The position numbers were made by a program, and so were the translations under genes. From NCBI GenBank assembly GCA_946546945.1, contig CAMNOU010000002.1, positions 1 through 64,000 of the forward strand: 64,000 bases of DNA, given 5' to 3'. Under the pieces are notes generated by a model. That model searched no databases, was not told the DNA's origin, and worked only from the letters and a program-made list of their open reading frames with translations. Each line of letters starts with the position of its first letter. The stretch's first letter is position 1. Below are positions 1 to 64,000 of the stretch, piece by piece. Source of the stretch: an uncultured Lachnospiraceae bacterium (GTDB taxonomy: Bacteria > Bacillota > Clostridia > Lachnospirales > Lachnospiraceae).

Positions 1-51
1 AGCAGAGGACTGAAAATCCTCGTGTCTCTGGTTCGATTCCGGAACTGGGCA
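1..51 (+). tRNA. tRNA-Phe (GAA), 5' part outside the window
   Basis: The window opens inside a tRNA. An anticodon stem GAGGA/TCCTC closes the loop CTGAAAA, giving anticodon GAA (Phe). The T arm TCTGG-TTCGATT-CCGGA and the 3' acceptor strand ACTGGGC with discriminator A at 51 follow. The D arm and the 5' acceptor strand are missing because of the window edge. CCA is not encoded. Confidence 0.9.
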
Positions 52-74
52 TTTTTAAAGCGAAAAATTAATAT

Positions 75-147
75 GGGTGTGTAGCTCAGTTGGTAGAGCA
101 CTTGACTTTTAATCAAGTTGTCCCGGGTTCGAACCCCGGCACGCTCA
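75..147 (+). tRNA. tRNA-Lys (UUU)
   Basis: Complete 73-nt cloverleaf. The acceptor GGGTGTG pairs with CACGCTC (one G-T pair). The D arm is GCTC..GAGC, the anticodon arm CTTGA-CTTTTAA-TCAAG gives anticodon UUU, and the T arm is CCGGG-TTCGAAC-CCCGG. Discriminator A is at 147 and no CCA is encoded. It lies 23 bases after tRNA-Phe, probably in the same transcript. Its 3' end is duplicated at 279-344. Confidence 0.96.
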
Positions 148-199
148 CTAAAAAAAGAACGCGGATGCGTTCTTTTTTTGCGACCGTAGGGGTTCGAAC
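134..199 (+). repeat. direct repeat copy 1: tRNA-Lys 3' end plus terminator
   Basis: 66 bases starting in the T loop of tRNA-Lys, running through the terminator to TTCGAAC. They recur 145 bases downstream (279-344) with one difference (G at 192, A at 337). Looser similarity continues for about 30 further bases beyond both copies, so the duplicated unit is probably longer and has diverged. Confidence 0.9.
151..179 (+). terminator. intrinsic terminator after the tRNA genes
   Basis: A 12-bp stem, AAAAAAGAACGC / GCGTTCTTTTTT, with loop GGAT and a T run, lies directly after tRNA-Lys. The A run on the 5' side makes it usable on both strands. Confidence 0.85.
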
Positions 200-278
200 C
201 ATCGCCCTGCGGACGATAGGGTTCGGTCTCCGCTCCGCTTCGGTCGGCGCTAAACAGAGGTCCCCCGGACCTCTAGCG

Positions 279-344
279 CCCCGGCACGCTCACTAAAAAA
301 AGAACGCGGATGCGTTCTTTTTTTGCGACCGTAGGGATTCGAAC
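279..344 (+). repeat. direct repeat copy 2: tRNA-Lys 3' end plus terminator
   Basis: Second copy of the unit at 134-199. It holds only the last 14 bases of the tRNA, a second perfect copy of the terminator hairpin (296-324) and the following GCGACCGTAGGG block. In this position the hairpin faces the 3' end of the minus-strand gene at 350, so it could also terminate that gene. The spacer 200-278 shows no gene. Confidence 0.9.
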
Positions 345-349
345 AGGCC

Positions 350-1285
350 CTACGGGCGATCGTGTTCGATCTCCGGTAATTTCATTGCTCTATCGTAAGA
401 TGCGTATTTTGGAGAGTTCTCTCTAATGATATCCATATTGTCAGCTGCTTTTTTATGCCCTTTTCGGATGTTGTTTTCATGCAGCCGTTTCCCCCATATA
501 GACCATCTGTTCTTTGCGATTTCTTCCTCTTTGAAATCAACGATCAGATCATCATTTACCATAGAAAGGGATGCTTTTGTCAGGCACTGAGGGCAATACC
601 AGCCATCAGCTCTCTTTTCCAGCAGATTTCCGTGACAATCAGGGCAGATTCCTTTTGTACCGGCATAAGAGGGTTTCTTGCCTTCCTGCTTAGCCAGATA
701 GGCATCCACTAAGTTATCGCCCATCTGACGCATCCGCTCTAATACGTGCTCTTCCAGAAGGACAGCGCCCTTCGACGGCATAAAGTCAAAGTGAACGGCA
801 TCTACAAGGGCCTCATACGATCCGGCCATTTCCATTGCAATCATCTTACAGACATTTAATGTAAAGTTTGTCCAGTCTGTTCCGCCGATGGAAAATGCAG
901 CGCCGATTTTATTTTCTTTTTCAACCATGTCCCTGTAATTACCGGAAGCGTGCATTTTATTTAACAATTTGATCAGTTGACCGGTCGGCAGCAGATTATA
1001 CGCCGGACTGGAAACGATGATGATATCTGCTGCGCGCATCATCTGTTCGATTGCATAAAAATGATCGGAACCATTCTTATGAATACAGCGGTACTCCCAA
1101 TTTCCTTTGAGATGATTGACCATGCAGCTCTCACAACCGATGCAGGTGTTTATTTCTGTCTCCTGCACTCTGACAAACTGACACTCTGCTTCCGGCATCC
1201 TTTTTTCAATGGCCATGAAAACTTCTTTCATCATAATTTCCGTATTCCCGTTCTTTCTTCCGGAACAAAAACCAAATACTTTCAT
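350..1285 (-). CDS. flavodoxin-fold NAD(P)H-dependent oxidoreductase with Cys clusters
   Basis: Predicted 311-aa FMN-dependent oxidoreductase of the flavodoxin / iron-sulfur flavoprotein type. The N-terminus (GFCSGRKNGNTE) is the phosphate-binding loop of NAD(P)H:FMN reductase-like folds. C48, C51, C54 and C67 form a C-x2-C-x2-C-x12-C cluster as in iron-sulfur flavoproteins. The C-terminus carries a second set, CPDC (214, 217) and CPQC (231, 234), that looks like a rubredoxin-type zinc ribbon. An upstream in-frame ATG at 1303 overlaps GAGAGGAG, which is the ribosome site for the ATG at 1285, so I start at 1285. The substrate is unknown. The gene stands alone, with the duplicated terminator just beyond its 3' end. 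Confidence 0.85.
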   Translation of the reverse strand: MKVFGFCSGRKNGNTEIMMKEVFMAIEKRMPEAECQFVRVQETEINTCIGCESCMVNHLKGNWEYRCIHKNGSDHFYAIEQMMRAADIIIVSSPAYNLLPTGQLIKLLNKMHASGNYRDMVEKENKIGAAFSIGGTDWTNFTLNVCKMIAMEMAGSYEALVDAVHFDFMPSKGAVLLEEHVLERMRQMGDNLVDAYLAKQEGKKPSYAGTKGICPDCHGNLLEKRADGWYCPQCLTKASLSMVNDDLIVDFKEEEIAKNRWSIWGKRLHENNIRKGHKKAADNMDIIRENSPKYASYDRAMKLPEIEHDRP

Positions 1286-1386
1286 TACTTGTACTCCTCT
1301 CATTTGTACTTTTTTGAGTTGTTATTTACATTATAAAAATAATACGGTATCTCGTCAAACACCTTTTCTGTGTAACAACTACAGTC

Positions 1387-1878
1387 TTATGGCTGTGTGT
1401 TCATTTGCCGGTCTGGGGTTAGATGCTTTATATCATGGTTTTGATGACTGAAAATAACATGATCTGCCGCTGAGACAAATTTAGAAATATCCGCTTCATG
1501 AAGAACATATAGGGCAAGGGTTTCTGAAAATCTAAGACCTCTTTTTTTCATCTCAAAAAAACGCTGTGCCCGAAACCATTGATAGTAGGCCAATGCCCAC
1601 CCTGCCCAGTATTCCTCAGAACGATTCAAAGAAAAGGACGGAGGACGCATGAGCGTTTCTCCTGTCATGTGATTCCAGATATCTCTGGCAAGTTCTACAC
1701 CCGATCTTCCGGAAATATATTTTGGATTTCCTGCCTCAAACTGCCGGCAAATGGGAGATGTGCAGAACACGTCATAGAAAAGATTCCCGTCCAGACAACA
1801 GTCATTTATTACATAATCAAACATTTCGCCCATGGAACACATGGCATCATCCAGATATAATTCACTGTATGCGTACAT
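1387..1878 (-). CDS. conserved hypothetical protein, MYxYSExYL family
   Basis: 163 aa, soluble, no signal peptide or membrane segment. The opening MYAYSELYLDDAM, the block GNPKYISGRSGVELA, the motif EYWAGWALAYYQW and LHEADISKFV match my memory of a clostridial family often seen beside DUF3791/DUF3990 genes in toxin-antitoxin-like gene sets. No such partner is present here, so this would be an orphan copy. The ribosome site is weak (AGGAAAGG lies far from the ATG). The start is kept because the family begins with this MYxYSE block. Function unknown. Confidence 0.7.
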   Translation of the reverse strand: MYAYSELYLDDAMCSMGEMFDYVINDCCLDGNLFYDVFCTSPICRQFEAGNPKYISGRSGVELARDIWNHMTGETLMRPPSFSLNRSEEYWAGWALAYYQWFRAQRFFEMKKRGLRFSETLALYVLHEADISKFVSAADHVIFSHQNHDIKHLTPDRQMNTQP

Positions 1879-2230
1879 CGACGTTTTTTCGCCTTTCCTG
1901 TAAAGTATCTATCATATATTATAACGTTATTATAATAGTATGTAAATTTGGGAATGTTTTTGAAAGCGCCTGTTGGAAAACTTGCTAATAATACAAATTT
2001 GTTAAAAATATAATCTTAAAATGGAACTTTCAGATAATGCCATAATGACTTTCCGTCTGGACCTATCGAATATGGCGGTTATAGATGCCTTGTTCACGCT
2101 AGTGTACCTGTGGTTCTCGGCCTTCAAAATCTATCAGGTCTCGTTGGTCTTCGTCACTTTGTTCTTTTCAGCATCTCATCCTGCATCATATTTATACAGA
2201 CATTTTGGTGCTGTCAGTTTTTTTGCAAAT
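1879..2230. other. intergenic, no gene seen
   Basis: About 350 A/T-rich bases with no convincing coding frame or RNA structure. The part nearest 2230 probably still belongs to the decayed insertion sequence that follows. Confidence 0.5.
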
Positions 2231-3060
2231 TTAATTCTGACATAAACCACTTGGTGTCTTGATACCTGAGCGGACAGGTGCTGTAAAGATTGCAGTGCGC
2301 TTGTCTTGATCTATATGGCAGCATCCGTTGCAGGCCGCACACCCGTATAGTTCCATGCGCTGTGTATAACCATCACGTTTATGTTTCTCTGTCCGGATAG
2401 GATGGAGACTGTGGACGTCATGACAACGATAGCAAGCGCTCTCATCGGCCGTGTATTTCTCCATGTTGTAATGCTTGCCGACATCGTTTTTATATGTACG
2501 CGTCTTTATCTTCTCGTGTTCCTACAGCTTGATATAACTGGTGATCCCGTTTTCTTTCAAATACAAGAGGTTCTTTTCGTTGCAGTATCCGTTGTTCGCC
2601 GTTTCCCTTTTCAATATGTGAAGGCCCTCCCCCGTCTGCGCTCTGCTTCAAGTTTTTCTGGAGCATCAGCATCTCTAACGGCGAGCAGTTTCTGATTCAG
2701 ATCCGTGTATTGTTAGGAAGTTTTTTTGTCAACTTTTTCTTTTCAATGACATCTCAGACTTTGTCCATCCCTTCGATGACACGCATCTTCGCACTGTCTG
2801 TTCCGTATTTCTCTTTATAGACTTTCCTTGCATAAAGGGAATCTATAGCATCAAGGTGACCAGCCAGATGAACGCGATGTCCCGTTCATACAGTTCCAAG
2901 ATTCGGTCCACGACCCAATCACCGCACATATTCGCGTAGGTGAAGACAGCAAACATCATGATCGGATTATACCCGGTTCTTCCTTTGGCAGAATAGCGGT
3001 CAAGCAGAAAGGAATATTAAGATTCTCCATCGCTTTTTTTAGATATGTCAGCTCTTTTGT
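2231..3060 (-). pseudogene. remnant of an IS1182-family transposase
   Basis: Read on the minus strand, pieces of one transposase appear in the right order but in different frames. First GYNPIMMFAVFTYANMCGD and ELYERDIAFIWL (about 2990-2865), the N-terminal DUF772-type block of IS1182 transposases. Then NGYCNEKNLLYLKENG and SYIKL (about 2600-2535), then MELYGCAACNGC (about 2365-2330), the Cys-rich C-terminal block. Most of the central catalytic region is missing and several frameshifts or stops separate the parts, so it is not functional. It lies at the left edge of the A/T-rich island. Confidence 0.85.
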
Positions 3061-3423
3061 CTGATATCAGCCTTGTGAGAACGTATGGTATGACATTAAC
3101 CGGATGGATGGGATTCTACTCTGACCTTGGGAGAAATCCGTTGCTTCTTCCGATGGGTTCTTTTTCTTGATTGCACCCGCTTCGGAGGGCGTCCAAGGAA
3201 GCTCGCCCAAGTGACCTTAGGCGCGGATAAGGCGAGGTGACACGTTCTGGAGAAGCGGGGGAAGGCGAAAAAAGACCGTTCGTAAAAGAAGCCGGCGAAC
3301 GGACTAGCAGACGGATCCATCCTTCGGTGAGGTCATACATCCGGAATGCAAGATTGATGATATAGATTATTAAAAAAACCGCTCAAACTAATTTTGAGTC
3401 TGCTCGGATTCTTTTTTTGCTGT
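3061..3423. other. intergenic; GC-rich structured segment
   Basis: No gene is supported. The part at about 3150-3320 is markedly richer in G and C than both flanks. It contains a minus-strand hairpin CCGTTCG / CGAACGG (3276-3282 with 3296-3302) followed on that strand by a T run, so it resembles a terminator or a dispersed intergenic repeat. Open frames in it have no recognisable protein character. Confidence 0.45.
3372..3398 (-). terminator. intrinsic terminator, minus strand
   Basis: On the minus strand CTCAAA-ATTAG-TTTGAG is followed by CGG and seven T. It lies about 25 bases beyond the stop of the PadR-like fragment and would end that transcript. Confidence 0.65.
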
Positions 3424-3588
3424 TTATTTCCCTACAGCCCCATTACTCATGGAAAGAGTATTCTGAATAATCTCATAGGCATATATTTCTTTTTGGGATA
3501 GGAAATATAGAACCAATAATGGTATCGTTGATCGGTTATATTGAGGTTCAAAATTTTGTATATTTTTTGCATATACAACCATCTTCAT
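3424..3588 (-). pseudogene. truncated PadR-like regulator (N-terminal fragment)
   Basis: A 54-codon frame ending after NGAVGK. The segment TIPLLVLYFLSQKEIYAYEIIQ matches the first two helices of the PadR winged-helix family, in which the usual continuation is a recognition helix and wing leading to an 80-110 residue protein. Here a stop comes where the recognition helix should start, and I see no continuation downstream. There is no good ribosome site. It is oriented away from the peptide genes and shares their upstream region, so the intact ancestor may have been their local regulator. Confidence 0.5.
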
Positions 3589-3726
3589 TAGTATACTTCT
3601 AATCATATTTTTAGTCAAATGAGAAAATGTAATGTAATATATAATATAGTATAACATATAATCCAATATAACATGATAGGTTCATATAAAAAATGTAACA
3701 CAGATTTGAGAGTTAGATATATTATG

Positions 3727-3755
3727 TTGACATATATAATGCAATATGATATTCT
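3727..3755 (+). promoter_or_regulatory. promoter of the peptide genes
   Basis: A perfect TTGACA (3727-3732), 17-base spacer and TATTCT (3750-3755), 49 bases before the first peptide start. The -35 element sits inside the short palindrome ATGTTGACAT, a possible regulator site. The stretch 3625-3680 upstream is very A/T-rich with repeated TATAACAT-like words. Confidence 0.7.
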
Positions 3756-3803
3756 ATGGACACAAAGACCTTTGAACAATAAATTTGAAAGGAGAGAAAT
3801 TAC

Positions 3804-4022
3804 ATGAAAGTATTGGGGAAAAAGGAAATTCAAGAAACAATTGGCGGCGCGTTATGTACTGTTCACGGATTATGTGTAGGAACTTGTAAATTTTATCCTA
3901 GCGATGCCCATGCTAAGCATATTATAGGAACGGGGGCTACTATGTCTGTGGCAGAAAAGATGTATAAATCTAATCTAAAAAGACACAAAGAAGCAATGCC
4001 TTCATATAACCATTCTTTATAA
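3804..4022 (+). CDS. double-glycine leader peptide 1 (bacteriocin- or signal-like)
   Basis: 72 aa with ribosome site AAAGGAG 9 bases before the ATG. A short leader MKVLGKKEIQETIGG ends in a Gly-Gly (14-15), the processing signal cut by C39 peptidases, and the cognate exporter is encoded 280 bases downstream. The predicted 57-aa mature peptide starts ALCTVHGLC, has three Cys (18, 24, 28) in a C-x5-C-x3-C pattern, then a His/Lys-rich part and a C-terminal block from G42 shared with the next peptide. No modifying enzyme (LanM, radical SAM, YcaO) is encoded nearby. The LGKK start weakly recalls the CLI_3235-type bacteriocin precursors, but I cannot confirm membership. Confidence 0.85.
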   Translation: MKVLGKKEIQETIGGALCTVHGLCVGTCKFYPSDAHAKHIIGTGATMSVAEKMYKSNLKRHKEAMPSYNHSL

Positions 4023-4036
4023 TTGAGGATTTAATT

Positions 4037-4249
4037 ATGAAAAAATTAGATGATCAAAAATTATTTTTAACTGGTGGAACAACTTATACTAAAACGGCTA
4101 TGTGTTATGGGTTTAGAAAAGATTATAAACATTATCATTTTGGCCCGGTGACAGGCACTGGGACCTCAGCAAAAGCCGCAGAAACTATGTATAAGTCGAC
4201 TCTAAAAACACACAAAAGTGTATTGCCAAATTATTATCATTCATTATGA
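4037..4249 (+). CDS. double-glycine leader peptide 2, paralogue of peptide 1
   Basis: 70 aa, starting 14 bases after peptide 1 with ribosome site GAGGAT. The leader MKKLDDQKLFLTGG ends at Gly14, giving a 56-aa predicted product. Only one Cys (23) is present and the front half (TTYTKTAMCYGFRKDYKHYH) differs from peptide 1. The last 31 residues align without gaps with those of peptide 1: 18 of 31 are identical, including GTG, MYKS, LK, HK and the terminal HSL. This looks like a two-component peptide pair arising by duplication with divergence of the N-terminal half. The stop codon lies in the base of the hairpin at 4247-4279. Activity unknown. Confidence 0.85.
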   Translation: MKKLDDQKLFLTGGTTYTKTAMCYGFRKDYKHYHFGPVTGTGTSAKAAETMYKSTLKTHKSVLPNYYHSL

Positions 4250-4279
4250 AAGAATAGGGAGTATATCCCTATTCTTTCA
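4247..4279 (+). promoter_or_regulatory. 14-bp perfect hairpin between peptide genes and exporter
   Basis: TGAAAGAATAGGGA pairs perfectly with TCCCTATTCTTTCA around the loop GTATA. It starts at the stop codon of peptide 2 and is not followed by a clear T run. It therefore looks more like an mRNA-stabilising or processing element, or a leaky attenuator, than a full terminator. It would let the two small peptide messages accumulate above the exporter message. Confidence 0.7.
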
Positions 4280-4302
4280 TCTATAAAAAAGGATAAATTT
4301 CG

Positions 4303-6405
4303 GTGAGAAAAGAAGTATTTCAACATAATTTAAACGATTGCGGCCCAGCATGTTTAGCCACAGTATTAAATGCGTTTGGGTATAATTGTTCTCTAATAGA
4401 AGTTGCAGAAAAAATGAAGACTGGGAAAAATGGAACTAGTATAGCAGCTATAATAGAGACAGCAGAATTTTTTTTCTTAAGAGGGATAGCATATGAATCC
4501 ACTTTACAAGAAATATATGAAACTCAAAAAAGAATTCGCTTCCCAATAATTGCGCATATAATAGATAAAGAAAAAGGTGTTTCTCATTTCATAGTTTTGC
4601 GCAAGATAACAAAAAATAAAATATTCATTTTTGATCCAGGAAAAGGAGATAAAAAGGATAATTGGGAGCACTTCAACAACATATGGACTGGAATAATAAT
4701 AGTTTTTGACACTATGCCTGGATTTATCAGAAGGAAAAAGAGATTATATTCTATTCTGATGAATTATTTTGAATTGATTAAGTTTCAAGCAAGTGGCATT
4801 ATCACATTAATTATAATGATCATATTCACAAGTGCGCTTTCTTTTTTTGTTTCCGTTAATTATCAACAATTAGTGGACAAAGGAATTGTCGTTGGGAATA
4901 TAGAAAGAATTAGGGAAACAGGTGTGCATCTAATTGTCGCAAGTGTTGTAATATTTATAGTCTCTAACCTACAAAGCATCCTTTCTGCACATATTTCAAG
5001 AAACCTTCAAAGTAAATTAATGGACAAGTTTTATCTGAAAATGTTGTCATTACCAACAATACAATATGAGTATCAAGGATATGGAGGTATGATTGCGCGT
5101 TTTCAGGAATTAACTTATGTTCGTGAAATATTAATAGATGGAATGATATCGGTGATCATAAACTTATTTATGATCACAACCAGTATAATTATATTATTGA
5201 ATGTTAATGCGCTCCTTTTTTTTATTGTTCTTATTTTTATGGGGATCTACCTTCTTGTGGTTCTTGTATATAAAAGTCATATTGCGGAAGTAAATCGGGA
5301 TATGTTGTTGAAAAATAATGAATTAATATCCTTTCTTACCTCATCTATAACAGGAATGATGGCAATAAAAGGGTTTGGAATAGGAAATTTTTTTCAAAAA
5401 AAGTTTTATGATAGGAAGAAACAGTTTTTAGGGAGTTCTTATCATCAAGAAGTACTAGTAAATCAACAAAGTATTTTGATAGAATCAATTGAAAGTATAG
5501 GAATTATAGTGATTGTCATTGTTGGAGGGGTGCTCATTGTAAAGCAAGAACTTTCATTGGGAACGTTAGTTTTGTTTTTGTCTGTTATTAATTATTTCAC
5601 GCAACCTTTAAAAGGACTTATTCTGCTTCAACCCGTGATAGAAAATGCACGAAATTCTATAGATAGAATAAATGATGTTTTATTATCAACAAGTGAAAAA
5701 ACACGATATGGGGGGAAAAGTATACCGAAATCTTTTGAAGGAACAATTCAAATGAAAGAGGTGTGTTTTGAATATACTACAGGTGATCATACAATCTGGA
5801 AACTAAACATGCGTATAAATAAAAATACTCACATAGCAATTACAGGGGAAAGCGGGTGCGGAAAATCAACGATAGGAAAATTAATTGCGCAAATATTGGT
5901 TTGTGATTCAGGAGACATTCTTTTGGATAATGTTAGTGTAAGGGAATTCTCATTAGAAAGCATTAGAGAGAATATTATATATATTCCTCAGAATTCCAGT
6001 ATTTTTAAAGGCACGCTGTTGCAAAACTTATGTATAGATTGGAATGATCTCAAGAATGAAAGAGTTATAGATATTTTAGAGCAATGCCAAATAATGGATA
6101 TGATCAGCAATGATTTAGAGCAGTTAAATATGAATGTTGGAGATCTGGGAGAATTGCTATCAGGAGGGCAAAGGCAACGAATTGCTATAGCACGAGCACT
6201 GCTTCATATGCCGAAAATTATTATATTTGATGAAGCGCTGGGACAATTGGACAATAATAGTGAAAGACAAATATTTAATTATATACGTAAGCAGTGTATG
6301 CATACTACATGTATTTTTATCACACATAATGTTGATATTTCTCAAGAGTTGGATCAGGTTTTTTGGGTTGAGGACGGGCAGATTTATGTAAAGGGGGAGG
6401 TTTGA
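4303..6405 (+). CDS. peptidase-containing ABC transporter (C39 family) for GG-leader peptides
   Basis: 700-aa bacteriocin-type exporter that cleaves the leader after Gly-Gly while exporting the peptide. Residues 1-125 form the C39 peptidase, with Cys13 in NDCGPACLA, the His of VSHFIVL and the Asp of FDPGKGD as the triad. About 150-440 is the membrane domain (six predicted helices). About 480-700 is the ATPase, with Walker A GESGCGKST (515-523), signature LSGGQRQR (619-626) and Walker B IIIFDEA (Asp-Glu near 642-643). All catalytic motifs are intact. Starts at GTG with AAAAAAGGA upstream. Its stop abuts the ATG of the next gene. Confidence 0.95.
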   Translation: MRKEVFQHNLNDCGPACLATVLNAFGYNCSLIEVAEKMKTGKNGTSIAAIIETAEFFFLRGIAYESTLQEIYETQKRIRFPIIAHIIDKEKGVSHFIVLRKITKNKIFIFDPGKGDKKDNWEHFNNIWTGIIIVFDTMPGFIRRKKRLYSILMNYFELIKFQASGIITLIIMIIFTSALSFFVSVNYQQLVDKGIVVGNIERIRETGVHLIVASVVIFIVSNLQSILSAHISRNLQSKLMDKFYLKMLSLPTIQYEYQGYGGMIARFQELTYVREILIDGMISVIINLFMITTSIIILLNVNALLFFIVLIFMGIYLLVVLVYKSHIAEVNRDMLLKNNELISFLTSSITGMMAIKGFGIGNFFQKKFYDRKKQFLGSSYHQEVLVNQQSILIESIESIGIIVIVIVGGVLIVKQELSLGTLVLFLSVINYFTQPLKGLILLQPVIENARNSIDRINDVLLSTSEKTRYGGKSIPKSFEGTIQMKEVCFEYTTGDHTIWKLNMRINKNTHIAITGESGCGKSTIGKLIAQILVCDSGDILLDNVSVREFSLESIRENIIYIPQNSSIFKGTLLQNLCIDWNDLKNERVIDILEQCQIMDMISNDLEQLNMNVGDLGELLSGGQRQRIAIARALLHMPKIIIFDEALGQLDNNSERQIFNYIRKQCMHTTCIFITHNVDISQELDQVFWVEDGQIYVKGEV

Positions 6406-8556
6406 ATGAAAAAAAGGGCATTATTAGTTTTGTTGGTTGCAGTAATGATTCTAATGAGTGGATGTACAGACAAGAACAGTATAAACGATTCCGGAGAAAA
6501 GGAAAATACAGTAGGTTTTCGTATAAGTGACATTGAAATTCCAGAAGGGATCTTACAGATTAATAACATTGTAAGAGGTGAGGATGGCTTATTTTACATG
6601 TCAGCGATTAATGAAGATTGTGTTTCAGGATCTGTATGGAAAAAGGGAACTGGCCAGGATATATGGGAAAAAGAGTACGATTATGAACCGTTTTTCCCGG
6701 ATGAGGTGAGAACAGGGGAATATGAATTATATAGTTATATTTCTCCAAAGGGGGATTTGTATGGAGAGGCCTTTCATATAAAGGACAAAACCAGAAGGAT
6801 ATTTAGGATAAAGAATAATGTTGCCGAAGAAATATCATTTCAAATAGATGCCTCAGGAATTGAACAGGGGACAGATAACAGTATCATGGATTACCGTTTT
6901 TCCCCTGACGGGATTTTGGTTGTTGGAGATGAAAAGGGTCAGTTATATATTGTGGAAGAGGATAATCCGCAGAAGACAAAAGAAGTGCTGGATATGAAAG
7001 AGGATGGTTATTATTGGGACTATTATGTAAGTGCAGAGAACATTTATGTTTTAACAGAACAATCAATTGATATGTATAGTCTGGCAACAGGGGAAAAAAT
7101 AGATAATCAAGAATTAGAAAATTTTTCAGAGCAGTTTTGTGAAATGGAAGCAATGGCTCCTGAAAGCTATGCTTCACAGAGAATTATTGTAGATGACAGC
7201 GGAGAACATCTTCATATTATTTTGGAAAACAAAAAGGGTGTTTTTGAATATGATAATGGGATGCTTTCGCGGCAAATGGGTGCAGCCGGCACAAACTTTA
7301 TAAAGGCGGGACATTTAATAACCGGGATGGAATGGGATGGAAAGGATAGTTTTGTTGAAGTACTGGACTCTGTCCAGGATGGAGCACAGCTCTTAAAATT
7401 TACAAAAATAAACGAGTCGTATCATATATCAGAAAAACTGAGTGTGTTTACATTGCGCGAAAATGAAGAACTTCAAGAACTTACGAAAGAGTTCATGGCC
7501 GCAAATCCGGAAGTGGAGATTGATATCGAGGTTGGGCTAACAGAAGAGAATGGCATTACTGCTTCAGATGCGATTCGAAAATTGAATACAAAGATATTAG
7601 CAGGTGACGGCCCCGATGTAATTTTGATGGATGGGCTGAATGTTAATGACTACATTGAAAAAAAGATATTGCTGGAAGTGACAGATACGTATGAAGAGAT
7701 AAAAAATGAAAATGTATTATTTGATACTGTGGTTGAAACATACAGGGAAGGGGATGCGGTTTACGCGATACCTGGACGGTTTGAACTAATGTATGAGACT
7801 CAAAAAAATGATGCCGGTTCATATCCGGCTATGTATTCTGCAGAAATGGCGGCGATTCTGTATCGCACGAATTTGATGAAGAACCAGACTGTAGAGAAAG
7901 AAGCTATTGCGGAATATTATAAGTCCTTAGAAGAATTATATAAGCAGTGTACTCATGATATGACTGAACAGGATATGTATAAGTTATTAGAGAATCAGCA
8001 GCTTTTAAGTGAAGACTTACAAGAGGAACTGGCACTGTACAGCTTGGATGCTTCCCGAATATATGGCTACTTAAATGGAGTTCAGGACTATCAGTTTTTG
8101 AAAAATGGTTCAGAAGGGGAACTTTCCTACCGATTGCTGAGTCAGGATAATAAAATTATGTATGTTCCGATCATGGTATTTGGTGTGGTCAAAACAACTC
8201 CGCATAAGGATGCGTCGCTTGCATTTCTCAGATATGTTTTATCTCTGGACGGACAGAAGAATTTTGGAGGTAGAGGTTTTTCTATAAACAAGATGATTAC
8301 GGAAGGTGATTTACAAGGAGTAAAAGAGAATACAGTTTCCAATGATGTGTCTATAATAGATTTTAGCGGATTTACAGACGAACAAATAGAGGACATCTTA
8401 AAAGAACTTGAAAGTGCGCAGCTTGCAGCGAATACGGATGAGGTTGTGTTTGAGATCGTTAAGAATCAGGCGGTTAGTTATTTGTCAGGGAGTTTGTCTC
8501 TGGATGAGGCCGCATCTCAGGCGGAGAGAAAGATAAGGTTATACCAGGCAGAGTAG
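6406..8556 (+). CDS. large lipoprotein: N-terminal propeller-like part plus ABC solute-binding domain
   Basis: 716 aa. Signal peptide with lipobox LMSGC (Cys20) predicts a membrane-anchored surface lipoprotein. From about residue 345 (LREN..ELTKEFMAANPEVEI) to the end it resembles family 1 extracellular solute-binding proteins (GDGPDVILMDG, YAIPGRFE). Residues 25-340 are an unusual addition rich in short beta-strand-like repeats and acidic and aromatic residues, suggestive of a propeller-type or other beta domain. Typical solute-binding proteins are about 430 aa, so this is a two-domain form. The gene follows the exporter with no gap (GGAGGT ribosome site inside the exporter end) and precedes two permeases. 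The ligand is unknown; a peptide or its receptor complex is as possible as a sugar. Confidence 0.85.
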   Translation: MKKRALLVLLVAVMILMSGCTDKNSINDSGEKENTVGFRISDIEIPEGILQINNIVRGEDGLFYMSAINEDCVSGSVWKKGTGQDIWEKEYDYEPFFPDEVRTGEYELYSYISPKGDLYGEAFHIKDKTRRIFRIKNNVAEEISFQIDASGIEQGTDNSIMDYRFSPDGILVVGDEKGQLYIVEEDNPQKTKEVLDMKEDGYYWDYYVSAENIYVLTEQSIDMYSLATGEKIDNQELENFSEQFCEMEAMAPESYASQRIIVDDSGEHLHIILENKKGVFEYDNGMLSRQMGAAGTNFIKAGHLITGMEWDGKDSFVEVLDSVQDGAQLLKFTKINESYHISEKLSVFTLRENEELQELTKEFMAANPEVEIDIEVGLTEENGITASDAIRKLNTKILAGDGPDVILMDGLNVNDYIEKKILLEVTDTYEEIKNENVLFDTVVETYREGDAVYAIPGRFELMYETQKNDAGSYPAMYSAEMAAILYRTNLMKNQTVEKEAIAEYYKSLEELYKQCTHDMTEQDMYKLLENQQLLSEDLQEELALYSLDASRIYGYLNGVQDYQFLKNGSEGELSYRLLSQDNKIMYVPIMVFGVVKTTPHKDASLAFLRYVLSLDGQKNFGGRGFSINKMITEGDLQGVKENTVSNDVSIIDFSGFTDEQIEDILKELESAQLAANTDEVVFEIVKNQAVSYLSGSLSLDEAASQAERKIRLYQAE

Positions 8557-9414
8557 ATGAATATGTCGAGAAAGAATATGCGAAAAGGGATGTGTTTCCT
8601 GATACCGGGGATGGTGGGAATTGGCGTTTTTAAACTGATTCCCTTCGCCCGGGTGGTATACAATTCCTTCCATTCCATGATTGGAACACAAAATGTTGGA
8701 TTCTCAAATTATATGGAGGTCTTTCAAAACGAAGCCTTTCGGCTGGCTACGGTCAATACGATTCTTTTTATAATGATTGTGATGCCTTTGTTGTTGATTA
8801 TATCCCTGGTTATTGCTGCAATTCTAACCCATTTGAAAAGATTGGGAAGGTGGCTGCAAAAGTTTTTTTTGTTTCCGATGGCAGTGCCGGTAGTGTCAGT
8901 GGCACTTTTCTGGCATGCTTTATTTACGGATCAGGGTTTCTTGAATTCGCTTTTTATGTGGATGGGATTGCAGCCTGTGAGCTGGATGAATTCAAGATGG
9001 GCATTTATTATACTGGCAGGAACCTTTTTGTGGAAAAATCTGGGGTATGATATCCTCTTGTGGATGATTGGCATTCATATGATTCCCCGGGAAATTTATG
9101 AAGCTGCTATGATGGATGGGGCAGGATACATAAAGAGTTTTTTTCGGATAACTGTTCCCAATTTAAAACCTTCCTTTTTTGTAATCATTGTACTGTCATT
9201 AATGAATGTTTTCAAAGTTTACAGAGAAGCTTTTCTTGTAGCAGGAAATTATCCGCATGAGAGCATTTATATGATACAGCATCTGCTCAGCAATTGGTTT
9301 CGTGAGCTTTCCATTGATAAGTTGTCTGCGGCTTCTGTAATATATGCAATTATGATATCTGCAGTAGTAGTGATATTTTGGAAATGTCTTGAAGGAAGGA
9401 AGCATAAGGAATGA
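8557..9414 (+). CDS. ABC transporter permease, MalF/UgpA type
   Basis: 285 aa with six predicted membrane helices. The cytoplasmic EAA loop EIYEAAMMDGAG followed by FFRITVPNLKP (from about residue 179) is the ATPase-docking motif of binding-protein-dependent importers. Starts directly after the lipoprotein stop with no strong ribosome site, so it is probably translationally coupled. No MalK-type ATPase is encoded in the cluster, so a shared ATPase elsewhere would be required. Confidence 0.9.
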   Translation: MNMSRKNMRKGMCFLIPGMVGIGVFKLIPFARVVYNSFHSMIGTQNVGFSNYMEVFQNEAFRLATVNTILFIMIVMPLLLIISLVIAAILTHLKRLGRWLQKFFLFPMAVPVVSVALFWHALFTDQGFLNSLFMWMGLQPVSWMNSRWAFIILAGTFLWKNLGYDILLWMIGIHMIPREIYEAAMMDGAGYIKSFFRITVPNLKPSFFVIIVLSLMNVFKVYREAFLVAGNYPHESIYMIQHLLSNWFRELSIDKLSAASVIYAIMISAVVVIFWKCLEGRKHKE

Positions 9415-10163
9415 AAAAGATCCTGATTATAATGCTCACGATTATGGCTTTTATATTTAGTTACCCCTGTATTTATATTTTGCTGGGATCTTTTTTAGAT
9501 GGCCCGGGAATTTATGTTCAACTGCTGATTGACACACCACAATTTTGGAGATTATTTTGGAATTCTTTTTTTATAACAGCAGCAGTTTGTGTCGGGCAGG
9601 TCATTGTTGGAGTACCCTCAGCCTGGGGACTGGCCAGATACTATTTTCCGTTTCGGAATGTTTTCATTGTGTTGTATATCTTACTGATGATATTGCCTTT
9701 TGAAGTAATGATGCTTGCAGAATACATTACGTTGTCCGGGATGAACCTCACGGACAGCTTATGGGCGATTGTGCTTCCGGGTATTTTTTCTACATTCACA
9801 GCATTTATAGTCTATGTATCTTTTCGGAGGATTCCAAATAATATTTTGGAAAGTGCGCGGATAGATGGAGCCAGTGAATGGCAGATTCTTTGGAACATTG
9901 GAATTCCCGCTGCAAAGGAATCCATCATCTCTGCGATGATTCTGACATTTTTGGAGTATTGGAATCTTGTGGAAGAACCAATGATTTTTTTGCAGACAAA
10001 AAGTAAGTGGCCGATATCGATGTATATGTCATTTTCAGATATTCAGAATTTACGGCTGAATTTTTGTGTATCTGTAATTGCACTGATACCAGCTTCGTTG
10101 GTGTTTTTGGCAGGCGAGAAGTATCTGAATACAGGGATTATTACCTCGCATAATGAGGGTTAG
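9411..10163 (+). CDS. ABC transporter permease, MalG/UgpE type
   Basis: 250 aa, six predicted helices. EAA loop NILESARIDGAS followed by LWNIGIP (about 144-165). It overlaps the upstream permease by four bases (ATGA), the usual arrangement of heterodimeric importer permeases. Slightly shorter than carbohydrate permeases of the family (about 275 aa). Confidence 0.9.
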   Translation: MKKILIIMLTIMAFIFSYPCIYILLGSFLDGPGIYVQLLIDTPQFWRLFWNSFFITAAVCVGQVIVGVPSAWGLARYYFPFRNVFIVLYILLMILPFEVMMLAEYITLSGMNLTDSLWAIVLPGIFSTFTAFIVYVSFRRIPNNILESARIDGASEWQILWNIGIPAAKESIISAMILTFLEYWNLVEEPMIFLQTKSKWPISMYMSFSDIQNLRLNFCVSVIALIPASLVFLAGEKYLNTGIITSHNEG

Positions 10164-10167
10164 CATT

Positions 10168-10926
10168 ATGATACGAGCACACAAAACAAGGACTCTATGT
10201 ATAACATTTTTGGCCCTGGCGATTTTTTTGTCCGTTTTTTCAAGAACAATGAGAACAATTACTACAGCTGCCGTACAGATAGAAACTACAAAAATGGGTG
10301 TTGTTTCATTGTCCGCTGTTTGTGGAGATGAGAAGAAGGGATATTATGTATATCATGTGGAAGAGAGTCCATCTTTTTTTGGAGAAGAAATAAAGGCGGT
10401 TAGAAACAGCATTGAGATCCTGGATATAAAAGATGGTCTGGCATATGTCACTGGAATATATGAGGGAGATAGGATTATTGTTACATCCACTCGTATGTTG
10501 CAGAACGGAAATCCAATCGTGGTGTGGGATAACGATTCCGAGACGAAGCTTAGAGAGATTTCAACGCTTTCCAATCCATCGAAACAAAGTGCTATTATAG
10601 AATTAAAAGAGGGATTGAGAAAATTGCTGATGGGGAGTCTCTTTATATGGATACTGTTATGGATAGAATTAAGATGCATAAAAAAAATTCATAACTCCCC
10701 TGTAATATATAAAGCGATTGCTATTGTGATTCCTTTCGTCATTGTTACAGGACTCATGCTGATGCTGCGTTTTGGTCTGATCGGAAAGAATATGTTTCCT
10801 GCAGTATGGTCAGATCCGACAGGATGGGAAGAAATATATTCCATAAAAATGGAGGCAATAAAAGATATACTGTTTCATAGTAGTGATACGAACTCGGTAG
10901 ATGCATATTGGAATATTGATTATTAA
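10168..10926 (+). CDS. unknown membrane protein of the peptide/ABC cluster
   Basis: 252 aa, family not recognised. One N-terminal membrane helix (about 9-30), an extracellular region of about 125 residues rich in beta-strand-like segments (including NGNPIVVWD), then two helices (about 150-170 and 180-205) and a hydrophilic tail. The extracellular part faintly recalls the beta domains of MacA/HlyD-type adaptors, which would fit the MacB-like ATPase next to it, but this is only an impression. I use the ATG at 10168 (ribosome site GAGGG 8 bases before) rather than the in-frame ATG at 10153. Confidence 0.7.
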   Translation: MIRAHKTRTLCITFLALAIFLSVFSRTMRTITTAAVQIETTKMGVVSLSAVCGDEKKGYYVYHVEESPSFFGEEIKAVRNSIEILDIKDGLAYVTGIYEGDRIIVTSTRMLQNGNPIVVWDNDSETKLREISTLSNPSKQSAIIELKEGLRKLLMGSLFIWILLWIELRCIKKIHNSPVIYKAIAIVIPFVIVTGLMLMLRFGLIGKNMFPAVWSDPTGWEEIYSIKMEAIKDILFHSSDTNSVDAYWNIDY

Positions 10927-10961
10927 GTGTGAATATTCCAGAGAAAAAAGGAGCCGGACAG

Positions 10962-11288
10962 ATGGATGTTTTAACTGGAACGGGATTATCAAAGAGATAC
11001 AGGAATGGCGATGCGGAGGTCACTGCCTTGAAGGATGTGAATATCTGTATTCATCAGGGAGAGTTTCTGGCGATTACCGGTCCGTCAGGAAGCGGAAAAA
11101 CAACCTTGATGAATGTATTGTGTGGCCTGGAAGAACCGACAGGCGGGATGGTTTTTTGTAATGATCATTCCATCTGGGATATGGATCCGGATACTCTTTC
11201 CGGAGGACAGCAGCAGCGAGTCGCGATTGCAAGAGCGATTTGCGGCAGCCGTTCATGGACATCAACAGATCATCACATCAGAAAATAA
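10962..11288 (+). pseudogene. ABC ATPase of MacB/LolD type with internal deletion
   Basis: 108 codons. The N-terminal half is intact with Walker A GPSGSGKTT, then NDHSIWDMDPDT runs straight into the signature LSGGQQQRVAIARA. About 70 residues that normally lie between them, including the Q loop, are missing without a frame break. After ARAICGS the sequence diverges and stops, so Walker B, D loop and H loop are absent. It cannot hydrolyse ATP as it stands. The start at 10962 is set by AAAGGAG; an in-frame GTG at 10929 lacks a site. It marks the right edge of the A/T-rich cluster; its permease partner (FtsX-like) is missing. Confidence 0.85.
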
Positions 11289-11294
11289 AAAAGC

Positions 11295-11324
11295 TTGACT
11301 TTTTGATTCTGAATGGAGTAGAAT
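11295..11324 (+). promoter_or_regulatory. promoter for the MATE gene
   Basis: TTGACT, 18-base spacer, TAGAAT. Start of transcription would be near 11331, upstream of the terminator hairpin at 11346. Confidence 0.6.
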
Positions 11325-11345
11325 ATTTATCAGTCGAGTGGCGAA

Positions 11346-11380
11346 AGCGTAAATCCAGATGATGGATTTGCGCTTTTTTT
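11346..11380 (+). terminator. terminator hairpin in the leader of the MATE gene
   Basis: A 12-bp stem, AAGCGTAAATCCA-side with TGGATTTGCGCT, followed by seven T. It lies between the promoter at 11295 and the MATE start at 11417. It may be an attenuator for the pump, or simply the end of the upstream cluster read-through. Confidence 0.75.
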
Positions 11381-11416
11381 GTCCTTATATCAAAAAAGTA
11401 AGAGGTGATGACTGTT

Positions 11417-12820
11417 ATGAGAGAAAAAACAGAGAATAAGATGGGCACGATGCCTGTGAACAGATTGATGCTGAATATGGGGATTCCGATGATCCTTTCC
11501 ATGATGCTGCAGGCCGTCTACAATATCGTGGACAGTGCCTTTGTGTCAAATATGGCACAGGACGGCGAGGCGGCGCTGAATGCACTGGCGCTGGCTTTTC
11601 CGGTACAGATGCTGATTGTGGCAGTGAGTATCGGTACGGGAGTGGGAGCGAATGCGCTGCTTTCGAAAAGTCTTGGGCAGAATGACCGGAGGAGGGCGAG
11701 CAAGACGGCGGGGAATGCGCTGTTTCTGGGAGCGGCGATTTCTCTGGCATGTGTTGTGTTCGGCCTGTTCGGAACCGGACTCTATATCCGGTCGCAGACT
11801 GCGAATCCACTGATTCTCGAGATGGGAGTCCGTTATCTCCGGGTCTGCTGTACCATTCCCTTTGGAGTAGTGTTTTTTGCGATGTTTGAGAAATTGCTGC
11901 AGGCTACGGGGCGCTCTCAGTTTTCGACGATCGCGCAGATCGTCGGCGCAGTGGTCAATATTATTCTGGATCCGATTATGATTTATGGTCTGCTGGGGGT
12001 TCCGGCGTTCGGTGTGCTGGGCGCCGCTTATGCTACGGTAATCGGACAGATCGCATCGGCGGTCACCGGCCTGCTTTTCTATCTGAAGTTCAATGTGGAG
12101 ATTGACAAATCCGTAAAGAATATGAAGCCGGACAGGGGAATCATCAGGGCAATTTATGCGATCGGTGTTCCTGCGATTATTGCACAGGCGCTGATGTCTG
12201 TGATGACGTATGGAATGAACGTTATTCTGGGCAGGATCGACGAATCTGCGGTGACCGCCTATGGACTGTATTATAAGATCCAGCAGTTTCTTTTATTTGC
12301 CGCCTTCGGCCTTCGCGATGCTATTACGCCAATCGTTTCCTACAATCACGGAAAGAAGGACAGGCAGCGCATCAATGACGGCATCCATTATGGAATGAAG
12401 TATACATTACTGATTATGGCGGCAGGACTTGTGGCGATTGAAATATTGGCGAAGCCGTTCTCCGCAGTATTCGGACTCTCCGGACAGACCCAGACCCTTT
12501 GCATCAGCGCGATGCATTTTATCACACTGAGTTTTATTTTTGCCGGGGCAAATATTGCTTTTCAGGGGATTTTTCAGGCACTTGACGGAGGAATGGAGTC
12601 ACTGATTATTTCCGTCTGCCGGCAGTTCCTGTTTGTTCTGCCGGTTGCATTTGTGTTTTCTCTGATTGTCGGGAAGAACCTGGAAATGATATGGCTGGTA
12701 TGGCTGACTTTCCCGATCGCGGAGGGGATTTCTGTGCTGATCTCCATGCTTTTCATGAGCAGAATCAGAAAAAGATTGGATCTGGTTTGTACTGTTCTAT
12801 TTTCAGAAAGTGTGTTATAA
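11417..12820 (+). CDS. MATE family efflux pump
   Basis: 467-aa multidrug and toxin extrusion protein with about 12 predicted helices in two homologous halves (NMGIPMILSMMLQAVYNIVDSAFV in the first, IGVPAIIAQALMSVMTYGMN in the second). Likely a cation-coupled exporter of drugs or metabolites at the cytoplasmic membrane; the substrate cannot be told from sequence. GTG 11405 and ATG 11408 are in frame, but the ribosome site AGAGGTG fits the ATG at 11417 (9 bases). Confidence 0.93.
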   Translation: MREKTENKMGTMPVNRLMLNMGIPMILSMMLQAVYNIVDSAFVSNMAQDGEAALNALALAFPVQMLIVAVSIGTGVGANALLSKSLGQNDRRRASKTAGNALFLGAAISLACVVFGLFGTGLYIRSQTANPLILEMGVRYLRVCCTIPFGVVFFAMFEKLLQATGRSQFSTIAQIVGAVVNIILDPIMIYGLLGVPAFGVLGAAYATVIGQIASAVTGLLFYLKFNVEIDKSVKNMKPDRGIIRAIYAIGVPAIIAQALMSVMTYGMNVILGRIDESAVTAYGLYYKIQQFLLFAAFGLRDAITPIVSYNHGKKDRQRINDGIHYGMKYTLLIMAAGLVAIEILAKPFSAVFGLSGQTQTLCISAMHFITLSFIFAGANIAFQGIFQALDGGMESLIISVCRQFLFVLPVAFVFSLIVGKNLEMIWLVWLTFPIAEGISVLISMLFMSRIRKRLDLVCTVLFSESVL

Positions 12821-12862
12821 TCTGGTTATAGTACACTAATCTTATTCTTGGAGGAAACAAAA

Positions 12863-13114
12863 ATGTATAAAACTACAGTAAAGATTGATGGGATGGCGTG
12901 CAGTATGTGTGAGGCACATATCAATGATACCATCCGAAAAACAGTCCCGGGTGCCAAAAAGGTGTCTGCTTCTCATACGAAGAAGGAAGCCAGCTTTTTG
13001 TCGGAGGAGAATGTCGACATAGAAGGGCTTCGCCGGGCAATCGATCAGACCGGATATACCTTCGTCTCAGCGGAAAGCGTACCGTATGAGAAGAAGAGAT
13101 TGTTCGGAAGATGA
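12863..13114 (+). CDS. heavy-metal-associated (HMA) domain protein, CopZ-like
   Basis: 83 aa. VKIDGMACSMCEAHIND carries the metal-binding MxCxxC loop of the ferredoxin-like HMA fold; the rest follows the fold to QTGYTFVSAE. It probably binds Cu(I) or a related soft metal in the cytoplasm. No copper ATPase or CsoR is adjacent, so the role is unassigned. Start set at 12863 by TTGGAGG; the in-frame ATG at 12848 has no site. Confidence 0.85.
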   Translation: MYKTTVKIDGMACSMCEAHINDTIRKTVPGAKKVSASHTKKEASFLSEENVDIEGLRRAIDQTGYTFVSAESVPYEKKRLFGR

Positions 13115-13142
13115 TTTATCTCAGTGGGGGCCTCTCACACTG
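13115..13142 (+). repeat. short intergenic repeat, copy 1
   Basis: Starts TTTATCTCAGTGGGGG and ends ACACTG (28 bases). It matches 13160-13187 with few differences. In this copy only CAGTG/CACTG can pair. It begins right at the stop of the HMA gene. Confidence 0.75.
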
Positions 13143-13159
13143 CGCATCCTCGCGGAGCG

Positions 13160-13191
13160 TTTATCTCAGTGGGGGGCTCTTACACTGAGAT
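13160..13191 (+). repeat. short intergenic repeat, copy 2, forming a hairpin
   Basis: Second copy of the 13115 repeat. Here ATCTCAGTG (13163-13171) pairs perfectly with CACTGAGAT (13183-13191) around an 11-base loop. No T run follows, so it is not a classical terminator. Confidence 0.75.
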
Positions 13192-13209
13192 GGAAGGAGA
13201 GAGGGAGAG

Positions 13210-13635
13210 ATGAAGAAGAAAAAATGGATGCTCCTTATCGGCGTCTGTCTGATCTGCGCACTGCTGCTTTGCGGATGCAAAAGAGGGTCAGTGCCGGAAG
13301 GATTTGATGAGAGTGAGGTTCAGCAGAAAGCAGAAGAAATTGTTTCGCTGATGTCGGAGCAGGACTTTGAGGGAGTTGCATCGCAGTTTTCGGATGAGAT
13401 GGCGGCAAAACTGAGTGCGGACGATATGGAAGAAAATGTGGGAGAGCAGATTGCGGCGCTTGGCGCGTTCAAAAAAATCTCATCTTCGGCATTTGCCGGC
13501 GGCAGCCTGGAAACAGGTGATAATTTCGCAACGGCAGTCATGGTCTGTAAATATGAGAACGGGAAGGCCATCTATACCATCAGCATTGATCTCGATGGAA
13601 AAATCTGCGGACTGTATGTCTCTGCAGGGAACTAA
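13210..13635 (+). CDS. small lipoprotein, DUF3887-like
   Basis: 141 aa. Signal peptide with lipobox LLCGC (Cys23), then a domain of about 110 residues. The helix-rich start (VQQKAEEIVSLMSEQDFEGVASQFSDEM) and beta-strand end (ATAVMVCKYENGKAIYTISID) resemble DUF3887, an NTF2-like fold. Surface-anchored; function unknown. Good ribosome site (GAGAGGGAGAG). Confidence 0.8.
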   Translation: MKKKKWMLLIGVCLICALLLCGCKRGSVPEGFDESEVQQKAEEIVSLMSEQDFEGVASQFSDEMAAKLSADDMEENVGEQIAALGAFKKISSSAFAGGSLETGDNFATAVMVCKYENGKAIYTISIDLDGKICGLYVSAGN

Positions 13636-13654
13636 AGGAAGAAAAAAGCAAATG

Positions 13655-13697
13655 AAAACACCCAAAGCGAAGAGATTACCTCCGCTTTGGGTGTTTT
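13655..13697. terminator. bidirectional terminator
   Basis: The 15-bp stem AAAACACCCAAAGCG / CGCTTTGGGTGTTTT lies between two convergent genes, with A and T runs on its two sides. It can end the lipoprotein gene (plus) and the adenylation gene (minus). Confidence 0.85.
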
Positions 13698-15206
13698 TCA
13701 TTTAAACAGTTTTTTCAGTTCCTGCAGATTCCGTTTGCCGTTGGGCAGAAGCGGCATGGCTTCGAGAGAAATCAGCTTTCGGGGAACCATGAAGGCTGGC
13801 ATGTTTGCCCGGAAATACAGGACGATTTCCTTTGACTTTGCCGTGCCGGTGTAAAAGAGATAAAGCAGGGATTTTTCTTTGTCATACAGAGCGCAGCATT
13901 CAGTTACGCCTTCTACCTGCATGGCTGCGATTTCGATTTCGTCCAGTTCAATGCGGTGTCCCATGTGTTTGATCTGACGGTCTTTGCGGCCGCAGAATTC
14001 CAGGATGCCGTCTTTGCGCATGCGGCCGAGATCTCCGGTGAGATAGATCAGCTCACGGTAGTTCGGGTTCAGGGGATTCTGGATGAATGATTTTTGTGTC
14101 AGTTCCGCTGCCCCATAGTACCCGAGTGCAAGAGCGGGCCCTTTGATGCAGATTTCGCCGGTTTCCCCCTGCGGGGTCTGGGTGTGATCTTCGTTCAGCA
14201 GGAAGACCTGATAATGTTTGTAAGGCACTCCGATGGGAAGAATCGTGTCATCGTTCACTTCTTCACGGACCTCATACCAGGTGCAGGAAGCGGTTGCCTC
14301 GGTGGGACCGTACTGGTTGATCAGTTGTACGCCGGGCAGATGCTGCTGCCACAGCTTCAGATATTTTCCTGCAATCACGGAACCGGAAAAGACGATGTGT
14401 TTGAGATACCGGGGAACGGAAGCATTGTCAAAAGCTCCCAGCTTCGCAGGTGTCTCAAGACCTGCGGCGCTCCAGCACAGGGTGGTTACCTTATATTTGT
14501 TTAACGTATCGAACAGCTGGTTGACCATGGCAAATTCGTTCTTTGGAATGATGACCGTTGCTGCCCCGGTGATGAGCGGAAGATACATGTCGCGGATGGC
14601 CGCGATGTAATCCAGAGGAGACTGATTGCCAAGCACATCCTCTTCATTCAGATGAAGAATCTCATTGAGCCCGTCCAGATAGCACATCAGGGAATAGTGG
14701 CTGGTCAGGACGCCCTTCGGCACTCCGGTGGAACCGGAAGTGAAGATCACATAGAGCGGCGAGAAGCCGGTCAGAGTTTTCTGCGCAGCTGAAAGAAGAG
14801 CATCATCTGCAGGGGTTTCCAGAAGATCTTCCATAATCAGGATTTCTCCCGGAAATGCAAGGGTAGAAGCTTTTTCCAGATGTTCCCGGTCGACCAGAAG
14901 GAACTTTGCATTGATGACCTGCAGGATCTGATTCAGTCTCCGCTCCGGCATGGAGGCATCCATGGGCGCGTAAAAGCAGCCGGCACGCGCAGCGCCAAGA
15001 TAGCAGGCCGGCGTATAGAGGTGGCGTCCGGTCATCACAGCGACCGGATTTCCCGGAGAAAGACGTCTGGCAATCCCGGTTCCGATGGAACGTGTCATTG
15101 CATCCAGATCCTGAAATGAAACAGAGCCGGACGCATCAGTATAAACGGTTTTCTCTTTGTATTTGGCGGATGCCCGATCCAGCCATGATAAGATCGAAGT
15201 TTCCAT
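13698..15206 (-). CDS. stand-alone adenylation (AMP-binding) enzyme, DltA-like
   Basis: 502 aa, a complete ANL-superfamily adenylation domain. A3 loop FTSGSTGVPKG, A5 NQYGPTEATAS, A7 YLTGDLGRM, A8 GRKDRQIKHMGHRIELDEIE and the A10 lysine in LPNGKRNLQEL are all present. Length and order resemble D-alanine carrier-protein ligase and free-standing NRPS A domains. It activates a small acid, probably an amino acid, as the adenylate and hands it to a carrier protein. No DltB, DltC, DltD or carrier gene is adjacent, so it is not a normal dlt operon. The ATG at 15206 has GGGAT upstream; the in-frame ATG at 15260 has no site. Confidence 0.85.
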   Translation of the reverse strand: METSILSWLDRASAKYKEKTVYTDASGSVSFQDLDAMTRSIGTGIARRLSPGNPVAVMTGRHLYTPACYLGAARAGCFYAPMDASMPERRLNQILQVINAKFLLVDREHLEKASTLAFPGEILIMEDLLETPADDALLSAAQKTLTGFSPLYVIFTSGSTGVPKGVLTSHYSLMCYLDGLNEILHLNEEDVLGNQSPLDYIAAIRDMYLPLITGAATVIIPKNEFAMVNQLFDTLNKYKVTTLCWSAAGLETPAKLGAFDNASVPRYLKHIVFSGSVIAGKYLKLWQQHLPGVQLINQYGPTEATASCTWYEVREEVNDDTILPIGVPYKHYQVFLLNEDHTQTPQGETGEICIKGPALALGYYGAAELTQKSFIQNPLNPNYRELIYLTGDLGRMRKDGILEFCGRKDRQIKHMGHRIELDEIEIAAMQVEGVTECCALYDKEKSLLYLFYTGTAKSKEIVLYFRANMPAFMVPRKLISLEAMPLLPNGKRNLQELKKLFK

Positions 15207-15287
15207 ATTGTCATTTATCCCTTTTTTAATAATTTTTGTCTTCTGTATCAGCTCCTGCATGAGAGACAGGAGTTTTGGATAAAGACA

Positions 15288-15340
15288 GAAAAAAGACCTC
15301 CGCGATGTCAGATGTTCAACTGATTTCGGGAGGTCTGTTC
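15288..15340 (-). terminator. terminator after the NlpC/P60 gene
   Basis: On the minus strand CAGACCTCCCG pairs with CGGAGGTCT, followed by TTTTTT. It lies 12 bases beyond the NlpC/P60 stop and separates that gene from the adenylation gene. Confidence 0.8.
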
Positions 15341-15352
15341 TGTCACAGTGTC

Positions 15353-17590
15353 TCAGTGGTTATTGTTATAGTAGCTTCCCACTTTTTCTGCTTTAACGAT
15401 ATTCTGATTCCATTCCGGATGACAGGATGCTGTTCCGGGATTTGCGTGACCGCAGTAATACCAGGAAAGCTGATCTACTACAAATTCTACGATGCATTGG
15501 CCATTGAGGTGTCCCCATTCATTGCAGCCGGCGTCATTCAGGTTCTTGAAATCGCCGATAATGCATGGAATCTTTGTCCCGTCTGCCTGATAGAAATCAA
15601 TGTAGTCGCCGATGTTTCCAAAGGTGGGCGTGCAGGCAATGACATAACGATTGTCAATGACCGCAAAACCTTCGGGATCGAACGCCATCCCTGCGGATTC
15701 GCGCAGCGCATACTGCTGTGATCCCCTGGAGGTGACTTTCTGCCATCCCATAAAGGTGTGTACACTTCCGAGACCTTCCGGTATCTCATAGCGCAGTGCC
15801 TGCTGGTCATCCAGAATCTGTACGGCCCAAACGGCTTTGTCATAATTGACAGTGCCGGAAACAATGCCTGCCTTCTCGTTTTTCGCTTCCACAGTCTTTC
15901 CGTCTCCTGCGTAGAGTACAACATGGTAGACCTGTGTACCGTTTGCGTAGAAGATCAGATCGCCTGGCTGGGCGGATTCAACAGGAATCTTTTTCCCGGC
16001 AAGGGCCTGTTCGGAGGAAGTACGCGGAAGGGAATAGCCATACTGCGCAAATATGCTCTGTACGAAACCGGAGCAGTCGGCACCGTTTACAAGGCTTGTG
16101 CCTCCCCAGATATAAGGGTTGCCGATAAACTGTGAAGCATATGCAACCAGTTCGCGGCGGTCAGCGCCGTAAGGTGTGCCGGATTTTACAGAAGTAATGG
16201 TATAATATAATGCGTTGTTTTCTTTCGGCTCAATTTTTTCCGTGGCAAGTGCAAAGGAATTTTCCCCCTTTGCCTCGACAGCGGCTTTCGCAGCATCGCC
16301 GACAGTCAGGTCTGATGCGGATACGAAACCGCGCACATCGCCGGATTCAACATAAATCCATTCACTGTCTTTGTCAGCAATAAGATAGCAGAGACCGCCT
16401 TCTTTCAAAGTACCAACGATGCGGCCGGCATTGTCCGCACTTTCACGGATGTTGACTGCAGTTGCCGCGATGGCGTAATCTTTCTCTACCACGGTCTGAT
16501 AAACAGTTGCGCGAAGCCAGGAGAATGCTCCGTTTTCTTCCGGCGCAATCAGTTCCTCTGCCATGGAGGTCACGTCTTCTACCGAAATCGTATTCTCGGT
16601 GGTTGCTGCGATATTGGCAGCTCTTTCTTCCAGCGCCCGGATCTGAATCTGGGCGATGTCGCCCCGGTATACATTATTCTGTTTGATAAATCCACGCACA
16701 GAGCCGGATTCTACATAAAGCCAGTCATCTTCTTCATCGGAAAGAACATAGCACAGACCGTCCTTTGCAAGCGTTCCGACTGCACGCGCGTCATCGCTGC
16801 GGTCTTCCAGAATGCGGATGTCATCTTTGGCAAACGCCGGATCCTGTGCAACCGTCCAGAAACGGAAATCCTCAATGATCACAGGGGAAGGAACCGTCAT
16901 GCCGCTGGCAATCCACTGCGCAATCTCGGCGGGAGAAGCAGGAGCAGCAGCTGCTGCTGCGTCAGCCATTCCGGAATCCGCTGTGTCAGCCGGCTCATTT
17001 GCAGGAGCAGCTTCTGTCTCTGCTTCCGCTGCCGAAACTGCCTCGGGATCTTTTTCTGTCTCTGTTTCCGGGACAGCTTCAGGATCTGCCTGCGGATCTG
17101 TTTCGGGATCTGCTTCCGGATCCGTTTCGGGATCTGCCTGCGGGTCCGTTTCGGGATCTGCCTGCGGGTCCGTTTCGGGATCTGCCTGCGGATCCGTTTC
17201 GGGATCTGCCTGCGGATCTGTTTCGGGATCTGCCTGCGGATCTGCTTCGGGATTTGTTTCCGGGGTCTCACCGGAATCGGATCCCTGTGCCGGAGCTTCT
17301 TCCTGAGGGGTTGATTCGTCTGTTGCTGTATCTGTGTTTACCTGTTCCGGAGCATCCGGTGTGCCGGGGGCTTCCGGTGACGCAGCTGTTTCCACTGCGG
17401 CCGGTTCCGGTGCCGGAGCTTCTTCGGGAACCTGTGTCTCTTCTTTGGGAAGATCTGTCTCCGCAGATGCCGCGGCGACAAGCAGGCTGCCGGATGGAGC
17501 GCTGTCTGCAAGCAGGCCGAGCGGGACAGCCGCGGCTACGCCGGCAATGACAGCACCAGTCAGAAATTTCTTTAAGACCTTATACTTCAT
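15353..17590 (-). CDS. secreted NlpC/P60 cell-wall hydrolase with SH3b domains and Asp-Pro repeats
   Basis: 745 aa. N-terminal signal peptide (MKYKVLKKFLTGAVIAGVAA) is followed by a long Pro/Glu/Ala/Asp-rich linker (about 45-220) containing DPETDPQA repeats. Then come two bacterial SH3 domains (about 240-320 and 370-440; each with VGTLxxxGLCY and WxYVESGxVRGF) and an NlpC/P60 peptidase with Cys506 (GADCSGF) and His556 (YHVVLYAG). A C-terminal domain of about 130 residues (TFMGWQKV..) I do not recognise. Predicted gamma-D-Glu-diamino-acid endopeptidase acting on peptidoglycan outside the cell. Start at 17590 is set by AAGAAGAGG; a TTG at 17614 is in frame. Confidence 0.92.
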   Translation of the reverse strand: MKYKVLKKFLTGAVIAGVAAAVPLGLLADSAPSGSLLVAAASAETDLPKEETQVPEEAPAPEPAAVETAASPEAPGTPDAPEQVNTDTATDESTPQEEAPAQGSDSGETPETNPEADPQADPETDPQADPETDPQADPETDPQADPETDPQADPETDPEADPETDPQADPEAVPETETEKDPEAVSAAEAETEAAPANEPADTADSGMADAAAAAAPASPAEIAQWIASGMTVPSPVIIEDFRFWTVAQDPAFAKDDIRILEDRSDDARAVGTLAKDGLCYVLSDEEDDWLYVESGSVRGFIKQNNVYRGDIAQIQIRALEERAANIAATTENTISVEDVTSMAEELIAPEENGAFSWLRATVYQTVVEKDYAIAATAVNIRESADNAGRIVGTLKEGGLCYLIADKDSEWIYVESGDVRGFVSASDLTVGDAAKAAVEAKGENSFALATEKIEPKENNALYYTITSVKSGTPYGADRRELVAYASQFIGNPYIWGGTSLVNGADCSGFVQSIFAQYGYSLPRTSSEQALAGKKIPVESAQPGDLIFYANGTQVYHVVLYAGDGKTVEAKNEKAGIVSGTVNYDKAVWAVQILDDQQALRYEIPEGLGSVHTFMGWQKVTSRGSQQYALRESAGMAFDPEGFAVIDNRYVIACTPTFGNIGDYIDFYQADGTKIPCIIGDFKNLNDAGCNEWGHLNGQCIVEFVVDQLSWYYCGHANPGTASCHPEWNQNIVKAEKVGSYYNNNH
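17082..17254. repeat. 24-bp tandem repeat inside the NlpC/P60 gene
   Basis: About seven copies of a 24-bp unit (plus-strand core GGATCTGCCTGCGG[A/G]TC) encode DPETDPQA on the minus strand. The copies differ at a few third positions and by E/Q changes. Such arrays change length by slippage or recombination and serve as wall-spanning linkers. Confidence 0.9.
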
Positions 17591-17652
17591 GAATATGAAC
17601 CTCTTCTTTCTCAATCAGTACGGAATAAAAACCGCAAAGTGTCTTATTGTTG

Positions 17653-17661
17653 ATTATAGCA
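17653..17661 (-). promoter_or_regulatory. extended -10 promoter of the NlpC/P60 gene
   Basis: On the minus strand TGCTATAAT, an extended -10 (TGnTATAAT), with no clear -35. It lies 63 bases before the start codon. Confidence 0.5.
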
Positions 17662-17729
17662 CTTTTTACCATCTGAAATGTGAACAAAATATGAATATTC
17701 TTTTATATTTTCCGAATGGTGCTTCCTGT

Positions 17730-19865
17730 TTACTGCTTCCCGTCCAGATAAAACACCGAATGTTCCCGGCCGGTCTTGTCCAGAAGTGCATTATATTCAA
17801 TGCAGTTATACTGGTTGAGCAGGTCTTCGTAGGGGGTGTCATCCGAAGAAGCATAATAGGTTCCTTCTGCATCTATGTGGCCAACCGTATCAATGACCGG
17901 CAGGGTCTGATAGACGGAGGCCAGATATTTGTTATAGTCGGTCATCGGAAGACCGGCGGTCTGCAGCAGCAGCGTGGACAGATAGTTTGCGCTGATCGTA
18001 TCCACTTCTGCTTCCGGGATGTCGTAGTTTGCCCAGATCAGGAAGGGGGTCTTGTAGCGCATCTGTTCCTGTTCGGTGGTCAGGTCATCCAGGCTGCTCC
18101 CCAGCAGTTCTTCGAAAAATTCATTTTCCAGTGAGGGCAGATGGTCTCCGAACATGCAGATGATGGTCGGCTCCTCAACTTCGCTGAAATAACTGATCAG
18201 GTTTTTGAAAGCCAGATCTGATTCTTTTACCAGAGACAGATAGCGGTTGGCCTTCGGGTAGATCCCGGTCATATTCAGAGCCTGGATCTGCTGATAGAAA
18301 TTGCGGTAGGATACGGCATAACCGCCGTGATTCTGCATCGTTACATTGAAAACGAAGAACGGTTTTGAGGGATCGCGGTTTTCATACATGTCTTCGACCA
18401 TCTGAAAATCGTAATCATCACTGACAAACCGCCGCAGGAGCATATTTCTGTCAGGATACCGCTCCTTTAAGAGATCCTCATATTCGTTTACATCGTTGTT
18501 TTCAATATACGTATCCAGTATATCATGGTCAATAAAGTCTTCAATGCTGACATAGTCCTCAAAACCAATCAGAGGATAAACATTTTCCCGGTTCCATCCG
18601 GCTCCGTAATAGGGGTGAAAGGCTGTTGCGGAATAGCCGAGGTGTTTTAATGTGGAAACGATGGACGGGATCTCCCGTTTGATGTAGGACTGGTATACGT
18701 TGCATCCGGCCGGAAGGAAAGAAATACTGTTCCCTGAAAGAGCCTCGAATTCACTGTTGCTCGTCCCGGCTCCGAATACAGGCATGGACAGATATCCTTT
18801 AATCGTATTTTCCTTCAGGCTGCGCATGAAGGGCATATAATCCTCGTTGGTTTCCAGGTCGCCCAGGAGACCGAGATCTGCCAGAGATTCATTCATGATA
18901 TATATGATGTTCGGGCGTTTTCCGTCTGCGGAGGGCGTATAGTCGTTGTTTCCGGTCAGCAGGTTCACGGAAGTATCGCCGTCAGGATCCACACCGTTTT
19001 CCTGCAGCGCCGAGTCAATGGATGCACGGATTGCATCAGCCTCATATCCGGAGGGCTTGCGCACGATCAGATATTTTGTATTCAGGCAGAAATTGAAAAA
19101 GGAACCTGTATTGTGATATCCTCTGGCCTGATTCCAGAAATCGGGTTTAAATCCGTTGTTTGTAGTAAGGTCTGTCATAAAGAACAGAGAGAGCACAACG
19201 GCCAGATAGCCGGCGGTAAACACTTTGACAAGAATTTTGTTTTTCAGTGTCTTCGGCTGCATGCTTACGCTTTTTTTGTTGTAGAGATAAGTCAGGAAGA
19301 ACACCAGTGATCCCAGAATAATAAAGCAGCTCAGCTCATATGTGTAGCCGTCGGAAACACTCAATCCGGTTTTCGCGCTCAGAAAATCCATGGGAACCAG
19401 AGGAGATCCGCGGAAAGCCTCCACAAAATAGTTCAGGAGCGACCATACATAGAGAGATATATTGATGATCAGACCTGTCATATGATATCTGCCTGTGATC
19501 AAATAAAAAATCAGGAAGAATACCAGATAGATCATATAGTTTGCGACAAAAGTGCTGACAGAATAGTTCCACACAAAATTCCCGTTGAAACACTCCACCA
19601 TCTGGATCGTAAGGATCGGTTCCAGGAAAAAATGGAGCGTGTTTGCCAGCATTTTGTATTTTTCGTCGACGGACGGCTTGATGAGGATCAGGAGTCCTGC
19701 GCCGATCCCGCCGGCCAGGGACGCGATAAAAAGTGCCTGCCCGTGTGCCAGCTCCAGCGCGGGATCCAGATACAGGCTGCGGTTTGCGATTATAAATATT
19801 AGGATAAAAACAGTAACGGCAAGAGCCAGAATACGTGTTTTCTTTCCTGCAAGCTCAAAGTGCAT
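17730..19865 (-). CDS. LtaS-like sulfatase-fold phosphoglycerol transferase
   Basis: 711 aa. Five or more membrane helices in residues 1-210, then an extracellular alkaline-phosphatase-superfamily domain. Metal ligand Glu326 (IYIMNESLADL), nucleophile Thr368 in GAGTSNSEF and the later motif MFGDHLPS match the lipoteichoic acid synthase family. It likely moves glycerol phosphate or a similar head group from a lipid to a wall polymer or glycolipid. RBS GAGGAGG precedes the ATG. It is followed on the same strand by the NlpC/P60 and adenylation genes, an envelope-directed group. Confidence 0.92.
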   Translation of the reverse strand: MHFELAGKKTRILALAVTVFILIFIIANRSLYLDPALELAHGQALFIASLAGGIGAGLLILIKPSVDEKYKMLANTLHFFLEPILTIQMVECFNGNFVWNYSVSTFVANYMIYLVFFLIFYLITGRYHMTGLIINISLYVWSLLNYFVEAFRGSPLVPMDFLSAKTGLSVSDGYTYELSCFIILGSLVFFLTYLYNKKSVSMQPKTLKNKILVKVFTAGYLAVVLSLFFMTDLTTNNGFKPDFWNQARGYHNTGSFFNFCLNTKYLIVRKPSGYEADAIRASIDSALQENGVDPDGDTSVNLLTGNNDYTPSADGKRPNIIYIMNESLADLGLLGDLETNEDYMPFMRSLKENTIKGYLSMPVFGAGTSNSEFEALSGNSISFLPAGCNVYQSYIKREIPSIVSTLKHLGYSATAFHPYYGAGWNRENVYPLIGFEDYVSIEDFIDHDILDTYIENNDVNEYEDLLKERYPDRNMLLRRFVSDDYDFQMVEDMYENRDPSKPFFVFNVTMQNHGGYAVSYRNFYQQIQALNMTGIYPKANRYLSLVKESDLAFKNLISYFSEVEEPTIICMFGDHLPSLENEFFEELLGSSLDDLTTEQEQMRYKTPFLIWANYDIPEAEVDTISANYLSTLLLQTAGLPMTDYNKYLASVYQTLPVIDTVGHIDAEGTYYASSDDTPYEDLLNQYNCIEYNALLDKTGREHSVFYLDGKQ

Positions 19866-19957
19866 TGAAAACCTCCTCGGTAGTCAGAAAAAAGTGCGAA
19901 AAGTCACTGATAAACGATTTTTCCAGTGAAAGTTGTCTTCGGATAAAGTCTTTCTAT

Positions 19958-19986
19958 ATTAAATATCAGAGAGAATCATCTGTCAA
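19958..19986 (-). promoter_or_regulatory. promoter of the LtaS-like gene
   Basis: Minus strand: perfect TTGACA (19986-19981), 17-base spacer, TTTAAT (19963-19958). About 90 bases of leader precede the ATG. Confidence 0.7.
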
Positions 19987-20116
19987 CAACATTTTTTAGA
20001 AAAGGTGATTTCGTTTCGGAGAAATTTGCTATATAATAAGGTAAATATCAGGAGGGAGAGGACTCCCGCTTCCAATGCGCAGCGCAAAAAGCAGGCGAAA
20101 CAATGAGGAGGAGAAC

Positions 20117-20836
20117 ATGAACGCAATCGAACAGCTGAAACAGTGGGTAAAAGAATCGGATAATATTGTATTTTTCGGAGGCGCCGGCGTTTCCACAGAG
20201 AGCGGGATCCCGGATTTCAGAAGTGTAGACGGTCTTTACAGCCAGAAGTATGATTATCCTCCGGAAACGATTCTGAGTCATACCTTTTACATGGAGCACC
20301 CGGAAGAATTTTTCCGTTTTTACAGGGACAAGATGCTGGCCCTGGATGCTAAGCCCAATGCGGCGCATTTGAAGCTGGCAGAGCTGGAGGCGGCCGGGAA
20401 AGTGAAAGCAGTTGTGACGCAGAACATAGACGGGCTGCATCAGGCGGCGGGCAGCAAAAAGGTGCTGGAACTGCACGGAAGCGTGCACCGCAACTATTGC
20501 CGGAAGTGCGGCAAGCTCTATGACGCGCGCCAGGTTCTGGAGATGGAGGGTGTCCCCCGCTGTACATGCGGCGGCCAGATCAAGCCGGACGTGGTTCTTT
20601 ATGAGGAAGGGCTGGATTCCGCGACGATTCAGGAATCCATCCGAGTGATCAGTGAGGCGGATGTGCTGATTGTCGGCGGGACCAGTCTCGTGGTTTATCC
20701 GGCGGCCGGTCTGATTGATTATTACCGGAAGGACAAACTGGTGCTGATCAATAAGTCCGCGACACCTGTGGACAGACGGGCGAATCTGCTGATCCAGGAT
20801 TCTATCGGTCAGGTCTTTTCGCAGCTGGAAGCATAG
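20117..20836 (+). CDS. cobB: NAD-dependent protein deacylase (sirtuin)
   Basis: 239 aa. Removes acyl groups from lysines using NAD+. Rossmann motif GAGVSTESGIPDFRS, NAD/acyl site TQNIDGLHQ, catalytic His120 in LELHGS, and a zinc site made by Cys128, Cys131, Cys149 and Cys151. All key residues are present. Start set at 20117 by GAGGAGG; an in-frame ATG at 20075 lacks a site. TATAAT at 20032 may be its -10. Followed after 10 bases by the DUF951 gene. Confidence 0.95.
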   Translation: MNAIEQLKQWVKESDNIVFFGGAGVSTESGIPDFRSVDGLYSQKYDYPPETILSHTFYMEHPEEFFRFYRDKMLALDAKPNAAHLKLAELEAAGKVKAVVTQNIDGLHQAAGSKKVLELHGSVHRNYCRKCGKLYDARQVLEMEGVPRCTCGGQIKPDVVLYEEGLDSATIQESIRVISEADVLIVGGTSLVVYPAAGLIDYYRKDKLVLINKSATPVDRRANLLIQDSIGQVFSQLEA

Positions 20837-20846
20837 AGGAGGAGAT

Positions 20847-21038
20847 ATGTCGTTACAGTATGAAGTGGGGGATATCGTAAGGATGAAGAAAAATCATCCC
20901 TGCGGAAGCCCGGAGTGGGAGATCCTGCGCGTGGGCGCGGATTTCCGCCTGAAGTGTACCGGATGCGGCCATCAGGTCATGATGCCGCGGAGGCTTGTGG
21001 AAAAAAGTACGAAAAGCCTGAAGAAACCACTTGCCTGA
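20847..21038 (+). CDS. DUF951 family protein
   Basis: 63 aa. The pattern KKNHPCGSPEWEILRVGADF followed by KCTGCGHQVMMPR is the whole of DUF951, a small Firmicute protein usually found just before rpsF. Cys residues of CTGCG may bind a metal. Role unknown. RBS GAGGAGG; probably cotranscribed with the sirtuin gene. The -35 of the rpsF promoter overlaps its last codons. Confidence 0.93.
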   Translation: MSLQYEVGDIVRMKKNHPCGSPEWEILRVGADFRLKCTGCGHQVMMPRRLVEKSTKSLKKPLA

Positions 21039-21059
21039 AATGAAAAAATGTGTTATTAT
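21031..21059 (+). promoter_or_regulatory. promoter of rpsF-ssb-rpsR
   Basis: TTGCCT (21031-21036), 17-base spacer, TATTAT (21054-21059). It gives a leader of about 70 bases before rpsF. Confidence 0.7.
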
Positions 21060-21082
21060 CATTATTCGTGATACACAAAAAT

Positions 21083-21110
21083 CCTTGCTCTCCGGATCAG
21101 GAGGGCCAAC
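21083..21110 (+). promoter_or_regulatory. possible S6:S18 autoregulatory leader hairpin
   Basis: CTCTCC (21088-21093) pairs with GGAGGG (21100-21105) around GGATCA, with a CCG nearby, in the rpsF leader. In many bacteria S6:S18 binds a CCG-containing hairpin here to repress its own operon. Placement and the CCG fit; the full consensus was not checked. Confidence 0.4.
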
Positions 21111-21134
21111 AGACCAAAAGGAGGTAAAACCAGC

Positions 21135-21425
21135 ATGAACAAATATGAATTAGCATTGATTGTGAGTGCCAAGATCGAAGATGACGCCAGAACAGCCGTT
21201 GTTGATAGAGCGAAAGACTATATCACACGTCTTGGCGGAACTGTGACAGAAGTCGAGGATTGGGGTAAGAAGAAACTTGCTTACGATATCCAGAAAATGA
21301 GTGAAGGCTTCTATTACTTCATCCAGTTCGATGCTGCAGCAACAGTTCCTGCAGAATTGGAACAGAACGTTCGCATCATGGACAACGTGCTTAGATTCCT
21401 GATTGTCAGAAAAGATGAGGCATAA
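21135..21425 (+). CDS. rpsF: 30S ribosomal protein S6
   Basis: 96 aa, normal length. MNKYELALIVSAKIEDD start, GGTVTEVEDWGKKKLAYDI and the terminal VLRFLIVR are diagnostic. It forms a pair with S18 on the 30S platform. Ribosome site AAAGGAGG. First gene of rpsF-ssb-rpsR. Confidence 0.97.
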   Translation: MNKYELALIVSAKIEDDARTAVVDRAKDYITRLGGTVTEVEDWGKKKLAYDIQKMSEGFYYFIQFDAAATVPAELEQNVRIMDNVLRFLIVRKDEA

Positions 21426-21439
21426 GAAAAGAGGTTTCT

Positions 21440-21901
21440 ATGAACAGAGTGATTTTAATGGGACGTTTGACAAGAGATCCTGAAATCCGCTATTCCCAGA
21501 ACGATCAGTCGATGGCCATCGCGAGATATACGCTCGCTGTTGACCGCAGAGGACGCAGGGATGGCAATGATGGTCAGCAGACTGCTGATTTTATCAGCTG
21601 TACCGCTTTCAGGCAGCAGGCAGAGTTCGCGGAGAAGTATCTGCGCAAGGGGATGAAGATCGCCGTTGTCGGCAGGATTCAGACCGGCAGTTATACCAAC
21701 CGTGACGGACAGCGTGTCTACACGACAGATGTGATCGTGGATGAGCATGAGTTCTGCGAGAGCAGAGCTGCCAGCGAGCAGAATGCGGCGAATTTTGCGC
21801 CGGCAAACAACGGTAACAGCAGGCCATCACCTGACAATGCAGTCGGCGACGGATTCATGAATATCCCGGACGGCATTGATGAGGAGTTACCATTTAATTA
21901 A
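21440..21901 (+). CDS. ssb: single-stranded DNA-binding protein
   Basis: 153 aa. N-terminal OB fold ([58 protein letters not shown]), a flexible Asn/Ser-rich linker and an acidic tip ending EELPFN, the partner-binding tail. Coats single-stranded DNA in replication and repair. Standard position between rpsF and rpsR. Confidence 0.97.
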
Positions 21902-21918
21902 CAGGAGGTAAAACAATC

Positions 21919-22179
21919 ATGGCTTACAATAAAGATGGAAAAAGCGATTCTCCGATGAAGAGAAGAGGCGGCCGCAGAAGAAAAAAAGTATGTGTATTTT
22001 GCGGCAAGGATAACGTCATTGATTACAAGGACGTTAATAAATTAAAAAGATATATTTCTGAAAGAGGAAAAATTCTTCCGAGAAGAATTACCGGGAACTG
22101 CGCAAAGCATCAGCGTGCGATCACCGTTGCGATCAAGAGAGCGCGTCACGTTGCTTTAATGCCGTATGTTCAGGACTAA
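21919..22179 (+). CDS. rpsR: 30S ribosomal protein S18
   Basis: 86 aa with the typical basic N-terminal tail, [35 protein letters not shown] and CAKHQR. It retains the Cys pair of the zinc-type C+ form (CVFC). Last gene of the operon. Confidence 0.97.
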
Positions 22180-22210
22180 TGACAGGTCAGTGATTTTTGA
22201 TTGACGAAAC

Positions 22211-22258
22211 AAGGCACTTTCCGGACGATGGAACGTTTGGGAAGTGCCTTATGTTTTT
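22211..22258 (+). terminator. terminator after rpsR
   Basis: AAGGCACTTTCC (22211-22222) pairs with GGGAAGTGCCTT (22239-22250, one mismatch or G-T pair), followed by ATGTTTTT. Confidence 0.75.
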
Positions 22259-22420
22259 CAGATGGTTAGTCAAGTATAATCAAAACTGTAAAATCTCTTT
22301 TGTTTTTGCGGTATATGTGATATACTGTTTGGTAAGTGGCTCTTTTTGGTGATAAAAAGAGTCAATTTATAGTGAGAGGAACAGCGTACGCAACGGGCGC
22401 TCATACAAGGGCTATTTGAT

Positions 22421-24463
22421 ATGAATCAGGACATTAAGCTGAAGGGAAAACTGAAGAATTATATCCGCATGCCGCTGTATATGACGATTTTGTTCGCCGC
22501 ACTCAATGCCTGGATCTATTTTCTGAACATCCAGGCCGGACTGATGTGCTCGGTTTTTGTCGCTTTTTATTTCGTAGTGGTTCTTTTCATGTACCGGAGG
22601 AACCGTGTGACGATCCTGAATGAAATGATTGATTTTGCTACGCAGTACGGGACTGTCCAGCGCAGACTGTTAGAGGAGTTTGAGATTCCCTATGCGATCC
22701 TGGATCAGGCCGGCAGACTGATGTGGATGAATTCCAGGTTCCGGGAGGTCGTGCAGAAAGATAAGAATTACCATAAGTCTATTGCGACGATCTTTCCCCA
22801 GATCACCCGGGAGCAGATTGACAAAGCGGATGTCGTCAATCTGAAAGTCTATCGGGAAGAGCGCATCTACCGGGCGAACATCAGCAAGATTTATTTCTCT
22901 GAGATGATGAAGGAAAGCGAGAGCATTGAGACCCGGGATGAGACACAGTTCCTTACGGTCATTTATCTGTTCGACGAGACTCTGCTGAACCGTTATCTCC
23001 GGGAGAAGCAGGAGATGCAGATGGTTTCTGCTCTGGTCTATATCGATAATTATGATGAAGTGATGGAAAACGTGGAAGAGGTCAAACAGTCTCTTCTGAT
23101 TGCGCTGGTCGACCGGAAAGTAAACAAGTTCTTCTCCTCCCAGGGAGGACTGGTCAAGAAGACGGAGAATGATAAATACTTTGTTGTCTTCCCGCATAAG
23201 GCGCTGGATGCGATGGCGAAGGATAATTTCAGCCTGCTGGAGGAAGTCAAGAACCTGAAGGTCGGCAACGAGATGTCTGTCACATTGAGTATTGGTATTG
23301 GCGATGTGGGAAGCGACTATGCAAAGAATTACGGTTATTCCCGCATGGCGATCGATCTGGCTCTGGGCCGCGGCGGCGACCAGGCGATCATCAAGACAAA
23401 AGAAAAGACCTGGTACTATGGCGGGAACAGCCGGCAGGTTGAAAAGACGACGCGGGTGAAGGCGAGGGTAAAAGCCCTGGCTCTCCGGGAAATCATGATC
23501 AGCAGAGATAAGTTTTATATTATGGGACATCGCATTGCGGACGTGGATTCTTTCGGAGCCGCTGTCGGGATATACTGCGCGGCGCGCCAGCTTGGGAAAA
23601 AGGCCCATATCGTGATCGATACAGTCAACACATCTCTGCGTCCGATCAGGGAATGTTTTTCCGAGGAACACGGATATCCGGCCGACATGATGATTTCGAG
23701 CGAAGAGGCGCTGGGAAGTATCGATTCCCATTCGGCGCTCGTGGTTGTCGATACGAACCGTCCCTCCTATACCGAGAGCCCCGAATTGCTGTCGAAGGCG
23801 AAGACCATCGTAGTTTTCGATCATCACCGGCAGGGGGAGGAGATTATCAAAAACCCCGATCTGTCCTACATTGAACCGTATGCTTCTTCGGCATGTGAGA
23901 TGATCGCCGAGGTGCTGCAGTATTTCGATGAGGATATCAAACTGTCGGCCATGGAGGCGGACGCGATCTATGCCGGTATCCTGATCGATACCAACAATTT
24001 CATGTCCAAGACCGGCGTGCGCACCTTTGAGGCAGCCGCATATCTGAGACGCTGCGGCGCGGAAGTGACACGAGTCAGAAAACTGCTTAGAAACGATATG
24101 AATGCCTATAAAGCAAAGGCGGAGGCTGTGCGCCACGCGGAAGTATACCGCGGATCCTTTGCGATCAGCATCTGCCCGGCAGACAATATAGAAAGTCCGA
24201 CAGTCGCATGCGCACAGGCAGCGAATGAGCTGTTGAATGTTATTGGAATCAAGGCATCTTTTGTGCTTACGGAATATAACGGAAAGATTTATATCAGTGC
24301 CCGCTCGATCGATGAGATCAATGTTCAGCAGATCATGGAACGTCTGGGCGGCGGCGGTCATTTGACGTCTGCGGGAGCCCAGCTTACCGGCTGTACGCTT
24401 CTGGAGGCCAGACAGATCATTGAACGGGCATTGGATGAGATATTAAAAGGAGGTATCAGCTAA
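22421..24463 (+). CDS. gdpP: cyclic-di-AMP phosphodiesterase GdpP
   Basis: 680 aa. Hydrolyses c-di-AMP to pApA, setting turgor and wall homeostasis. Two N-terminal membrane helices (about 17-57), a PAS-like domain (about 65-150), a degenerate GGDEF domain (about 170-300), then the DHH domain with [12 protein letters not shown] (His370, Asp374, Asp376), the DHH triplet at 467-469 and [13 protein letters not shown]1 domain ends in [10 protein letters not shown] (near 643). All metal-binding motifs are intact. Position directly before rplI and dnaB is the conserved Firmicute order; the gap to rplI is 2 bases. Confidence 0.96.
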
Positions 24464-24465
24464 TC

Positions 24466-24912
24466 ATGCAGGTCATATTATTACAGGATGTAAAGTCCCT
24501 TGGGAAGAAGGGAGATATTGTTAAGGTCAGTGACGGATATGCCAGAAATATGATTTTGCCGAAGAAGCTTGGCGTTGAGGCTACGGGAAAGAATCTGAAT
24601 GATCTGAAACTGCAGAATCAGCATGCAGAAAAGCTCGAAAAAGAGAGACTGGAAGCGGCAAAGCAGCTTGCGAAAGACCTCGAGGACAAGATCGTTGAGG
24701 TTCAGATCAAGGCCGGAGAAGGAGGCCGCACATTCGGATCTGTTTCCACGAAGGAGATTTCCGCGGCTGTAAAACAGCAGCTCGGGCTGGATCTTGACAA
24801 GAAAAAAATGGTTCTTGCGGATCCGATCAAAGCGCTGGGCATGTATGAAGTGGGCATTAAGCTTCATCCGCAGGTGACGGGGATGCTCCGGGTAAAAGTC
24901 ACAGAGGCATAG
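24466..24912 (+). CDS. rplI: 50S ribosomal protein L9
   Basis: 148 aa. N-terminal RNA-binding domain ([28 protein letters not shown]..), the long central helix ([17 protein letters not shown]) and the C-terminal domain. AAAGGAGG ribosome site lies inside the gdpP end, so the two are cotranscribed. Confidence 0.97.
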
Positions 24913-24964
24913 AAAACGGCCGGCCTGAATACAGATGGAAGGGGCCGGATACGGAGGAAAAGTC

Positions 24965-26293
24965 ATGGATGAAGCGGTAATCAAACGGATCATGCCCCAT
25001 AGCCTGGAAGCAGAACAGTCTGTCATTGGCTCCATGATTATGGACCGGGACGCGATTCTGACAGCTTCCGACCTGCTGGTAAAAGACGACTTCTATCATC
25101 AGCAGTATGGTATATTGTTTGAGACAATTACAGAACTTTTTAATAATGGCGACGCAGTTGATCTGGTTACACTTCAGAACCGCCTGCGGGAAAAAAATGT
25201 CCCGCCGGAAATCAGCAGTCTTGAGTATGCGGCAGATCTGGTCGCGGCGGTCCCGACTTCGGCGAATGTAAAATATTACGCCCGGATCGTACAGGAAAAA
25301 GCTGTCCTGCGCAAGCTGATCCGCATCAATGAGCAGATCGCAGACAACTGCTATCTGGACAATGAGAGTCTGGACACGATACTGGAAGATACGGAAAAGA
25401 AGGTATTCGGCCTTCTTCAGAGCCGGACGGCGGGAGATTACGTGCCGATCCGGGATGTGGTCCTGCGTGCGCTGGACCGCATAGAGCAGGCGTCAAAGAC
25501 GCAGGGGACCGTAACCGGTATTCCTACCGGCTTTGTGGATCTGGATTATAAGCTTTCCGGTCTGCAGCCGTCGGACCTGATCCTGGTGGCGGCCCGCCCG
25601 TCAATGGGGAAGACCGCGCTTGTGCTGAATATCGCTCAGTATGTTGCTTTTCATGAGAATCTGCCGACGGCGATTTTCAGCCTGGAAATGTCGAAGGAAC
25701 AGCTGGTCAATCGTCTTTTTGCCCTGGAATCCAGAGTTGACGCGCAGCTTCTGCGCTCGGGAAATCTTTCGGATGCAGACTGGGAAAAGCTGATTGAGGG
25801 TGCCGGAACCATCGGCAATTCCTCCCTCATCATTGACGACACCCCGGGTATTTCCATCTCAGAACTCAGGAGCAAGTGCCGCAAGTATAAACTGGAGCAC
25901 GGATTGAGTCTGATTATTATTGACTATCTGCAGCTGATGTCCGGTTCAGGGCGGTCGGATTCCAGGCAGCAGGAGATCTCAGATATCTCCCGTTCGCTGA
26001 AACAGGTGGCCAGGGAGCTGAATGTGCCTGTCATCGCGCTTTCCCAGCTCTCCAGACAGGTGGAACAGAGGCCGGATCACAGACCGATGCTGTCTGACCT
26101 GAGAGAGTCCGGCGCAATCGAGCAGGATGCCGACGTCGTTATGTTCATTTACCGTGACGATTATTATAACAAGGATTCAGAGCAAAAGGGGATTGCGGAG
26201 ATCATCATTGCAAAACAGAGAAACGGCCCGATCGGGACGGTCAATCTTGTATGGATGCCGCAGTATACAAAGTTTGCAAATCTGGAAAAATAA
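24965..26293 (+). CDS. dnaB: replicative DNA helicase DnaB
   Basis: 442 aa. N-terminal primase-interacting domain (LEAEQSVIGSMIMD..), linker, and RecA-type helicase domain with Walker A ARPSMGKTA, H2 FSLEMSKEQL, H3 IIIDYLQLM and H4 LRESGAIEQDADVVMFI. It is the hexameric 5'-3' helicase of the replication fork. Start at 24965 is set by CGGAGGA; an in-frame ATG at 24935 lacks a site. The DnaI- and DnaD-like loader genes are at 30.2-32.3 kb. Confidence 0.97.
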   Translation: MDEAVIKRIMPHSLEAEQSVIGSMIMDRDAILTASDLLVKDDFYHQQYGILFETITELFNNGDAVDLVTLQNRLREKNVPPEISSLEYAADLVAAVPTSANVKYYARIVQEKAVLRKLIRINEQIADNCYLDNESLDTILEDTEKKVFGLLQSRTAGDYVPIRDVVLRALDRIEQASKTQGTVTGIPTGFVDLDYKLSGLQPSDLILVAARPSMGKTALVLNIAQYVAFHENLPTAIFSLEMSKEQLVNRLFALESRVDAQLLRSGNLSDADWEKLIEGAGTIGNSSLIIDDTPGISISELRSKCRKYKLEHGLSLIIIDYLQLMSGSGRSDSRQQEISDISRSLKQVARELNVPVIALSQLSRQVEQRPDHRPMLSDLRESGAIEQDADVVMFIYRDDYYNKDSEQKGIAEIIIAKQRNGPIGTVNLVWMPQYTKFANLEK

Positions 26294-26301
26294 TGTATAA
26301 T
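26274..26301 (+). promoter_or_regulatory. promoter of the DtxR-like regulator
   Basis: TTGCAA, 16-base spacer, TATAAT. It overlaps the last codons of dnaB and lies 45 bases before the regulator start. Confidence 0.65.
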
Positions 26302-26345
26302 GAGTTACAGAAGATTAACTTCAGGATGAGAAGGAGGTATAAAAT

Positions 26346-26720
26346 ATGCAGATACATCAATCAGCAGAAGATTACTTGGAGTGCATTTTAAAACTGAGCA
26401 AGATCAGACCGGTTGTCCGTTCCATTGACATCGCTACTGAGATGAATTATTCAAAACCCAGCATCAGTGTCGCGATGAAGAACCTGCGGCTGAACGGGTA
26501 TATCAATGTAGATGAGAGCGGCTTTATCACACTGACAGAGAGCGGGATGGAGATCGCGTCAAGTATTTATGAACGGCATCTGCTTTTGAGAAAATGGCTC
26601 GTGTATCTGGGGGTTGACGAGAAAATAGCTGAGGATGATGCCTGCAAGATCGAGCATAATCTGAGCAAAGAAACTTTTGCGGTTCTGAAAGATCATATTA
26701 ACCAATGCATGAGTGAATAA
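26346..26720 (+). CDS. DtxR/MntR-type metal-dependent regulator
   Basis: 124 aa. An N-terminal winged helix (SAEDYLECILKL..VRSIDIATEMNYSKPSISVAMKNLRLNGYI) and a dimerisation domain with the metal-ligand pattern ERHLLLRKWL, DACKIEH. It lacks the C-terminal SH3-like domain, as in MntR-size members. Likely senses Mn(II) or Fe(II); no transporter gene is adjacent. RBS AAGGAGG. Confidence 0.88.
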   Translation: MQIHQSAEDYLECILKLSKIRPVVRSIDIATEMNYSKPSISVAMKNLRLNGYINVDESGFITLTESGMEIASSIYERHLLLRKWLVYLGVDEKIAEDDACKIEHNLSKETFAVLKDHINQCMSE

Positions 26721-26796
26721 GACTGGCTGCAATATGAAACTTTATTTGATGAATGTTTCATAATCGGGGTTTTTATGATGAGCGTATTCCGAAAAA

Positions 26797-26845
26797 GGCA
26801 GTGGCGGCGAAGAAGGAACGGATTTCGCTGCCGCTGTCTTTTTAT
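26797..26845 (+). terminator. terminator after the DtxR-like gene
   Basis: GGCAGTGGCGGCGA (26797-26810) pairs over 14 bases, with G-T pairs, with TCGCTGCCGCTGTC (26825-26838), followed by TTTTTA. The rest of 26721-26950 shows no gene. Confidence 0.85.
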
Positions 26846-26950
26846 TGTTAAACATGTATAAAAAATGCATAAATAATTGTGCAGAAAGCAGGATTCTCTT
26901 AGGGAATGCTACAAAAACACACAATTTCTACACGTTAGCGCAGAAAAGTG

Positions 26951-26979
26951 TTGCACAAATCTGTAATTCATAATAAAAT
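26951..26979 (+). promoter_or_regulatory. promoter of gdhA
   Basis: TTGCAC, 17-base spacer, TAAAAT, 39 bases before the start codon. Confidence 0.7.
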
Positions 26980-26981
26980 AG

Positions 26982-28352
<1,371 letters not shown>

Positions 28353-28367
28353 CAGAAAACATTCTTT

Positions 28368-28400
28368 CAACAGGACAGAGGCATCCTCTGTCCTGTTGTT
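28368..28400 (+). terminator. terminator-like hairpin after gdhA
   Basis: 14-bp perfect stem CAACAGGACAGAGG / CCTCTGTCCTGTTG with a 3-base loop; only a short T tail follows. Confidence 0.65.
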
Positions 28401-28556
28401 AAAGTGCATAATAAAAAGTTAAAAAAAGTACATGCTTCGTTGAAAATAACAGTTTTCTCAAAATCTCCTTGTCAAAACTGCAAAATGGCGATAAAGTATA
28501 ATTCAGTGGTAAGGAGCAAAGACTGATACTTACTATTCAACGGAGGTTATAGACGA

Positions 28557-28811
28557 ATGAACAAAAAAGAGGTTGTTATCGCAGATGTTGCCCGGAGATA
28601 TCATAATCCGATTGCAGAGCTGGTTCAGCTGGCCTGCCAGTTTACGAGCGCGATATTTCTTGTCAGCGGCAGTCACCGGATCAATGCAAAAAGCATTATG
28701 GGCATTATGGCACTCAATCCGTGCAAGGGTAAGAAAGTCCTGATTGAAGCAGAGGGCGAGGATGAGGACTCCGCCTGCGAGGCAATGGAAAACTTTCTGT
28801 TGTGCAGGTAA
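28557..28811 (+). CDS. HPr-like phosphocarrier family protein with altered active site
   Basis: 84 aa, HPr fold. The Ser46 region is conserved (NAKSIMGIMAL), as is the overall length. The active-site loop reads RRYHNPIAELVQLA where HPr has GLHARPA: the histidine is kept, but the following Ala-Arg-Pro is Asn-Pro-Ile, so the Arg that supports phosphotransfer is absent. It may be a regulatory paralogue rather than a sugar-PTS phosphocarrier. Alternatively it is a weak phosphoacceptor. It stands alone, with a CGGAGG ribosome site and a terminator after it. Confidence 0.85.
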   Translation: MNKKEVVIADVARRYHNPIAELVQLACQFTSAIFLVSGSHRINAKSIMGIMALNPCKGKKVLIEAEGEDEDSACEAMENFLLCR

Positions 28812-28835
28812 GTGAAAAGTATTGAAATAACAGTA

Positions 28836-28867
28836 AAAACGGCATCGGTTCTCCGATGCCGTTTTGA
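28836..28867. terminator. bidirectional terminator between HPr-like and prs genes
   Basis: AAAACGGCATCGG pairs with CCGATGCCGTTTT around TTCT; it serves both convergent genes. Confidence 0.88.
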
Positions 28868-28900
28868 TTTTAAAGAAATGTTTTTCTGAATATCCGCGGG

Positions 28901-30094
28901 TTAGTCCAGATCAGAGATTTCCTGATCCTCTTTGTAAGCTTTTACCAGAGTTTTGATGCGGTTATAAGGGAGAAGAAGATCACTGATCGAAGCGTCATGG
29001 TTGAGCGTATCAATAATATAGGCAATATATTTACTCATGTCGCAGCTGATAAAGTAATCTCTGGACAGCAGCTCCGGTGACTGGTAGGTCAGGTTGGTGC
29101 ATACGACCTTATAAATCAGACCATCAGCAACCGCCTGATCGAATTTGTCCAGTCCGTTCGTGAAAAGTCCGAAGGTGGCGATGACAAAGATGCGGCCGGC
29201 GTTTCTATTTTTCAGTTCCCGTGCAACGTCGATCATGCTTCCGCCGGAGGAGATCATATCGTCAATCACCCATACGTCTTTGCCATTCAGAGAGGAACCG
29301 AGAAACTCATGAGCGACGATCGGATTGGATCCGTCCACGACTTTGCTGTAATCACGCCGTTTATAGAACATTCCCATGTCTACGCCCAGAACACTTGCCA
29401 GAAATACGGCGCGTTCCGTGGCGCCCTCGTCCGGGCTGATGATCATGAGATGATCATTATCTACTTTGATGTCTTTGCACGATCCCAGAATGCCTTTTAC
29501 AAACTGGTAAGCGGGACTTACGCTCTCAAATCCCTTCAGGGGGATCGAATTCAGAACCCGCGGGTCATGGGCATCAAAGGTGATGATGTTATCCACACCC
29601 ATATCGGCCAGTTCCTGAAGTGCCAGTGCGCAGTCCATGGATTCTCTGGCGGTGCGTCTGTGCTGGCGGCTTTCATATAAGAAGGGCATAATTACATTGA
29701 TTCGTCTCGCTTTTCCGCAGGCAGCGGCGATGATTCGTTTCAGATCCTGAAAATGATCATCCGGAGACATATGATTCTCCAGACCGAAGAGTTTGTAGGT
29801 CAGGCTGTAATTGGTGACATCGACAATCAGGAAAAGGTCACAGCCGCGAATGCTCTCATTGATCCTTCCCTTTGCCTCGCCGCTGCCGAAACGGGGGCAG
29901 GATGCGTCAATGATGTACGTGTCGCGCATATAACCGCGGAATGTAATGTCATCCTCGTGTTCGTGCTCCCGGACTGTACGCCATTTGATAAGATATTTAT
30001 CAATTTCCTGTCCCATTTCCCTGCAGCTCTCGAGGGGGATGATGCCCAGAGAACCTACGGGTATAGAGTCTAAGTTTCTTTTGTCATCATGCAT
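28901..30094 (-). CDS. prs: ribose-phosphate pyrophosphokinase (PRPP synthase), long form
   Basis: 397 aa; makes PRPP from ribose-5-phosphate and ATP for nucleotide, His, Trp and NAD synthesis. The catalytic loop YKRRDYS, the PRPP loop WVIDDMISSGGSM and the Mg/ATP region (FDAHDPRV) are present. It is about 80 residues longer than ordinary Prs (about 315), with an extended N-terminus (GYMRDTYIIDASCPRFGSGEAKGR). I recall such long forms in Clostridia. RBS GGGAGGA. Confidence 0.9.
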   Translation of the reverse strand: MHDDKRNLDSIPVGSLGIIPLESCREMGQEIDKYLIKWRTVREHEHEDDITFRGYMRDTYIIDASCPRFGSGEAKGRINESIRGCDLFLIVDVTNYSLTYKLFGLENHMSPDDHFQDLKRIIAAACGKARRINVIMPFLYESRQHRRTARESMDCALALQELADMGVDNIITFDAHDPRVLNSIPLKGFESVSPAYQFVKGILGSCKDIKVDNDHLMIISPDEGATERAVFLASVLGVDMGMFYKRRDYSKVVDGSNPIVAHEFLGSSLNGKDVWVIDDMISSGGSMIDVARELKNRNAGRIFVIATFGLFTNGLDKFDQAVADGLIYKVVCTNLTYQSPELLSRDYFISCDMSKYIAYIIDTLNHDASISDLLLPYNRIKTLVKAYKEDQEISDLD

Positions 30095-30150
30095 TGGAAT
30101 AGTTCCTCCCTAAATCTTTTTTACTTTAGTTAAAGCTTAATGGCACAACG

Positions 30151-30179
30151 ATTATAGCATTCATTTTGCCATGGTACAA
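30151..30179 (-). promoter_or_regulatory. promoter of prs
   Basis: Minus strand: TTGTAC, 17-base spacer, TATAAT preceded by TGC (also an extended -10). It lies 57 bases before the start codon. Confidence 0.75.
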
Positions 30180-30203
30180 GTCAATATCCGTGAAAAACCG
30201 GAA

Positions 30204-31193
30204 TTATTGTTTCCCTGCAAGGCGTTTTTGCACACGGATATCCCGCCCGAACAGATGCAGGAGGATATAATTGCTTGTAATCCTGGAATAGACCCTCTCT
30301 GAGTAGATGGATGAGATTCCGTTCAAATCAAGATTGCTGGAGATCAGCGTTGATTTTTGCCGGAGGATCCGTTCGTTGATGCAGGTAAACAGCTGGGAAG
30401 CAGAGAAGGCATTTGACAGCTCTGTACCCAGGTCGTCAATAATCAGTAAGTCACATTCATAAATGTTTTTGATATCCGGTCCTGCATTCCCGTTTTTCCG
30501 AAAGGCGTGCTCGGCAAGAAGGTCGAAAAGCTGTCCCGCGGAAAAATAGATCACAGAGTGACCGGTATCCAGAAGCTCCTTTGCGATACAGTTGGACAGG
30601 AAGGTTTTCCCGACTCCCGTATCGCCGAACAGCAGAATATTTTCGAAGGATGTATCAAATTGCTCTGTGAAGCGGCGGCATGCTGCCCAGGCGTTTCTGG
30701 CAGCCGCGAGAGAAGAAATATTCAGAAGCGGATCGGTAATCCCGTCGTCATACCAGTCGAAAGAAAAGGAGTCAAAGTTCTCCTCTTTTAACCGGCCGGA
30801 AAGATTGGACTGACGGTAGACCAGATCAATGCACGCCTGTTTCAGGCAATGGCATTTCTGATTGCCGATATAGCCGGTATCCTGACAATCCGGACAGTCA
30901 TAAGGCGGATCAAAATAATCCGCCGGATATCCGAGAGAGCGCAGAATGCCGGATTTTTTTGCGGAAAGCGCCGCAATCTGCTCTTTGTAACCGCGAAGCG
31001 CCCCGCTGTTTCCCGAAAGGAGCTCGCGTGCTCTGGCAACGCTGACGGAGGCAATCTCCCTGTCGATTCCGGATAATTCAGAGGTGCGTTCTGCAACCTC
31101 TGCCCGCCGTGAAGCGATCAGATGCTGCCTTTTTAATTGTTTCTCCTGGTAGGAGCGCATGATTTCATCGTATTGTGTGTTGGTCAGTGCCAT
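30204..31193 (-). CDS. DnaI/DnaC-type helicase loader ATPase
   Basis: 329 aa. N-terminal helical part (about 1-90), a zinc-binding-like Cys group (CPDC at 100/103, CHC at 114/116) as in DnaI, then an AAA+ domain with Walker A GDTGVGKT (190-197), Walker B LLIIDDLGTE and the sensor LISSNLDL. It loads the DnaB helicase on DNA. The ATG at 31193 follows AAAGG; the in-frame ATG at 31214 has no site. Follows the DnaD-like gene on the same strand after 29 bases. Confidence 0.9.
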   Translation of the reverse strand: MALTNTQYDEIMRSYQEKQLKRQHLIASRRAEVAERTSELSGIDREIASVSVARARELLSGNSGALRGYKEQIAALSAKKSGILRSLGYPADYFDPPYDCPDCQDTGYIGNQKCHCLKQACIDLVYRQSNLSGRLKEENFDSFSFDWYDDGITDPLLNISSLAAARNAWAACRRFTEQFDTSFENILLFGDTGVGKTFLSNCIAKELLDTGHSVIYFSAGQLFDLLAEHAFRKNGNAGPDIKNIYECDLLIIDDLGTELSNAFSASQLFTCINERILRQKSTLISSNLDLNGISSIYSERVYSRITSNYILLHLFGRDIRVQKRLAGKQ

Positions 31194-31222
31194 GAAAATG
31201 CCTTTCTGCAGCATGAAAATGT

Positions 31223-32311
31223 TCAGGATTCCGTTGAGTTGAGATAGGAATTCTGAAGCAGCATCTGCTGAATATCATCCTGATTCTTTTCACGCTGTTT
31301 GAAATTGATAAAGCGGTTGGGCGTGCCGGAGGACGGTGTCCTGGTACGTTTTGACTGCTGTATTTTCTGATAGGATTCATCCGCCTTCCTCACGTCTTCC
31401 GGCGTACGGATGCCCTGTTTGTGCCAGTTCTCCAGTATGGAATTGGCATATCCGAAACTGGGCTCATGGATGGCGCGGATCGTGCGGCTGCACGCCTCGG
31501 AGATCAGCTCCGCGGAAAATCCCATTTTTGCAGTCCATGTATGTAAATAACTGGTCTCAGAAGGAATCAGATTCCGGCCGCGGATGCCGAAGGCTTTCAT
31601 CACGGCATAATAGACAGCAGAACGCTGATTCATGAGATCTTTGGCAGCTTCTACTGTGCGGATTTCTCTGGCAGCAAAATCTTCTGCGATACGGTTCATA
31701 TAGTGCAGGCTGGTATGGCCCTTTGCCACACTGTTCTCGATCAGAAACTCGATCAGCTCTGCCGGGAAGCGGAAATCGTCATACCAGAAGAACAGGATAT
31801 TCAGATCGGACTGGTTTAAGGTCCGGCCAAGATACTGCTCGGTGATAAATACGAGTTCCCGGATGTCTTCTCTGGAACAGAATTCCTCCATCCTGTCTGC
31901 GGCGGGGGAGTTCCCTTTGGAACTGTCCTGTACGGCCTGAATAAACTGATCGGCTGTCCCGCCGGCTGAATCCTGTCCGGCATCCTCCCGGCGTATGCCG
32001 CATGGCGCGTGCACCGCATCGGTCAGAAAACAGATGCCCGAAAGATTCCTGTTCTCATCGTACTCCAGGCGGAACAGGCGCAGCTTTTCCCAGTATTTTA
32101 AGGCACGCAGAATATCCCTCTCCGTGCAGTCAAAATGATCAGCGATCTGTGCAAGGGAAAAATTGTGATCAAACTGGCTGATGCTCCGGAGCAGATACAG
32201 GTATACTTTGACATATTCTCCGTTGGCCTGCGTCATATATTCGTCTATAAAAAGATTCGGTACATAAGTAGCCGTTGCCGGCTGTTCGTTATATAAAGTA
32301 ATTGTTGCCAT
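31223..32311 (-). CDS. DnaD-domain replication protein
   Basis: 362 aa. N-terminal winged-helix-like part (FSLAQIADHFDCTERDILRALKYWEKL) and a DnaD/DnaB2 domain (about 180-260; LNQSDLNILFFWYDDF..). A second DnaD-like segment (about 270-320) ends with a basic tail. It helps remodel the origin and recruit the DnaI-DnaB complex encoded next to it. Translation is placed at ATG 32311 (ATGGCAACA) with GAGAGAG upstream; longer in-frame starts up to 32440 would add an implausible hydrophobic lead. Confidence 0.87.
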   Translation of the reverse strand: MATITLYNEQPATATYVPNLFIDEYMTQANGEYVKVYLYLLRSISQFDHNFSLAQIADHFDCTERDILRALKYWEKLRLFRLEYDENRNLSGICFLTDAVHAPCGIRREDAGQDSAGGTADQFIQAVQDSSKGNSPAADRMEEFCSREDIRELVFITEQYLGRTLNQSDLNILFFWYDDFRFPAELIEFLIENSVAKGHTSLHYMNRIAEDFAAREIRTVEAAKDLMNQRSAVYYAVMKAFGIRGRNLIPSETSYLHTWTAKMGFSAELISEACSRTIRAIHEPSFGYANSILENWHKQGIRTPEDVRKADESYQKIQQSKRTRTPSSGTPNRFINFKQREKNQDDIQQMLLQNSYLNSTES

Positions 32312-32344
32312 CTTCATCATCTCTCTCACAAGTGTACATACATT

Positions 32345-32353
32345 ACTATAGCA
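32345..32353 (-). promoter_or_regulatory. extended -10 promoter for the dnaD-dnaI pair
   Basis: Minus strand TGCTATAGT, an extended -10 (TGnTATAGT) 34 bases before the start codon; the -35 region (TTCTCT at 17 bases) is poor. Confidence 0.45.
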
Positions 32354-32450
32354 TAGGAAAATCCAAAAGAGAAGGAAAAGATACCCACACCAAATGGTGG
32401 ACAACCTGTGAACAGCAGTGTTGAATTGTGGAAAAATCAAGAAGAAAAAA

Positions 32451-32497
32451 CAGTGTATTGTGAAAAAAATGATGATTTTTCATGCAATACACTGTTT
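32451..32497 (-). terminator. terminator after murC
   Basis: CAGTGTATTG pairs with CAATACACTG (32451-32460 with 32485-32494); the minus strand continues with TTTTTTC. An inner A-rich/T-rich pairing extends the stem. Confidence 0.8.
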
Positions 32498-32502
32498 TTG
32501 GG

Positions 32503-33888
32503 TTAGTTGTATCTGGCAAGGATGCCTTCCCCAATGCGGTAAACATCACCTGCGCCCATAGTTATCAACAGATCATTGTTTAAACATTTTTTTGCCAGAA
32601 AATTTTCTATCTCATCAAAAGACGGGAAGTAAAAACTTTCTGTGCCGGATTTCCCGATCTCAGCTGCCAGATCTTCGGACCGGATGCCGAGGGTGTCTGT
32701 CTCGCGGGCGGCATAGACATCGGCGAGGACAACGGTATCAGCAAGGGAAAGCGCTGAGACGAATTCATTCCAGAAAGCCTTTGTCCGGGTATAGGTGTGC
32801 GGCTGGAACACACAGATGATCCGGTTATGAGGATAGTTCTTTGCCGCATTCAGCGTAGCCCGGATCTCGGTAGGGTGATGCGCATAGTCATCAATGACGG
32901 CAGTGCCGTTGAAACTGCCCTTGTACTCAAAGCGCCTTGCGGTGCCGCCGAAGGATTGAAGGCCGCGGATGATCATATCATCTGAAAAACCGGCTTCTTT
33001 TGCAAAGGCGATCGCGCTGAGGGCGTTTGCCGCATTATGTTCCCCGGGGACATGCAGGGTGACATGTCCGCACGGACGGCCATGGCAGACATAGGTGAAG
33101 GAGGCACAGGCCCTCTCATCATAAGTAATATCGCGGGCGGTATAGTCCTCACTTCCGGTTGTCCCGAAGGTTACGACGCGTCCCCTGCAGTCTGCGGCGA
33201 TTTCGTCCGGATTGGAAATGGCGCTGTTTAAAAACAGGCAGCCGTTCTCTGCCGTGTTGGCCGCAAACCTTGTAAAGGAATGGCGGATGTCCTGAAGATC
33301 CTTGAAGAAATCCATATGGTCTTCTTCAATGTTCAGGATAATGCTGTATTTCGGATGAAAATTTAAAAAACTGTTGGTGTATTCACAGGCCTCTGTGAGA
33401 AAGACATCCGGGCCGCCGACACGGATATTTCCCCCGATGGCTGCGAGCATTCCGCCGACAGAAATGGTCGGATCGGTATCTGCGGTCAAAAGGATGTGGG
33501 CGATCATGGAAGTGGTCGTGGTCTTTCCGTGCGTTCCGGCCACCGCGATGGAGCGCGCATAGTTATCCATCAGCTGTCCCAGGAACTCGGCGCGGGAAAG
33601 CATGGGGATTCCCTGTTGCTCAGCCTGTTTCCATTCGGGATTGTCCGGATGGATGGCAGCAGTATAGACAATCAGATTGATATCGTCTGTAATATTGGAT
33701 GCTTTCTGCCCGATAAAAATGCGGGCTCCGTGACTTTCCAGCCGGGCTGTCAGGTCAGAGGCTTTACTGTCAGAACCGGAGACCTGAAAACCTTCTTTTA
33801 AAAGTATTTCGGCCAGGCCGCTCATACTGATGCCGCCAATCCCGATAAAATAGATGTGAATCGGATTTTGAAAATTGATTTTGTACAT
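32503..33888 (-). CDS. murC: UDP-N-acetylmuramate--L-alanine ligase
   Basis: 461 aa. Adds L-Ala to UDP-MurNAc, the first stem-peptide step. N-terminal Rossmann motif GIGGISMSGLAE, ATP loop VAGTHGKTTTT, Mg/substrate motif EACEYTNSFLNF, and the C-terminal domain with DDYAHHPTEI. Complete length. RBS CAGGTGG. Confidence 0.97.
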   Translation of the reverse strand: MYKINFQNPIHIYFIGIGGISMSGLAEILLKEGFQVSGSDSKASDLTARLESHGARIFIGQKASNITDDINLIVYTAAIHPDNPEWKQAEQQGIPMLSRAEFLGQLMDNYARSIAVAGTHGKTTTTSMIAHILLTADTDPTISVGGMLAAIGGNIRVGGPDVFLTEACEYTNSFLNFHPKYSIILNIEEDHMDFFKDLQDIRHSFTRFAANTAENGCLFLNSAISNPDEIAADCRGRVVTFGTTGSEDYTARDITYDERACASFTYVCHGRPCGHVTLHVPGEHNAANALSAIAFAKEAGFSDDMIIRGLQSFGGTARRFEYKGSFNGTAVIDDYAHHPTEIRATLNAAKNYPHNRIICVFQPHTYTRTKAFWNEFVSALSLADTVVLADVYAARETDTLGIRSEDLAAEIGKSGTESFYFPSFDEIENFLAKKCLNNDLLITMGAGDVYRIGEGILARYN

Positions 33889-33936
33889 ATATATCTACCA
33901 CCTGTATTGAAAAATAACTTAAAACTGACCAGTTAC

Positions 33937-33964
33937 AGTATATCAAAATCCGGAAATTTGTAAA
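33937..33964 (-). promoter_or_regulatory. promoter of murC
   Basis: Minus strand TTTACA, 16-base spacer, TATACT; leader about 45 bases. The remaining 33965-34184 holds the spoVG control region, A/T-rich with AAGGAACCA at 34066, a possible SigH-type -35 but without a good -10. Confidence 0.6.
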
Positions 33965-34184
33965 CACAAACCGGTGAAAACATAAATATTCACAGAAATG
34001 CATTTTTGGAATGTCGATAATTCATAAAAAAATAGTTTAAAAAATGGCGATTTCGTAAATATTAAGGAACCATTTCTGGTAAATTGTGCTATACTATATA
34101 GACGGCAAGTCACAAAAAGGACAAAATGGGAAAACGTGTTCATGTGCAGCTTGTTCAAGTAGTAGTAGTAAGGAGAGGTAGTTT

Positions 34185-34457
34185 ATGAACATTACAGATG
34201 TAAGAATCCGAAAAATCGAGAAAGAAGGGAAGATGAAGGCCGTAGTATCCATCACGATCGACAACGAATTTGCCGTTCATGATATCAAGATCATTGATGG
34301 GGAAAAAGGATTATTCATTGCCATGCCGAGCCGGAAGAATGCAGAAGGAGAATATCGTGATGTAGCACATCCGATCAACTCCGAGACACGCGGCCAGCTT
34401 CAGCATCTGATTATGGAAAAGTACGAAGAATTTCTGGCAAATCAGGAAGATGAGTAA
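34185..34457 (+). CDS. spoVG: SpoVG
   Basis: 90 aa. [41 protein letters not shown] and [11 protein letters not shown] are the family core. A small nucleic-acid-binding regulator that affects cell division and sporulation or surface traits in Firmicutes. RBS AGGAGAGG. Confidence 0.97.
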
Positions 34458-34602
34458 AGTGACCCGCTTAAGAAGAGACTTACACTGAATACCTTACTTA
34501 GAAGAGACAGGAACATAAGAACAGATCAGAACAGATTTGAGTGTAGAAAGACATTCGAACAAAAGACATACATAAGTGACAGATATAAAGGAAGTAAGAT
34601 AT

Positions 34603-35175
34603 ATGTACTTGATCGCCGGGTTGGGGAATCCCACATTGAAATATCGAAAAACACGCCATAACATCGGGTTTGATGTCATTGATGCGATGGCGGATCATTA
34701 TAATATAAAGATGAATGAGAAGAAGTTCAGGGCGATCCTTGGAAGTGGATATATCGAGGGACAAAAGGTACTCCTGGTCAAACCGCAGACTTTCATGAAT
34801 CTCAGCGGGGACAGTTTAGCTCCGCTGATGAATTATTATAAATTGGATCCGGCAGAAGAGTTGATAGTGATTTTTGATGATATCAGTCTGAACCCCGGTT
34901 TTATCCGCATCCGGCAGAAAGGAAGCGCCGGAGGGCATAACGGGGTCAGAGACATTATTGCAAAGACCGGGTCCGATCAGTTTTCCCGCGTGAAAGTCGG
35001 GGTCGGACATAAGCCCGAGGGCCGGGATCTCGCAGACTACGTTCTGAGCCGCTTTTCAAAGGAGGAGCGGCTTCAGGTCGAGGATGCGATCAGCGATGCG
35101 GTCGCAGCAGTCTCCCTGATGGTTCAGGGAAGGACGGAAGAGGCCATGAACCTGTATAACCGCAGGCAGAACTGA
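34603..35175 (+). CDS. pth: peptidyl-tRNA hydrolase
   Basis: 190 aa. Releases peptides from prematurely dropped peptidyl-tRNA. MYLIAGLGNPTLKYRKTRHNIGF (catalytic His), KPQTFMNLSG and FDDISLNPG with GSAGGHNGV are intact. The GTG at 34576 is in frame, but AAAGGAAG fits the ATG at 34603. Upstream of mfd as in many Firmicutes. Confidence 0.96.
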   Translation: MYLIAGLGNPTLKYRKTRHNIGFDVIDAMADHYNIKMNEKKFRAILGSGYIEGQKVLLVKPQTFMNLSGDSLAPLMNYYKLDPAEELIVIFDDISLNPGFIRIRQKGSAGGHNGVRDIIAKTGSDQFSRVKVGVGHKPEGRDLADYVLSRFSKEERLQVEDAISDAVAAVSLMVQGRTEEAMNLYNRRQN

Positions 35176-35296
35176 TTTCGCAGGCAGAACCAACCGATTT
35201 CGCAGACCGCACGGGATTTTGTGCGCACAACCAACGATTGCGCAATAAAAAATGACTCTAATTAATTTGGCACAAATAAAAGAAACAGGAGTAAGC

Positions 35297-38200
35297 ATGA
35301 AAGCATTTCTGGAACCGCTTCAGGAACTGTATAGTTTTACGGAGCTGGAATCCTCTGTAAGAAAATCACCGGGCGTTTACGCGGCGGCCGGATGCACGGA
35401 TGCACAGAAAACACATATTATATATGGAATGAACCGGGCTGCAGGCTGCGCCCGGCTTATTGTTACGTTCAGCGAGCAGAAAGCCAGAGAATTGCAGGAG
35501 GCTTATCGTTTTTTTGATGAACATGTATATTATTTCCCCGCGAAAGATATTTTGTTTTATCAGTCTGATATCCGGGGGAATGCATTGACAATGGAGCGCA
35601 TGAAGGTCTATCATGCGCTTTTTCGCGAACCATGCCCTGTGGTCGTCACGACATTTGATGCTCTGCTGGATCCCATGGTGCGTCCGGAAGTGATCGAATC
35701 GTTCCTTCTGTGTCTGCACACAGGAGATACGATTGATCTGGAGGAGATCCGGAAACGTCTGGTCTGCATGGGATATGAGTATAATTATCAGGTCTTTGAA
35801 CCGGGACAGTTTTCGGTGCGCGGCGGGATTCTGGATATTTTTCCGCTGACAGAAGAGGTGCCGTACCGGATCGAACTGTGGGATGATGAGATCGATTCGA
35901 TCCGGAGCTTCAGCACACAGAGCCAGCGCTCTATTGAGACGGCGGAGATGCTTGAGATTTATCCGGCCAGTGAGCTTGTGCTGACGCAGGAAGTACTGGA
36001 GAGGGGACTGAATGCCATCGCAGCTGACGCCGGAAAACTCTATGACCGTTTTCGAAAGGAACAGAAGACCGAAGAGGCATTCCGGCTGAAAGAGATGCAG
36101 GAGCTGATCCGCGAGCAGCTTCTGGAGGGAACAGGCATCCGGCAGGCGGAAAGTTTTCTTCCCTATTTTTATGAAGAAACGGTGGATTTCTTTACCTGGT
36201 TTACGCACTGCTGCGAAGCCCGGGGGGAGGAAGCTGTGGTATTTCTTGACGAGCCATCGCGCTGCATGGAAAAAGCTTCTGCAGTGGAACAGGAATTTCG
36301 AAGCAGCATGCAGCAGCGTCTGTTAAAGGGATATTTGCTGCGGCGGCAGGCGGATACGCTTTTTTCAAAAGAATCGGCGGCTGCCCGCATCAGCTCCGGA
36401 AAATGCATTCTGCTTTCTTCCATAGAAATGCGGACCGCCCTGTTTTCGCCGAAACAGACTTTTTATTTTCAGGTCAAATCAGTAAATTCCTATCATTCCA
36501 GTTTTGAGCTTCTGGTGAAAGATCTGAAAAGATATAAGAAAGAGAATTACCGGGTGATCCTTCTGTGCAGTTCCCGCACGCGCGCACAGCGGATGGCCCG
36601 CGATCTGCAGGAACAGGAACTGAATGCTTTTTATACAGAGGATCCGGACCGTGTTTTGCAGGATGCAGAGATCCTGGTATGGTACGGATCGCTGAAACAG
36701 GGGTTTGAGTACCCGGAGATCCGGTTCGTGGTGCTGACGGAGACCGATATTTTCGGGGCGGAGAAGAAAAGGAAAAAGAGGAAAAAATTCCGTGAGGGAG
36801 AGAGTATTTCTTCTTTTGATGAGCTGAAGACCGGCGACTATGTGATCCATGAGAACCACGGACTGGGAATCTACCGCGGGATCGAGAAGATTGAGATCAA
36901 TCATACCGTGCGGGATTATATGAAAATCGAATATGACCGGGGAGGGAATCTTTATGTGCTCGCAACGCAGCTGAACCTGATCCAGAAATATTCCGGTTCG
37001 GATGCGAAGGTGCCGAAACTGAACCGCCTGGGAGGCCAGGAATGGAGCCGGGCGAAAGGCAGAGTGAAAAAAGCAGTTCAGGTCATTGCGCAGGATCTGG
37101 TGGAACTTTATGCCGTCAGACAAAATTCCGCGGGATACCAGTACGGACCGGATACGATCTGGCAGAAGGAGTTTGAGGAGATGTTCCCCTATGAGGAGAC
37201 GTCCGATCAGCTGCAGGCAATTGCCGACACCAAGCGGGATATGGAGAGTACCCGGATCATGGACCGCCTGATCTGCGGAGACGTCGGATTCGGCAAGACT
37301 GAGGTGGCGATCCGCGCCGCTTTCAAGGCGGTTCAGGAAAATAAACAGGTCGTTTATCTGGTGCCGACCACGATTCTGGCGCAGCAGCATTACAATAATT
37401 TTACGCAGCGCCTGAAGGATTTTCCGGTGAACATCGATCTGCTTTGCCGGTTCAGGACGCCGAAGCAGCAAAAAGAAACGATCCGGAACCTCAGGAACGG
37501 ACTGACGGATATTGTAATCGGTACGCACCGTGTCCTTTCAAAGGATGTAGAATATAAAGACCTCGGCCTGCTCATCATTGATGAAGAGCAGCGATTCGGG
37601 GTGACCCATAAAGAAAAAATCAAGCAGATGAAGAAGAATGTGGATGTTCTGACGCTGACCGCCACACCGATTCCGCGTACGCTTCATATGAGCCTGATCG
37701 GCATCCGGGACATGAGTGTCCTGGAAGAAGCTCCCTCGGACCGCATGCCGATCCAGACCTATATCATGGAATACAGTGATGAAATGGTCCGCGAAGCCAT
37801 CGAGAGAGAACTGGGGCGCGGCGGGCAGGTCTATTATGTCTTCAACCGTGTAAATCATATCGCGGATGTGGCGGGACGGATTTCACAGCTTGTTCCGGAC
37901 GCGTCAGTTGCTTTTGCCCACGGGCAGATGAGCGAGCGGGAACTGGAAAAGGTCATGTATGAGTTCATCAACGGGGATATTGACGTTCTGGTGTCCACTA
38001 CGATCATAGAGACCGGTCTGGATATCGCGAACGTGAACACGATGATCATCCATGACGCGGACAATATGGGACTTTCCCAGCTCTATCAGCTCCGCGGAAG
38101 AATCGGGCGTTCGAGCCGTACGGCATATGCGTTTCTGATGTACCGGCGGAACAAAATGCTGAAAGAAGTGGCGGAAAAGAGACTGTCCGCAATCCGTGAA

Positions 38201-38830
38201 TTTACCGAACTCGGAAGCGGGATACGCATCGCGATGAAAGATCTGGAGATACGCGGCGCGGGGAATCTTCTGGGAGAAGCACAGCACGGACACATGGAGG
38301 CGGTCGGATATGATCTTTACTGCAAGATGCTTGGTGAGGCAGTCCGGGCGGCCAAAGGGGAGGAAGTAGAGGAATCGTTCGACACATCCATCGATATTGA
38401 AATGGATGCGTATATCCCTGCAGATTATATTCCGAATGAATATCATAAACTGGATATTTATAAACGGATTGCGGCGATCCGCAGTGAAACGGAAAAAGAC
38501 GAGATGCTCGATGAACTGATCGACCGGTTCGGTGAACCGCCCCGCCCGGTACAGAATCTGCTCGTAGCCGCTGAGCTGAAGGAGCAGGCGCACCAGCTTT
38601 TCTTTACCGAGATCAAAGAGAACGCGGATACGATTGTTTTTTGCATGTTTGAGCGGGCAAAGCTGGATCCGGCGAAAATCCCGGATCTGATTCAGTTCAT
38701 GAAACCGCAGCTCGGATTTACCGCGGATAAAAAGGAGCCGTACTTTATATGGAGGAAAAAGAAGACGGATCCCTCTTCGACGGAAGTGATCCGGACGTTT
38801 TTTAAGAATTTCCGTGATTTTTGCTTCTGA
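35297..38830 (+). CDS. mfd: transcription-repair coupling factor
   Basis: 1177 aa. Removes stalled RNA polymerase and recruits UvrA. UvrB-like N-terminal modules (about 1-350), RNA polymerase-interacting domain (about 500-580; DYVIHENHGLGIYRG), the RecG-like translocase with Walker A GDVGFGKTEV, DEEQ box (LLIIDEEQRFG), motif III TATPIPRTL and motif VI QLRGRIGRS, and a C-terminal TRCF domain. Full length. Start at 35297 set by CAGGAG; the in-frame ATG at 35252 has none. Confidence 0.96.
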   Translation: MKAFLEPLQELYSFTELESSVRKSPGVYAAAGCTDAQKTHIIYGMNRAAGCARLIVTFSEQKARELQEAYRFFDEHVYYFPAKDILFYQSDIRGNALTMERMKVYHALFREPCPVVVTTFDALLDPMVRPEVIESFLLCLHTGDTIDLEEIRKRLVCMGYEYNYQVFEPGQFSVRGGILDIFPLTEEVPYRIELWDDEIDSIRSFSTQSQRSIETAEMLEIYPASELVLTQEVLERGLNAIAADAGKLYDRFRKEQKTEEAFRLKEMQELIREQLLEGTGIRQAESFLPYFYEETVDFFTWFTHCCEARGEEAVVFLDEPSRCMEKASAVEQEFRSSMQQRLLKGYLLRRQADTLFSKESAAARISSGKCILLSSIEMRTALFSPKQTFYFQVKSVNSYHSSFELLVKDLKRYKKENYRVILLCSSRTRAQRMARDLQEQELNAFYTEDPDRVLQDAEILVWYGSLKQGFEYPEIRFVVLTETDIFGAEKKRKKRKKFREGESISSFDELKTGDYVIHENHGLGIYRGIEKIEINHTVRDYMKIEYDRGGNLYVLATQLNLIQKYSGSDAKVPKLNRLGGQEWSRAKGRVKKAVQVIAQDLVELYAVRQNSAGYQYGPDTIWQKEFEEMFPYEETSDQLQAIADTKRDMESTRIMDRLICGDVGFGKTEVAIRAAFKAVQENKQVVYLVPTTILAQQHYNNFTQRLKDFPVNIDLLCRFRTPKQQKETIRNLRNGLTDIVIGTHRVLSKDVEYKDLGLLIIDEEQRFGVTHKEKIKQMKKNVDVLTLTATPIPRTLHMSLIGIRDMSVLEEAPSDRMPIQTYIMEYSDEMVREAIERELGRGGQVYYVFNRVNHIADVAGRISQLVPDASVAFAHGQMSERELEKVMYEFINGDIDVLVSTTIIETGLDIANVNTMIIHDADNMGLSQLYQLRGRIGRSSRTAYAFLMYRRNKMLKEVAEKRLSAIREFTELGSGIRIAMKDLEIRGAGNLLGEAQHGHMEAVGYDLYCKMLGEAVRAAKGEEVEESFDTSIDIEMDAYIPADYIPNEYHKLDIYKRIAAIRSETEKDEMLDELIDRFGEPPRPVQNLLVAAELKEQAHQLFFTEIKENADTIVFCMFERAKLDPAKIPDLIQFMKPQLGFTADKKEPYFIWRKKKTDPSSTEVIRTFFKNFRDFCF

Positions 38831-38918
38831 CCGGGAACGCCCGGATATTCGCTCTTGCGGGATACAGAAAAAAAGGCTATAATCAAAAAGATATTTGATG
38901 AGAATGCAGGAGGAAGGT

Positions 38919-39977
38919 ATGAAAAGAAAGAAAATAACCGCAGTCCTTCTTGCCGGCGCATGTCTTGCGTCGCTGGCTTTGTGCGGATGCGGGAATGAGA
39001 TAGATGAGAATGCCGTGGTGGCGACCATGGGGGACCGTGAAGTTTCTCTGGGATATGCGAATTTCGCGGCGCACTATAATCAGCTGAATTATGACAGTGT
39101 GTTCGTGTCTTATTACGGAGAGGGCTACTGGACGAATGAACAGTACGCAGACGAAGACGGGAAGACGATGGAAGATTCTGTCAAAGAATACGTTATGGAT
39201 GATATCGAGATGGGGTATCTGCTGGAGGACCACATGGCCGACTATGGAGTGGAGGTCACGGACGAGGACCGCGCAGCCATCAAAGCGGCCGCGGATCAGT
39301 TCATGTCTGACAATTCCCGGGAGGCGGTCAGAAAGCTGGGCGCCGCTTCGGAATATGTGGAAGATTTTCTGTATTATGAGACGGTAAAAAGCCGTATGAC
39401 AGAAGCCATTGAGGCCGGCGCGGATACGGAAGTATCCGATGAGGAGTGCGCCCGCAGGACGTTCAGTTATATCCAGATCGATCTGGACGGACACACAGAT
39501 GAGACGACCGGAGAGTACGTCACCTATACAGAGGAAGAGCGTGATGCGATCCTTCAGAATGTAGATGCTGTTGCGGAAATGGCGAAGAGTGATTTTGAGG
39601 CGGCTGCGGATGCGTACTCCTACAGCGTTTCTTCTTATTCTTATGGCCGCGATGAGGCAGATGAATCCGAGGGCGGATTTGACAATGCGGTCATCGCTGC
39701 GGCAGATACCATGTCGGAGGGCGAGATTTCAGACGCCATTGAGGGGGCGGATTGTTATTACATCATCCGGCTTGACAGTGAAAATGATGAAGAAGCGGCG
39801 CAAAGCGCCAGAGAGAGTATCATTCAGGACCGGAAGAGTGCCATTTATGATGAAGTGACGGAAGGATACAAAAAGGATTCTGATTTTAAACTGAATGAGG
39901 AGGAGTGGGCAAAGGTTACCTTTGATGATATGTTTGCTATTGCTCAGGAGGAAGATCTGAGTGCACCGCAGGAGTGA
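38919..39977 (+). CDS. PrsA/SurA-like foldase lipoprotein
   Basis: 352 aa. Lipobox ALCGC (Cys24) after a signal peptide predicts a lipoprotein on the outer face of the membrane. The N-terminal helical SurA-like part (VVATMGDREVSLGYANFAA..) and a parvulin-like middle (ARRTFSYIQIDLD..AEMAKSDFEAAADAYS..GGFDNAVIAAADTMSEGEISDAIEG) suggest a peptidyl-prolyl isomerase or chaperone for exported proteins. Very acidic. Start at 38919 follows AGGAGGAAGG. It sits between mfd and murA without overlap. Confidence 0.85.
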   Translation: MKRKKITAVLLAGACLASLALCGCGNEIDENAVVATMGDREVSLGYANFAAHYNQLNYDSVFVSYYGEGYWTNEQYADEDGKTMEDSVKEYVMDDIEMGYLLEDHMADYGVEVTDEDRAAIKAAADQFMSDNSREAVRKLGAASEYVEDFLYYETVKSRMTEAIEAGADTEVSDEECARRTFSYIQIDLDGHTDETTGEYVTYTEEERDAILQNVDAVAEMAKSDFEAAADAYSYSVSSYSYGRDEADESEGGFDNAVIAAADTMSEGEISDAIEGADCYYIIRLDSENDEEAAQSARESIIQDRKSAIYDEVTEGYKKDSDFKLNEEEWAKVTFDDMFAIAQEEDLSAPQE

Positions 39978-40016
39978 TGGATTAGCAGGTATATAAAGAG
40001 AATACTGTATAATACC

Positions 40017-40046
40017 TTGACAAATGGAATGATATATAGCTATAAT
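40017..40046 (+). promoter_or_regulatory. consensus promoter of murA
   Basis: Perfect TTGACA (40017-40022) and perfect TATAAT (40041-40046) separated by 18 bases. It lies 33 bases before the start codon. Confidence 0.88.
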
Positions 40047-40078
40047 ATCATATTTGAAAAAACACATAGAGGTGCGAA

Positions 40079-41377
40079 ATGGATCAATATGTAATTAAGG
40101 GCGGCAATCCGCTCCATGGAGAAGTGGAAATAGGCGGCGCAAAAAATGCTGCACTGGCAATTCTGGCAGCGGCTGTCATGGCGGATGAAACCATTACAAT
40201 AGAGAATTTACCGAATGTCCGTGATATCAATGTCATGCTTCAGGCAATTGAGAATATCGGAGCCTATGTGGAACGTGTGGATGTACATACGGTGAAGATC
40301 AACGGGTCTTTCATCCACGGTTTTACGGTGGATAATGAATACATCAGAAAAATACGTGCTTCCTATTATCTTCTGGGAGCACTGCTTGGCAAGTATAATA
40401 ACGCGGAAGTTGCGCTTCCGGGCGGATGTGCGATCGGCACCCGTCCGATCGACCTTCACCTGAAGGGATTTCGCGCGCTGGGCGCAGAGGTCGAAATCCG
40501 GCACGGCATGGTGGCCGCGCAGGCCAGGGCGCTTTGCGGGACTTCTATTTACATGGATAAGGTGTCTGTCGGAGCGACGATCAATGTGATGATGGCTGCG
40601 GCGATGGCGAAGGGAAGGACCACGATTGAAAATGCGGCCAAGGAACCGCATGTTGTCGATGTGGCCAACTTTCTGAACAGAATGGGAGCACAGATACGCG
40701 GGGCAGGAACGGATGTCATCCGGATCACAGGTGTGAGCAAACTGCATCATGCGGAGTATTCCATTATCCCGGATCAGATTGAGGCGGGGACGTTTATGTT
40801 CGCGGCTGCCGCGACAGGCGGGGATGTGACAGTCAAAAATGTCATTCCGAAGCATCTGGAGGCTACCAGTTCGAAGCTTGCGGATATCGGATGCCGGATC
40901 GAGGAGTTCGATGATGCAGTCCGCGTGATCGCAAAGCGTCCGCTGAAGCATACACAGGTCACCACGCTGCCGTATCCCGGATTCCCGACCGATATGCAGC
41001 CGCAGATGGGTGTAGTGCTCGGGCTGGCTTCCGGCACAAGTATTATCACGGAGAGTATTTTTGAGAACCGGTTCAAATATGTAGATGAGCTGGCAAAGAT
41101 GGGTGCCAATATCAAGGTGGAAGGCGGAAATATCGCAATTATTTACGGGGTGGACCGCTATACCGGAGCACGTGTTTCGGCACCGGATCTGAGAGCCGGA
41201 GCGGCGCTCGTGATCGCGGGGCTTGCCGCCGAAGGGATCACAACGATCGATGATATTTATTATATCGAACGCGGCTACGAAGATTTTGATGAAAAGTTCC
41301 GGTCCATTGGCGGAATTATGCAGAAAGTAAGCTCCGAAAAGGAGATTCAGAAATTTAAATTAAAGATTATTTCATGA
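40079..41377 (+). CDS. murA: UDP-N-acetylglucosamine 1-carboxyvinyltransferase
   Basis: 432 aa. First committed step of peptidoglycan synthesis (PEP transfer to UDP-GlcNAc). GGAKNAALAILAA opens the EPSP-synthase-like fold. LPGGCAIGTRPIDLHL carries the active-site Cys, so the enzyme should be fosfomycin-sensitive. PGFPTDMQPQMG and the later RYVDELAKMGA-type region are normal. Firmicutes often have two murA genes; which one this is cannot be told. Confidence 0.96.
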   Translation: MDQYVIKGGNPLHGEVEIGGAKNAALAILAAAVMADETITIENLPNVRDINVMLQAIENIGAYVERVDVHTVKINGSFIHGFTVDNEYIRKIRASYYLLGALLGKYNNAEVALPGGCAIGTRPIDLHLKGFRALGAEVEIRHGMVAAQARALCGTSIYMDKVSVGATINVMMAAAMAKGRTTIENAAKEPHVVDVANFLNRMGAQIRGAGTDVIRITGVSKLHHAEYSIIPDQIEAGTFMFAAAATGGDVTVKNVIPKHLEATSSKLADIGCRIEEFDDAVRVIAKRPLKHTQVTTLPYPGFPTDMQPQMGVVLGLASGTSIITESIFENRFKYVDELAKMGANIKVEGGNIAIIYGVDRYTGARVSAPDLRAGAALVIAGLAAEGITTIDDIYYIERGYEDFDEKFRSIGGIMQKVSSEKEIQKFKLKIIS

Positions 41378-41384
41378 CGAAACG

Positions 41385-41409
41385 ACTCCGGCGCTCAGCC
41401 GGAGTTTTT
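41385..41409 (+). terminator. terminator after murA
   Basis: ACTCCGGC pairs with GCCGGAGT around GCTCA, followed by TTTTA. Confidence 0.85.
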
Positions 41410-41453
41410 ATGATATAGGGAGTTGAAGTCCGCTTGCGTACTTTGTTTCGAAA

Positions 41454-41483
41454 AACCAACAAAATGTTGTTTTTTTGTTGGTT
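41454..41483 (+). promoter_or_regulatory. 11-bp palindrome overlapping the metK -35
   Basis: AACCAACAAAA (41454-41464) is the exact inverse of TTTTGTTGGTT (41473-41483). The last two bases are part of the TTGACT -35, so it looks like an operator, though a hairpin ending the murA side cannot be excluded. Confidence 0.6.
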
Positions 41484-41510
41484 GACTTTTTACAGGCCAT
41501 GTTGTACAGT
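41482..41510 (+). promoter_or_regulatory. promoter of metK
   Basis: TTGACT (41482-41487), 17-base spacer, TACAGT (41505-41510). Leader of about 105 bases to the start codon. Confidence 0.65.
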
Positions 41511-41532
41511 GATTGTTGTGTGACTATAAGTT

Positions 41533-41586
41533 TGCAGAAAACCTTCCTGTCCGCAGCCGTTCAGATGGCTGAACAGACCTTCTGCA
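41533..41586 (+). promoter_or_regulatory. structured leader of metK
   Basis: TGCAGAA (41533-41539) pairs with TTCTGCA (41580-41586). Inside, GTTCAG/CTGAAC (41559-41564 with 41569-41574) competes with CAGCC/GGCTG (41554-41558 with 41567-41571). I do not see the conserved parts of known SAM riboswitches. Confidence 0.5.
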
Positions 41587-41624
41587 CATGAAAAACATAA
41601 GAAAAACGATGGAGGATATTGTTT

Positions 41625-42809
41625 ATGATGGAGAAATTACTCTTTACTTCCGAGTCCGTTACGGAAGGACATCCCGATAAAGTCTGCGATGCGATATCGG
41701 ATGCGATTCTGGATGCCTGCATGGAGCAGGATCCGATGAGCCGTGTGGCCTGCGAGACAGTTTCCTGTACCGGTTTTGTACTGGTGACAGGTGAGATCAC
41801 AACGAATGCGCAGCTGGATATCCCGACAATCGTGCGCCAGACAGTCAATGAGATCGGTTACAATGACGCGAAGACCGGTTTTGACGGAAATACCTGTGCT
41901 GTCATGGTTGCCCTTGACCGTCAGTCAGAAGATATTGCCATGGGCGTTGACAAGGCGCTTGAGGCAAGAGAGGGATCTCTGGCAGATGATCTGGATACAG
42001 GCGCAGGAGATCAGGGTATGATGTTTGGCTATGCTACCAATGAGACAGCAGAGTATATGCCTTATCCGATCGCTCTTGCCCACAAGCTTGCGCTTCAGCT
42101 CACAAAGGTACGCAAGAACGGTACATTAAAGTATTTAAGACCGGACGGAAAGACACAGGTTTCCGTAGAATATGCGGAGGACGGAACACCGAAGAGACTG
42201 GAGGCAGTCGTTCTTTCCACCCAGCATGATGAAGATGTTACGCAGGAGCAGATTCATGCAGATATCAAAAAATATGTATTCGATGAGATCCTTCCCGCTG
42301 AACTGATCGATGAGAATACCAGATTCTATATAAATCCGACCGGACGTTTTGTAATCGGCGGACCGCACGGCGACGCAGGTCTGACCGGACGCAAGATCAT
42401 CGTTGATACATACGGCGGAATGGCACGCCACGGCGGCGGCGCATTTTCAGGAAAGGACTGCACCAAGGTAGACCGTTCTGCAGCATATGCCGCACGCTAC
42501 GTTGCGAAAAACATTGTTGCGGCAGGACTTGCCGATAAGTGCGAGATCCAGCTGTCCTACGCGATTGGTGTGGCTCAGCCGACATCCATCATGGTCGACA
42601 CCTTCGGAACAGGCAAGCTTTCCGATGAGAAGATCGTTGAGATCGTGCGGGAGAATTTTGACCTTCGTCCGGCAGGAATCATTCAGATGCTTAACCTGAG
42701 AAGACCGATCTACAAAGCAACAGCTGCTTACGGACATTTCGGACGTACAGACGTTGATCTTCCCTGGGAAGCACTGGATAAAGCGGAGATTCTGAAGAAA
42801 TACTTATAA
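41625..42809 (+). CDS. metK: S-adenosylmethionine synthetase
   Basis: 394 aa. Makes SAM from methionine and [31 protein letters not shown], the P-loop-like [21 protein letters not shown] and [16 protein letters not shown] are all intact. The start is taken at 41625, 9 bases after GGAGG; TTG 41619 and ATG 41628 are alternatives. Confidence 0.97.
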
Positions 42810-42821
42810 GATTTTGATAAA

Positions 42822-42851
42822 AATGGGACCGCATGGTTCCATTTTTTTTTC
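42822..42851 (+). terminator. terminator after metK
   Basis: AATGGGACC pairs with GGTTCCATT around GCAT, followed by eight T. Confidence 0.88.
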
Positions 42852-42907
42852 TTTTCGTTTATAATCCAATGTGATATACTATGTGATTAAGCAGAAAGGA
42901 AATCCCT

Positions 42908-44410
42908 ATGAAACTGAAGAGCCGGCTGATTGTCGCCTTTTGTACGATCATTATTTTACCGATTGCACTGACTTGCACTGCACTGTGGGGATTTTATACG
43001 CTGGAAACACGTCTGATCCGGCAGAATTACGGCCTGGAGGAGAAGGATGCCTATGGCGTACTGTCCAACTCGCTGCAGCTCATGAACCGTTATACACAGA
43101 CGGATTATCAGGAACTGCTGAGCCTGTCGAAATCAGATCCGCAGCGCCTGGAGAGTGAGGATTATCTGGTCAGGGAGAATGAGAAACTGCTGGACAAGAG
43201 TTCGTTCCTTATTTTCTGTAAGGACGGGGAACTGATTTATAATGGTTACGCCGGCGAAAGCAGCTGGGATGATGAGCAGTGGGAGCTGGCGCTTCCGCCG
43301 TATGCAGACGCGGAGATCCAGAGCGACGCGACCGCTGGTTATTTTATAGACGGAGAGACACAGTCTCTGATCAAACAGATTGATTTTATCTGCTCGGATG
43401 GCGCGAAAGGGAGTGTCTATATTATTACTTCCTCGGAGAGCATCCTGCCCGAGATCCGGCAGATGCTGATTGCGGTGATCGTAGCCGTTGTGCTGATTCT
43501 TGCTCTGACTGCCGGTATTATGACGATCTGGATTTACCGGGGGACAATGACGCCTCTGAAAAAGCTCCAGGTCGGGACCAAAAACATCAAAGAAGGCAAC
43601 CTTGATTTCAATATAGATTATGATGAAAATGATGAGATGGGCGACCTGTGCCGGAATTTTGAAGAAATGAGAAAACGGCTGAAGGAATCCACGGAAGAAA
43701 AGATGGCTTCCGAGAAGGAGAACCGCGCGCTCATCAGTAATATTGCCCATGACCTGAAGACGCCGATCACGGCAATAAAAGGGTATTCTGAGGGCATTCT
43801 GGACGGAATCACGGATACCCCTGAAAAACAGGAACGCTATGTGCGGACGATCTATAACAAGGCGAATGAGATGGACCGTCTGATCAATGAGCTGACGTTT
43901 TATTCCAAGATTGATACGAACCGCATTCCGTATAACTTTAAGAAGCTGAATGTGGCAGAATATTTCGGCGACTGTGTCGATGAAATCGGGCTGGAACTCG
44001 AGACGAAAGGAATCGGGCTTACCTATTTTAATTATGCGGACGAAAAGACCGTGATTATTGCAGATCCCGAGCAGATGATGCGGGTGATTAATAATCTGAT
44101 CAATAATGCGGTAAAATATATGGGGAATCATAAAGGCCAGATCAATTTCCGCATCAGGGATGTCGGAGATTTCATTCAGGTCGAGGTCGAAGATAACGGA
44201 AAAGGGATTGATGCAAAAGATCTGCCCTATATTTTTGACCGGTTCTACCGTACTGACGCATCCCGCAACTCTTCGACCGGAGGAAGCGGCATCGGACTTT
44301 CCATCGTGCGCAAAATCATTGAGGATCACGGCGGGAAGATCTGGGCGACAAGCAAGATCAATACGGGAACAACCATGTATTTTGTTGTCAGAAAATCGAT
44401 GACAGTTTAA
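42908..44410 (+). CDS. sensor histidine kinase
   Basis: 500 aa. Membrane helices at about 8-30 and 190-215 enclose an extracellular sensor of about 160 residues. HAMP domain about 215-265, HisKA with H box NIAHDLKTPI (His281), then an ATPase domain with N box NNLINNAVKY, G1 DNGKGI, F box and G2 GGSGIGLS. Signal unknown. It precedes its response regulator, the reverse of the commoner order. RBS AAAGGA. Confidence 0.95.
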   Translation: MKLKSRLIVAFCTIIILPIALTCTALWGFYTLETRLIRQNYGLEEKDAYGVLSNSLQLMNRYTQTDYQELLSLSKSDPQRLESEDYLVRENEKLLDKSSFLIFCKDGELIYNGYAGESSWDDEQWELALPPYADAEIQSDATAGYFIDGETQSLIKQIDFICSDGAKGSVYIITSSESILPEIRQMLIAVIVAVVLILALTAGIMTIWIYRGTMTPLKKLQVGTKNIKEGNLDFNIDYDENDEMGDLCRNFEEMRKRLKESTEEKMASEKENRALISNIAHDLKTPITAIKGYSEGILDGITDTPEKQERYVRTIYNKANEMDRLINELTFYSKIDTNRIPYNFKKLNVAEYFGDCVDEIGLELETKGIGLTYFNYADEKTVIIADPEQMMRVINNLINNAVKYMGNHKGQINFRIRDVGDFIQVEVEDNGKGIDAKDLPYIFDRFYRTDASRNSSTGGSGIGLSIVRKIIEDHGGKIWATSKINTGTTMYFVVRKSMTV

Positions 44411-44444
44411 CAAGAGACAGCGTGGAAAGATTAGGAGGTACAAA

Positions 44445-45134
44445 GTGAGCAAGATATTGATAGTGGAAGATGAAGAAGCAATCGCTGACCTGGAGAAGGA
44501 TTATCTGGAGCTGAGCGGTTTTGAGGTGGAGATCGAGCATGACGGAACACGCGGACTGGAACGGGCCCTCAATGAGGACTTTGATATGTATCTCCTCGAT
44601 CTGATGCTGCCGGGCGTGGACGGCTTTGAAATCTGCAGGAAAATCCGGGAGAAAAAGAACACTCCCATCCTGATGGTATCGGCGAAGAAAGATGATATTG
44701 ATAAAATCCGGGGGCTGGGGCTCGGAGCAGATGATTATGTCACGAAACCGTTCTCGCCAAGCGAACTGGTGGCGCGTGTCAAGGCTCACCTGGCCCGTTA
44801 TGAACGGCTGATCGGGTCGAATGCCCAGGAAAATGATATCATAGAAATCCGCGGGATCCGTATTGACAAGACCGCGCGGCGTGTCTGGGTCAATGAAGAA
44901 GAAAAGCAGTTTACGACGAAGGAATTTGACCTGCTGACATTTCTGGCCCAGAACCCGAATCATGTTTTTTCAAAGGAAGAACTTTTCTCAAAGATCTGGG
45001 ACATGGAATCGATCGGAGATATTGCTACGGTTACCGTTCATATCAAGAAGATCCGTGAAAAGATCGAATTCAATACAGCCAAACCTCAGTATATTGAAAC
45101 CATCTGGGGCGTGGGATACAGATTCAAATTGTAG
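44445..45134 (+). CDS. OmpR-family response regulator
   Basis: 229 aa. Receiver domain (1-115) with acidic pair EDEE, phosphoacceptor Asp52 (YLLDLMLPG), the conserved Lys in VTKPF; C-terminal winged-helix DNA-binding domain (130-228; FTTKEFDLLTFLAQNP..VHIKKIREKI). GTG start with AGGAGG. Partner of the kinase just upstream. No target site is recognised. Confidence 0.95.
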   Translation: MSKILIVEDEEAIADLEKDYLELSGFEVEIEHDGTRGLERALNEDFDMYLLDLMLPGVDGFEICRKIREKKNTPILMVSAKKDDIDKIRGLGLGADDYVTKPFSPSELVARVKAHLARYERLIGSNAQENDIIEIRGIRIDKTARRVWVNEEEKQFTTKEFDLLTFLAQNPNHVFSKEELFSKIWDMESIGDIATVTVHIKKIREKIEFNTAKPQYIETIWGVGYRFKL

Positions 45135-45161
45135 GCGGAATGAGAAAAAAGGATCTTGCAG

Positions 45162-45893
45162 ATGAGAAAAAATGGGATACCGGAAATCCTTTATGAGGAT
45201 GACGCGCTGCTTGTCTGTGTCAAGCCTTCGGGATGTCCGGTGGAGACGGCGAGGATCGCGCAGAGCGATCTGGTAAGTCTTCTGAAAAACTATCTGGTTA
45301 AAAAAGGAGAAAAACCATATATCGGAGTGGTTCATCGTCTGGATCAGCCGGTAGAGGGTGTGATGGTGTTCGCAAAGACCAGGGCGGCGGCAGCAGATCT
45401 GTCCGCGCAGGTAAGAGACCGCCGCATCCGGAAAGAATATATGGCGGTGGTCTGCCCGGAAGATGATCCGGAAAAGTTTTTTCCCGGACAGGCCGGGGAA
45501 AACGGTACAGAAGATGGGTGGATCGATCTGGAGGATTACCTGCGCAGGGAACCGGGAAGCAACATCTCCCGGGTCGTCCCGAAAGAGACGCCCGGAGCAA
45601 AAAAAGCACAGCTTTCCTACCGGGTGATGAAACGGGATCAGAATACCGGGAGGATGCTGGTTCAGATCCGTCTCGGGACCGGGCGGCATCATCAGATTCG
45701 TGTGCAGTTCGCACATGCGGGCATGCCGCTGTATGCAGACGCCCGCTATGGGAAGGCCCTGCCGCGGGACGATCATCAGTCAGTTGCGCTTTGTTCCTGC
45801 GGACTCGGTTTCCGGCACCCTGCAACAAAAAAGTGGATGAAGTTTGAACTGGATGGTACACAGCGCCTGAGCGGCGCATTGGAGAAAATGTGA
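45162..45893 (+). CDS. RluA-family pseudouridine synthase
   Basis: 243 aa. Catalytic Asp61 in GVVHRLDQPVEGVMVFAK, plus ARIRLGTGRHHQIRVQFA-type motif (QIRLGTGRHHQIRVQFAH) and the C-terminal MKFEL region. There is no S4 domain at the N-terminus. It modifies uridine in rRNA or tRNA; the site is not predictable. Start ATG 45162 follows AAAGGA; TTG 45156 is an alternative. Probably cotranscribed with the two-component genes. Confidence 0.93.
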   Translation: MRKNGIPEILYEDDALLVCVKPSGCPVETARIAQSDLVSLLKNYLVKKGEKPYIGVVHRLDQPVEGVMVFAKTRAAAADLSAQVRDRRIRKEYMAVVCPEDDPEKFFPGQAGENGTEDGWIDLEDYLRREPGSNISRVVPKETPGAKKAQLSYRVMKRDQNTGRMLVQIRLGTGRHHQIRVQFAHAGMPLYADARYGKALPRDDHQSVALCSCGLGFRHPATKKWMKFELDGTQRLSGALEKM

Positions 45894-45921
45894 AGAAGCA
45901 GGAAGATGAAGTACAGAAAAG

Positions 45922-47532
45922 ATGAGTGAAGAAAGTAAAAAGACAGTACAAAAAGAAGAACAGCAAAAGACAGGTGCTTCAAATCCGAATATTATAAAAG
46001 AAGACGAAATCACCGAGGTCGTGGACGTAAAGATGCATGAGGTAAAGATTGAAGTGGCGCCTGCGTCCGAAGAAGAGCCTGTAAAGGAAGAGGCATCTGT
46101 TCCCGAAAAAGAGCATTCATACGGGACGTCGGCCGCAAAATATGTTGCCAGATCCCTGATGTGGGATAAAAAAACCTTTCATATGATTTTGTTCATTGTC
46201 GTGGGTTCCCTGGCCGCATTGTATTTTATTCTGGCAGGGGTATTTCAGAACCGCTTCTTTGCGCACACCCAGATCAACGGCATTGCGTGTGACTATAAAA
46301 CGGTGGAAGAGGTTCAGGAGCTGATGAGGCAGAGAGTATCCCGTTACACACTGATTTTACAGGAAAGAAACGGGAAGCAGGAAAAAATCCGCGGCGAGGA
46401 TATCGGACTGGAGGTCACCTTTGACCATCAGATCGAAGATCTGCTTGCGCAGCAGAATCCCTGGACCTGGCCCGCTTCTCTGAAAGGGGATAAGATCTAC
46501 CTGACAGCGCAGACGGTCTCTTATGACGAGTCTCTGCTCAGCGGAGAGGTCAGCAAACTGAACTGTACCGATGAGAGCCAGATGACGGATTCCAGGAATG
46601 CGCATCTTACCGAATACACGGAGGATGGCTATCAGATCGTGGAGGAGGTCTATGGAACAAGACTGAAGAGAGACGTTTTTGATGAGCAGGTAAAAAATGC
46701 TGTTCTGAAACTGAAAAGGCACATTAACCTGGCGCAGAGCGGCTGCTATGTGGAACCGGAATATAAAGCGGACTCAGAACAGATTCAGAAGCTTCTGGAA
46801 AACTGCAAGGCCTATACAGATACGACAGTCACGTTTCAGTTTGGAGATGAAACGGAGGTCATTGATGGTTCTCTGATTTCGCAGTGGCTGGTGGTGGATG
46901 ATCAGATGAATGTATCCCTGAATGAGGATGCGGTCGGAGATTATGTCATTTCACTGGCAGAAAAACGGAATACCACGCACAAAGCAAAACCTCTGTGGAC
47001 CAGTTACGGCAAGTCTGTCACGGTGCAGGCCGGCAATTACGGATGGAGGATCAACTGTCCGGAGACCAAAGCGGCACTGCTGGGGTATCTTCAGAATCAT
47101 GAAAACTATACGGGGGAGGTCGTTTACAAACAGACAGCGAACAGTTACGGTGAGAAGGATTACGGCAGCACATATGTGGAGATCTGCCTGAGCGCGCAGC
47201 ATCTCTGGTTTTATAAAAAAGGCGCCCTGATCGTTGAGTCGGATTTTGTCTCCGGCAATGTCTCGAACGGAACGATCACCCATAAAGGCGCTTATTATGT
47301 GGCGTACAAAAAGAAGAATGCCGTACTGCGGGGAGATGATTACGAAACTCCGGTCAATTACTGGATGCCGTTCCATAACGGAGAAGGGCTGCATGATGCG
47401 GTATGGCGCAGTTCCTTTGGCGGAAACATTTATAAGACGAATGGATCTCACGGATGTGTGAACCTTCCGCTCTCGGTCGCGAAAACCATCTACAACAATA
47501 TGGAAGCAGGTACGCCGGTTCTGATTTACTGA
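45922..47532 (+). CDS. L,D-transpeptidase (YkuD) with N-terminal membrane anchor
   Basis: 536 aa. A charged cytoplasmic tail (1-85), one membrane helix (about 88-112), two peptidoglycan-binding-type repeat domains (about 120-370), and a YkuD domain (about 410-536) with the active site HGCVNLP (Cys512) and upstream His in EGLHDAVWR. It forms 3-3 peptidoglycan crosslinks or attaches proteins to the wall outside the membrane. Complete; ribosome site is weak. Confidence 0.93.
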   Translation: MSEESKKTVQKEEQQKTGASNPNIIKEDEITEVVDVKMHEVKIEVAPASEEEPVKEEASVPEKEHSYGTSAAKYVARSLMWDKKTFHMILFIVVGSLAALYFILAGVFQNRFFAHTQINGIACDYKTVEEVQELMRQRVSRYTLILQERNGKQEKIRGEDIGLEVTFDHQIEDLLAQQNPWTWPASLKGDKIYLTAQTVSYDESLLSGEVSKLNCTDESQMTDSRNAHLTEYTEDGYQIVEEVYGTRLKRDVFDEQVKNAVLKLKRHINLAQSGCYVEPEYKADSEQIQKLLENCKAYTDTTVTFQFGDETEVIDGSLISQWLVVDDQMNVSLNEDAVGDYVISLAEKRNTTHKAKPLWTSYGKSVTVQAGNYGWRINCPETKAALLGYLQNHENYTGEVVYKQTANSYGEKDYGSTYVEICLSAQHLWFYKKGALIVESDFVSGNVSNGTITHKGAYYVAYKKKNAVLRGDDYETPVNYWMPFHNGEGLHDAVWRSSFGGNIYKTNGSHGCVNLPLSVAKTIYNNMEAGTPVLIY

Positions 47533-47576
47533 GTATGTGTTAAGAAAAAATTAAGTTCTGAATTTGCACACACTGA

Positions 47577-47604
47577 TTGCATAAGAAAAATATCATGCTA
47601 TAAT
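47577..47604 (+). promoter_or_regulatory. promoter of the initiating sugar transferase
   Basis: TTGCAT, 16-base spacer, TATAAT with TGC before it (extended -10); 32 bases before the start codon. Confidence 0.7.
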
Positions 47605-47636
47605 TTGCAATTAGTGAAAGCACAGAGGTATTTAAA

Positions 47637-49076
47637 ATGAACGAAAAGAGAAACAAGGGGTGGCTGAAGCATCTGGATTTCCTGATTCTTGATCTCATCT
47701 GCATTCAGCTGGCCTACTTTATCGCATATTGGTATCGCCATCCGGACCAGATTATGTACCGCGGGACGACGCTTTATACGCATCTGAACATTATACTGCT
47801 TGTTGTGGATGTATGTTATGTGCTCGTCCGTCCGGTTTATAAGAATATTCTGAAACGAAGTGTATTCCGGGAGGTACAGTCCGTTCTGCTTCATAATGTC
47901 GTGCTCTGGCTGATCATCATTGCTTATCTGTATCTGACCAAACAGGCCTTCTGGTTCTCCAGATCCATGATGACAATGGCTATTTTGCTGTGCGTGATTT
48001 TCATGATGGCAGGACGAATCTGCTGGAAGATGGTCATACGGAAGCGTGTCTGGAAAGGGAAGCATCAGTCCTGTACGCTGGTCATCAGCACGGAGTCTCA
48101 TGCAGATAAAATGATTCAGAGGTTCCGGCAGCGAATGTATAATGGATTCAATCTGACCGGTCTTGTGATCACCGATCACAATCTTGAGGGGGAGACCATC
48201 GAAGGAATTCCCGTTGTCTGTAATATGGACGGACTGATTGATTATATACGTACACAGGTCGTAGATGAGGTGATGATCAATCTTCCCGGGAAAACACAGG
48301 AATGCAGCAATCTCGTCAATAAGCTGCTGCAGATGGGTGTGGTCGTCCATCTGGCTGTCGATTATGAGGAGGAGGCTTACCCGAATGCGACGATTGAGAG
48401 AATCGGCGGATTCACCTTCCTGACGACCAGTATTAATACGGCCGGAAGCCTGGCGCTGATTATCAAGCGGATGATCGATATTGCGGCAGGGCTGCTGGGA
48501 TGCGCGATCATGGGAGTGGCATTTGTGTTTGTCGCCCCGGCTATCTATAAGGCTTCTCCGGGACCGATTTTCTTTAAGCAGGTGCGCATGGGGAAAAACG
48601 GCCGGCGGTTCGAAATGTATAAGTTCCGTTCCATGTATATGGACGCGGAGGAGCGCAAAAAAGAACTGATGGCGCAGAATAAAATGGATGGCCTGATGTT
48701 CAAAATGGACAATGATCCCCGCATCATCGGGAGTGAGAAGGGGCCGGGGAAAGGAATCGGGAACCTGATCCGAAGGCTCAGCATCGATGAACTTCCGCAG
48801 TTTATCAATATTTTAAAGGGAGATATGAGCCTGGTGGGGACCCGTCCCCCGACAGAGCAGGAATTTGAAGCTTACGATATGCATCACAAGATCCGCCTGA
48901 GCATGAAACCGGGACTCACCGGAATGTGGCAGGTCAGCGGGCGAAGCCAGATTACTGATTTTGAAGAAATCGTGCGGCTGGATGCATCTTATATTGAACA
49001 CTGGTCCTTAAAACTGGACTTTCATATCATTGGCAAGACATTTGTTGTTGTCCTGAAACGGCAGGGAGCGGAGTAG
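47637..49076 (+). CDS. polyprenyl-phosphate sugar-1-phosphate transferase (initiating enzyme)
   Basis: 479 aa. Four N-terminal membrane helices with a CoA-binding-like middle, then (about 280-479) the bacterial sugar transferase domain. Motifs: KRMIDIAAGLLGC, FKQVRMGKNGRRFEMYKFRSM, RLSIDELPQFINILKGDMSLVGTRPP and KPGLTGMWQVSGRS. It transfers a sugar-1-phosphate to undecaprenyl phosphate and so starts each repeat unit of the polysaccharide made by the 51-64 kb genes. The first sugar (Glc, Gal or other) cannot be read from sequence. Confidence 0.93.
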   Translation: MNEKRNKGWLKHLDFLILDLICIQLAYFIAYWYRHPDQIMYRGTTLYTHLNIILLVVDVCYVLVRPVYKNILKRSVFREVQSVLLHNVVLWLIIIAYLYLTKQAFWFSRSMMTMAILLCVIFMMAGRICWKMVIRKRVWKGKHQSCTLVISTESHADKMIQRFRQRMYNGFNLTGLVITDHNLEGETIEGIPVVCNMDGLIDYIRTQVVDEVMINLPGKTQECSNLVNKLLQMGVVVHLAVDYEEEAYPNATIERIGGFTFLTTSINTAGSLALIIKRMIDIAAGLLGCAIMGVAFVFVAPAIYKASPGPIFFKQVRMGKNGRRFEMYKFRSMYMDAEERKKELMAQNKMDGLMFKMDNDPRIIGSEKGPGKGIGNLIRRLSIDELPQFINILKGDMSLVGTRPPTEQEFEAYDMHHKIRLSMKPGLTGMWQVSGRSQITDFEEIVRLDASYIEHWSLKLDFHIIGKTFVVVLKRQGAE

Positions 49077-49120
49077 AAGAAGTCTGTCCGGCTTTTTGCC
49101 TGCGGACATTGTCAGGCGTA

Positions 49121-49149
49121 AAAAAGGGTGCTTTCGGCACCCTTTTTTC
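49121..49149 (+). terminator. terminator after the initiating transferase
   Basis: AAAAAGGGTGC pairs with GCACCCTTTTT around TTTCG, followed by more T. It separates the transferase from the regulators. Confidence 0.88.
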
Positions 49150-49191
49150 GGTTCCGGAGGGGGCGCGTCTGTGCCGGAGGATGCAAATAAC

Positions 49192-49211
49192 CCTGAATAT
49201 TCATATTCAGG
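49192..49211. promoter_or_regulatory. palindrome CCTGAATAT-TC-ATATTCAGG, probable operator
   Basis: Perfect 9-bp inverted repeat with a 2-base centre, 57 bases before the XRE regulator start. TTGAGG (49218) and TACAAT (49239) just downstream form a weak promoter (15-base spacer). XRE dimers bind this kind of site, so autoregulation is likely. Confidence 0.65.
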
Positions 49212-49268
49212 ACAGATTGAGGTAAGTTGAATCATTCTACAATAGAAAGAAAAAATTGGAGAATGAAT

Positions 49269-49973
49269 ATGCAAAATACCTATTCCTCTATTTCGGAGCG
49301 TCTGACTAGCTATCGGAAACGTCTTTCGATGACCCAGAACCAGATGGCTGAGAAAATGGGTGTTACACAGAGCCATTACAGCAAGCTGGAAGCAGGCAGG
49401 ATAACTCTCTCTTTTCATAATTTAAAATGCTTTGAGGAAAACGGGGAGGATGTTTATTATCTGATCACCGGCCAACATATCGTTCGGGGAAAAACAGAAG
49501 AGTATCTGGCAAAATGTAAAACCACCTATGGGAAAAACAAATTGTTCCAGGTTATGCTCTGGGCAGCCGAAATCGGCTGTGATCTGAGCGGAAACGGGAC
49601 CAGTCTGTCTGAGCATACGGTAAAAAGCGCGAAACTTGTCCAGAGCTATTCCGATAAGCTGACGATTTGGGAAAATATCCGGAAAGCGGAGTCTGTTTCC
49701 CAGATGAAGATGGCAGAGATTTTTGATATCAATATCAAACGATACCGGAAAATAGAGAAGGGTACTTCCAGTGCCGATGCCGAGATCCTGCACTCGCTGT
49801 ATGAGAAGATGTCTTATTCGCCCCTTCTGATTCTGGATCAGAACCTGTACTACATTGACGAGCTGAATCATATCTGGAGCCAGTTCCCTGCGGAAGTGAT
49901 GGAAAAGATCGATTCTCTGATGGAAGAGATCATTCGATTGATCAATGAAGCAGAGGAACGGCGAAGTAAATGA
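49269..49973 (+). CDS. XRE-family regulator with two helix-turn-helix domains
   Basis: 234 aa. First HTH at about 10-65 (RLTSYRKRLSMTQNQMAEKM, VTQSHYSKLEAG). A linker of helices follows, then a second HTH-like domain at about 135-195 (NIRKAESVSQMKMAEIFDIN, RYRKIEKG), so one chain could contact DNA twice. The C-terminal helix is acidic. No sensor domain. It opens the polysaccharide locus and probably controls it or itself. ATG 49269 follows GGAGAATGAAT; longer in-frame starts are possible. Confidence 0.88.
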   Translation: MQNTYSSISERLTSYRKRLSMTQNQMAEKMGVTQSHYSKLEAGRITLSFHNLKCFEENGEDVYYLITGQHIVRGKTEEYLAKCKTTYGKNKLFQVMLWAAEIGCDLSGNGTSLSEHTVKSAKLVQSYSDKLTIWENIRKAESVSQMKMAEIFDINIKRYRKIEKGTSSADAEILHSLYEKMSYSPLLILDQNLYYIDELNHIWSQFPAEVMEKIDSLMEEIIRLINEAEERRSK

Positions 49974-50110
49974 AAATACAGACAGGGGCCGGAAGAAAAA
50001 AGTGCCGCAAAAATGGATGACTGAATGCAATAAAAAAGGAATCGAAAGCAGAAAAAAGGCAAAAAAGGAGGGCTTTTTTACATATTATATAAAATTCAGA
50101 AAAGAATAAT

Positions 50111-50145
50111 CCGGTCACGGTAAAGAATGACCGGGACCTTTTTAA
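50111..50145 (+). terminator. terminator hairpin between the two regulators
   Basis: CCGGTCA (50111-50117) pairs with TGACCGG (50128-50134), then GACC and TTTTT. It ends the XRE gene or attenuates read-through into the Spo0A-like gene. Confidence 0.65.
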
Positions 50146-50177
50146 TCCCTGTTAAAATTGGTCAGAAGAACAATCTG

Positions 50178-50189
50178 TTTGTCGACAAA
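50178..50189. promoter_or_regulatory. perfect palindrome TTTGTCGACAAA resembling 0A boxes
   Basis: The 0A box is TGTCGAA; here TGTCGA occurs on both strands of a perfect 12-bp palindrome, 24 bases before the start of a Spo0A DNA-binding-domain gene. A second palindrome, CCTTCGAAGG (50195-50204), overlaps its ribosome site. Confidence 0.6.
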
Positions 50190-50212
50190 AACAACCTTCG
50201 AAGGAGGCAATT

Positions 50213-50770
50213 TTGAAACAGATGAAGATAACGATGGGAAACAGCGCAAATCGTACCATTTGTCTTCTGACAGGCCTGGTAGAGGGAGACTGGAAATTCC
50301 CGGAATATATTAATATTAATGTGATTTCAGAAGACCGGACTGAAGCGATGAAGCAATACGAGCTGAATCAGAACTGGGGAGTTCCGGACAAAAAAACGGT
50401 GTTCATCCTGAGAATCATCACCCGGCTGCTGCAGCAGCTTGGCATACCTGCCAACATCAGGGGGTTCTATTATCTGCGGGAAGCGATTTATCTTACCCTT
50501 TGCGACAGCAGTATGGTCGAATCCATAACAAAAAAGATGTATCCTGCGGTGGCGGAAGCATATAATACAGCTCCTTTTTGTGTAGAAAGAACGATACGCT
50601 ATGCCATTGAAACGGCCTGGAAACGGGGACATCTGGAGACGATGGAAGAGTTATTCGGCTATACCGTTCTCGACAAAAAGGGAAAGCCGACAAACTCAGA
50701 GTTCATTGCGATGGTCGCGGACCAGATCAGACTCCGCCATTTATTTCAGTGTGAGATTGGCCCCCGCTGA
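50213..50770 (+). CDS. stand-alone Spo0A C-terminal DNA-binding domain protein
   Basis: 185 aa. Residues about 60-180 match the Spo0A effector domain from end to end: LLQQLGIPANIRGFYYLREAI, ITKKMYPAVAEAYNT, FCVERTIRYAIETAWKRG, FGYTVLDKKGKPTNSEFIAMVAD. The phosphoreceiver domain of Spo0A (about 120 aa) is missing, replaced by a short N-terminal part (1-55) that I do not recognise, so DNA binding cannot be controlled by the phosphorelay. TTG start with AAGGAGG 5 bases before; an ATG at 50222 is possible. It lies just before the hddA polysaccharide genes, which it may control. Confidence 0.9.
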   Translation: MKQMKITMGNSANRTICLLTGLVEGDWKFPEYININVISEDRTEAMKQYELNQNWGVPDKKTVFILRIITRLLQQLGIPANIRGFYYLREAIYLTLCDSSMVESITKKMYPAVAEAYNTAPFCVERTIRYAIETAWKRGHLETMEELFGYTVLDKKGKPTNSEFIAMVADQIRLRHLFQCEIGPR

Positions 50771-50806
50771 GAAAAACCATATAAAGAAAAGTGCACAATG
50801 CTTCGC

Positions 50807-50838
50807 AAAGACAGCTGCCGGAGAGCAGCTGTCTTTTT
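50807..50838 (+). terminator. terminator after the Spo0A-like gene
   Basis: 12-bp stem AAAGACAGCTGC / GCAGCTGTCTTT around CGGAGA, followed by TT and a G-T rich tail. Confidence 0.85.
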
Positions 50839-50941
50839 GTTGTCCCCTCTGATCTGCGAAAAACACGGGTGTTTGCGGATGGAAACAGAGGATTTCGCTT
50901 TGAAACGCAGGGGGACATGGGGCTGCAGACAGAAATAAGGC

Positions 50942-50970
50942 TTGAAAAATACAGTTATCTAGTTTATGAT
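50942..50970 (+). promoter_or_regulatory. promoter of the heptose/polysaccharide operon
   Basis: TTGAAA, 17-base spacer, TATGAT, 74 bases before hddA. From here on 11 genes follow on one strand with gaps under 35 bases or overlaps. Confidence 0.65.
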
Positions 50971-51043
50971 GGTTAAAGATTTACAGGGTGGAGTATGAGC
51001 TTTTTTAGCTTTGGGCACCCGGGCAGATTAAAGGAGCTGAATA

Positions 51044-52075
51044 ATGATTATCACAAAGACTCCGTTCCGCATGTCTTTTTTCGGCGGCGGGACAGATATA
51101 GAAAGCTTTTTCCGGGAAAATAACGGAGCAGTGCTTTCTACGACTTTTGATAAATACTGTTATGTTACCGTACGTCATTTGCCGCGTTTTTTTGATTATT
51201 CTACACATCTGACGTATTCAAAGATGGAATATGTGAATGAATACGATGAGATCGAGCATCCGGCCATTCGCAATGCCATGAAGATGCTGGATATGCATGA
51301 GATCAGACTGACCTATGATTCGGATCTTCCGGCAAGGTCGGGACTGGGAACCAGCAGTTCTTTTGCGGTCGGTATGCTGAATGCGTTTTATGCGCTGAAG
51401 GGAAGATACGCGAACAAAAAGAAACTGGCGGACGAGGCGATTTATCTGGAACGCGTTCTGTGTAATGAAGCCGGCGGCTGGCAGGATCAGATTGCGGCAG
51501 CCTTTGGCGGGTTCAACCGGATCAATTTCAGCGCCGATGGATATGAAGTTCTTCCGGTGATCATCAGTCCCGCAAGAAAGAAGCAGCTGAACGACAATCT
51601 TCTTTTGTTTTTTACCGGGTTTACCCGTTTTTCGACGGCGGTACAGCAGGCCAATAATCTGGGAGCCAGAGATAAAGCGGCACAGCTCAGAGAAATGTAT
51701 TCTCTGGTCAATGACGCGGAAGAAGTCCTGACCGACGAGACGAAGGATCTTGATGATTTCGGCAGGCTGCTGGATCATACCTGGCAGCTGAAGCGGCAGA
51801 CCGGAGATGCAGTGAGTACCAACAGTATCGATCTCCTGTATCAGAGAGGGATGGATGCCGGGGCGCTGGGAGGAAAGCTTTTGGGAGCCGGCGGCGGCGG
51901 ATTCCTTTTGTTTTATGTGCAGCCCGGAAAGCAGAACGCAGTAAAAGAGGCGCTGCGGGATCTGATGTATATTCCGTTCCGGTTTGAGAATGGAGGGACG
52001 AGAGTCGTTCATTACGCTCCGGAGACCTATGAACCGACCGGTGAAAAGGAACATCACAGTACACAGAAAGCCTGA
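51044..52075 (+). CDS. hddA: D-glycero-alpha-D-manno-heptose 7-phosphate kinase-like GHMP kinase
   Basis: 343 aa. Sugar-1-phosphorylating GHMP kinase: FRMSFFGGGTDIESF at the N-terminus, ATP loop DLPARSGLGTSSSFAVG, and the C-terminal motif GGKLLGAGGGGFLLF. The context of hddC-gmhB and gmhA makes the heptose 7-phosphate kinase (to heptose 1,7-bisphosphate) the natural assignment. First gene of the operon; AAAGGAG ribosome site. Confidence 0.9.
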   Translation: MIITKTPFRMSFFGGGTDIESFFRENNGAVLSTTFDKYCYVTVRHLPRFFDYSTHLTYSKMEYVNEYDEIEHPAIRNAMKMLDMHEIRLTYDSDLPARSGLGTSSSFAVGMLNAFYALKGRYANKKKLADEAIYLERVLCNEAGGWQDQIAAAFGGFNRINFSADGYEVLPVIISPARKKQLNDNLLLFFTGFTRFSTAVQQANNLGARDKAAQLREMYSLVNDAEEVLTDETKDLDDFGRLLDHTWQLKRQTGDAVSTNSIDLLYQRGMDAGALGGKLLGAGGGGFLLFYVQPGKQNAVKEALRDLMYIPFRFENGGTRVVHYAPETYEPTGEKEHHSTQKA

Positions 52076-52086
52076 ACCGGAGAAGA

Positions 52087-53391
52087 ATGATGAAAACAGT
52101 GATTATGGCGGGCGGGAAGGGAAGCCGGATCCGGTCTGTTGCTTCTGATATCCCGAAGCCTATGATAAAAATAGCAGGGAAACCGGTGCTGGAGCACGAA
52201 ATCGAATGCCTGCGCAGCCAGGGGTTTACCGAACTGATCATAACGGTGTCCTATCTGGGCGATCTGATCATGGATTATTTCGGCGACGGCACAAAATTCG
52301 GTGTGCATATTACGTATTATAAAGAAGAAGTTCCCCTGGGAAATGCGGGGGCGCTGTTCAAGATCAGACATCTTCTGACGGAGGATTTCCTTCTTCTGAA
52401 TGCAGATGCTGTATTTGATATCGATTTTAACCGTTTCGTGGATTTCCATAAAAGACACGGCGGCCTCGTTACACTATTTGCGCATCCCAACAGTCATCCG
52501 TATGACAGCGGATTGCTGGTAGCAGACGGAAACGGAGCCGTTCTTCGGTGGCTGACGAAAGAGGATGACAGGCCCAGGTGGTATAAAAACTGTGTAAATG
52601 CCGGCCTGCATGTGATCAATCCGGCCGTTTTGGATGCCGCCGGTTATGACGCAGACCGTATCGGAACCGTTGTTGACGGGGAGACACTGAAAATAGATCT
52701 GGACCGCCAGCTTCTGAAGCCCCTGTGCGGGACGGGACAAATGTTCTGTTACTGCAGTCCGGAATATGTCAAAGATATGGGAACGCCCGACAGATATGAG
52801 GCAGTATGCCGGGATTTCGAAACCGGGAAAGTAGAACAGAAGAACCTTAAGCATGCGCAGAAGGCAGTTTTTCTGGACCGGGACGGAACCATCAACAAAT
52901 ATATCGGGTTTCTCAGAGATATAGAAGAGTTTGAGCTGCTTCCCGGCGCGGCCGATGCCATCAGGCTCATCAATGAGTCGGGGTATCTTGCTGTTGTTGT
53001 GACCAATCAGCCGGTGATTGCCCGGGGAGAAGTAACGGAAGAACAGCTGCAGATGATTCATAATAAGATGGAGACTCTGCTGGGAAACGAAGGCGCTTAT
53101 CTGGATGCCATCTATTATTGCCCTCATCATCCGCATAAGGGATATGAAGGAGAAATCCCTGAATTGAAGATGGTATGCAGCTGCAGGAAGCCTGCGCCCG
53201 GGATGCTGCTTGCGGCAGCGGAAGAGTTTCATATCGATCTTCAGAATTCCTGGATGATCGGAGACACGCAGAGCGATGTCGGGGCCGGACAAAATGCGGG
53301 ATGCCGCACGGCTTTGATCGGGGAAGAGGAATGCGGGCAGGATGTAACCGTAAGAAGTCTATTGGATTTTGTGAAAACACAGATCGTGTAA
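52087..53391 (+). CDS. fused heptose-1-phosphate guanylyltransferase and heptose-bisphosphate phosphatase (HddC-GmhB)
   Basis: 434 aa, two enzymes in one chain. Residues 1-235: nucleotidyltransferase (MAGGKGSRIRSVASDIPKPM, LLLNADAVFDID) as in HddC/GDP-mannose pyrophosphorylases. Residues about 258-434: HAD phosphatase with FLDRDGTIN (Asp264, Asp266), VVTNQPVIARG, CRKPAPGM, MIGDTQSDVGAGQNAG and a Cys/His zinc loop (CPHHPH..CSC) typical of GmhB. The phosphatase converts heptose 1,7-bisphosphate to the 1-phosphate and the transferase makes GDP-heptose. Starts 11 bases after hddA. Confidence 0.88.
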   Translation: MMKTVIMAGGKGSRIRSVASDIPKPMIKIAGKPVLEHEIECLRSQGFTELIITVSYLGDLIMDYFGDGTKFGVHITYYKEEVPLGNAGALFKIRHLLTEDFLLLNADAVFDIDFNRFVDFHKRHGGLVTLFAHPNSHPYDSGLLVADGNGAVLRWLTKEDDRPRWYKNCVNAGLHVINPAVLDAAGYDADRIGTVVDGETLKIDLDRQLLKPLCGTGQMFCYCSPEYVKDMGTPDRYEAVCRDFETGKVEQKNLKHAQKAVFLDRDGTINKYIGFLRDIEEFELLPGAADAIRLINESGYLAVVVTNQPVIARGEVTEEQLQMIHNKMETLLGNEGAYLDAIYYCPHHPHKGYEGEIPELKMVCSCRKPAPGMLLAAAEEFHIDLQNSWMIGDTQSDVGAGQNAGCRTALIGEEECGQDVTVRSLLDFVKTQIV

Positions 53392-53403
53392 CAGGTGATA
53401 GAA

Positions 53404-54072
53404 ATGGAACGCAAAAAAAGGGTTCTGGAACCCAGATTGGAACAGCATATAGATCTGCTGCTTGAAAGGTATCCGTCACTTCAAAAGGTGAGACAGGAGA
53501 TTACGGATGCTTACCTGATCATGGAAGAATGCTTTGAGCATGACGGGAAACTGCTGATTGCCGGCAACGGCGGCTCTGCTGCCGATGCAGAGCATATCGC
53601 GGGAGAACTGATGAAGCGCTTCAGGACTCCGCGTCCTGTTCCGGAGGAGTTTGCCGCAAAAATGAAGGAGATCGATCCGGTCCGGGGGGAAAACCTTGCA
53701 AAGAATCTGGAATGCGGACTCATGGCAATTCCTCTTGTGGCGCATGAAGCGCTCACGACGGCATATATTAATGATGTGGACGGGCTGGGCGTATTTGCGC
53801 AGCAATTATTCGGATTCGGGAGACGCGGGGACGTTTTCCTCGGAATCAGCACCAGCGGGAACAGCAAGAATATCCTGTCGGCCACGGTTGTGGCAAGGGC
53901 GCTGGGCATAAAAGTCATCGGCCTGACCGGAGAGCCGGGCGGAGAACTGGCTGAAATATCGGATGTCGCTGTCAGAGTGCCGCAGACAGAAACCTATATG
54001 ATCCAGGAGCTGCATATGCCGGTCTATCATTGCTGGTGCCTGATGCTTGAAGACAGGTTTTTCGGCAAGTAA
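53404..54072 (+). CDS. gmhA: phosphoheptose isomerase-like SIS protein
   Basis: 222 aa. Sugar isomerase fold with IAGNGGSAADAEHIAGEL (phosphate loop), ALTTAYINDVDGLGVFAQQL and GISTSGNSKNIL. Turns sedoheptulose 7-phosphate into D-glycero-D-manno-heptose 7-phosphate, feeding HddA. Slightly longer than usual GmhA (about 195 aa). ATG 53404 has AGGTGAT before it; GTG 53395 is in frame. Confidence 0.9.
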   Translation: MERKKRVLEPRLEQHIDLLLERYPSLQKVRQEITDAYLIMEECFEHDGKLLIAGNGGSAADAEHIAGELMKRFRTPRPVPEEFAAKMKEIDPVRGENLAKNLECGLMAIPLVAHEALTTAYINDVDGLGVFAQQLFGFGRRGDVFLGISTSGNSKNILSATVVARALGIKVIGLTGEPGGELAEISDVAVRVPQTETYMIQELHMPVYHCWCLMLEDRFFGK

Positions 54073-54098
54073 CAGAGGATCATGGAGAGGAGTTCACA

Positions 54099-54962
54099 GT
54101 GAAGGCAGCAATTGTTGGAAGTTCAGGATATATAGCGGGATTTCTGCTGAAGCGTTTTGCGGAAGAAAAAGAGATCGTACAGACGCTGAAGATCGATCAG
54201 ACGGATTCGGCAGATGTGAGACTGAATCTGGCGGAACCGGAAAAATTTGATTATTCTGTGCTGGATGATATCGATTTTATTGTTTTTACGGCGGCCATAT
54301 CGGGACCGGATCAATGTGCGAAGGATTTTGATTTCTGCTGGAACATTAATGTGACGGGAACCGTGTATTTTATCCGGAAAGCGCTGGAGAAAAACTGCCG
54401 GGTTCTGTTCTTTTCCAGCGACGCAGTCTATGGAGATATAGAAGGATATATTTACGATGAGGAGTCGGTGACTGCAGCCGTAACGCCGTATGGAAAGATG
54501 AAAAAAGCCGTCGAAGACGAATTCAGGGGATGCCCCGGGTTTAAGGCTATCCGGCTGTCCTATGTGGCGTCAGCAAAAGACAGGTTTGTTTCTTATTGTT
54601 TAAGCTGTATGAAAGAGAATAAGACAGCAGAAATCTTTCATCCTTTTTACCGGAACTGTACGGTGGTCCGGGATGTGACGGATGTTGTCTGCTATCTGGC
54701 GCTGAACTGGGATGTCTATCAGCCGGTTTTCCTGAATGTGGCGGGACGGGAACTCGTCAGCCGCGTTCGCATGGCAGATGAGATGAACCGTTTCCTGAAG
54801 AAAAAACTGGACTATAAAGTGGTCGTCCCGGAGGAACAGTTCTTTATCAACCGGCCGAAGATCACACAGATGAAGAGCCTTTATCTTCACAAATATCATA
54901 TTATTGCGGATGAATCATTTACCGTAAAGTTTAGGAACGAACTGGAGGAGATTATATTATGA
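54099..54962 (+). CDS. SDR-family sugar-nucleotide reductase/epimerase
   Basis: 287 aa. Nucleotide loop VGSSGYIAG, then FTAAISGPDQCAKDFDFCWNINVTGT, FFSSDAVYGD and catalytic YGKMKKAVE (Tyr-x3-Lys). It resembles RmlD/WcaG-type reductases. Next to a 4,6-dehydratase it most likely reduces or epimerises the 4-keto-6-deoxy-heptose intermediate. GTG start with GAGAGGAG; overlaps the next gene by four bases. Confidence 0.8.
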   Translation: MKAAIVGSSGYIAGFLLKRFAEEKEIVQTLKIDQTDSADVRLNLAEPEKFDYSVLDDIDFIVFTAAISGPDQCAKDFDFCWNINVTGTVYFIRKALEKNCRVLFFSSDAVYGDIEGYIYDEESVTAAVTPYGKMKKAVEDEFRGCPGFKAIRLSYVASAKDRFVSYCLSCMKENKTAEIFHPFYRNCTVVRDVTDVVCYLALNWDVYQPVFLNVAGRELVSRVRMADEMNRFLKKKLDYKVVVPEEQFFINRPKITQMKSLYLHKYHIIADESFTVKFRNELEEIIL

Positions 54963-55993
54963 CAAAAGCTTTGATTACCGGAATTACGGGCATGGTCGGC
55001 TCGCACCTTGCGGATTTCCTGCTGGAGAACACGGACTGGGAAGTATACGGAGCATGCCGCTGGAGAAGCCCGCTGGACAACGTCAGCCACCTTCTGGACA
55101 GAGTGAACAGAAAGGACAGAGTCTGGTTTGAGTACGCGGATCTGAATGATGAGATTTCTCTGGTAGAACTTATTCAGAAGGTGAAACCGGATTATGTTTT
55201 CCATCTGGCGGCGCAGAGTTATCCGCTGACCAGTTTTACAGCTCCGATCGATACACTGAATACCAATGTTCTCGGAACCTGCCGGCTGATGGAGGCAATC
55301 CGCCTGGCTATGAACGCGGACAAAGAGTACAGTCCGGTCATTCATGTCTGTGCTTCCTCGGAAGTATTCGGGAAGATACCGGCGGAGAAAAAACCGGAAA
55401 CAGGGATTCACGAAGAGTGTCCCTTCCATCCTGCAAGTCCGTATGCCATCAGTAAAGTAGGCACGGATCTGCTGGGGAGATATTATGCGGAGGCATATGG
55501 CATGACGGTCATGACGACCCGTATGTTTACACATACCGGCCCCCGCAGGGGAGATGTTTTCCACGAATCAACGTTTGCAAAACAGATCGCGATGATCGAG
55601 GCGGGACTGATCGAGCCGAAAGTAATGGTGGGCAACCTGAAGTCCCTCCGGACTTATGCGGATGTCCGAGATGCGGTCAGAGCATACTATATGCTGGTTA
55701 CCATAGATCCGGTTCCGGGCGCGTATTACAATATCGGAGGATCCTATACATGCGAAGTCGGGGATACGTTAAACACACTGATTTCGTACAGCACAAAAAA
55801 AGACGAGATAGAGATCGTTACAGATCCGGCCAGACTGCGTCCGATCGACGCGGATCTGCAGGTTCCGGACTGCAGAAAATTCAAAAAGCACACCGGTTGG
55901 GAGCCGCAGATCAGCTTCGAGAAGACGATGCATGATCTGCTGGACTATTGGAGAGAAAGAGTCGGGAAAGGTGAGAATTTCCTTACCCGGTAA
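54959..55993 (+). CDS. GDP-sugar 4,6-dehydratase (GDP-mannose/GDP-heptose type)
   Basis: 344 aa, extended SDR. ITGITGMVGSHLADFLL at the N-terminus, FHLAAQSYPLTSF, CASSEVFG with Thr/Glu-type dehydratase residues, and the catalytic SPYAISKVGTD. It is similar to Gmd and to GDP-heptose 4,6-dehydratases (DmhA/WcbK type). Since the only GDP-sugar made by the surrounding genes is GDP-heptose, GDP-heptose is the likely substrate; GDP-mannose remains possible. ATGA coupling with the upstream SDR. Confidence 0.85.
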   Translation: MTKALITGITGMVGSHLADFLLENTDWEVYGACRWRSPLDNVSHLLDRVNRKDRVWFEYADLNDEISLVELIQKVKPDYVFHLAAQSYPLTSFTAPIDTLNTNVLGTCRLMEAIRLAMNADKEYSPVIHVCASSEVFGKIPAEKKPETGIHEECPFHPASPYAISKVGTDLLGRYYAEAYGMTVMTTRMFTHTGPRRGDVFHESTFAKQIAMIEAGLIEPKVMVGNLKSLRTYADVRDAVRAYYMLVTIDPVPGAYYNIGGSYTCEVGDTLNTLISYSTKKDEIEIVTDPARLRPIDADLQVPDCRKFKKHTGWEPQISFEKTMHDLLDYWRERVGKGENFLTR

Positions 55994-56028
55994 TCATTGG
56001 GACAGAATACTTTTAGGAGGATTGCAGC

Positions 56029-56790
56029 ATGCCATTAAAAAGAATGCGCTTCATGAATACATATGTGGATAATGTCACGCAGGAAGAAGCGATTCAGCAT
56101 ATTGAGACGTGTATTAAAAACAGAACCATAGGGCATGTCATCACTCCGAATGTAGATCAGATCGTCCGTATTGAGAATGATGAATATTTCAGGGAGATCT
56201 GCAGCAATGCGGAGCTGCTTCTTGTCGACGGACATCCGCTGATGTGGATCGCCAAATGGTACGGGACGCCGATCAGAGAGAAGATCTGCGGTTCTGATCT
56301 CGTACCGCTGCTGTGTGAGATAGCGGCCAAAAAAGGATACCGGGTGTTCCTTCTGGGAGCGGCGGAAGGCGTCGCGGCAAAGGCGGCCCGCATACTTCAG
56401 GAAACGTATGCGGGGCTGCAGATCGCCGGGACATATTCCCCTCCCTATGGGTTCGAAAAGGACCAGAAAGAAATCGATCATATCAATGAAATGCTGCTTG
56501 ACTCCCATGCCGATCTGCTGTTTGTCGGGATGGGCGTACCGAAGCAGGATATTTTTATTTATGAGAATATGCACAAATACCGGATTCCGATGTCGTTTTC
56601 CATTGGGGCCACCATTGATTTTATTGCGGGGGAACAGAAACGGGCGCCGAGATGGATGACCGATCACGGACTGGAGTGGATCTACCGCCTGTTCAGTGAT
56701 CCGAAAAGAATGTTCAGACGCTATATTTTAAATGATATGAAGATCATTAAACTGGCCTGGAAATACAGAAAGCAGAAGGCTGATACGTAA
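56029..56790 (+). CDS. WecG/TagA/CpsF family glycosyltransferase (GT26)
   Basis: 253 aa. Family motifs VITPNVDQIVRI, LLVDGHPLMWIAKWYG, FVGMGVPKQDIFI, SIGATIDFIAGEQKRAPRWM and LEWIYRLFSDPKRMFRRY. Such enzymes add the second sugar (ManNAc-type or GlcA) to an undecaprenyl-linked first sugar, fitting its place behind the initiating transferase. Cytoplasmic, membrane-associated. AGGAGG ribosome site. Confidence 0.93.
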   Translation: MPLKRMRFMNTYVDNVTQEEAIQHIETCIKNRTIGHVITPNVDQIVRIENDEYFREICSNAELLLVDGHPLMWIAKWYGTPIREKICGSDLVPLLCEIAAKKGYRVFLLGAAEGVAAKAARILQETYAGLQIAGTYSPPYGFEKDQKEIDHINEMLLDSHADLLFVGMGVPKQDIFIYENMHKYRIPMSFSIGATIDFIAGEQKRAPRWMTDHGLEWIYRLFSDPKRMFRRYILNDMKIIKLAWKYRKQKADT

Positions 56791-56821
56791 GCAGGATCTG
56801 ATGGTTGGAGGATGAGACGGC

Positions 56822-57955
56822 ATGCGAATGATTTATCTGTATACATCAATAAACTGGTACAGACTTTCTTTGTTCCGGAGCTTATCCGGATATGCGGATG
56901 TGCATGTTTATATTTTGAATAATCCCTCCGTGGGATATCAGGGGATTGCGTATTCACCGGATTATGAGGGGATCAATATTACTTTTTTGAAAGAAGAGGA
57001 AAGTGGTTTCGCGGCTCTGTGCAGGATTCTGGACCAGGAGGATTTTGATGCGATTGTTGTTCCCTCTATGAACAGTGCGTTTTATCTGAGGCTGACTACA
57101 AAGCTTGCCAGGTATTATTCCGGAAAGGGGAAAGCGGTTCTCTACTTCTGGGAGTACTGGCCGATGGAAAGCAGGCATGCATCTGTATATAAAAAACTGA
57201 AACAGGCAATCCGGCATATTTATACAAGGCGCAATATCCGGTACATTGACAGGTTCCTGGTTCCGGGCATTTATACATATGCATTTTATAAAAAAATGGG
57301 AGTGCCCTCCTTTAAACTTGTCCGCTGCCATAATGCGAGCGAGGTATCCGAAGAAGGGATGGACCCGAAACGGATCCGGCAGCAGTACGGGATAGGGGAA
57401 GAAGACAAAATTGTTCTGTATTTTGGCCGCATAGAAGAGTACAAGGGAATCTATGAACTGATCCGTGTGTTCAGACGGCTGGATAACCGGGAATGGCATC
57501 TGCTGATCTGCGGACCGGGCGGAGACCAGATCCGGAAGGAGGCAGACGGGGATGAAAGAATACATATCGCGGGCAGCGTGAGTCCGCAAGACCGGTGCAG
57601 TTATTATGCTGCCGCCAATGTGTTTGTGCTTCCCAATACCAATAAGGGAAAGGCGGAGCCGTGGGGGCTGACGGTGAATGAAGCGATGGCATTCGGAGTA
57701 CCGGTCCTGGCTACTGAAGCTACGGGAAGTGCGGTGGATCTGATTATTAACGGAGTCAATGGATATATCATGAATTCCGACCGCCTGGAAGAGGAGCTTT
57801 CTTTCTACCTGAACCGGATTCTGACAGATCCGTCACTGGAAAAGGAACTGGGGAAAAACGGAAAAGACATGATCGGGGATTATACATTTGATCATATGGC
57901 CAGAGCGTTTGTCTCGGCCGCCGAACAGACACTGTTACCGGGAGTAAAGCCATAA
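56822..57955 (+). CDS. GT4-type glycosyltransferase
   Basis: 377 aa. GT-B fold: C-terminal half with LYFGRIEEYKGIYELI, HLLICGPGGDQ, AANVFVLPNTNKGKAEPWGLTVNEAMAFG and PVLATEATGS, the nucleotide-sugar site of family GT4. Acceptor and donor unknown; it extends the repeat unit. Its last base is the first of the licD start (ATG overlapping TAA). Confidence 0.9.
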   Translation: MRMIYLYTSINWYRLSLFRSLSGYADVHVYILNNPSVGYQGIAYSPDYEGINITFLKEEESGFAALCRILDQEDFDAIVVPSMNSAFYLRLTTKLARYYSGKGKAVLYFWEYWPMESRHASVYKKLKQAIRHIYTRRNIRYIDRFLVPGIYTYAFYKKMGVPSFKLVRCHNASEVSEEGMDPKRIRQQYGIGEEDKIVLYFGRIEEYKGIYELIRVFRRLDNREWHLLICGPGGDQIRKEADGDERIHIAGSVSPQDRCSYYAAANVFVLPNTNKGKAEPWGLTVNEAMAFGVPVLATEATGSAVDLIINGVNGYIMNSDRLEEELSFYLNRILTDPSLEKELGKNGKDMIGDYTFDHMARAFVSAAEQTLLPGVKP

Positions 57956-58854
57956 TGGGTATTGTTGAAAAACTAAAGAAAATAGAGTATTCAGATAATG
58001 TCATTGTTGTGGATGATGACCTGCTGCAGCGCATCCAGGATCATCTGACCGGCATGATGAAAGATATTGTACCGGTGCTGGAAAAGCACGGCATCCGGTG
58101 GAGCCTTTCGGGAGGAAGTATCATAGGTGCTGTGCGCCATCACGGATTTATCCCGTGGGATGATGATATTGACCTTTTTATGGAGCGGAAAGAGTTCGAG
58201 AAGTTTAAGCGTGTTTTTAAAGAAGAGCTGTCATTCGATTATGAATTGAAGCTTCCCGGAGATCCCGGATACCTCTTCCATTTTCCGCAGATACAGGATA
58301 AGCGGACAAAGATCAAAAGCATCCAGTCTGTGGGAGATGAATGCGAGGGTCTGTTCATCGATATTTTTATTCTGGAAAATACTTATCAAAGCAAATTTCT
58401 GCGCACGCTGCATGGAATACAATGTACGATGTATCTGTTTATCCTCAGCGCGCTCCGGATGAAGCTGTGTAAAGAGAATATCGTTAAATATTCCAATCAT
58501 GATCCGGAAGTGGAAAAAGAAGTGAACAAAAGAGCGAGGTTTGCCTTTTTGTTTGCGTTCCGTCCGATGGAGGCATGGTTAAAAAAAGCAGACCGTTGTT
58601 TCGGGAAGGTGTCCGGCAAGTCGGAGTATGTGGTCGTGCCAAGCGGCGGGCATCACTTTTTCGGGGAGATTTTTGACCGGAAGGAAATGTGCGAGCTGGT
58701 AAAAGCCGATTTTAACGGGGAAAGCTGGTATATTCCGAAAGGGTATGATTATTATCTGACCAACAGATACGGCAGGGATTATATGGTTATTCCCGAGGCA
58801 AAGGACCGGGAACGGCACATCTATGCGCAGCTTGATCTGGGCGGGCCGGACTGA
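57955..58854 (+). CDS. LicD family phospho-substituent transferase
   Basis: 299 aa. SLSGGSIIGAVRHHGFIPWDDDIDLFM is the LicD active-site block (nucleotidyltransferase-like fold with Asp-Asp-Asp). LicD proteins move phosphorylcholine or other CDP-activated groups onto glycans. The next gene makes a CDP-activated compound, so this is probably the transferase of that product. One-base overlap with the upstream gene. Confidence 0.9.
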   Translation: MGIVEKLKKIEYSDNVIVVDDDLLQRIQDHLTGMMKDIVPVLEKHGIRWSLSGGSIIGAVRHHGFIPWDDDIDLFMERKEFEKFKRVFKEELSFDYELKLPGDPGYLFHFPQIQDKRTKIKSIQSVGDECEGLFIDIFILENTYQSKFLRTLHGIQCTMYLFILSALRMKLCKENIVKYSNHDPEVEKEVNKRARFAFLFAFRPMEAWLKKADRCFGKVSGKSEYVVVPSGGHHFFGEIFDRKEMCELVKADFNGESWYIPKGYDYYLTNRYGRDYMVIPEAKDRERHIYAQLDLGGPD

Positions 58855-58879
58855 ACATGAATAGCAGGAGAATCGTAGT

Positions 58880-59593
58880 ATGAATATCGGATTATTAATT
58901 GCGGGAGGTTCCGGTGCGAGGATGCATCAGGATATACCCAAACAGTTTATTACAGTAAATGAGAAACCGGTCATTGTCTATACGCTGGAGGCATTTCAGC
59001 AGCATCCGGGGATCGATGAGATCGAGGTTGTGTGTATAGAAGGATGGGAACAGGTTTTATGGGCATACGCGAAGCAGTTTAATATTACAAAGCTGAAGTA
59101 TGTGGTTCCCGGAGGAGAGAATGGACAGGCATCCATCCGAAATGGTGTTTATGAGCTGGAAAAGCATCATGACCCAAAGGATATTGTCCTGATTCATGAC
59201 GCGATCAGACCGATGGTCTCGGCCGAGATCATTTCGGACTGTATCAGTAAAACGATGAAGTACGGCAATGCGATTACGGTCATTCCGTGCGCGGAGGCCA
59301 TGCTGGAAACAGAAGATGAGATCTCCTCGACGGGCAGTTATCCGAGAGACCGGCTGAAAAGAACGCAGACACCGCAGGGGTTCCGGCTTGGAGATATCTG
59401 CGATCTGCACCGGAGGGCGCTGGAAAAAGGGATCACAAATTCCGTCGCGTCCTGTACGCTGATGATAGAAATGGGAGAACAGGTTTATTTTTCTGCCGGC
59501 TCTGAAAAGAATATCAAGCTGACAACAGTAGAAGATATTGATATATTTAAAGCGCTTCTTGCCGCAAAAAGGTCGGACTGGCTGAAAGGATAA
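58880..59593 (+). CDS. IspD/TarI-type cytidylyltransferase
   Basis: 237 aa. Motifs LLIAGGSGARMHQDIPKQF, GGENGQASIRNG, IHDAIRPMVSAE, RDRLKRTQTPQGF and NIKLTTVEDI. IspD and ribitol-5-phosphate cytidylyltransferase (TarI/Bcs1) share these. In this setting, between licD and an SDR gene, it more likely activates a polyol phosphate with CTP than serves isoprenoid synthesis. It overlaps the next gene by one base. Confidence 0.85.
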   Translation: MNIGLLIAGGSGARMHQDIPKQFITVNEKPVIVYTLEAFQQHPGIDEIEVVCIEGWEQVLWAYAKQFNITKLKYVVPGGENGQASIRNGVYELEKHHDPKDIVLIHDAIRPMVSAEIISDCISKTMKYGNAITVIPCAEAMLETEDEISSTGSYPRDRLKRTQTPQGFRLGDICDLHRRALEKGITNSVASCTLMIEMGEQVYFSAGSEKNIKLTTVEDIDIFKALLAAKRSDWLKG

Positions 59594-60669
59594 TGGAGAG
59601 AATGAGTATTTATAAAAGCGGATTATGGACGGAGGATCTGGACCGGATCATCCGGGCAGTCCCGCAGCTTGAGCGGCTGGAGGGAAAACGTGTGCTGGTG
59701 ACGGGGGCCGGTGGACTGATCTGTTCCGCACTGACCGATGTGCTGCTCCGCTATAGTGAAACGCATGAACGGCCGGTTACTGTTTACGCGGCCGGGCGCC
59801 ATTTAGAGAAACTGAAAGAGCGCTTTTCCAAATACCTGCAAACGCCTTTTCTGAAGCTGATGTTTTATGACGCAGCTGCGGACACAAATGACATGGAGCC
59901 GGGATTCGATTATATCATCCACGGGGCAGGCAATGCGTCGCCGGACCGGTTTATGAAAGAGCCGGTGGAAACCATGGTCACTAATTTCAACGGCATGCTG
60001 CAGCTTTTGAAATACGCGAAAGAGAATGAAACGCAAAGGCTTCTGTTTATCTCGAGCAGCGAAGTATACGGGAAAAAAGATAAAGAAACGCCCTTCCGGG
60101 AAGATGAATACGGATGGATCGAGCTTTTAAATCCGCGCAGTTCCTATCCGGTCGGAAAGAGAGCGGCAGAGACCCTGTGCGCAAGCTTCGCCGGTGAATA
60201 CGGAACGGATGCGGTGATTGTCCGGCCGGGGCACATCTATGGTCCCACGGCATCAGAAAACGACCGCAGAGTATCCTCCGCATTTGCCTTTCAGGCTGCG
60301 CGGGGAGAGGACCTGGTTCTGAAGAGTGACGGCGCACAGATCCGAAGCTACTGTTATTGTCTGGACTGTGCTTCCGCGATCCTGCAGGTTCTTCTTTGCG
60401 GAGAAAACGGCACCGCCTACAACATTTCAAATCCGGATTCCATTCTTTCCATCCTGGAAATGGCGGAGATCCTGGCTGAAGCCGGCGGTGTGCAGCTGTC
60501 TCATACGGTACCTGACGAAGAAGAACGAAAGCAGTTTAATCCGATGAAGAATTCTTCTCTGGACAGTACCCGCCTGCAGCAGACCGGCTGGGAAGGATGC
60601 TTTGATGCAGAAACCGGACTGCGCCATACCGTACAGATTCTGAAAGAGATGGCGGGACAAACAGACTGA
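59593..60669 (+). CDS. extended SDR (NAD-dependent epimerase/dehydratase/reductase)
   Basis: 358 aa. NAD loop VTGAGGLICSALTD, DYIIHGAGNASPDRF, LFISSSEVYG, catalytic SYPVGKRAAE, RPGHIYGP. Related to UDP-glucuronate decarboxylase and dTDP-glucose dehydratase-like enzymes. The recurring neighbours LicD and the cytidylyltransferase suggest it acts on the same CDP-linked compound, but this is inference. One-base overlap (TAATG) with the upstream gene. Confidence 0.82.
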   Translation: MERMSIYKSGLWTEDLDRIIRAVPQLERLEGKRVLVTGAGGLICSALTDVLLRYSETHERPVTVYAAGRHLEKLKERFSKYLQTPFLKLMFYDAAADTNDMEPGFDYIIHGAGNASPDRFMKEPVETMVTNFNGMLQLLKYAKENETQRLLFISSSEVYGKKDKETPFREDEYGWIELLNPRSSYPVGKRAAETLCASFAGEYGTDAVIVRPGHIYGPTASENDRRVSSAFAFQAARGEDLVLKSDGAQIRSYCYCLDCASAILQVLLCGENGTAYNISNPDSILSILEMAEILAEAGGVQLSHTVPDEEERKQFNPMKNSSLDSTRLQQTGWEGCFDAETGLRHTVQILKEMAGQTD

Positions 60670-60694
60670 TGGCCGGGCATGGAGTGGAGTAATC

Positions 60695-61807
60695 ATGAGA
60701 TATGCTTTGTATTGCAATACACAGTATCAGGTATTCGCGGCGGAATGCTTTTTGCTGAATCATTGTGACCGGGACGCGGATACATGTGATATTTATATCG
60801 ATATTGATAACGCAGAGGGAATGGAAGCCTGTGCGCAGAAACTGGAGAAACAGCATTTGTTTTCCCGTGTTTACAAGGTCAGGCGCATCATGAATGCCGA
60901 GAAGGGATGCAGGCTGTACGTACATAAAGTGCAAAGTTACCTGAACCCGAGAAAGATCTTTGGAAAAAGCGTTGTACAGTCCGGTCTCAAGGGGACAGAT
61001 GCCTACGATTATGTTATGATTTCTCATCTGGGCCCGCTGGCCCGCTGGTTTGTTTTTTCCTTCCCGGAGGCGCAGGTGTGTTTCTTTGAGGATGGACTGG
61101 GAAGTTATCTGAATGACACACAGGAGATGTTTGTTACACGGAAAGACCGGTTCTTTGAAAAGCTGACGAAGCGCGGACCGGGCACGATCCGGCCGGTCTG
61201 CTTTTACCTTTTCTGCCCGGAGTTTTATAATGGCAGATATGATGCGATAAAAAGAAAAATAACCGTGGTTGATGAAACGCAGAAAGAGAATGCAGAGGAG
61301 CTGGAAGAAATCTTTCCGCGCACAGGCAGCACCGTCTACAGTGATTATAAGTATATCTATCTGGATCAGCCGGTCGCAACTCTGAATAAAGCATTGACCG
61401 GATGCCAGGAGCAGATCTCGCAGGAGATGGATTCTCTTCTGAACAGAAAGCTGGGAGAAAAAGTCCTTGTGAGGCCGCATCCCCGGCAGAAGAAAAAGGA
61501 TTACCAGAGGATGCGCGCAGACCGCGCGGGTGAATCCTGGGAAATTTCGTGTACGCCCGGACTTCGTGATGACTGTGTTTTGATCGGAAGATATTCCACG
61601 GCCCAGTTCACGCCGAAGCTTCTGTATAACAAGGAACCCTATCTTATTTTTACGCACAGGCTGTTCCCGGAGGATGGAAAGGGCGTCAGCTATGCGGATG
61701 CCGGGGAAACCATCGAGAGGCTGAAAAAATTATATGTCTCAGAGAACAGGATTTTCTGCCCGGAGAACTTTCAGGAACTTGAAGAACTGCTGGATTCGAT
61801 GGAATAA
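60695..61807 (+). CDS. GT52/polysialyltransferase-like glycosyltransferase
   Basis: 370 aa. The start RYALYCNTQYQVFAAECF, the block VCFFEDGLGSYLND, KVLVRPHPRQ and the later CVLIGRYSTAQFTPKLLY match the layout of family GT52 and related sialyl- or glucosyl-transferases. No CMP-sialic acid synthase is in view, so a non-sialic donor is possible. Stop abuts the start of the polymerase gene. Confidence 0.75.
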   Translation: MRYALYCNTQYQVFAAECFLLNHCDRDADTCDIYIDIDNAEGMEACAQKLEKQHLFSRVYKVRRIMNAEKGCRLYVHKVQSYLNPRKIFGKSVVQSGLKGTDAYDYVMISHLGPLARWFVFSFPEAQVCFFEDGLGSYLNDTQEMFVTRKDRFFEKLTKRGPGTIRPVCFYLFCPEFYNGRYDAIKRKITVVDETQKENAEELEEIFPRTGSTVYSDYKYIYLDQPVATLNKALTGCQEQISQEMDSLLNRKLGEKVLVRPHPRQKKKDYQRMRADRAGESWEISCTPGLRDDCVLIGRYSTAQFTPKLLYNKEPYLIFTHRLFPEDGKGVSYADAGETIERLKKLYVSENRIFCPENFQELEELLDSME

Positions 61808-63046
61808 ATGAGAGAAATGGTCAGATCACTAAAAAATATTAAAAATTATGTGAAGGTGAATAAAACCTGCGTTTTGTTTTTCTTTCTGATGCTGCCCTTT
61901 TTCCAGCCGGGATGCATTGATAATATGATTGCCTATGGAATGCATACGGCTTTATTTGAATCCATCGGACTGGTCTACGCTGTTGCGAGAATGGGAGTTT
62001 CCGTTTTCGCGGTCATCGCGTATATTTACATGCTCATGCACAAAAACATAAAGATCAACCGGTATTCCGCCGTGTTTATGCTGTGTACAGTGTGTGTTAT
62101 TTTTTCAAATCTGTGGAATCAGGCAGGCTTAAGCGTGATCATATCGAATGTCTGTGAGATCGCCTTCCTGTGTTTGTGTGAACTGCTTTTGATGCAGAAG
62201 AACAGTCAGTTTGTTTATGTACTGACGGCTATATTCGGTATACTGAGTATCGTGGGAGCTATCTCCATTTTTGCTTTCCCGCAGGGACTGAATCACGCTC
62301 CGGATATTCATGTGGCCATTTATTTCCTTGGCAGTAAAAATGCTTCCGTGAATCTGTATATTGTGTTTTTGATGGGATTTGCGGGCATCGCATGTGCCTC
62401 AAAGAAGAAACTGCCCATTAGCGGACTGCTCTGGATTCTGATCTTTCTGGCAACGGGAATCATTACAGAATCAGGTTCTGCCATCCTGTGCATGGGGCTG
62501 CTGCTGGTCTGGTACCTGCTGTACCGGATCGTAAAAAAAGAAATCGTGATCTCTCCGTGGATTCCTTTTCTGATCGTGGCTTGTGTGCTGGTCCTGATTT
62601 ACAGCGGGACAACGGTCCCTGTTTTTTCAAATGTACTTGCCGGCCTTGGCCGGGACATTACCTTCAGCGGCAGAGTGCCGTTATGGCAGCAGGCCCTGGA
62701 TTATTTTAAAAAATTCCCTCTGCTTGGGACAGGAATCGATGTGGAATTCAGGAACCTGAGCGGCTATATCCAGCAAAGCGCGCACAGTCAGTATCTGGAC
62801 CGCCTTGCAAAATACGGAATTGCTGCTTTTGTGTGCTTCATGGCGGAAATCATTTTTGCCGTCAGAGATCTTCAGAAAGCAAAGCGCAAAAAACTCGCCG
62901 GCTTTCTGGGCGGTATTTTTGCCGTCTACCTGCTTCGCATGGGGTTTGATACATACAGTTTTTACTATTTTATCGTGCTGGTATATCTGATTCCGGAACT
63001 GATCAGGTACGCTGCCGGCGGACAGGAGGGAAGCCTCCGGGGTTAA
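61808..63046 (+). CDS. O-antigen/capsule polymerase-like membrane protein (Wzy)
   Basis: 412 aa with about 11 predicted membrane helices. A large outside loop near 285-330 (LGRDITFSGRVPLWQQALDYF, GTGIDVEFRNLSGYIQQSAHSQYLDRLAKYG) carries the Wzy_C-like GxGxxxF..HSxYLxxLxxxG pattern. It polymerises lipid-linked repeat units on the outer face of the membrane. No gap to the upstream gene. Confidence 0.88.
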   Translation: MREMVRSLKNIKNYVKVNKTCVLFFFLMLPFFQPGCIDNMIAYGMHTALFESIGLVYAVARMGVSVFAVIAYIYMLMHKNIKINRYSAVFMLCTVCVIFSNLWNQAGLSVIISNVCEIAFLCLCELLLMQKNSQFVYVLTAIFGILSIVGAISIFAFPQGLNHAPDIHVAIYFLGSKNASVNLYIVFLMGFAGIACASKKKLPISGLLWILIFLATGIITESGSAILCMGLLLVWYLLYRIVKKEIVISPWIPFLIVACVLVLIYSGTTVPVFSNVLAGLGRDITFSGRVPLWQQALDYFKKFPLLGTGIDVEFRNLSGYIQQSAHSQYLDRLAKYGIAAFVCFMAEIIFAVRDLQKAKRKKLAGFLGGIFAVYLLRMGFDTYSFYYFIVLVYLIPELIRYAAGGQEGSLRG

Positions 63047-63049
63047 AAA

Positions 63050-64000
63050 ATGAATAATGACAGGCTCGCACTGAAATCCGGGATCTGGTATACCGTGTGC
63101 AATTTTCTGCTGCGCTGTATCGGGTTCATCACGACCCCCATTTTTACCAGACTGCTGACGCAGGAGGATTTTGGTGCTTATAACAATTATACATCATGGG
63201 TAAGTATATTAACGATTTTGGTGACGCTGGATCTGGGGGCGACTCTGATCAGCGCGAAGTTTGATTATAAGGAGAAATTTGATGAGTATGTTCTTTCGGT
63301 CCTTGCGCTGAGTTCCCTGTCCTGTGTGATCTGGTTTGCAGTCGCGCATGTTTTTGCGGACAGGGTGATGAATCTGCTGGGAATGGATATGTTTTATATC
63401 AATTGTCTGCTGATCTATCTGTTCTTCTATTCGGCAGTCAATTTGTTCCAGATACGGGAGCGGTATCTGTTTGCGTATAAGGGAACAGTTTTTTCCAGTA
63501 TCTTTATTACGGTCGGAACGGCTTTTCTGTCTGTTGTCCTGGTGCTGACGATGGAGAACCGCCTGACCGGCAGGATCATCGGCAGTATTGTACCAACTAT
63601 TTTGCTGGGCGCCATTCTGTATGTATATTTCATCAGGAAAGGAAAGCGGATCGATGTAAGATGCTGGAAATATGCTCTGCCGATCTGTCTTCCCTATATT
63701 CCGCATCTGTTATCGCTGACCCTGCTGAATTCGATGGACAGGGTGATGATCACACGCATATGCGGGAAAAGGGATAATGCTTTATACAGTCTGGCTTACA
63801 ACTGCGGCACGATCGTTACGCTTCTGATGACTTCGCTGAACGGGGCGTTCTCCCCGTGGCTGGGTGAACAGCTCCATGCGAAGGCTTACGACCGGATCCG
63901 GCGGATATCGAAAAAATATATCCTGATTTTCTGCTATCTGGCGGCCGGGGTCATGCTTCTGGCGCCCGAGGTGCTGCTGGTGCTTGGCGGAAAGGCTTAT
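63050..64000 (+). CDS. Wzx-type polysaccharide flippase, 3' end outside the window
   Basis: ATG at 63050, four bases after the polymerase stop, then 317 open codons to the window edge. MNNDRLALKSGIWYTVCNFL, then IGFITTPIFTRLLTQEDFG is the start block of MATE-like oligosaccharide flippases. Further helices follow, then DRVMIT near residue 225 and NCGTIVTLLMTSLNGAFSPWL. It moves undecaprenyl-linked repeat units across the membrane for the polymerase. About 150 residues are probably missing at the right edge. Confidence 0.9.
   Translation, partial: MNNDRLALKSGIWYTVCNFLLRCIGFITTPIFTRLLTQEDFGAYNNYTSWVSILTILVTLDLGATLISAKFDYKEKFDEYVLSVLALSSLSCVIWFAVAHVFADRVMNLLGMDMFYINCLLIYLFFYSAVNLFQIRERYLFAYKGTVFSSIFITVGTAFLSVVLVLTMENRLTGRIIGSIVPTILLGAILYVYFIRKGKRIDVRCWKYALPICLPYIPHLLSLTLLNSMDRVMITRICGKRDNALYSLAYNCGTIVTLLMTSLNGAFSPWLGEQLHAKAYDRIRRISKKYILIFCYLAAGVMLLAPEVLLVLGGKAY

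Follow-up and report, generated by a model that had tools for sequence, protein, structure and literature searches.

A 64-kb stretch of DNA from an uncultured Lachnospiraceae bacterium (the window) was checked for open reading frames, and all the genes named by a first-pass annotation were present on the plus strand, in the following order and places.

3727..3755, plus strand: sigma-70-like promoter match TTGACA-17-TATTCT with TG before the second hexamer (consensus match only)
3804..4022, plus strand: GG-leader peptide 1, 72 aa, predicted mature form 57 aa, pI 9.2, 3 Cys (ORF, sequence analysis)
4037..4249, plus strand: GG-leader peptide 2, 70 aa, predicted mature form 56 aa, pI 9.6, 1 Cys (ORF, sequence analysis)
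4246..4280, plus strand: 15-bp hairpin without T-run, between peptide 2 and exporter (-21.8 kcal/mol versus -6.3, sd 2.4, in mononucleotide shuffles)
4303..6405, plus strand: C39 peptidase-containing ABC exporter, 700 aa (Pfam, NCBIfam, motif patterns)
6406..8556, plus strand: lipoprotein, 716 aa, N-terminal propeller-like part and C-terminal MBP-type solute-binding domain (Pfam, structure matches)
8557..9414, plus strand: PERM1, MalF/UgpA-like permease with EAA-type loop (Pfam, NCBIfam, motif)
9411..10163, plus strand: PERM2, MalG/UgpE-like permease with EAA-type loop (Pfam, NCBIfam, motif)
10153..10926, plus strand: in-frame fusion, 257 aa, of adaptor (MFP) ends and the C-terminal part of a MacB-like permease (PCD) (profile search)
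10929..11288, plus strand: ABC ATPase fragment, MacB/LolD/FtsE-like among its best matches (Pfam ABC_tran, NCBIfam)
11343..11377, plus strand: terminator-like hairpin with T-run (sequence scan)

The tight packing on one strand was as first described, the junctions from the exporter through the fusion protein being either seamless (exporter-lipoprotein, 6405/6406; lipoprotein-PERM1, 8556/8557) or overlapping (PERM1/PERM2, 9414 versus 9411; PERM2/fusion protein, 10163 versus 10153). The promoter proposed ahead of the unit was also found, as a 10/12 match that ten others in the window equal and that is the sole one of these with TG before the second hexamer; 43 promoter matches were present in the 64 kb, against 33.7 expected from shuffles. 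Peptides, exporter and module genes may be co-transcribed, and the hairpin at 11343-11377 is likely the end of the unit. The hairpin at 4246-4280, which has a counterpart between peptide and exporter at the congener locus L040, could act as an mRNA stabiliser or expression-ratio element. An operator shared by the promoter regions of the window and L040 was considered, and the alignment was too loose to claim it; a divergently oriented PadR gene ahead of the cassette (3424-3666, minus strand), as in L040, was dropped with no Pfam support and no similarity. Downstream of the unit lies a MATE gene whose congener matches are merely 54-62% identical, and an empty-site comparison through this gene was abandoned for that reason.

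The two GG-leader peptides and the complete C39 exporter of the first-pass annotation were both upheld. The peptides are 43% identical and carry GG at residues 14-15 (peptide 1) and 13-14 (peptide 2), and what we take to be the GG-leader consensus is matched better by peptide 1. Neither had a Pfam match, and NCBIfam returned noise only. A two-peptide profile found no convincing homologue in 397 family genomes, giving four weak matches beyond the window, the best of which (E 2.1e-4) was rejected on account of in-frame stops and surroundings that read as a MATE-type gene; the same profile found no homologue in viral contigs, nor did peptide 2 alone in plasmids. The exporter contains Peptidase_C39 (E 1.9e-30), ABC_membrane and ABC_tran domains, together with the C39 Cys, His and Asp stretches, Walker A, LSGGQ and Walker B, and it has at least 5000 plasmid matches, all below 60% identity among the matches listed. 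A three-domain exporter with intact motifs adjacent to GG-leader peptides is the make-up of a GG-leader/C39 cassette. As in class II bacteriocin loci, small GG-leader peptides and a C39 exporter stand in a row; unlike in those loci, the peptides belong to no known family, there is no recognised immunity gene, and a transport module lies behind.

The lipoprotein indeed has the two domains first proposed, with a Pfam match to SBP_bac_1 (2.1e-10), and the MalF/MalG-like assignment of the permeases holds, BPD_transp_1 and the DGA of the EAA-type loop being found in both. A solute-binding protein with two EAA-loop permeases is the composition of a CUT1 importer. All three window genes keep long open frames with conserved motifs, and their profile scores are not independent because the profiles included the window's own proteins. 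About 30 aa that relatives have behind the first membrane helix are missing from PERM2, with the frame kept. NCBIfam gave no match for the window lipoprotein, and for that of locus L137 a MalE match far below the cut-off. The closest solved solute-binding domain is CbpC of Clostridium thermocellum (E 2.7e-24), followed by the sugar binders YesO, Lmo0181 and MBP. CbpC differs in its length, as the 438 aa of its PDB entry are too short for a propeller. In PMC9601137 its pocket is blocked and no tested sugar was bound, although sugar binding by CbpC was reported in earlier work cited there and in PMC7471329; a figure legend in PMC9601137 names an acrA gene somewhere among five sugar-transporter operons. 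The genome encodes one UgpC/MsmX-type ATPase over the NF008653 cut-off (483.6 bits, cut-off 432), with non-permease neighbours. Shared ATPases of this type are known (PMC7658222), and the importer permeases here may be powered by one.

What had been called an unknown membrane protein turned out to be the adaptor/MacB-like fusion. It scored 51.4 bits against the MFP profile (model 15-53 and 433-505 of 509) and 26.4 bits against the PCD profile (model 190-304 of 355), where the unrelated PERM1 scored 5.8 bits. From the HlyD/MacA-like adaptor there remain the N-terminal membrane segment and the C-terminal barrel; both parts are shortened, with the reading frame kept. In relatives the HlyD/MacA-like adaptor, with weak family scores, stands beside a MacB-like permease with a periplasmic core fold and Pfam scores below cut-off, whereas the window keeps the adaptor ends alone and the C-terminal part of the permease alone. 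The claimed MacB-like ATPase remnant is indeed an ABC_tran fragment with MacB among its best matches, but it probably lies outside the module proper: its GC content is 46.9%, against 31.8-39.2% in the other genes (37.2-39.2% in the four preceding ones). A reading of its sequence found neither Walker B nor the stretch from Walker A to the signature.

At a threshold of E 1e-80, lipoprotein homologues occurred in 76 of the 397 family genomes, and the loci include Roseburia, Blautia, Robinsoniella and Murimonas. The full module, conserved in Lachnospiraceae, consists of the lipoprotein, two permeases, a HlyD/MacA-like adaptor and an ATPase-less MacB-like permease; Roseburia faecis (L188) is one commensal that carries all of it. 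Counts were made over 150 distinct loci, 119 covering more than 6 kb downstream and 136 more than 3 kb upstream. Among the 119, PERM1 was present in 109, PERM2 in 109, the adaptor in 110, the MacB-like protein in 94 and all four in 92; among the 136, an OmpR-type two-component system (RR + HK) was present in 114, and it was missing at the window and L040 loci. The MacB-like protein was modelled with a pLDDT of 89.8 and about 4 membrane helices, and its best PDB matches were MacB, YknZ, LolCDE and BceAB (E 3e-7 to 7e-4, low TM-scores); the L137 protein had no NCBIfam match. Searches of the open-licence literature yielded no account of the module.

As the first-pass annotation had it, the importer adjoins the exporter cassette and has no intact ATPase of its own, but this absence is not specific to the locus: in 140 of 150 loci no ABC-type ORF shares a strand with a module-type gene at a distance of up to 500 bp. 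The ten others are the window with its fragment, L071, where the ORF precedes the lipoprotein, and eight mostly Blautia loci in which the ORF belongs to a separate adaptor-ATPase-adaptor set. An ABC-type ORF of any sort lay within 8 kb in 39/150. Generic ABC ATPases (28/143 loci) were the largest recurrent flanking family besides the two-component system, others reaching at most 10 each. After clustering of 918 flanking ORFs, no family recurred in most loci among the 22 largest clusters, which were read by their first residues only, so that sugar-degrading genes spread over many families may have gone unnoticed.

Of the 150 distinct loci, the window and one other had a C39 gene no more than 10 kb from the lipoprotein; the covered sequence of the remaining 148 showed none. 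Homologues occurring mostly without peptide genes had been named in the first-pass annotation as what would refute the proposed system, and across the family this is the outcome: the importer half is not peptide-specific and belongs to the conserved family module. The coupling thus fails family-wide but survives inside the window's genus, where 3 of 20 genomes (window, L040 and L207) have C39 ahead of the module or its permeases; the covered part of the L207 locus showed no lipoprotein gene. When lists for the 397 genomes were compared by eye (at most two places per genome for the lipoprotein, at most five in another list), C39 accompanied the lipoprotein only in G000 and G009, and the MacB-like gene only in G009.

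The L040 exporter is 62% like that of L207, and each is 28-29% like that of the window, so either the linkage is old and has survived much divergence, or it arose twice. In BLAST the window exporter scored 346 with L207 and 304 with L040; in another comparison its best score was 328 bits elsewhere versus 233 for G009 (partial match). An exporter tree of 10 rows joined window, L040 and L207 (99/98), and one of 30 rows left the window unplaced among long branches (one clade, p-AU 0.256); both leave out two short congener C39 pieces, L205 and L206. For PERM1 with three long rows removed, p-AU was 0.585 for a clade of window, L033, L040 and L207, and 0.217 for window, L040 and L207. Two independent joinings, first read from PERM1 and the exporter scores, were withdrawn as the trees do not reject one clade; they settle neither one old joining nor two. 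The GC3 of C39 is 26.2 in the window and 27.3 in L040, lower than in the module genes that follow it (34.5-43.0 in five genes and 44.8-52.3 in four, respectively), making a separate origin of cassette and module likely. The neighbourhood could also reflect a shared island or an insertion hot spot within one genus.

Relatives of MacB in Gram-positive bacteria act on peptides. AS-48EFGH combines a HlyD-like adaptor with a MacB-like permease. The module has this pair in common with AS-48EFGH and YknWXYZ, which protect from, or export, own peptide toxins, YknWXYZ giving protection from SDP (PMC5985334, PMC4887032). Unlike them, the module has no intact dedicated ATPase, adds a solute-binding lipoprotein and two importer-type permeases, and in the window has adaptor and permease fused and shortened; the cognate MacB/YknY-type ATPase of MacAB/YknXYZ operons is not part of it (a nearby ABC ORF occurs in 10/150 loci). 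BceAB with its two-component system is likewise a peptide-acting relative (PMC5985334) and resembles the module as a Firmicutes system with a MacB-fold protein next to a two-component system. It differs in its BceA-type ATPase, which the module lacks, and in the ten helices of BceB (PMC5985334) versus about 4 in the modelled MacB-like protein. MsmX-powered CUT1 importers of the YesO type share with the module a solute-binding protein, MalF/MalG-like permeases, no own ATPase and an MsmX-type ATPase elsewhere in the genome, but not the lipoprotein-fused propeller, the adaptor, the MacB-like partner or the two-component system.

We tentatively favour, as possible rather than probable, that a bacteriocin-like cassette captured an envelope-stress or peptide-handling module for its own self-protection or for sensing. 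The two peptides would be cleaved at GG and leave through the C39 transporter, and this export cassette would have been joined upstream of a pre-existing Lachnospiraceae transport module. The module may sense or clear envelope-active peptides, working like BceAB, YknWXYZ or AS-48EFGH while a member of none, and in this genus would serve peptide cassettes without a two-component system. Since a single 257-aa fusion is all that the window keeps of the adaptor/MacB half, the lipoprotein and importer would carry the remaining work. Counting against this reading, C39 was not seen in 148 of the 150 loci, the half that resembles a peptide pump is the gutted one, the solute-binding domain also matches sugar binders (YesO, Lmo0181, MBP), and earlier reports had CbpC bind sugar. 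With no lipoprotein gene in the covered part of L207 and a gutted pump half in the window, no set of parts is constant across the linkages. Independent recruitment would be the strongest argument for a peptide role, and it is not established.

It is a doubtful though serious alternative that the module is an ordinary CUT1-type carbohydrate importer whose accessory genes are unusual, with the peptide cassette in front of it by chance or for its expression context only. The SBP_bac_1 and BPD_transp_1 domains, the UgpA/UgpE-like permeases, the MBP/YesO/Lmo0181-like fold, the ATPase without permease neighbours and the 148 loci in which C39 was not seen agree with it, whereas the constant adaptor, MacB-like partners and two-component system, the flanks, the CbpC of PMC9601137 that bound no tested sugar (earlier reports differ) and the linkage in three congeners do not. 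We regard it as improbable that the locus is a decaying island of module and ATPase relics in which the peptides and exporter alone matter: the fusion, the shortened PERM2, the ATPase fragment and the closest congener L033, whose PERM2 is split over two frames and whose adaptor is short, point that way, but the losses in PERM2 and the fusion preserve the reading frame, and the lipoprotein and both permeases stay open with their motifs. Still less likely, the lipoprotein would capture the exported peptides and the permeases import the processed peptide as a pheromone for uptake or sensing; the seamless C39-lipoprotein junction, the long frames kept by just these parts and the missing two-component system in window and L040 fit this, but L207 argues against it and, to our knowledge, known peptide importers use other solute-binding families (Opp-type). 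The peptide-guided nutrient scavenging once proposed gained no support from any analysis.

Beyond the window, the capture reading extends to a claim that we consider unlikely as a whole, namely that a hitherto undescribed, ATPase-less, two-component-linked hybrid transporter (propeller/solute-binding lipoprotein, importer permeases, MacA/MacB-type pair), widespread in Lachnospiraceae, senses or clears antimicrobial peptides and was captured by the peptide producers of this genus as an immunity or sensing unit. The module mixes importer and exporter parts, and neither known class covers such a mix. At the C39-linked loci its substrate may be the neighbouring encoded peptides, and its function thereby becomes testable.

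All genes that the first-pass annotation had placed in this locus were found, with the same coordinates and on a single strand:

3804-4022, GG-leader peptide 1
4037-4249, GG-leader peptide 2
4303-6405, C39 exporter
6406-8556, lipoprotein
8557-9414, PERM1
9411-10163, PERM2
10153-10926, fusion protein
10929-11288, ATPase fragment

The two GG-leader peptides share 43% identity. In the exporter, Pfam recognises Peptidase_C39, ABC_membrane and ABC_tran domains, and the exporter motifs are present. A hairpin separates the peptide gene from the exporter both in the window (-21.8 versus -6.3, sd 2.4) and in L040, a congener locus (-29.7 versus -17.4, sd 3.1). The source assembly has 65 contigs, 92% completeness and 4.2% contamination. 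The Rfam scan of the window returned two tRNA matches and nothing else: a tRNA-Lys gene (75-148), a few kb upstream of the low-GC island, and a partial match (1-51).

The gene at 10153-10926 had been called an unknown membrane protein; a membrane gene is there, but profiles identified it as an adaptor/MacB-like permease fusion. Profiles made from relatives with the fusion protein excluded, and run on three proteins, showed it to join, in frame, two end pieces of a HlyD/MacA-like adaptor (51.4 bits; model positions 15-53 and 433-505 of 509) and a C-terminal portion of the MacB-like permease (26.4 bits; model positions 190-304 of 355). With the permease profile PERM1, which is an unrelated membrane protein, scored 5.8 bits. 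About 30 residues are missing from PERM2 past its first helix, and the module in the window is shrunken. The reported MacB-like ATPase remnant is present; its GC of 46.9% equals the window mean, unlike the other genes (31.8-39.2%), and it was taken as a neighbour, not a part. For a MacB-like representative (L137, Hespellia), the predicted structure (pLDDT 89.8, pTM 0.84) has a helix at the N-terminus, then a mixed domain, then more helices towards the C-terminus. Foldseek gave E 3e-7 to 7e-4 and query TM-scores of 0.23-0.40 for its top matches, which were MacB, the outer domain of YknZ, LolCDE, a non-canonical ABC transporter of pneumococcus and BceAB. No NCBIfam model matched this protein at E <= 0.01, and MacB_PCD (Pfam) scored under its curated cut-off in three relatives.

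The module is conserved across Lachnospiraceae. With the window's genome counted in, 24 of 98 relatives (E <= 1e-3), 8 of 20 genus genomes (1e-30) and 76 of 397 family genomes (1e-80) carry the lipoprotein; the last search gave at least 96 places, with at most two scored per genome. Twenty neighbourhoods came from the 98-relative search and 60 from the family search, which had 82 other places; those omitted were low-ranked or tandem copies within regions already included. A scan of public species genomes added 79 loci from the best 80 of 199 relatives, giving 160 with the window and 150 after ten duplicates were dropped. Among the 119 of these 150 with more than 6 kb downstream, PERM1 was present in 109, PERM2 in 109, the adaptor in 110, the MacB-like gene in 94 and all four in 92; the first 20 loci and the window served to build the module profiles, so they are not independent of these. 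A response regulator and histidine kinase lay within 8 kb in 114 of the 136 loci with more than 3 kb upstream. An ABC-type ORF occurred within 8 kb in 39/150 loci. In only 10/150 did one share the strand of a module-type gene and lie no more than 500 bp from it: the window fragment, L071, and eight loci, mostly from Blautia, where it is part of a distinct adaptor-ATPase-adaptor set.

Several neighbourhoods showed further features. In six Blautia-type loci (L167, L168, L170, L175, L183, L194), the module adjoins, on its upstream side, an adaptor and a second adaptor-like protein along with a MacB-type ATPase and a MacB-like permease, with kinase and regulator genes around the lipoprotein. The others were:

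L033:11492-12605 (minus), in a congener: separate reading frames for sigma-70 region 2 and region 4 proteins, in place of the two-component system, plus a small protein that has a membrane-like segment, ahead of the module
L033:7222-7626 and 7623-8069: PERM2 as two overlapping frames
L043:9412-10138: PIN-domain gene and, by our reading, a likely antitoxin gene ahead of the lipoprotein gene

The window lipoprotein has a C-terminal SBP_bac_1 domain (Pfam), and its predicted structure (pLDDT 80.5) has a mostly beta first half and an MBP-type second half. Best PDB matches of this model include CbpC, YesO and Lmo0181. A 40-sequence lipoprotein profile matched CbpC at E 2.7e-24 and, through its N-terminal part, WD40 and sialidase propellers at about 1e-9 to 1e-5. 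Three or four such propeller/solute-binding lipoproteins stand in tandem ahead of a single permease pair in four loci (L101, L152, L196, L199). In PMC9601137, CbpC is described as having a blocked pocket and binding none of the tested sugars, and growth on glucose, cellobiose and Avicel was normal in its knockout; older reports cited in that paper and in PMC7471329 had it binding sugar. Because PERM1 and PERM2 both keep EAA-type loops, an ATPase is expected. The genome encodes one of UgpC/MsmX type (C23:30731-31834, 483.6 bits, cut-off 432), with four weaker ABC matches under the cut-off; by our reading, its neighbours resemble a CdaR-type regulator, a dUTPase and a GpsA-type dehydrogenase. 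MsmX-type ATPases are described as shared between transporters (PMC7658222).

The proposed coupling of a peptide exporter to this module did not hold family-wide in the co-occurrence count: C39 lay within 10 kb in 2/150 loci (window and L040). Only 34 of the 150 extend more than 9 kb upstream, but the exporter is within 2 kb in both positives. Within the genus the coupling stands; of the 20 genus genomes, 6 have C39 domains, and in three of these (window, L040 and a further congener, L207) C39 lies by the module. The gene orders were:

L040: 79-aa GG-type peptide, C39, two DUF6273 proteins (6334-7128 and 7157-8032), all five module genes
L207: DUF6273 protein end (9660-10097, minus), C39, both permeases, adaptor, MacB-like gene

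DUF6273 stands beside C39 in both other linked loci, and Pfam found none among the eight cassette genes of the window. No lipoprotein gene was found in L207, whose contig stops just upstream. Another C39 exporter, also in a congener, is preceded at L204:2909-3199 by an ORF of 96 aa whose long leader-like N-terminus ends in GG and whose tail is Cys-rich. Across the 397 family genomes, C39 was found in 89; the MacB-like profile matched in 93, a count that includes weak, generic matches. Comparison by eye of the places scored paired C39 with the lipoprotein only in genomes G000 and G009, and with the MacB-like gene only in G009. Among the genomes examined, the C39-module joining is limited to the window's genus.

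In the window and L040 the cassette appears to have been acquired separately. Over 40 window ORFs (>=200 aa), GC3 averaged 54.2 (sd 8.0), and the five lowest were C39 (26.2), the fusion protein (34.5), the lipoprotein (35.7), PERM2 (41.8) and PERM1 (43.0). In L040, C39 had 27.3 and the module genes 44.8-52.3; L207 showed a step of 48.9 versus 59.6-63.9, with the DUF6273 piece lower (39.7). Exporters of L040 and L207 share 62% identity, and each shares 28-29% with that of the window. A 10-row exporter tree grouped all three (99/98); with 30 rows, the window's long branch took no firm place and a single clade was not rejected (p-AU 0.256). In the PERM1 tree the window pairs with L033 (98/99), a locus without C39, and L040 with L207 (100/100), with deeper forks poorly supported; with three long rows removed, a single clade of the four was not rejected (p-AU 0.585). 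On these trees, the joining may be a single old one, lost beside L033, or there may have been two.

Two observations stand against a peptide-handling reading: what the window has lost of the module is its pump-like half, and a C39 neighbour is absent from nearly all module copies examined. Gram-positive MacB kin with adaptors are described as giving peptide protection, YknWXYZ against SDP (PMC4887032), and likewise AS-48EFGH and BceAB (PMC5985334). By analogy, the module would sense or clear envelope-active peptides, and in the window it would act as the self-protection or sensing part of the cassette.
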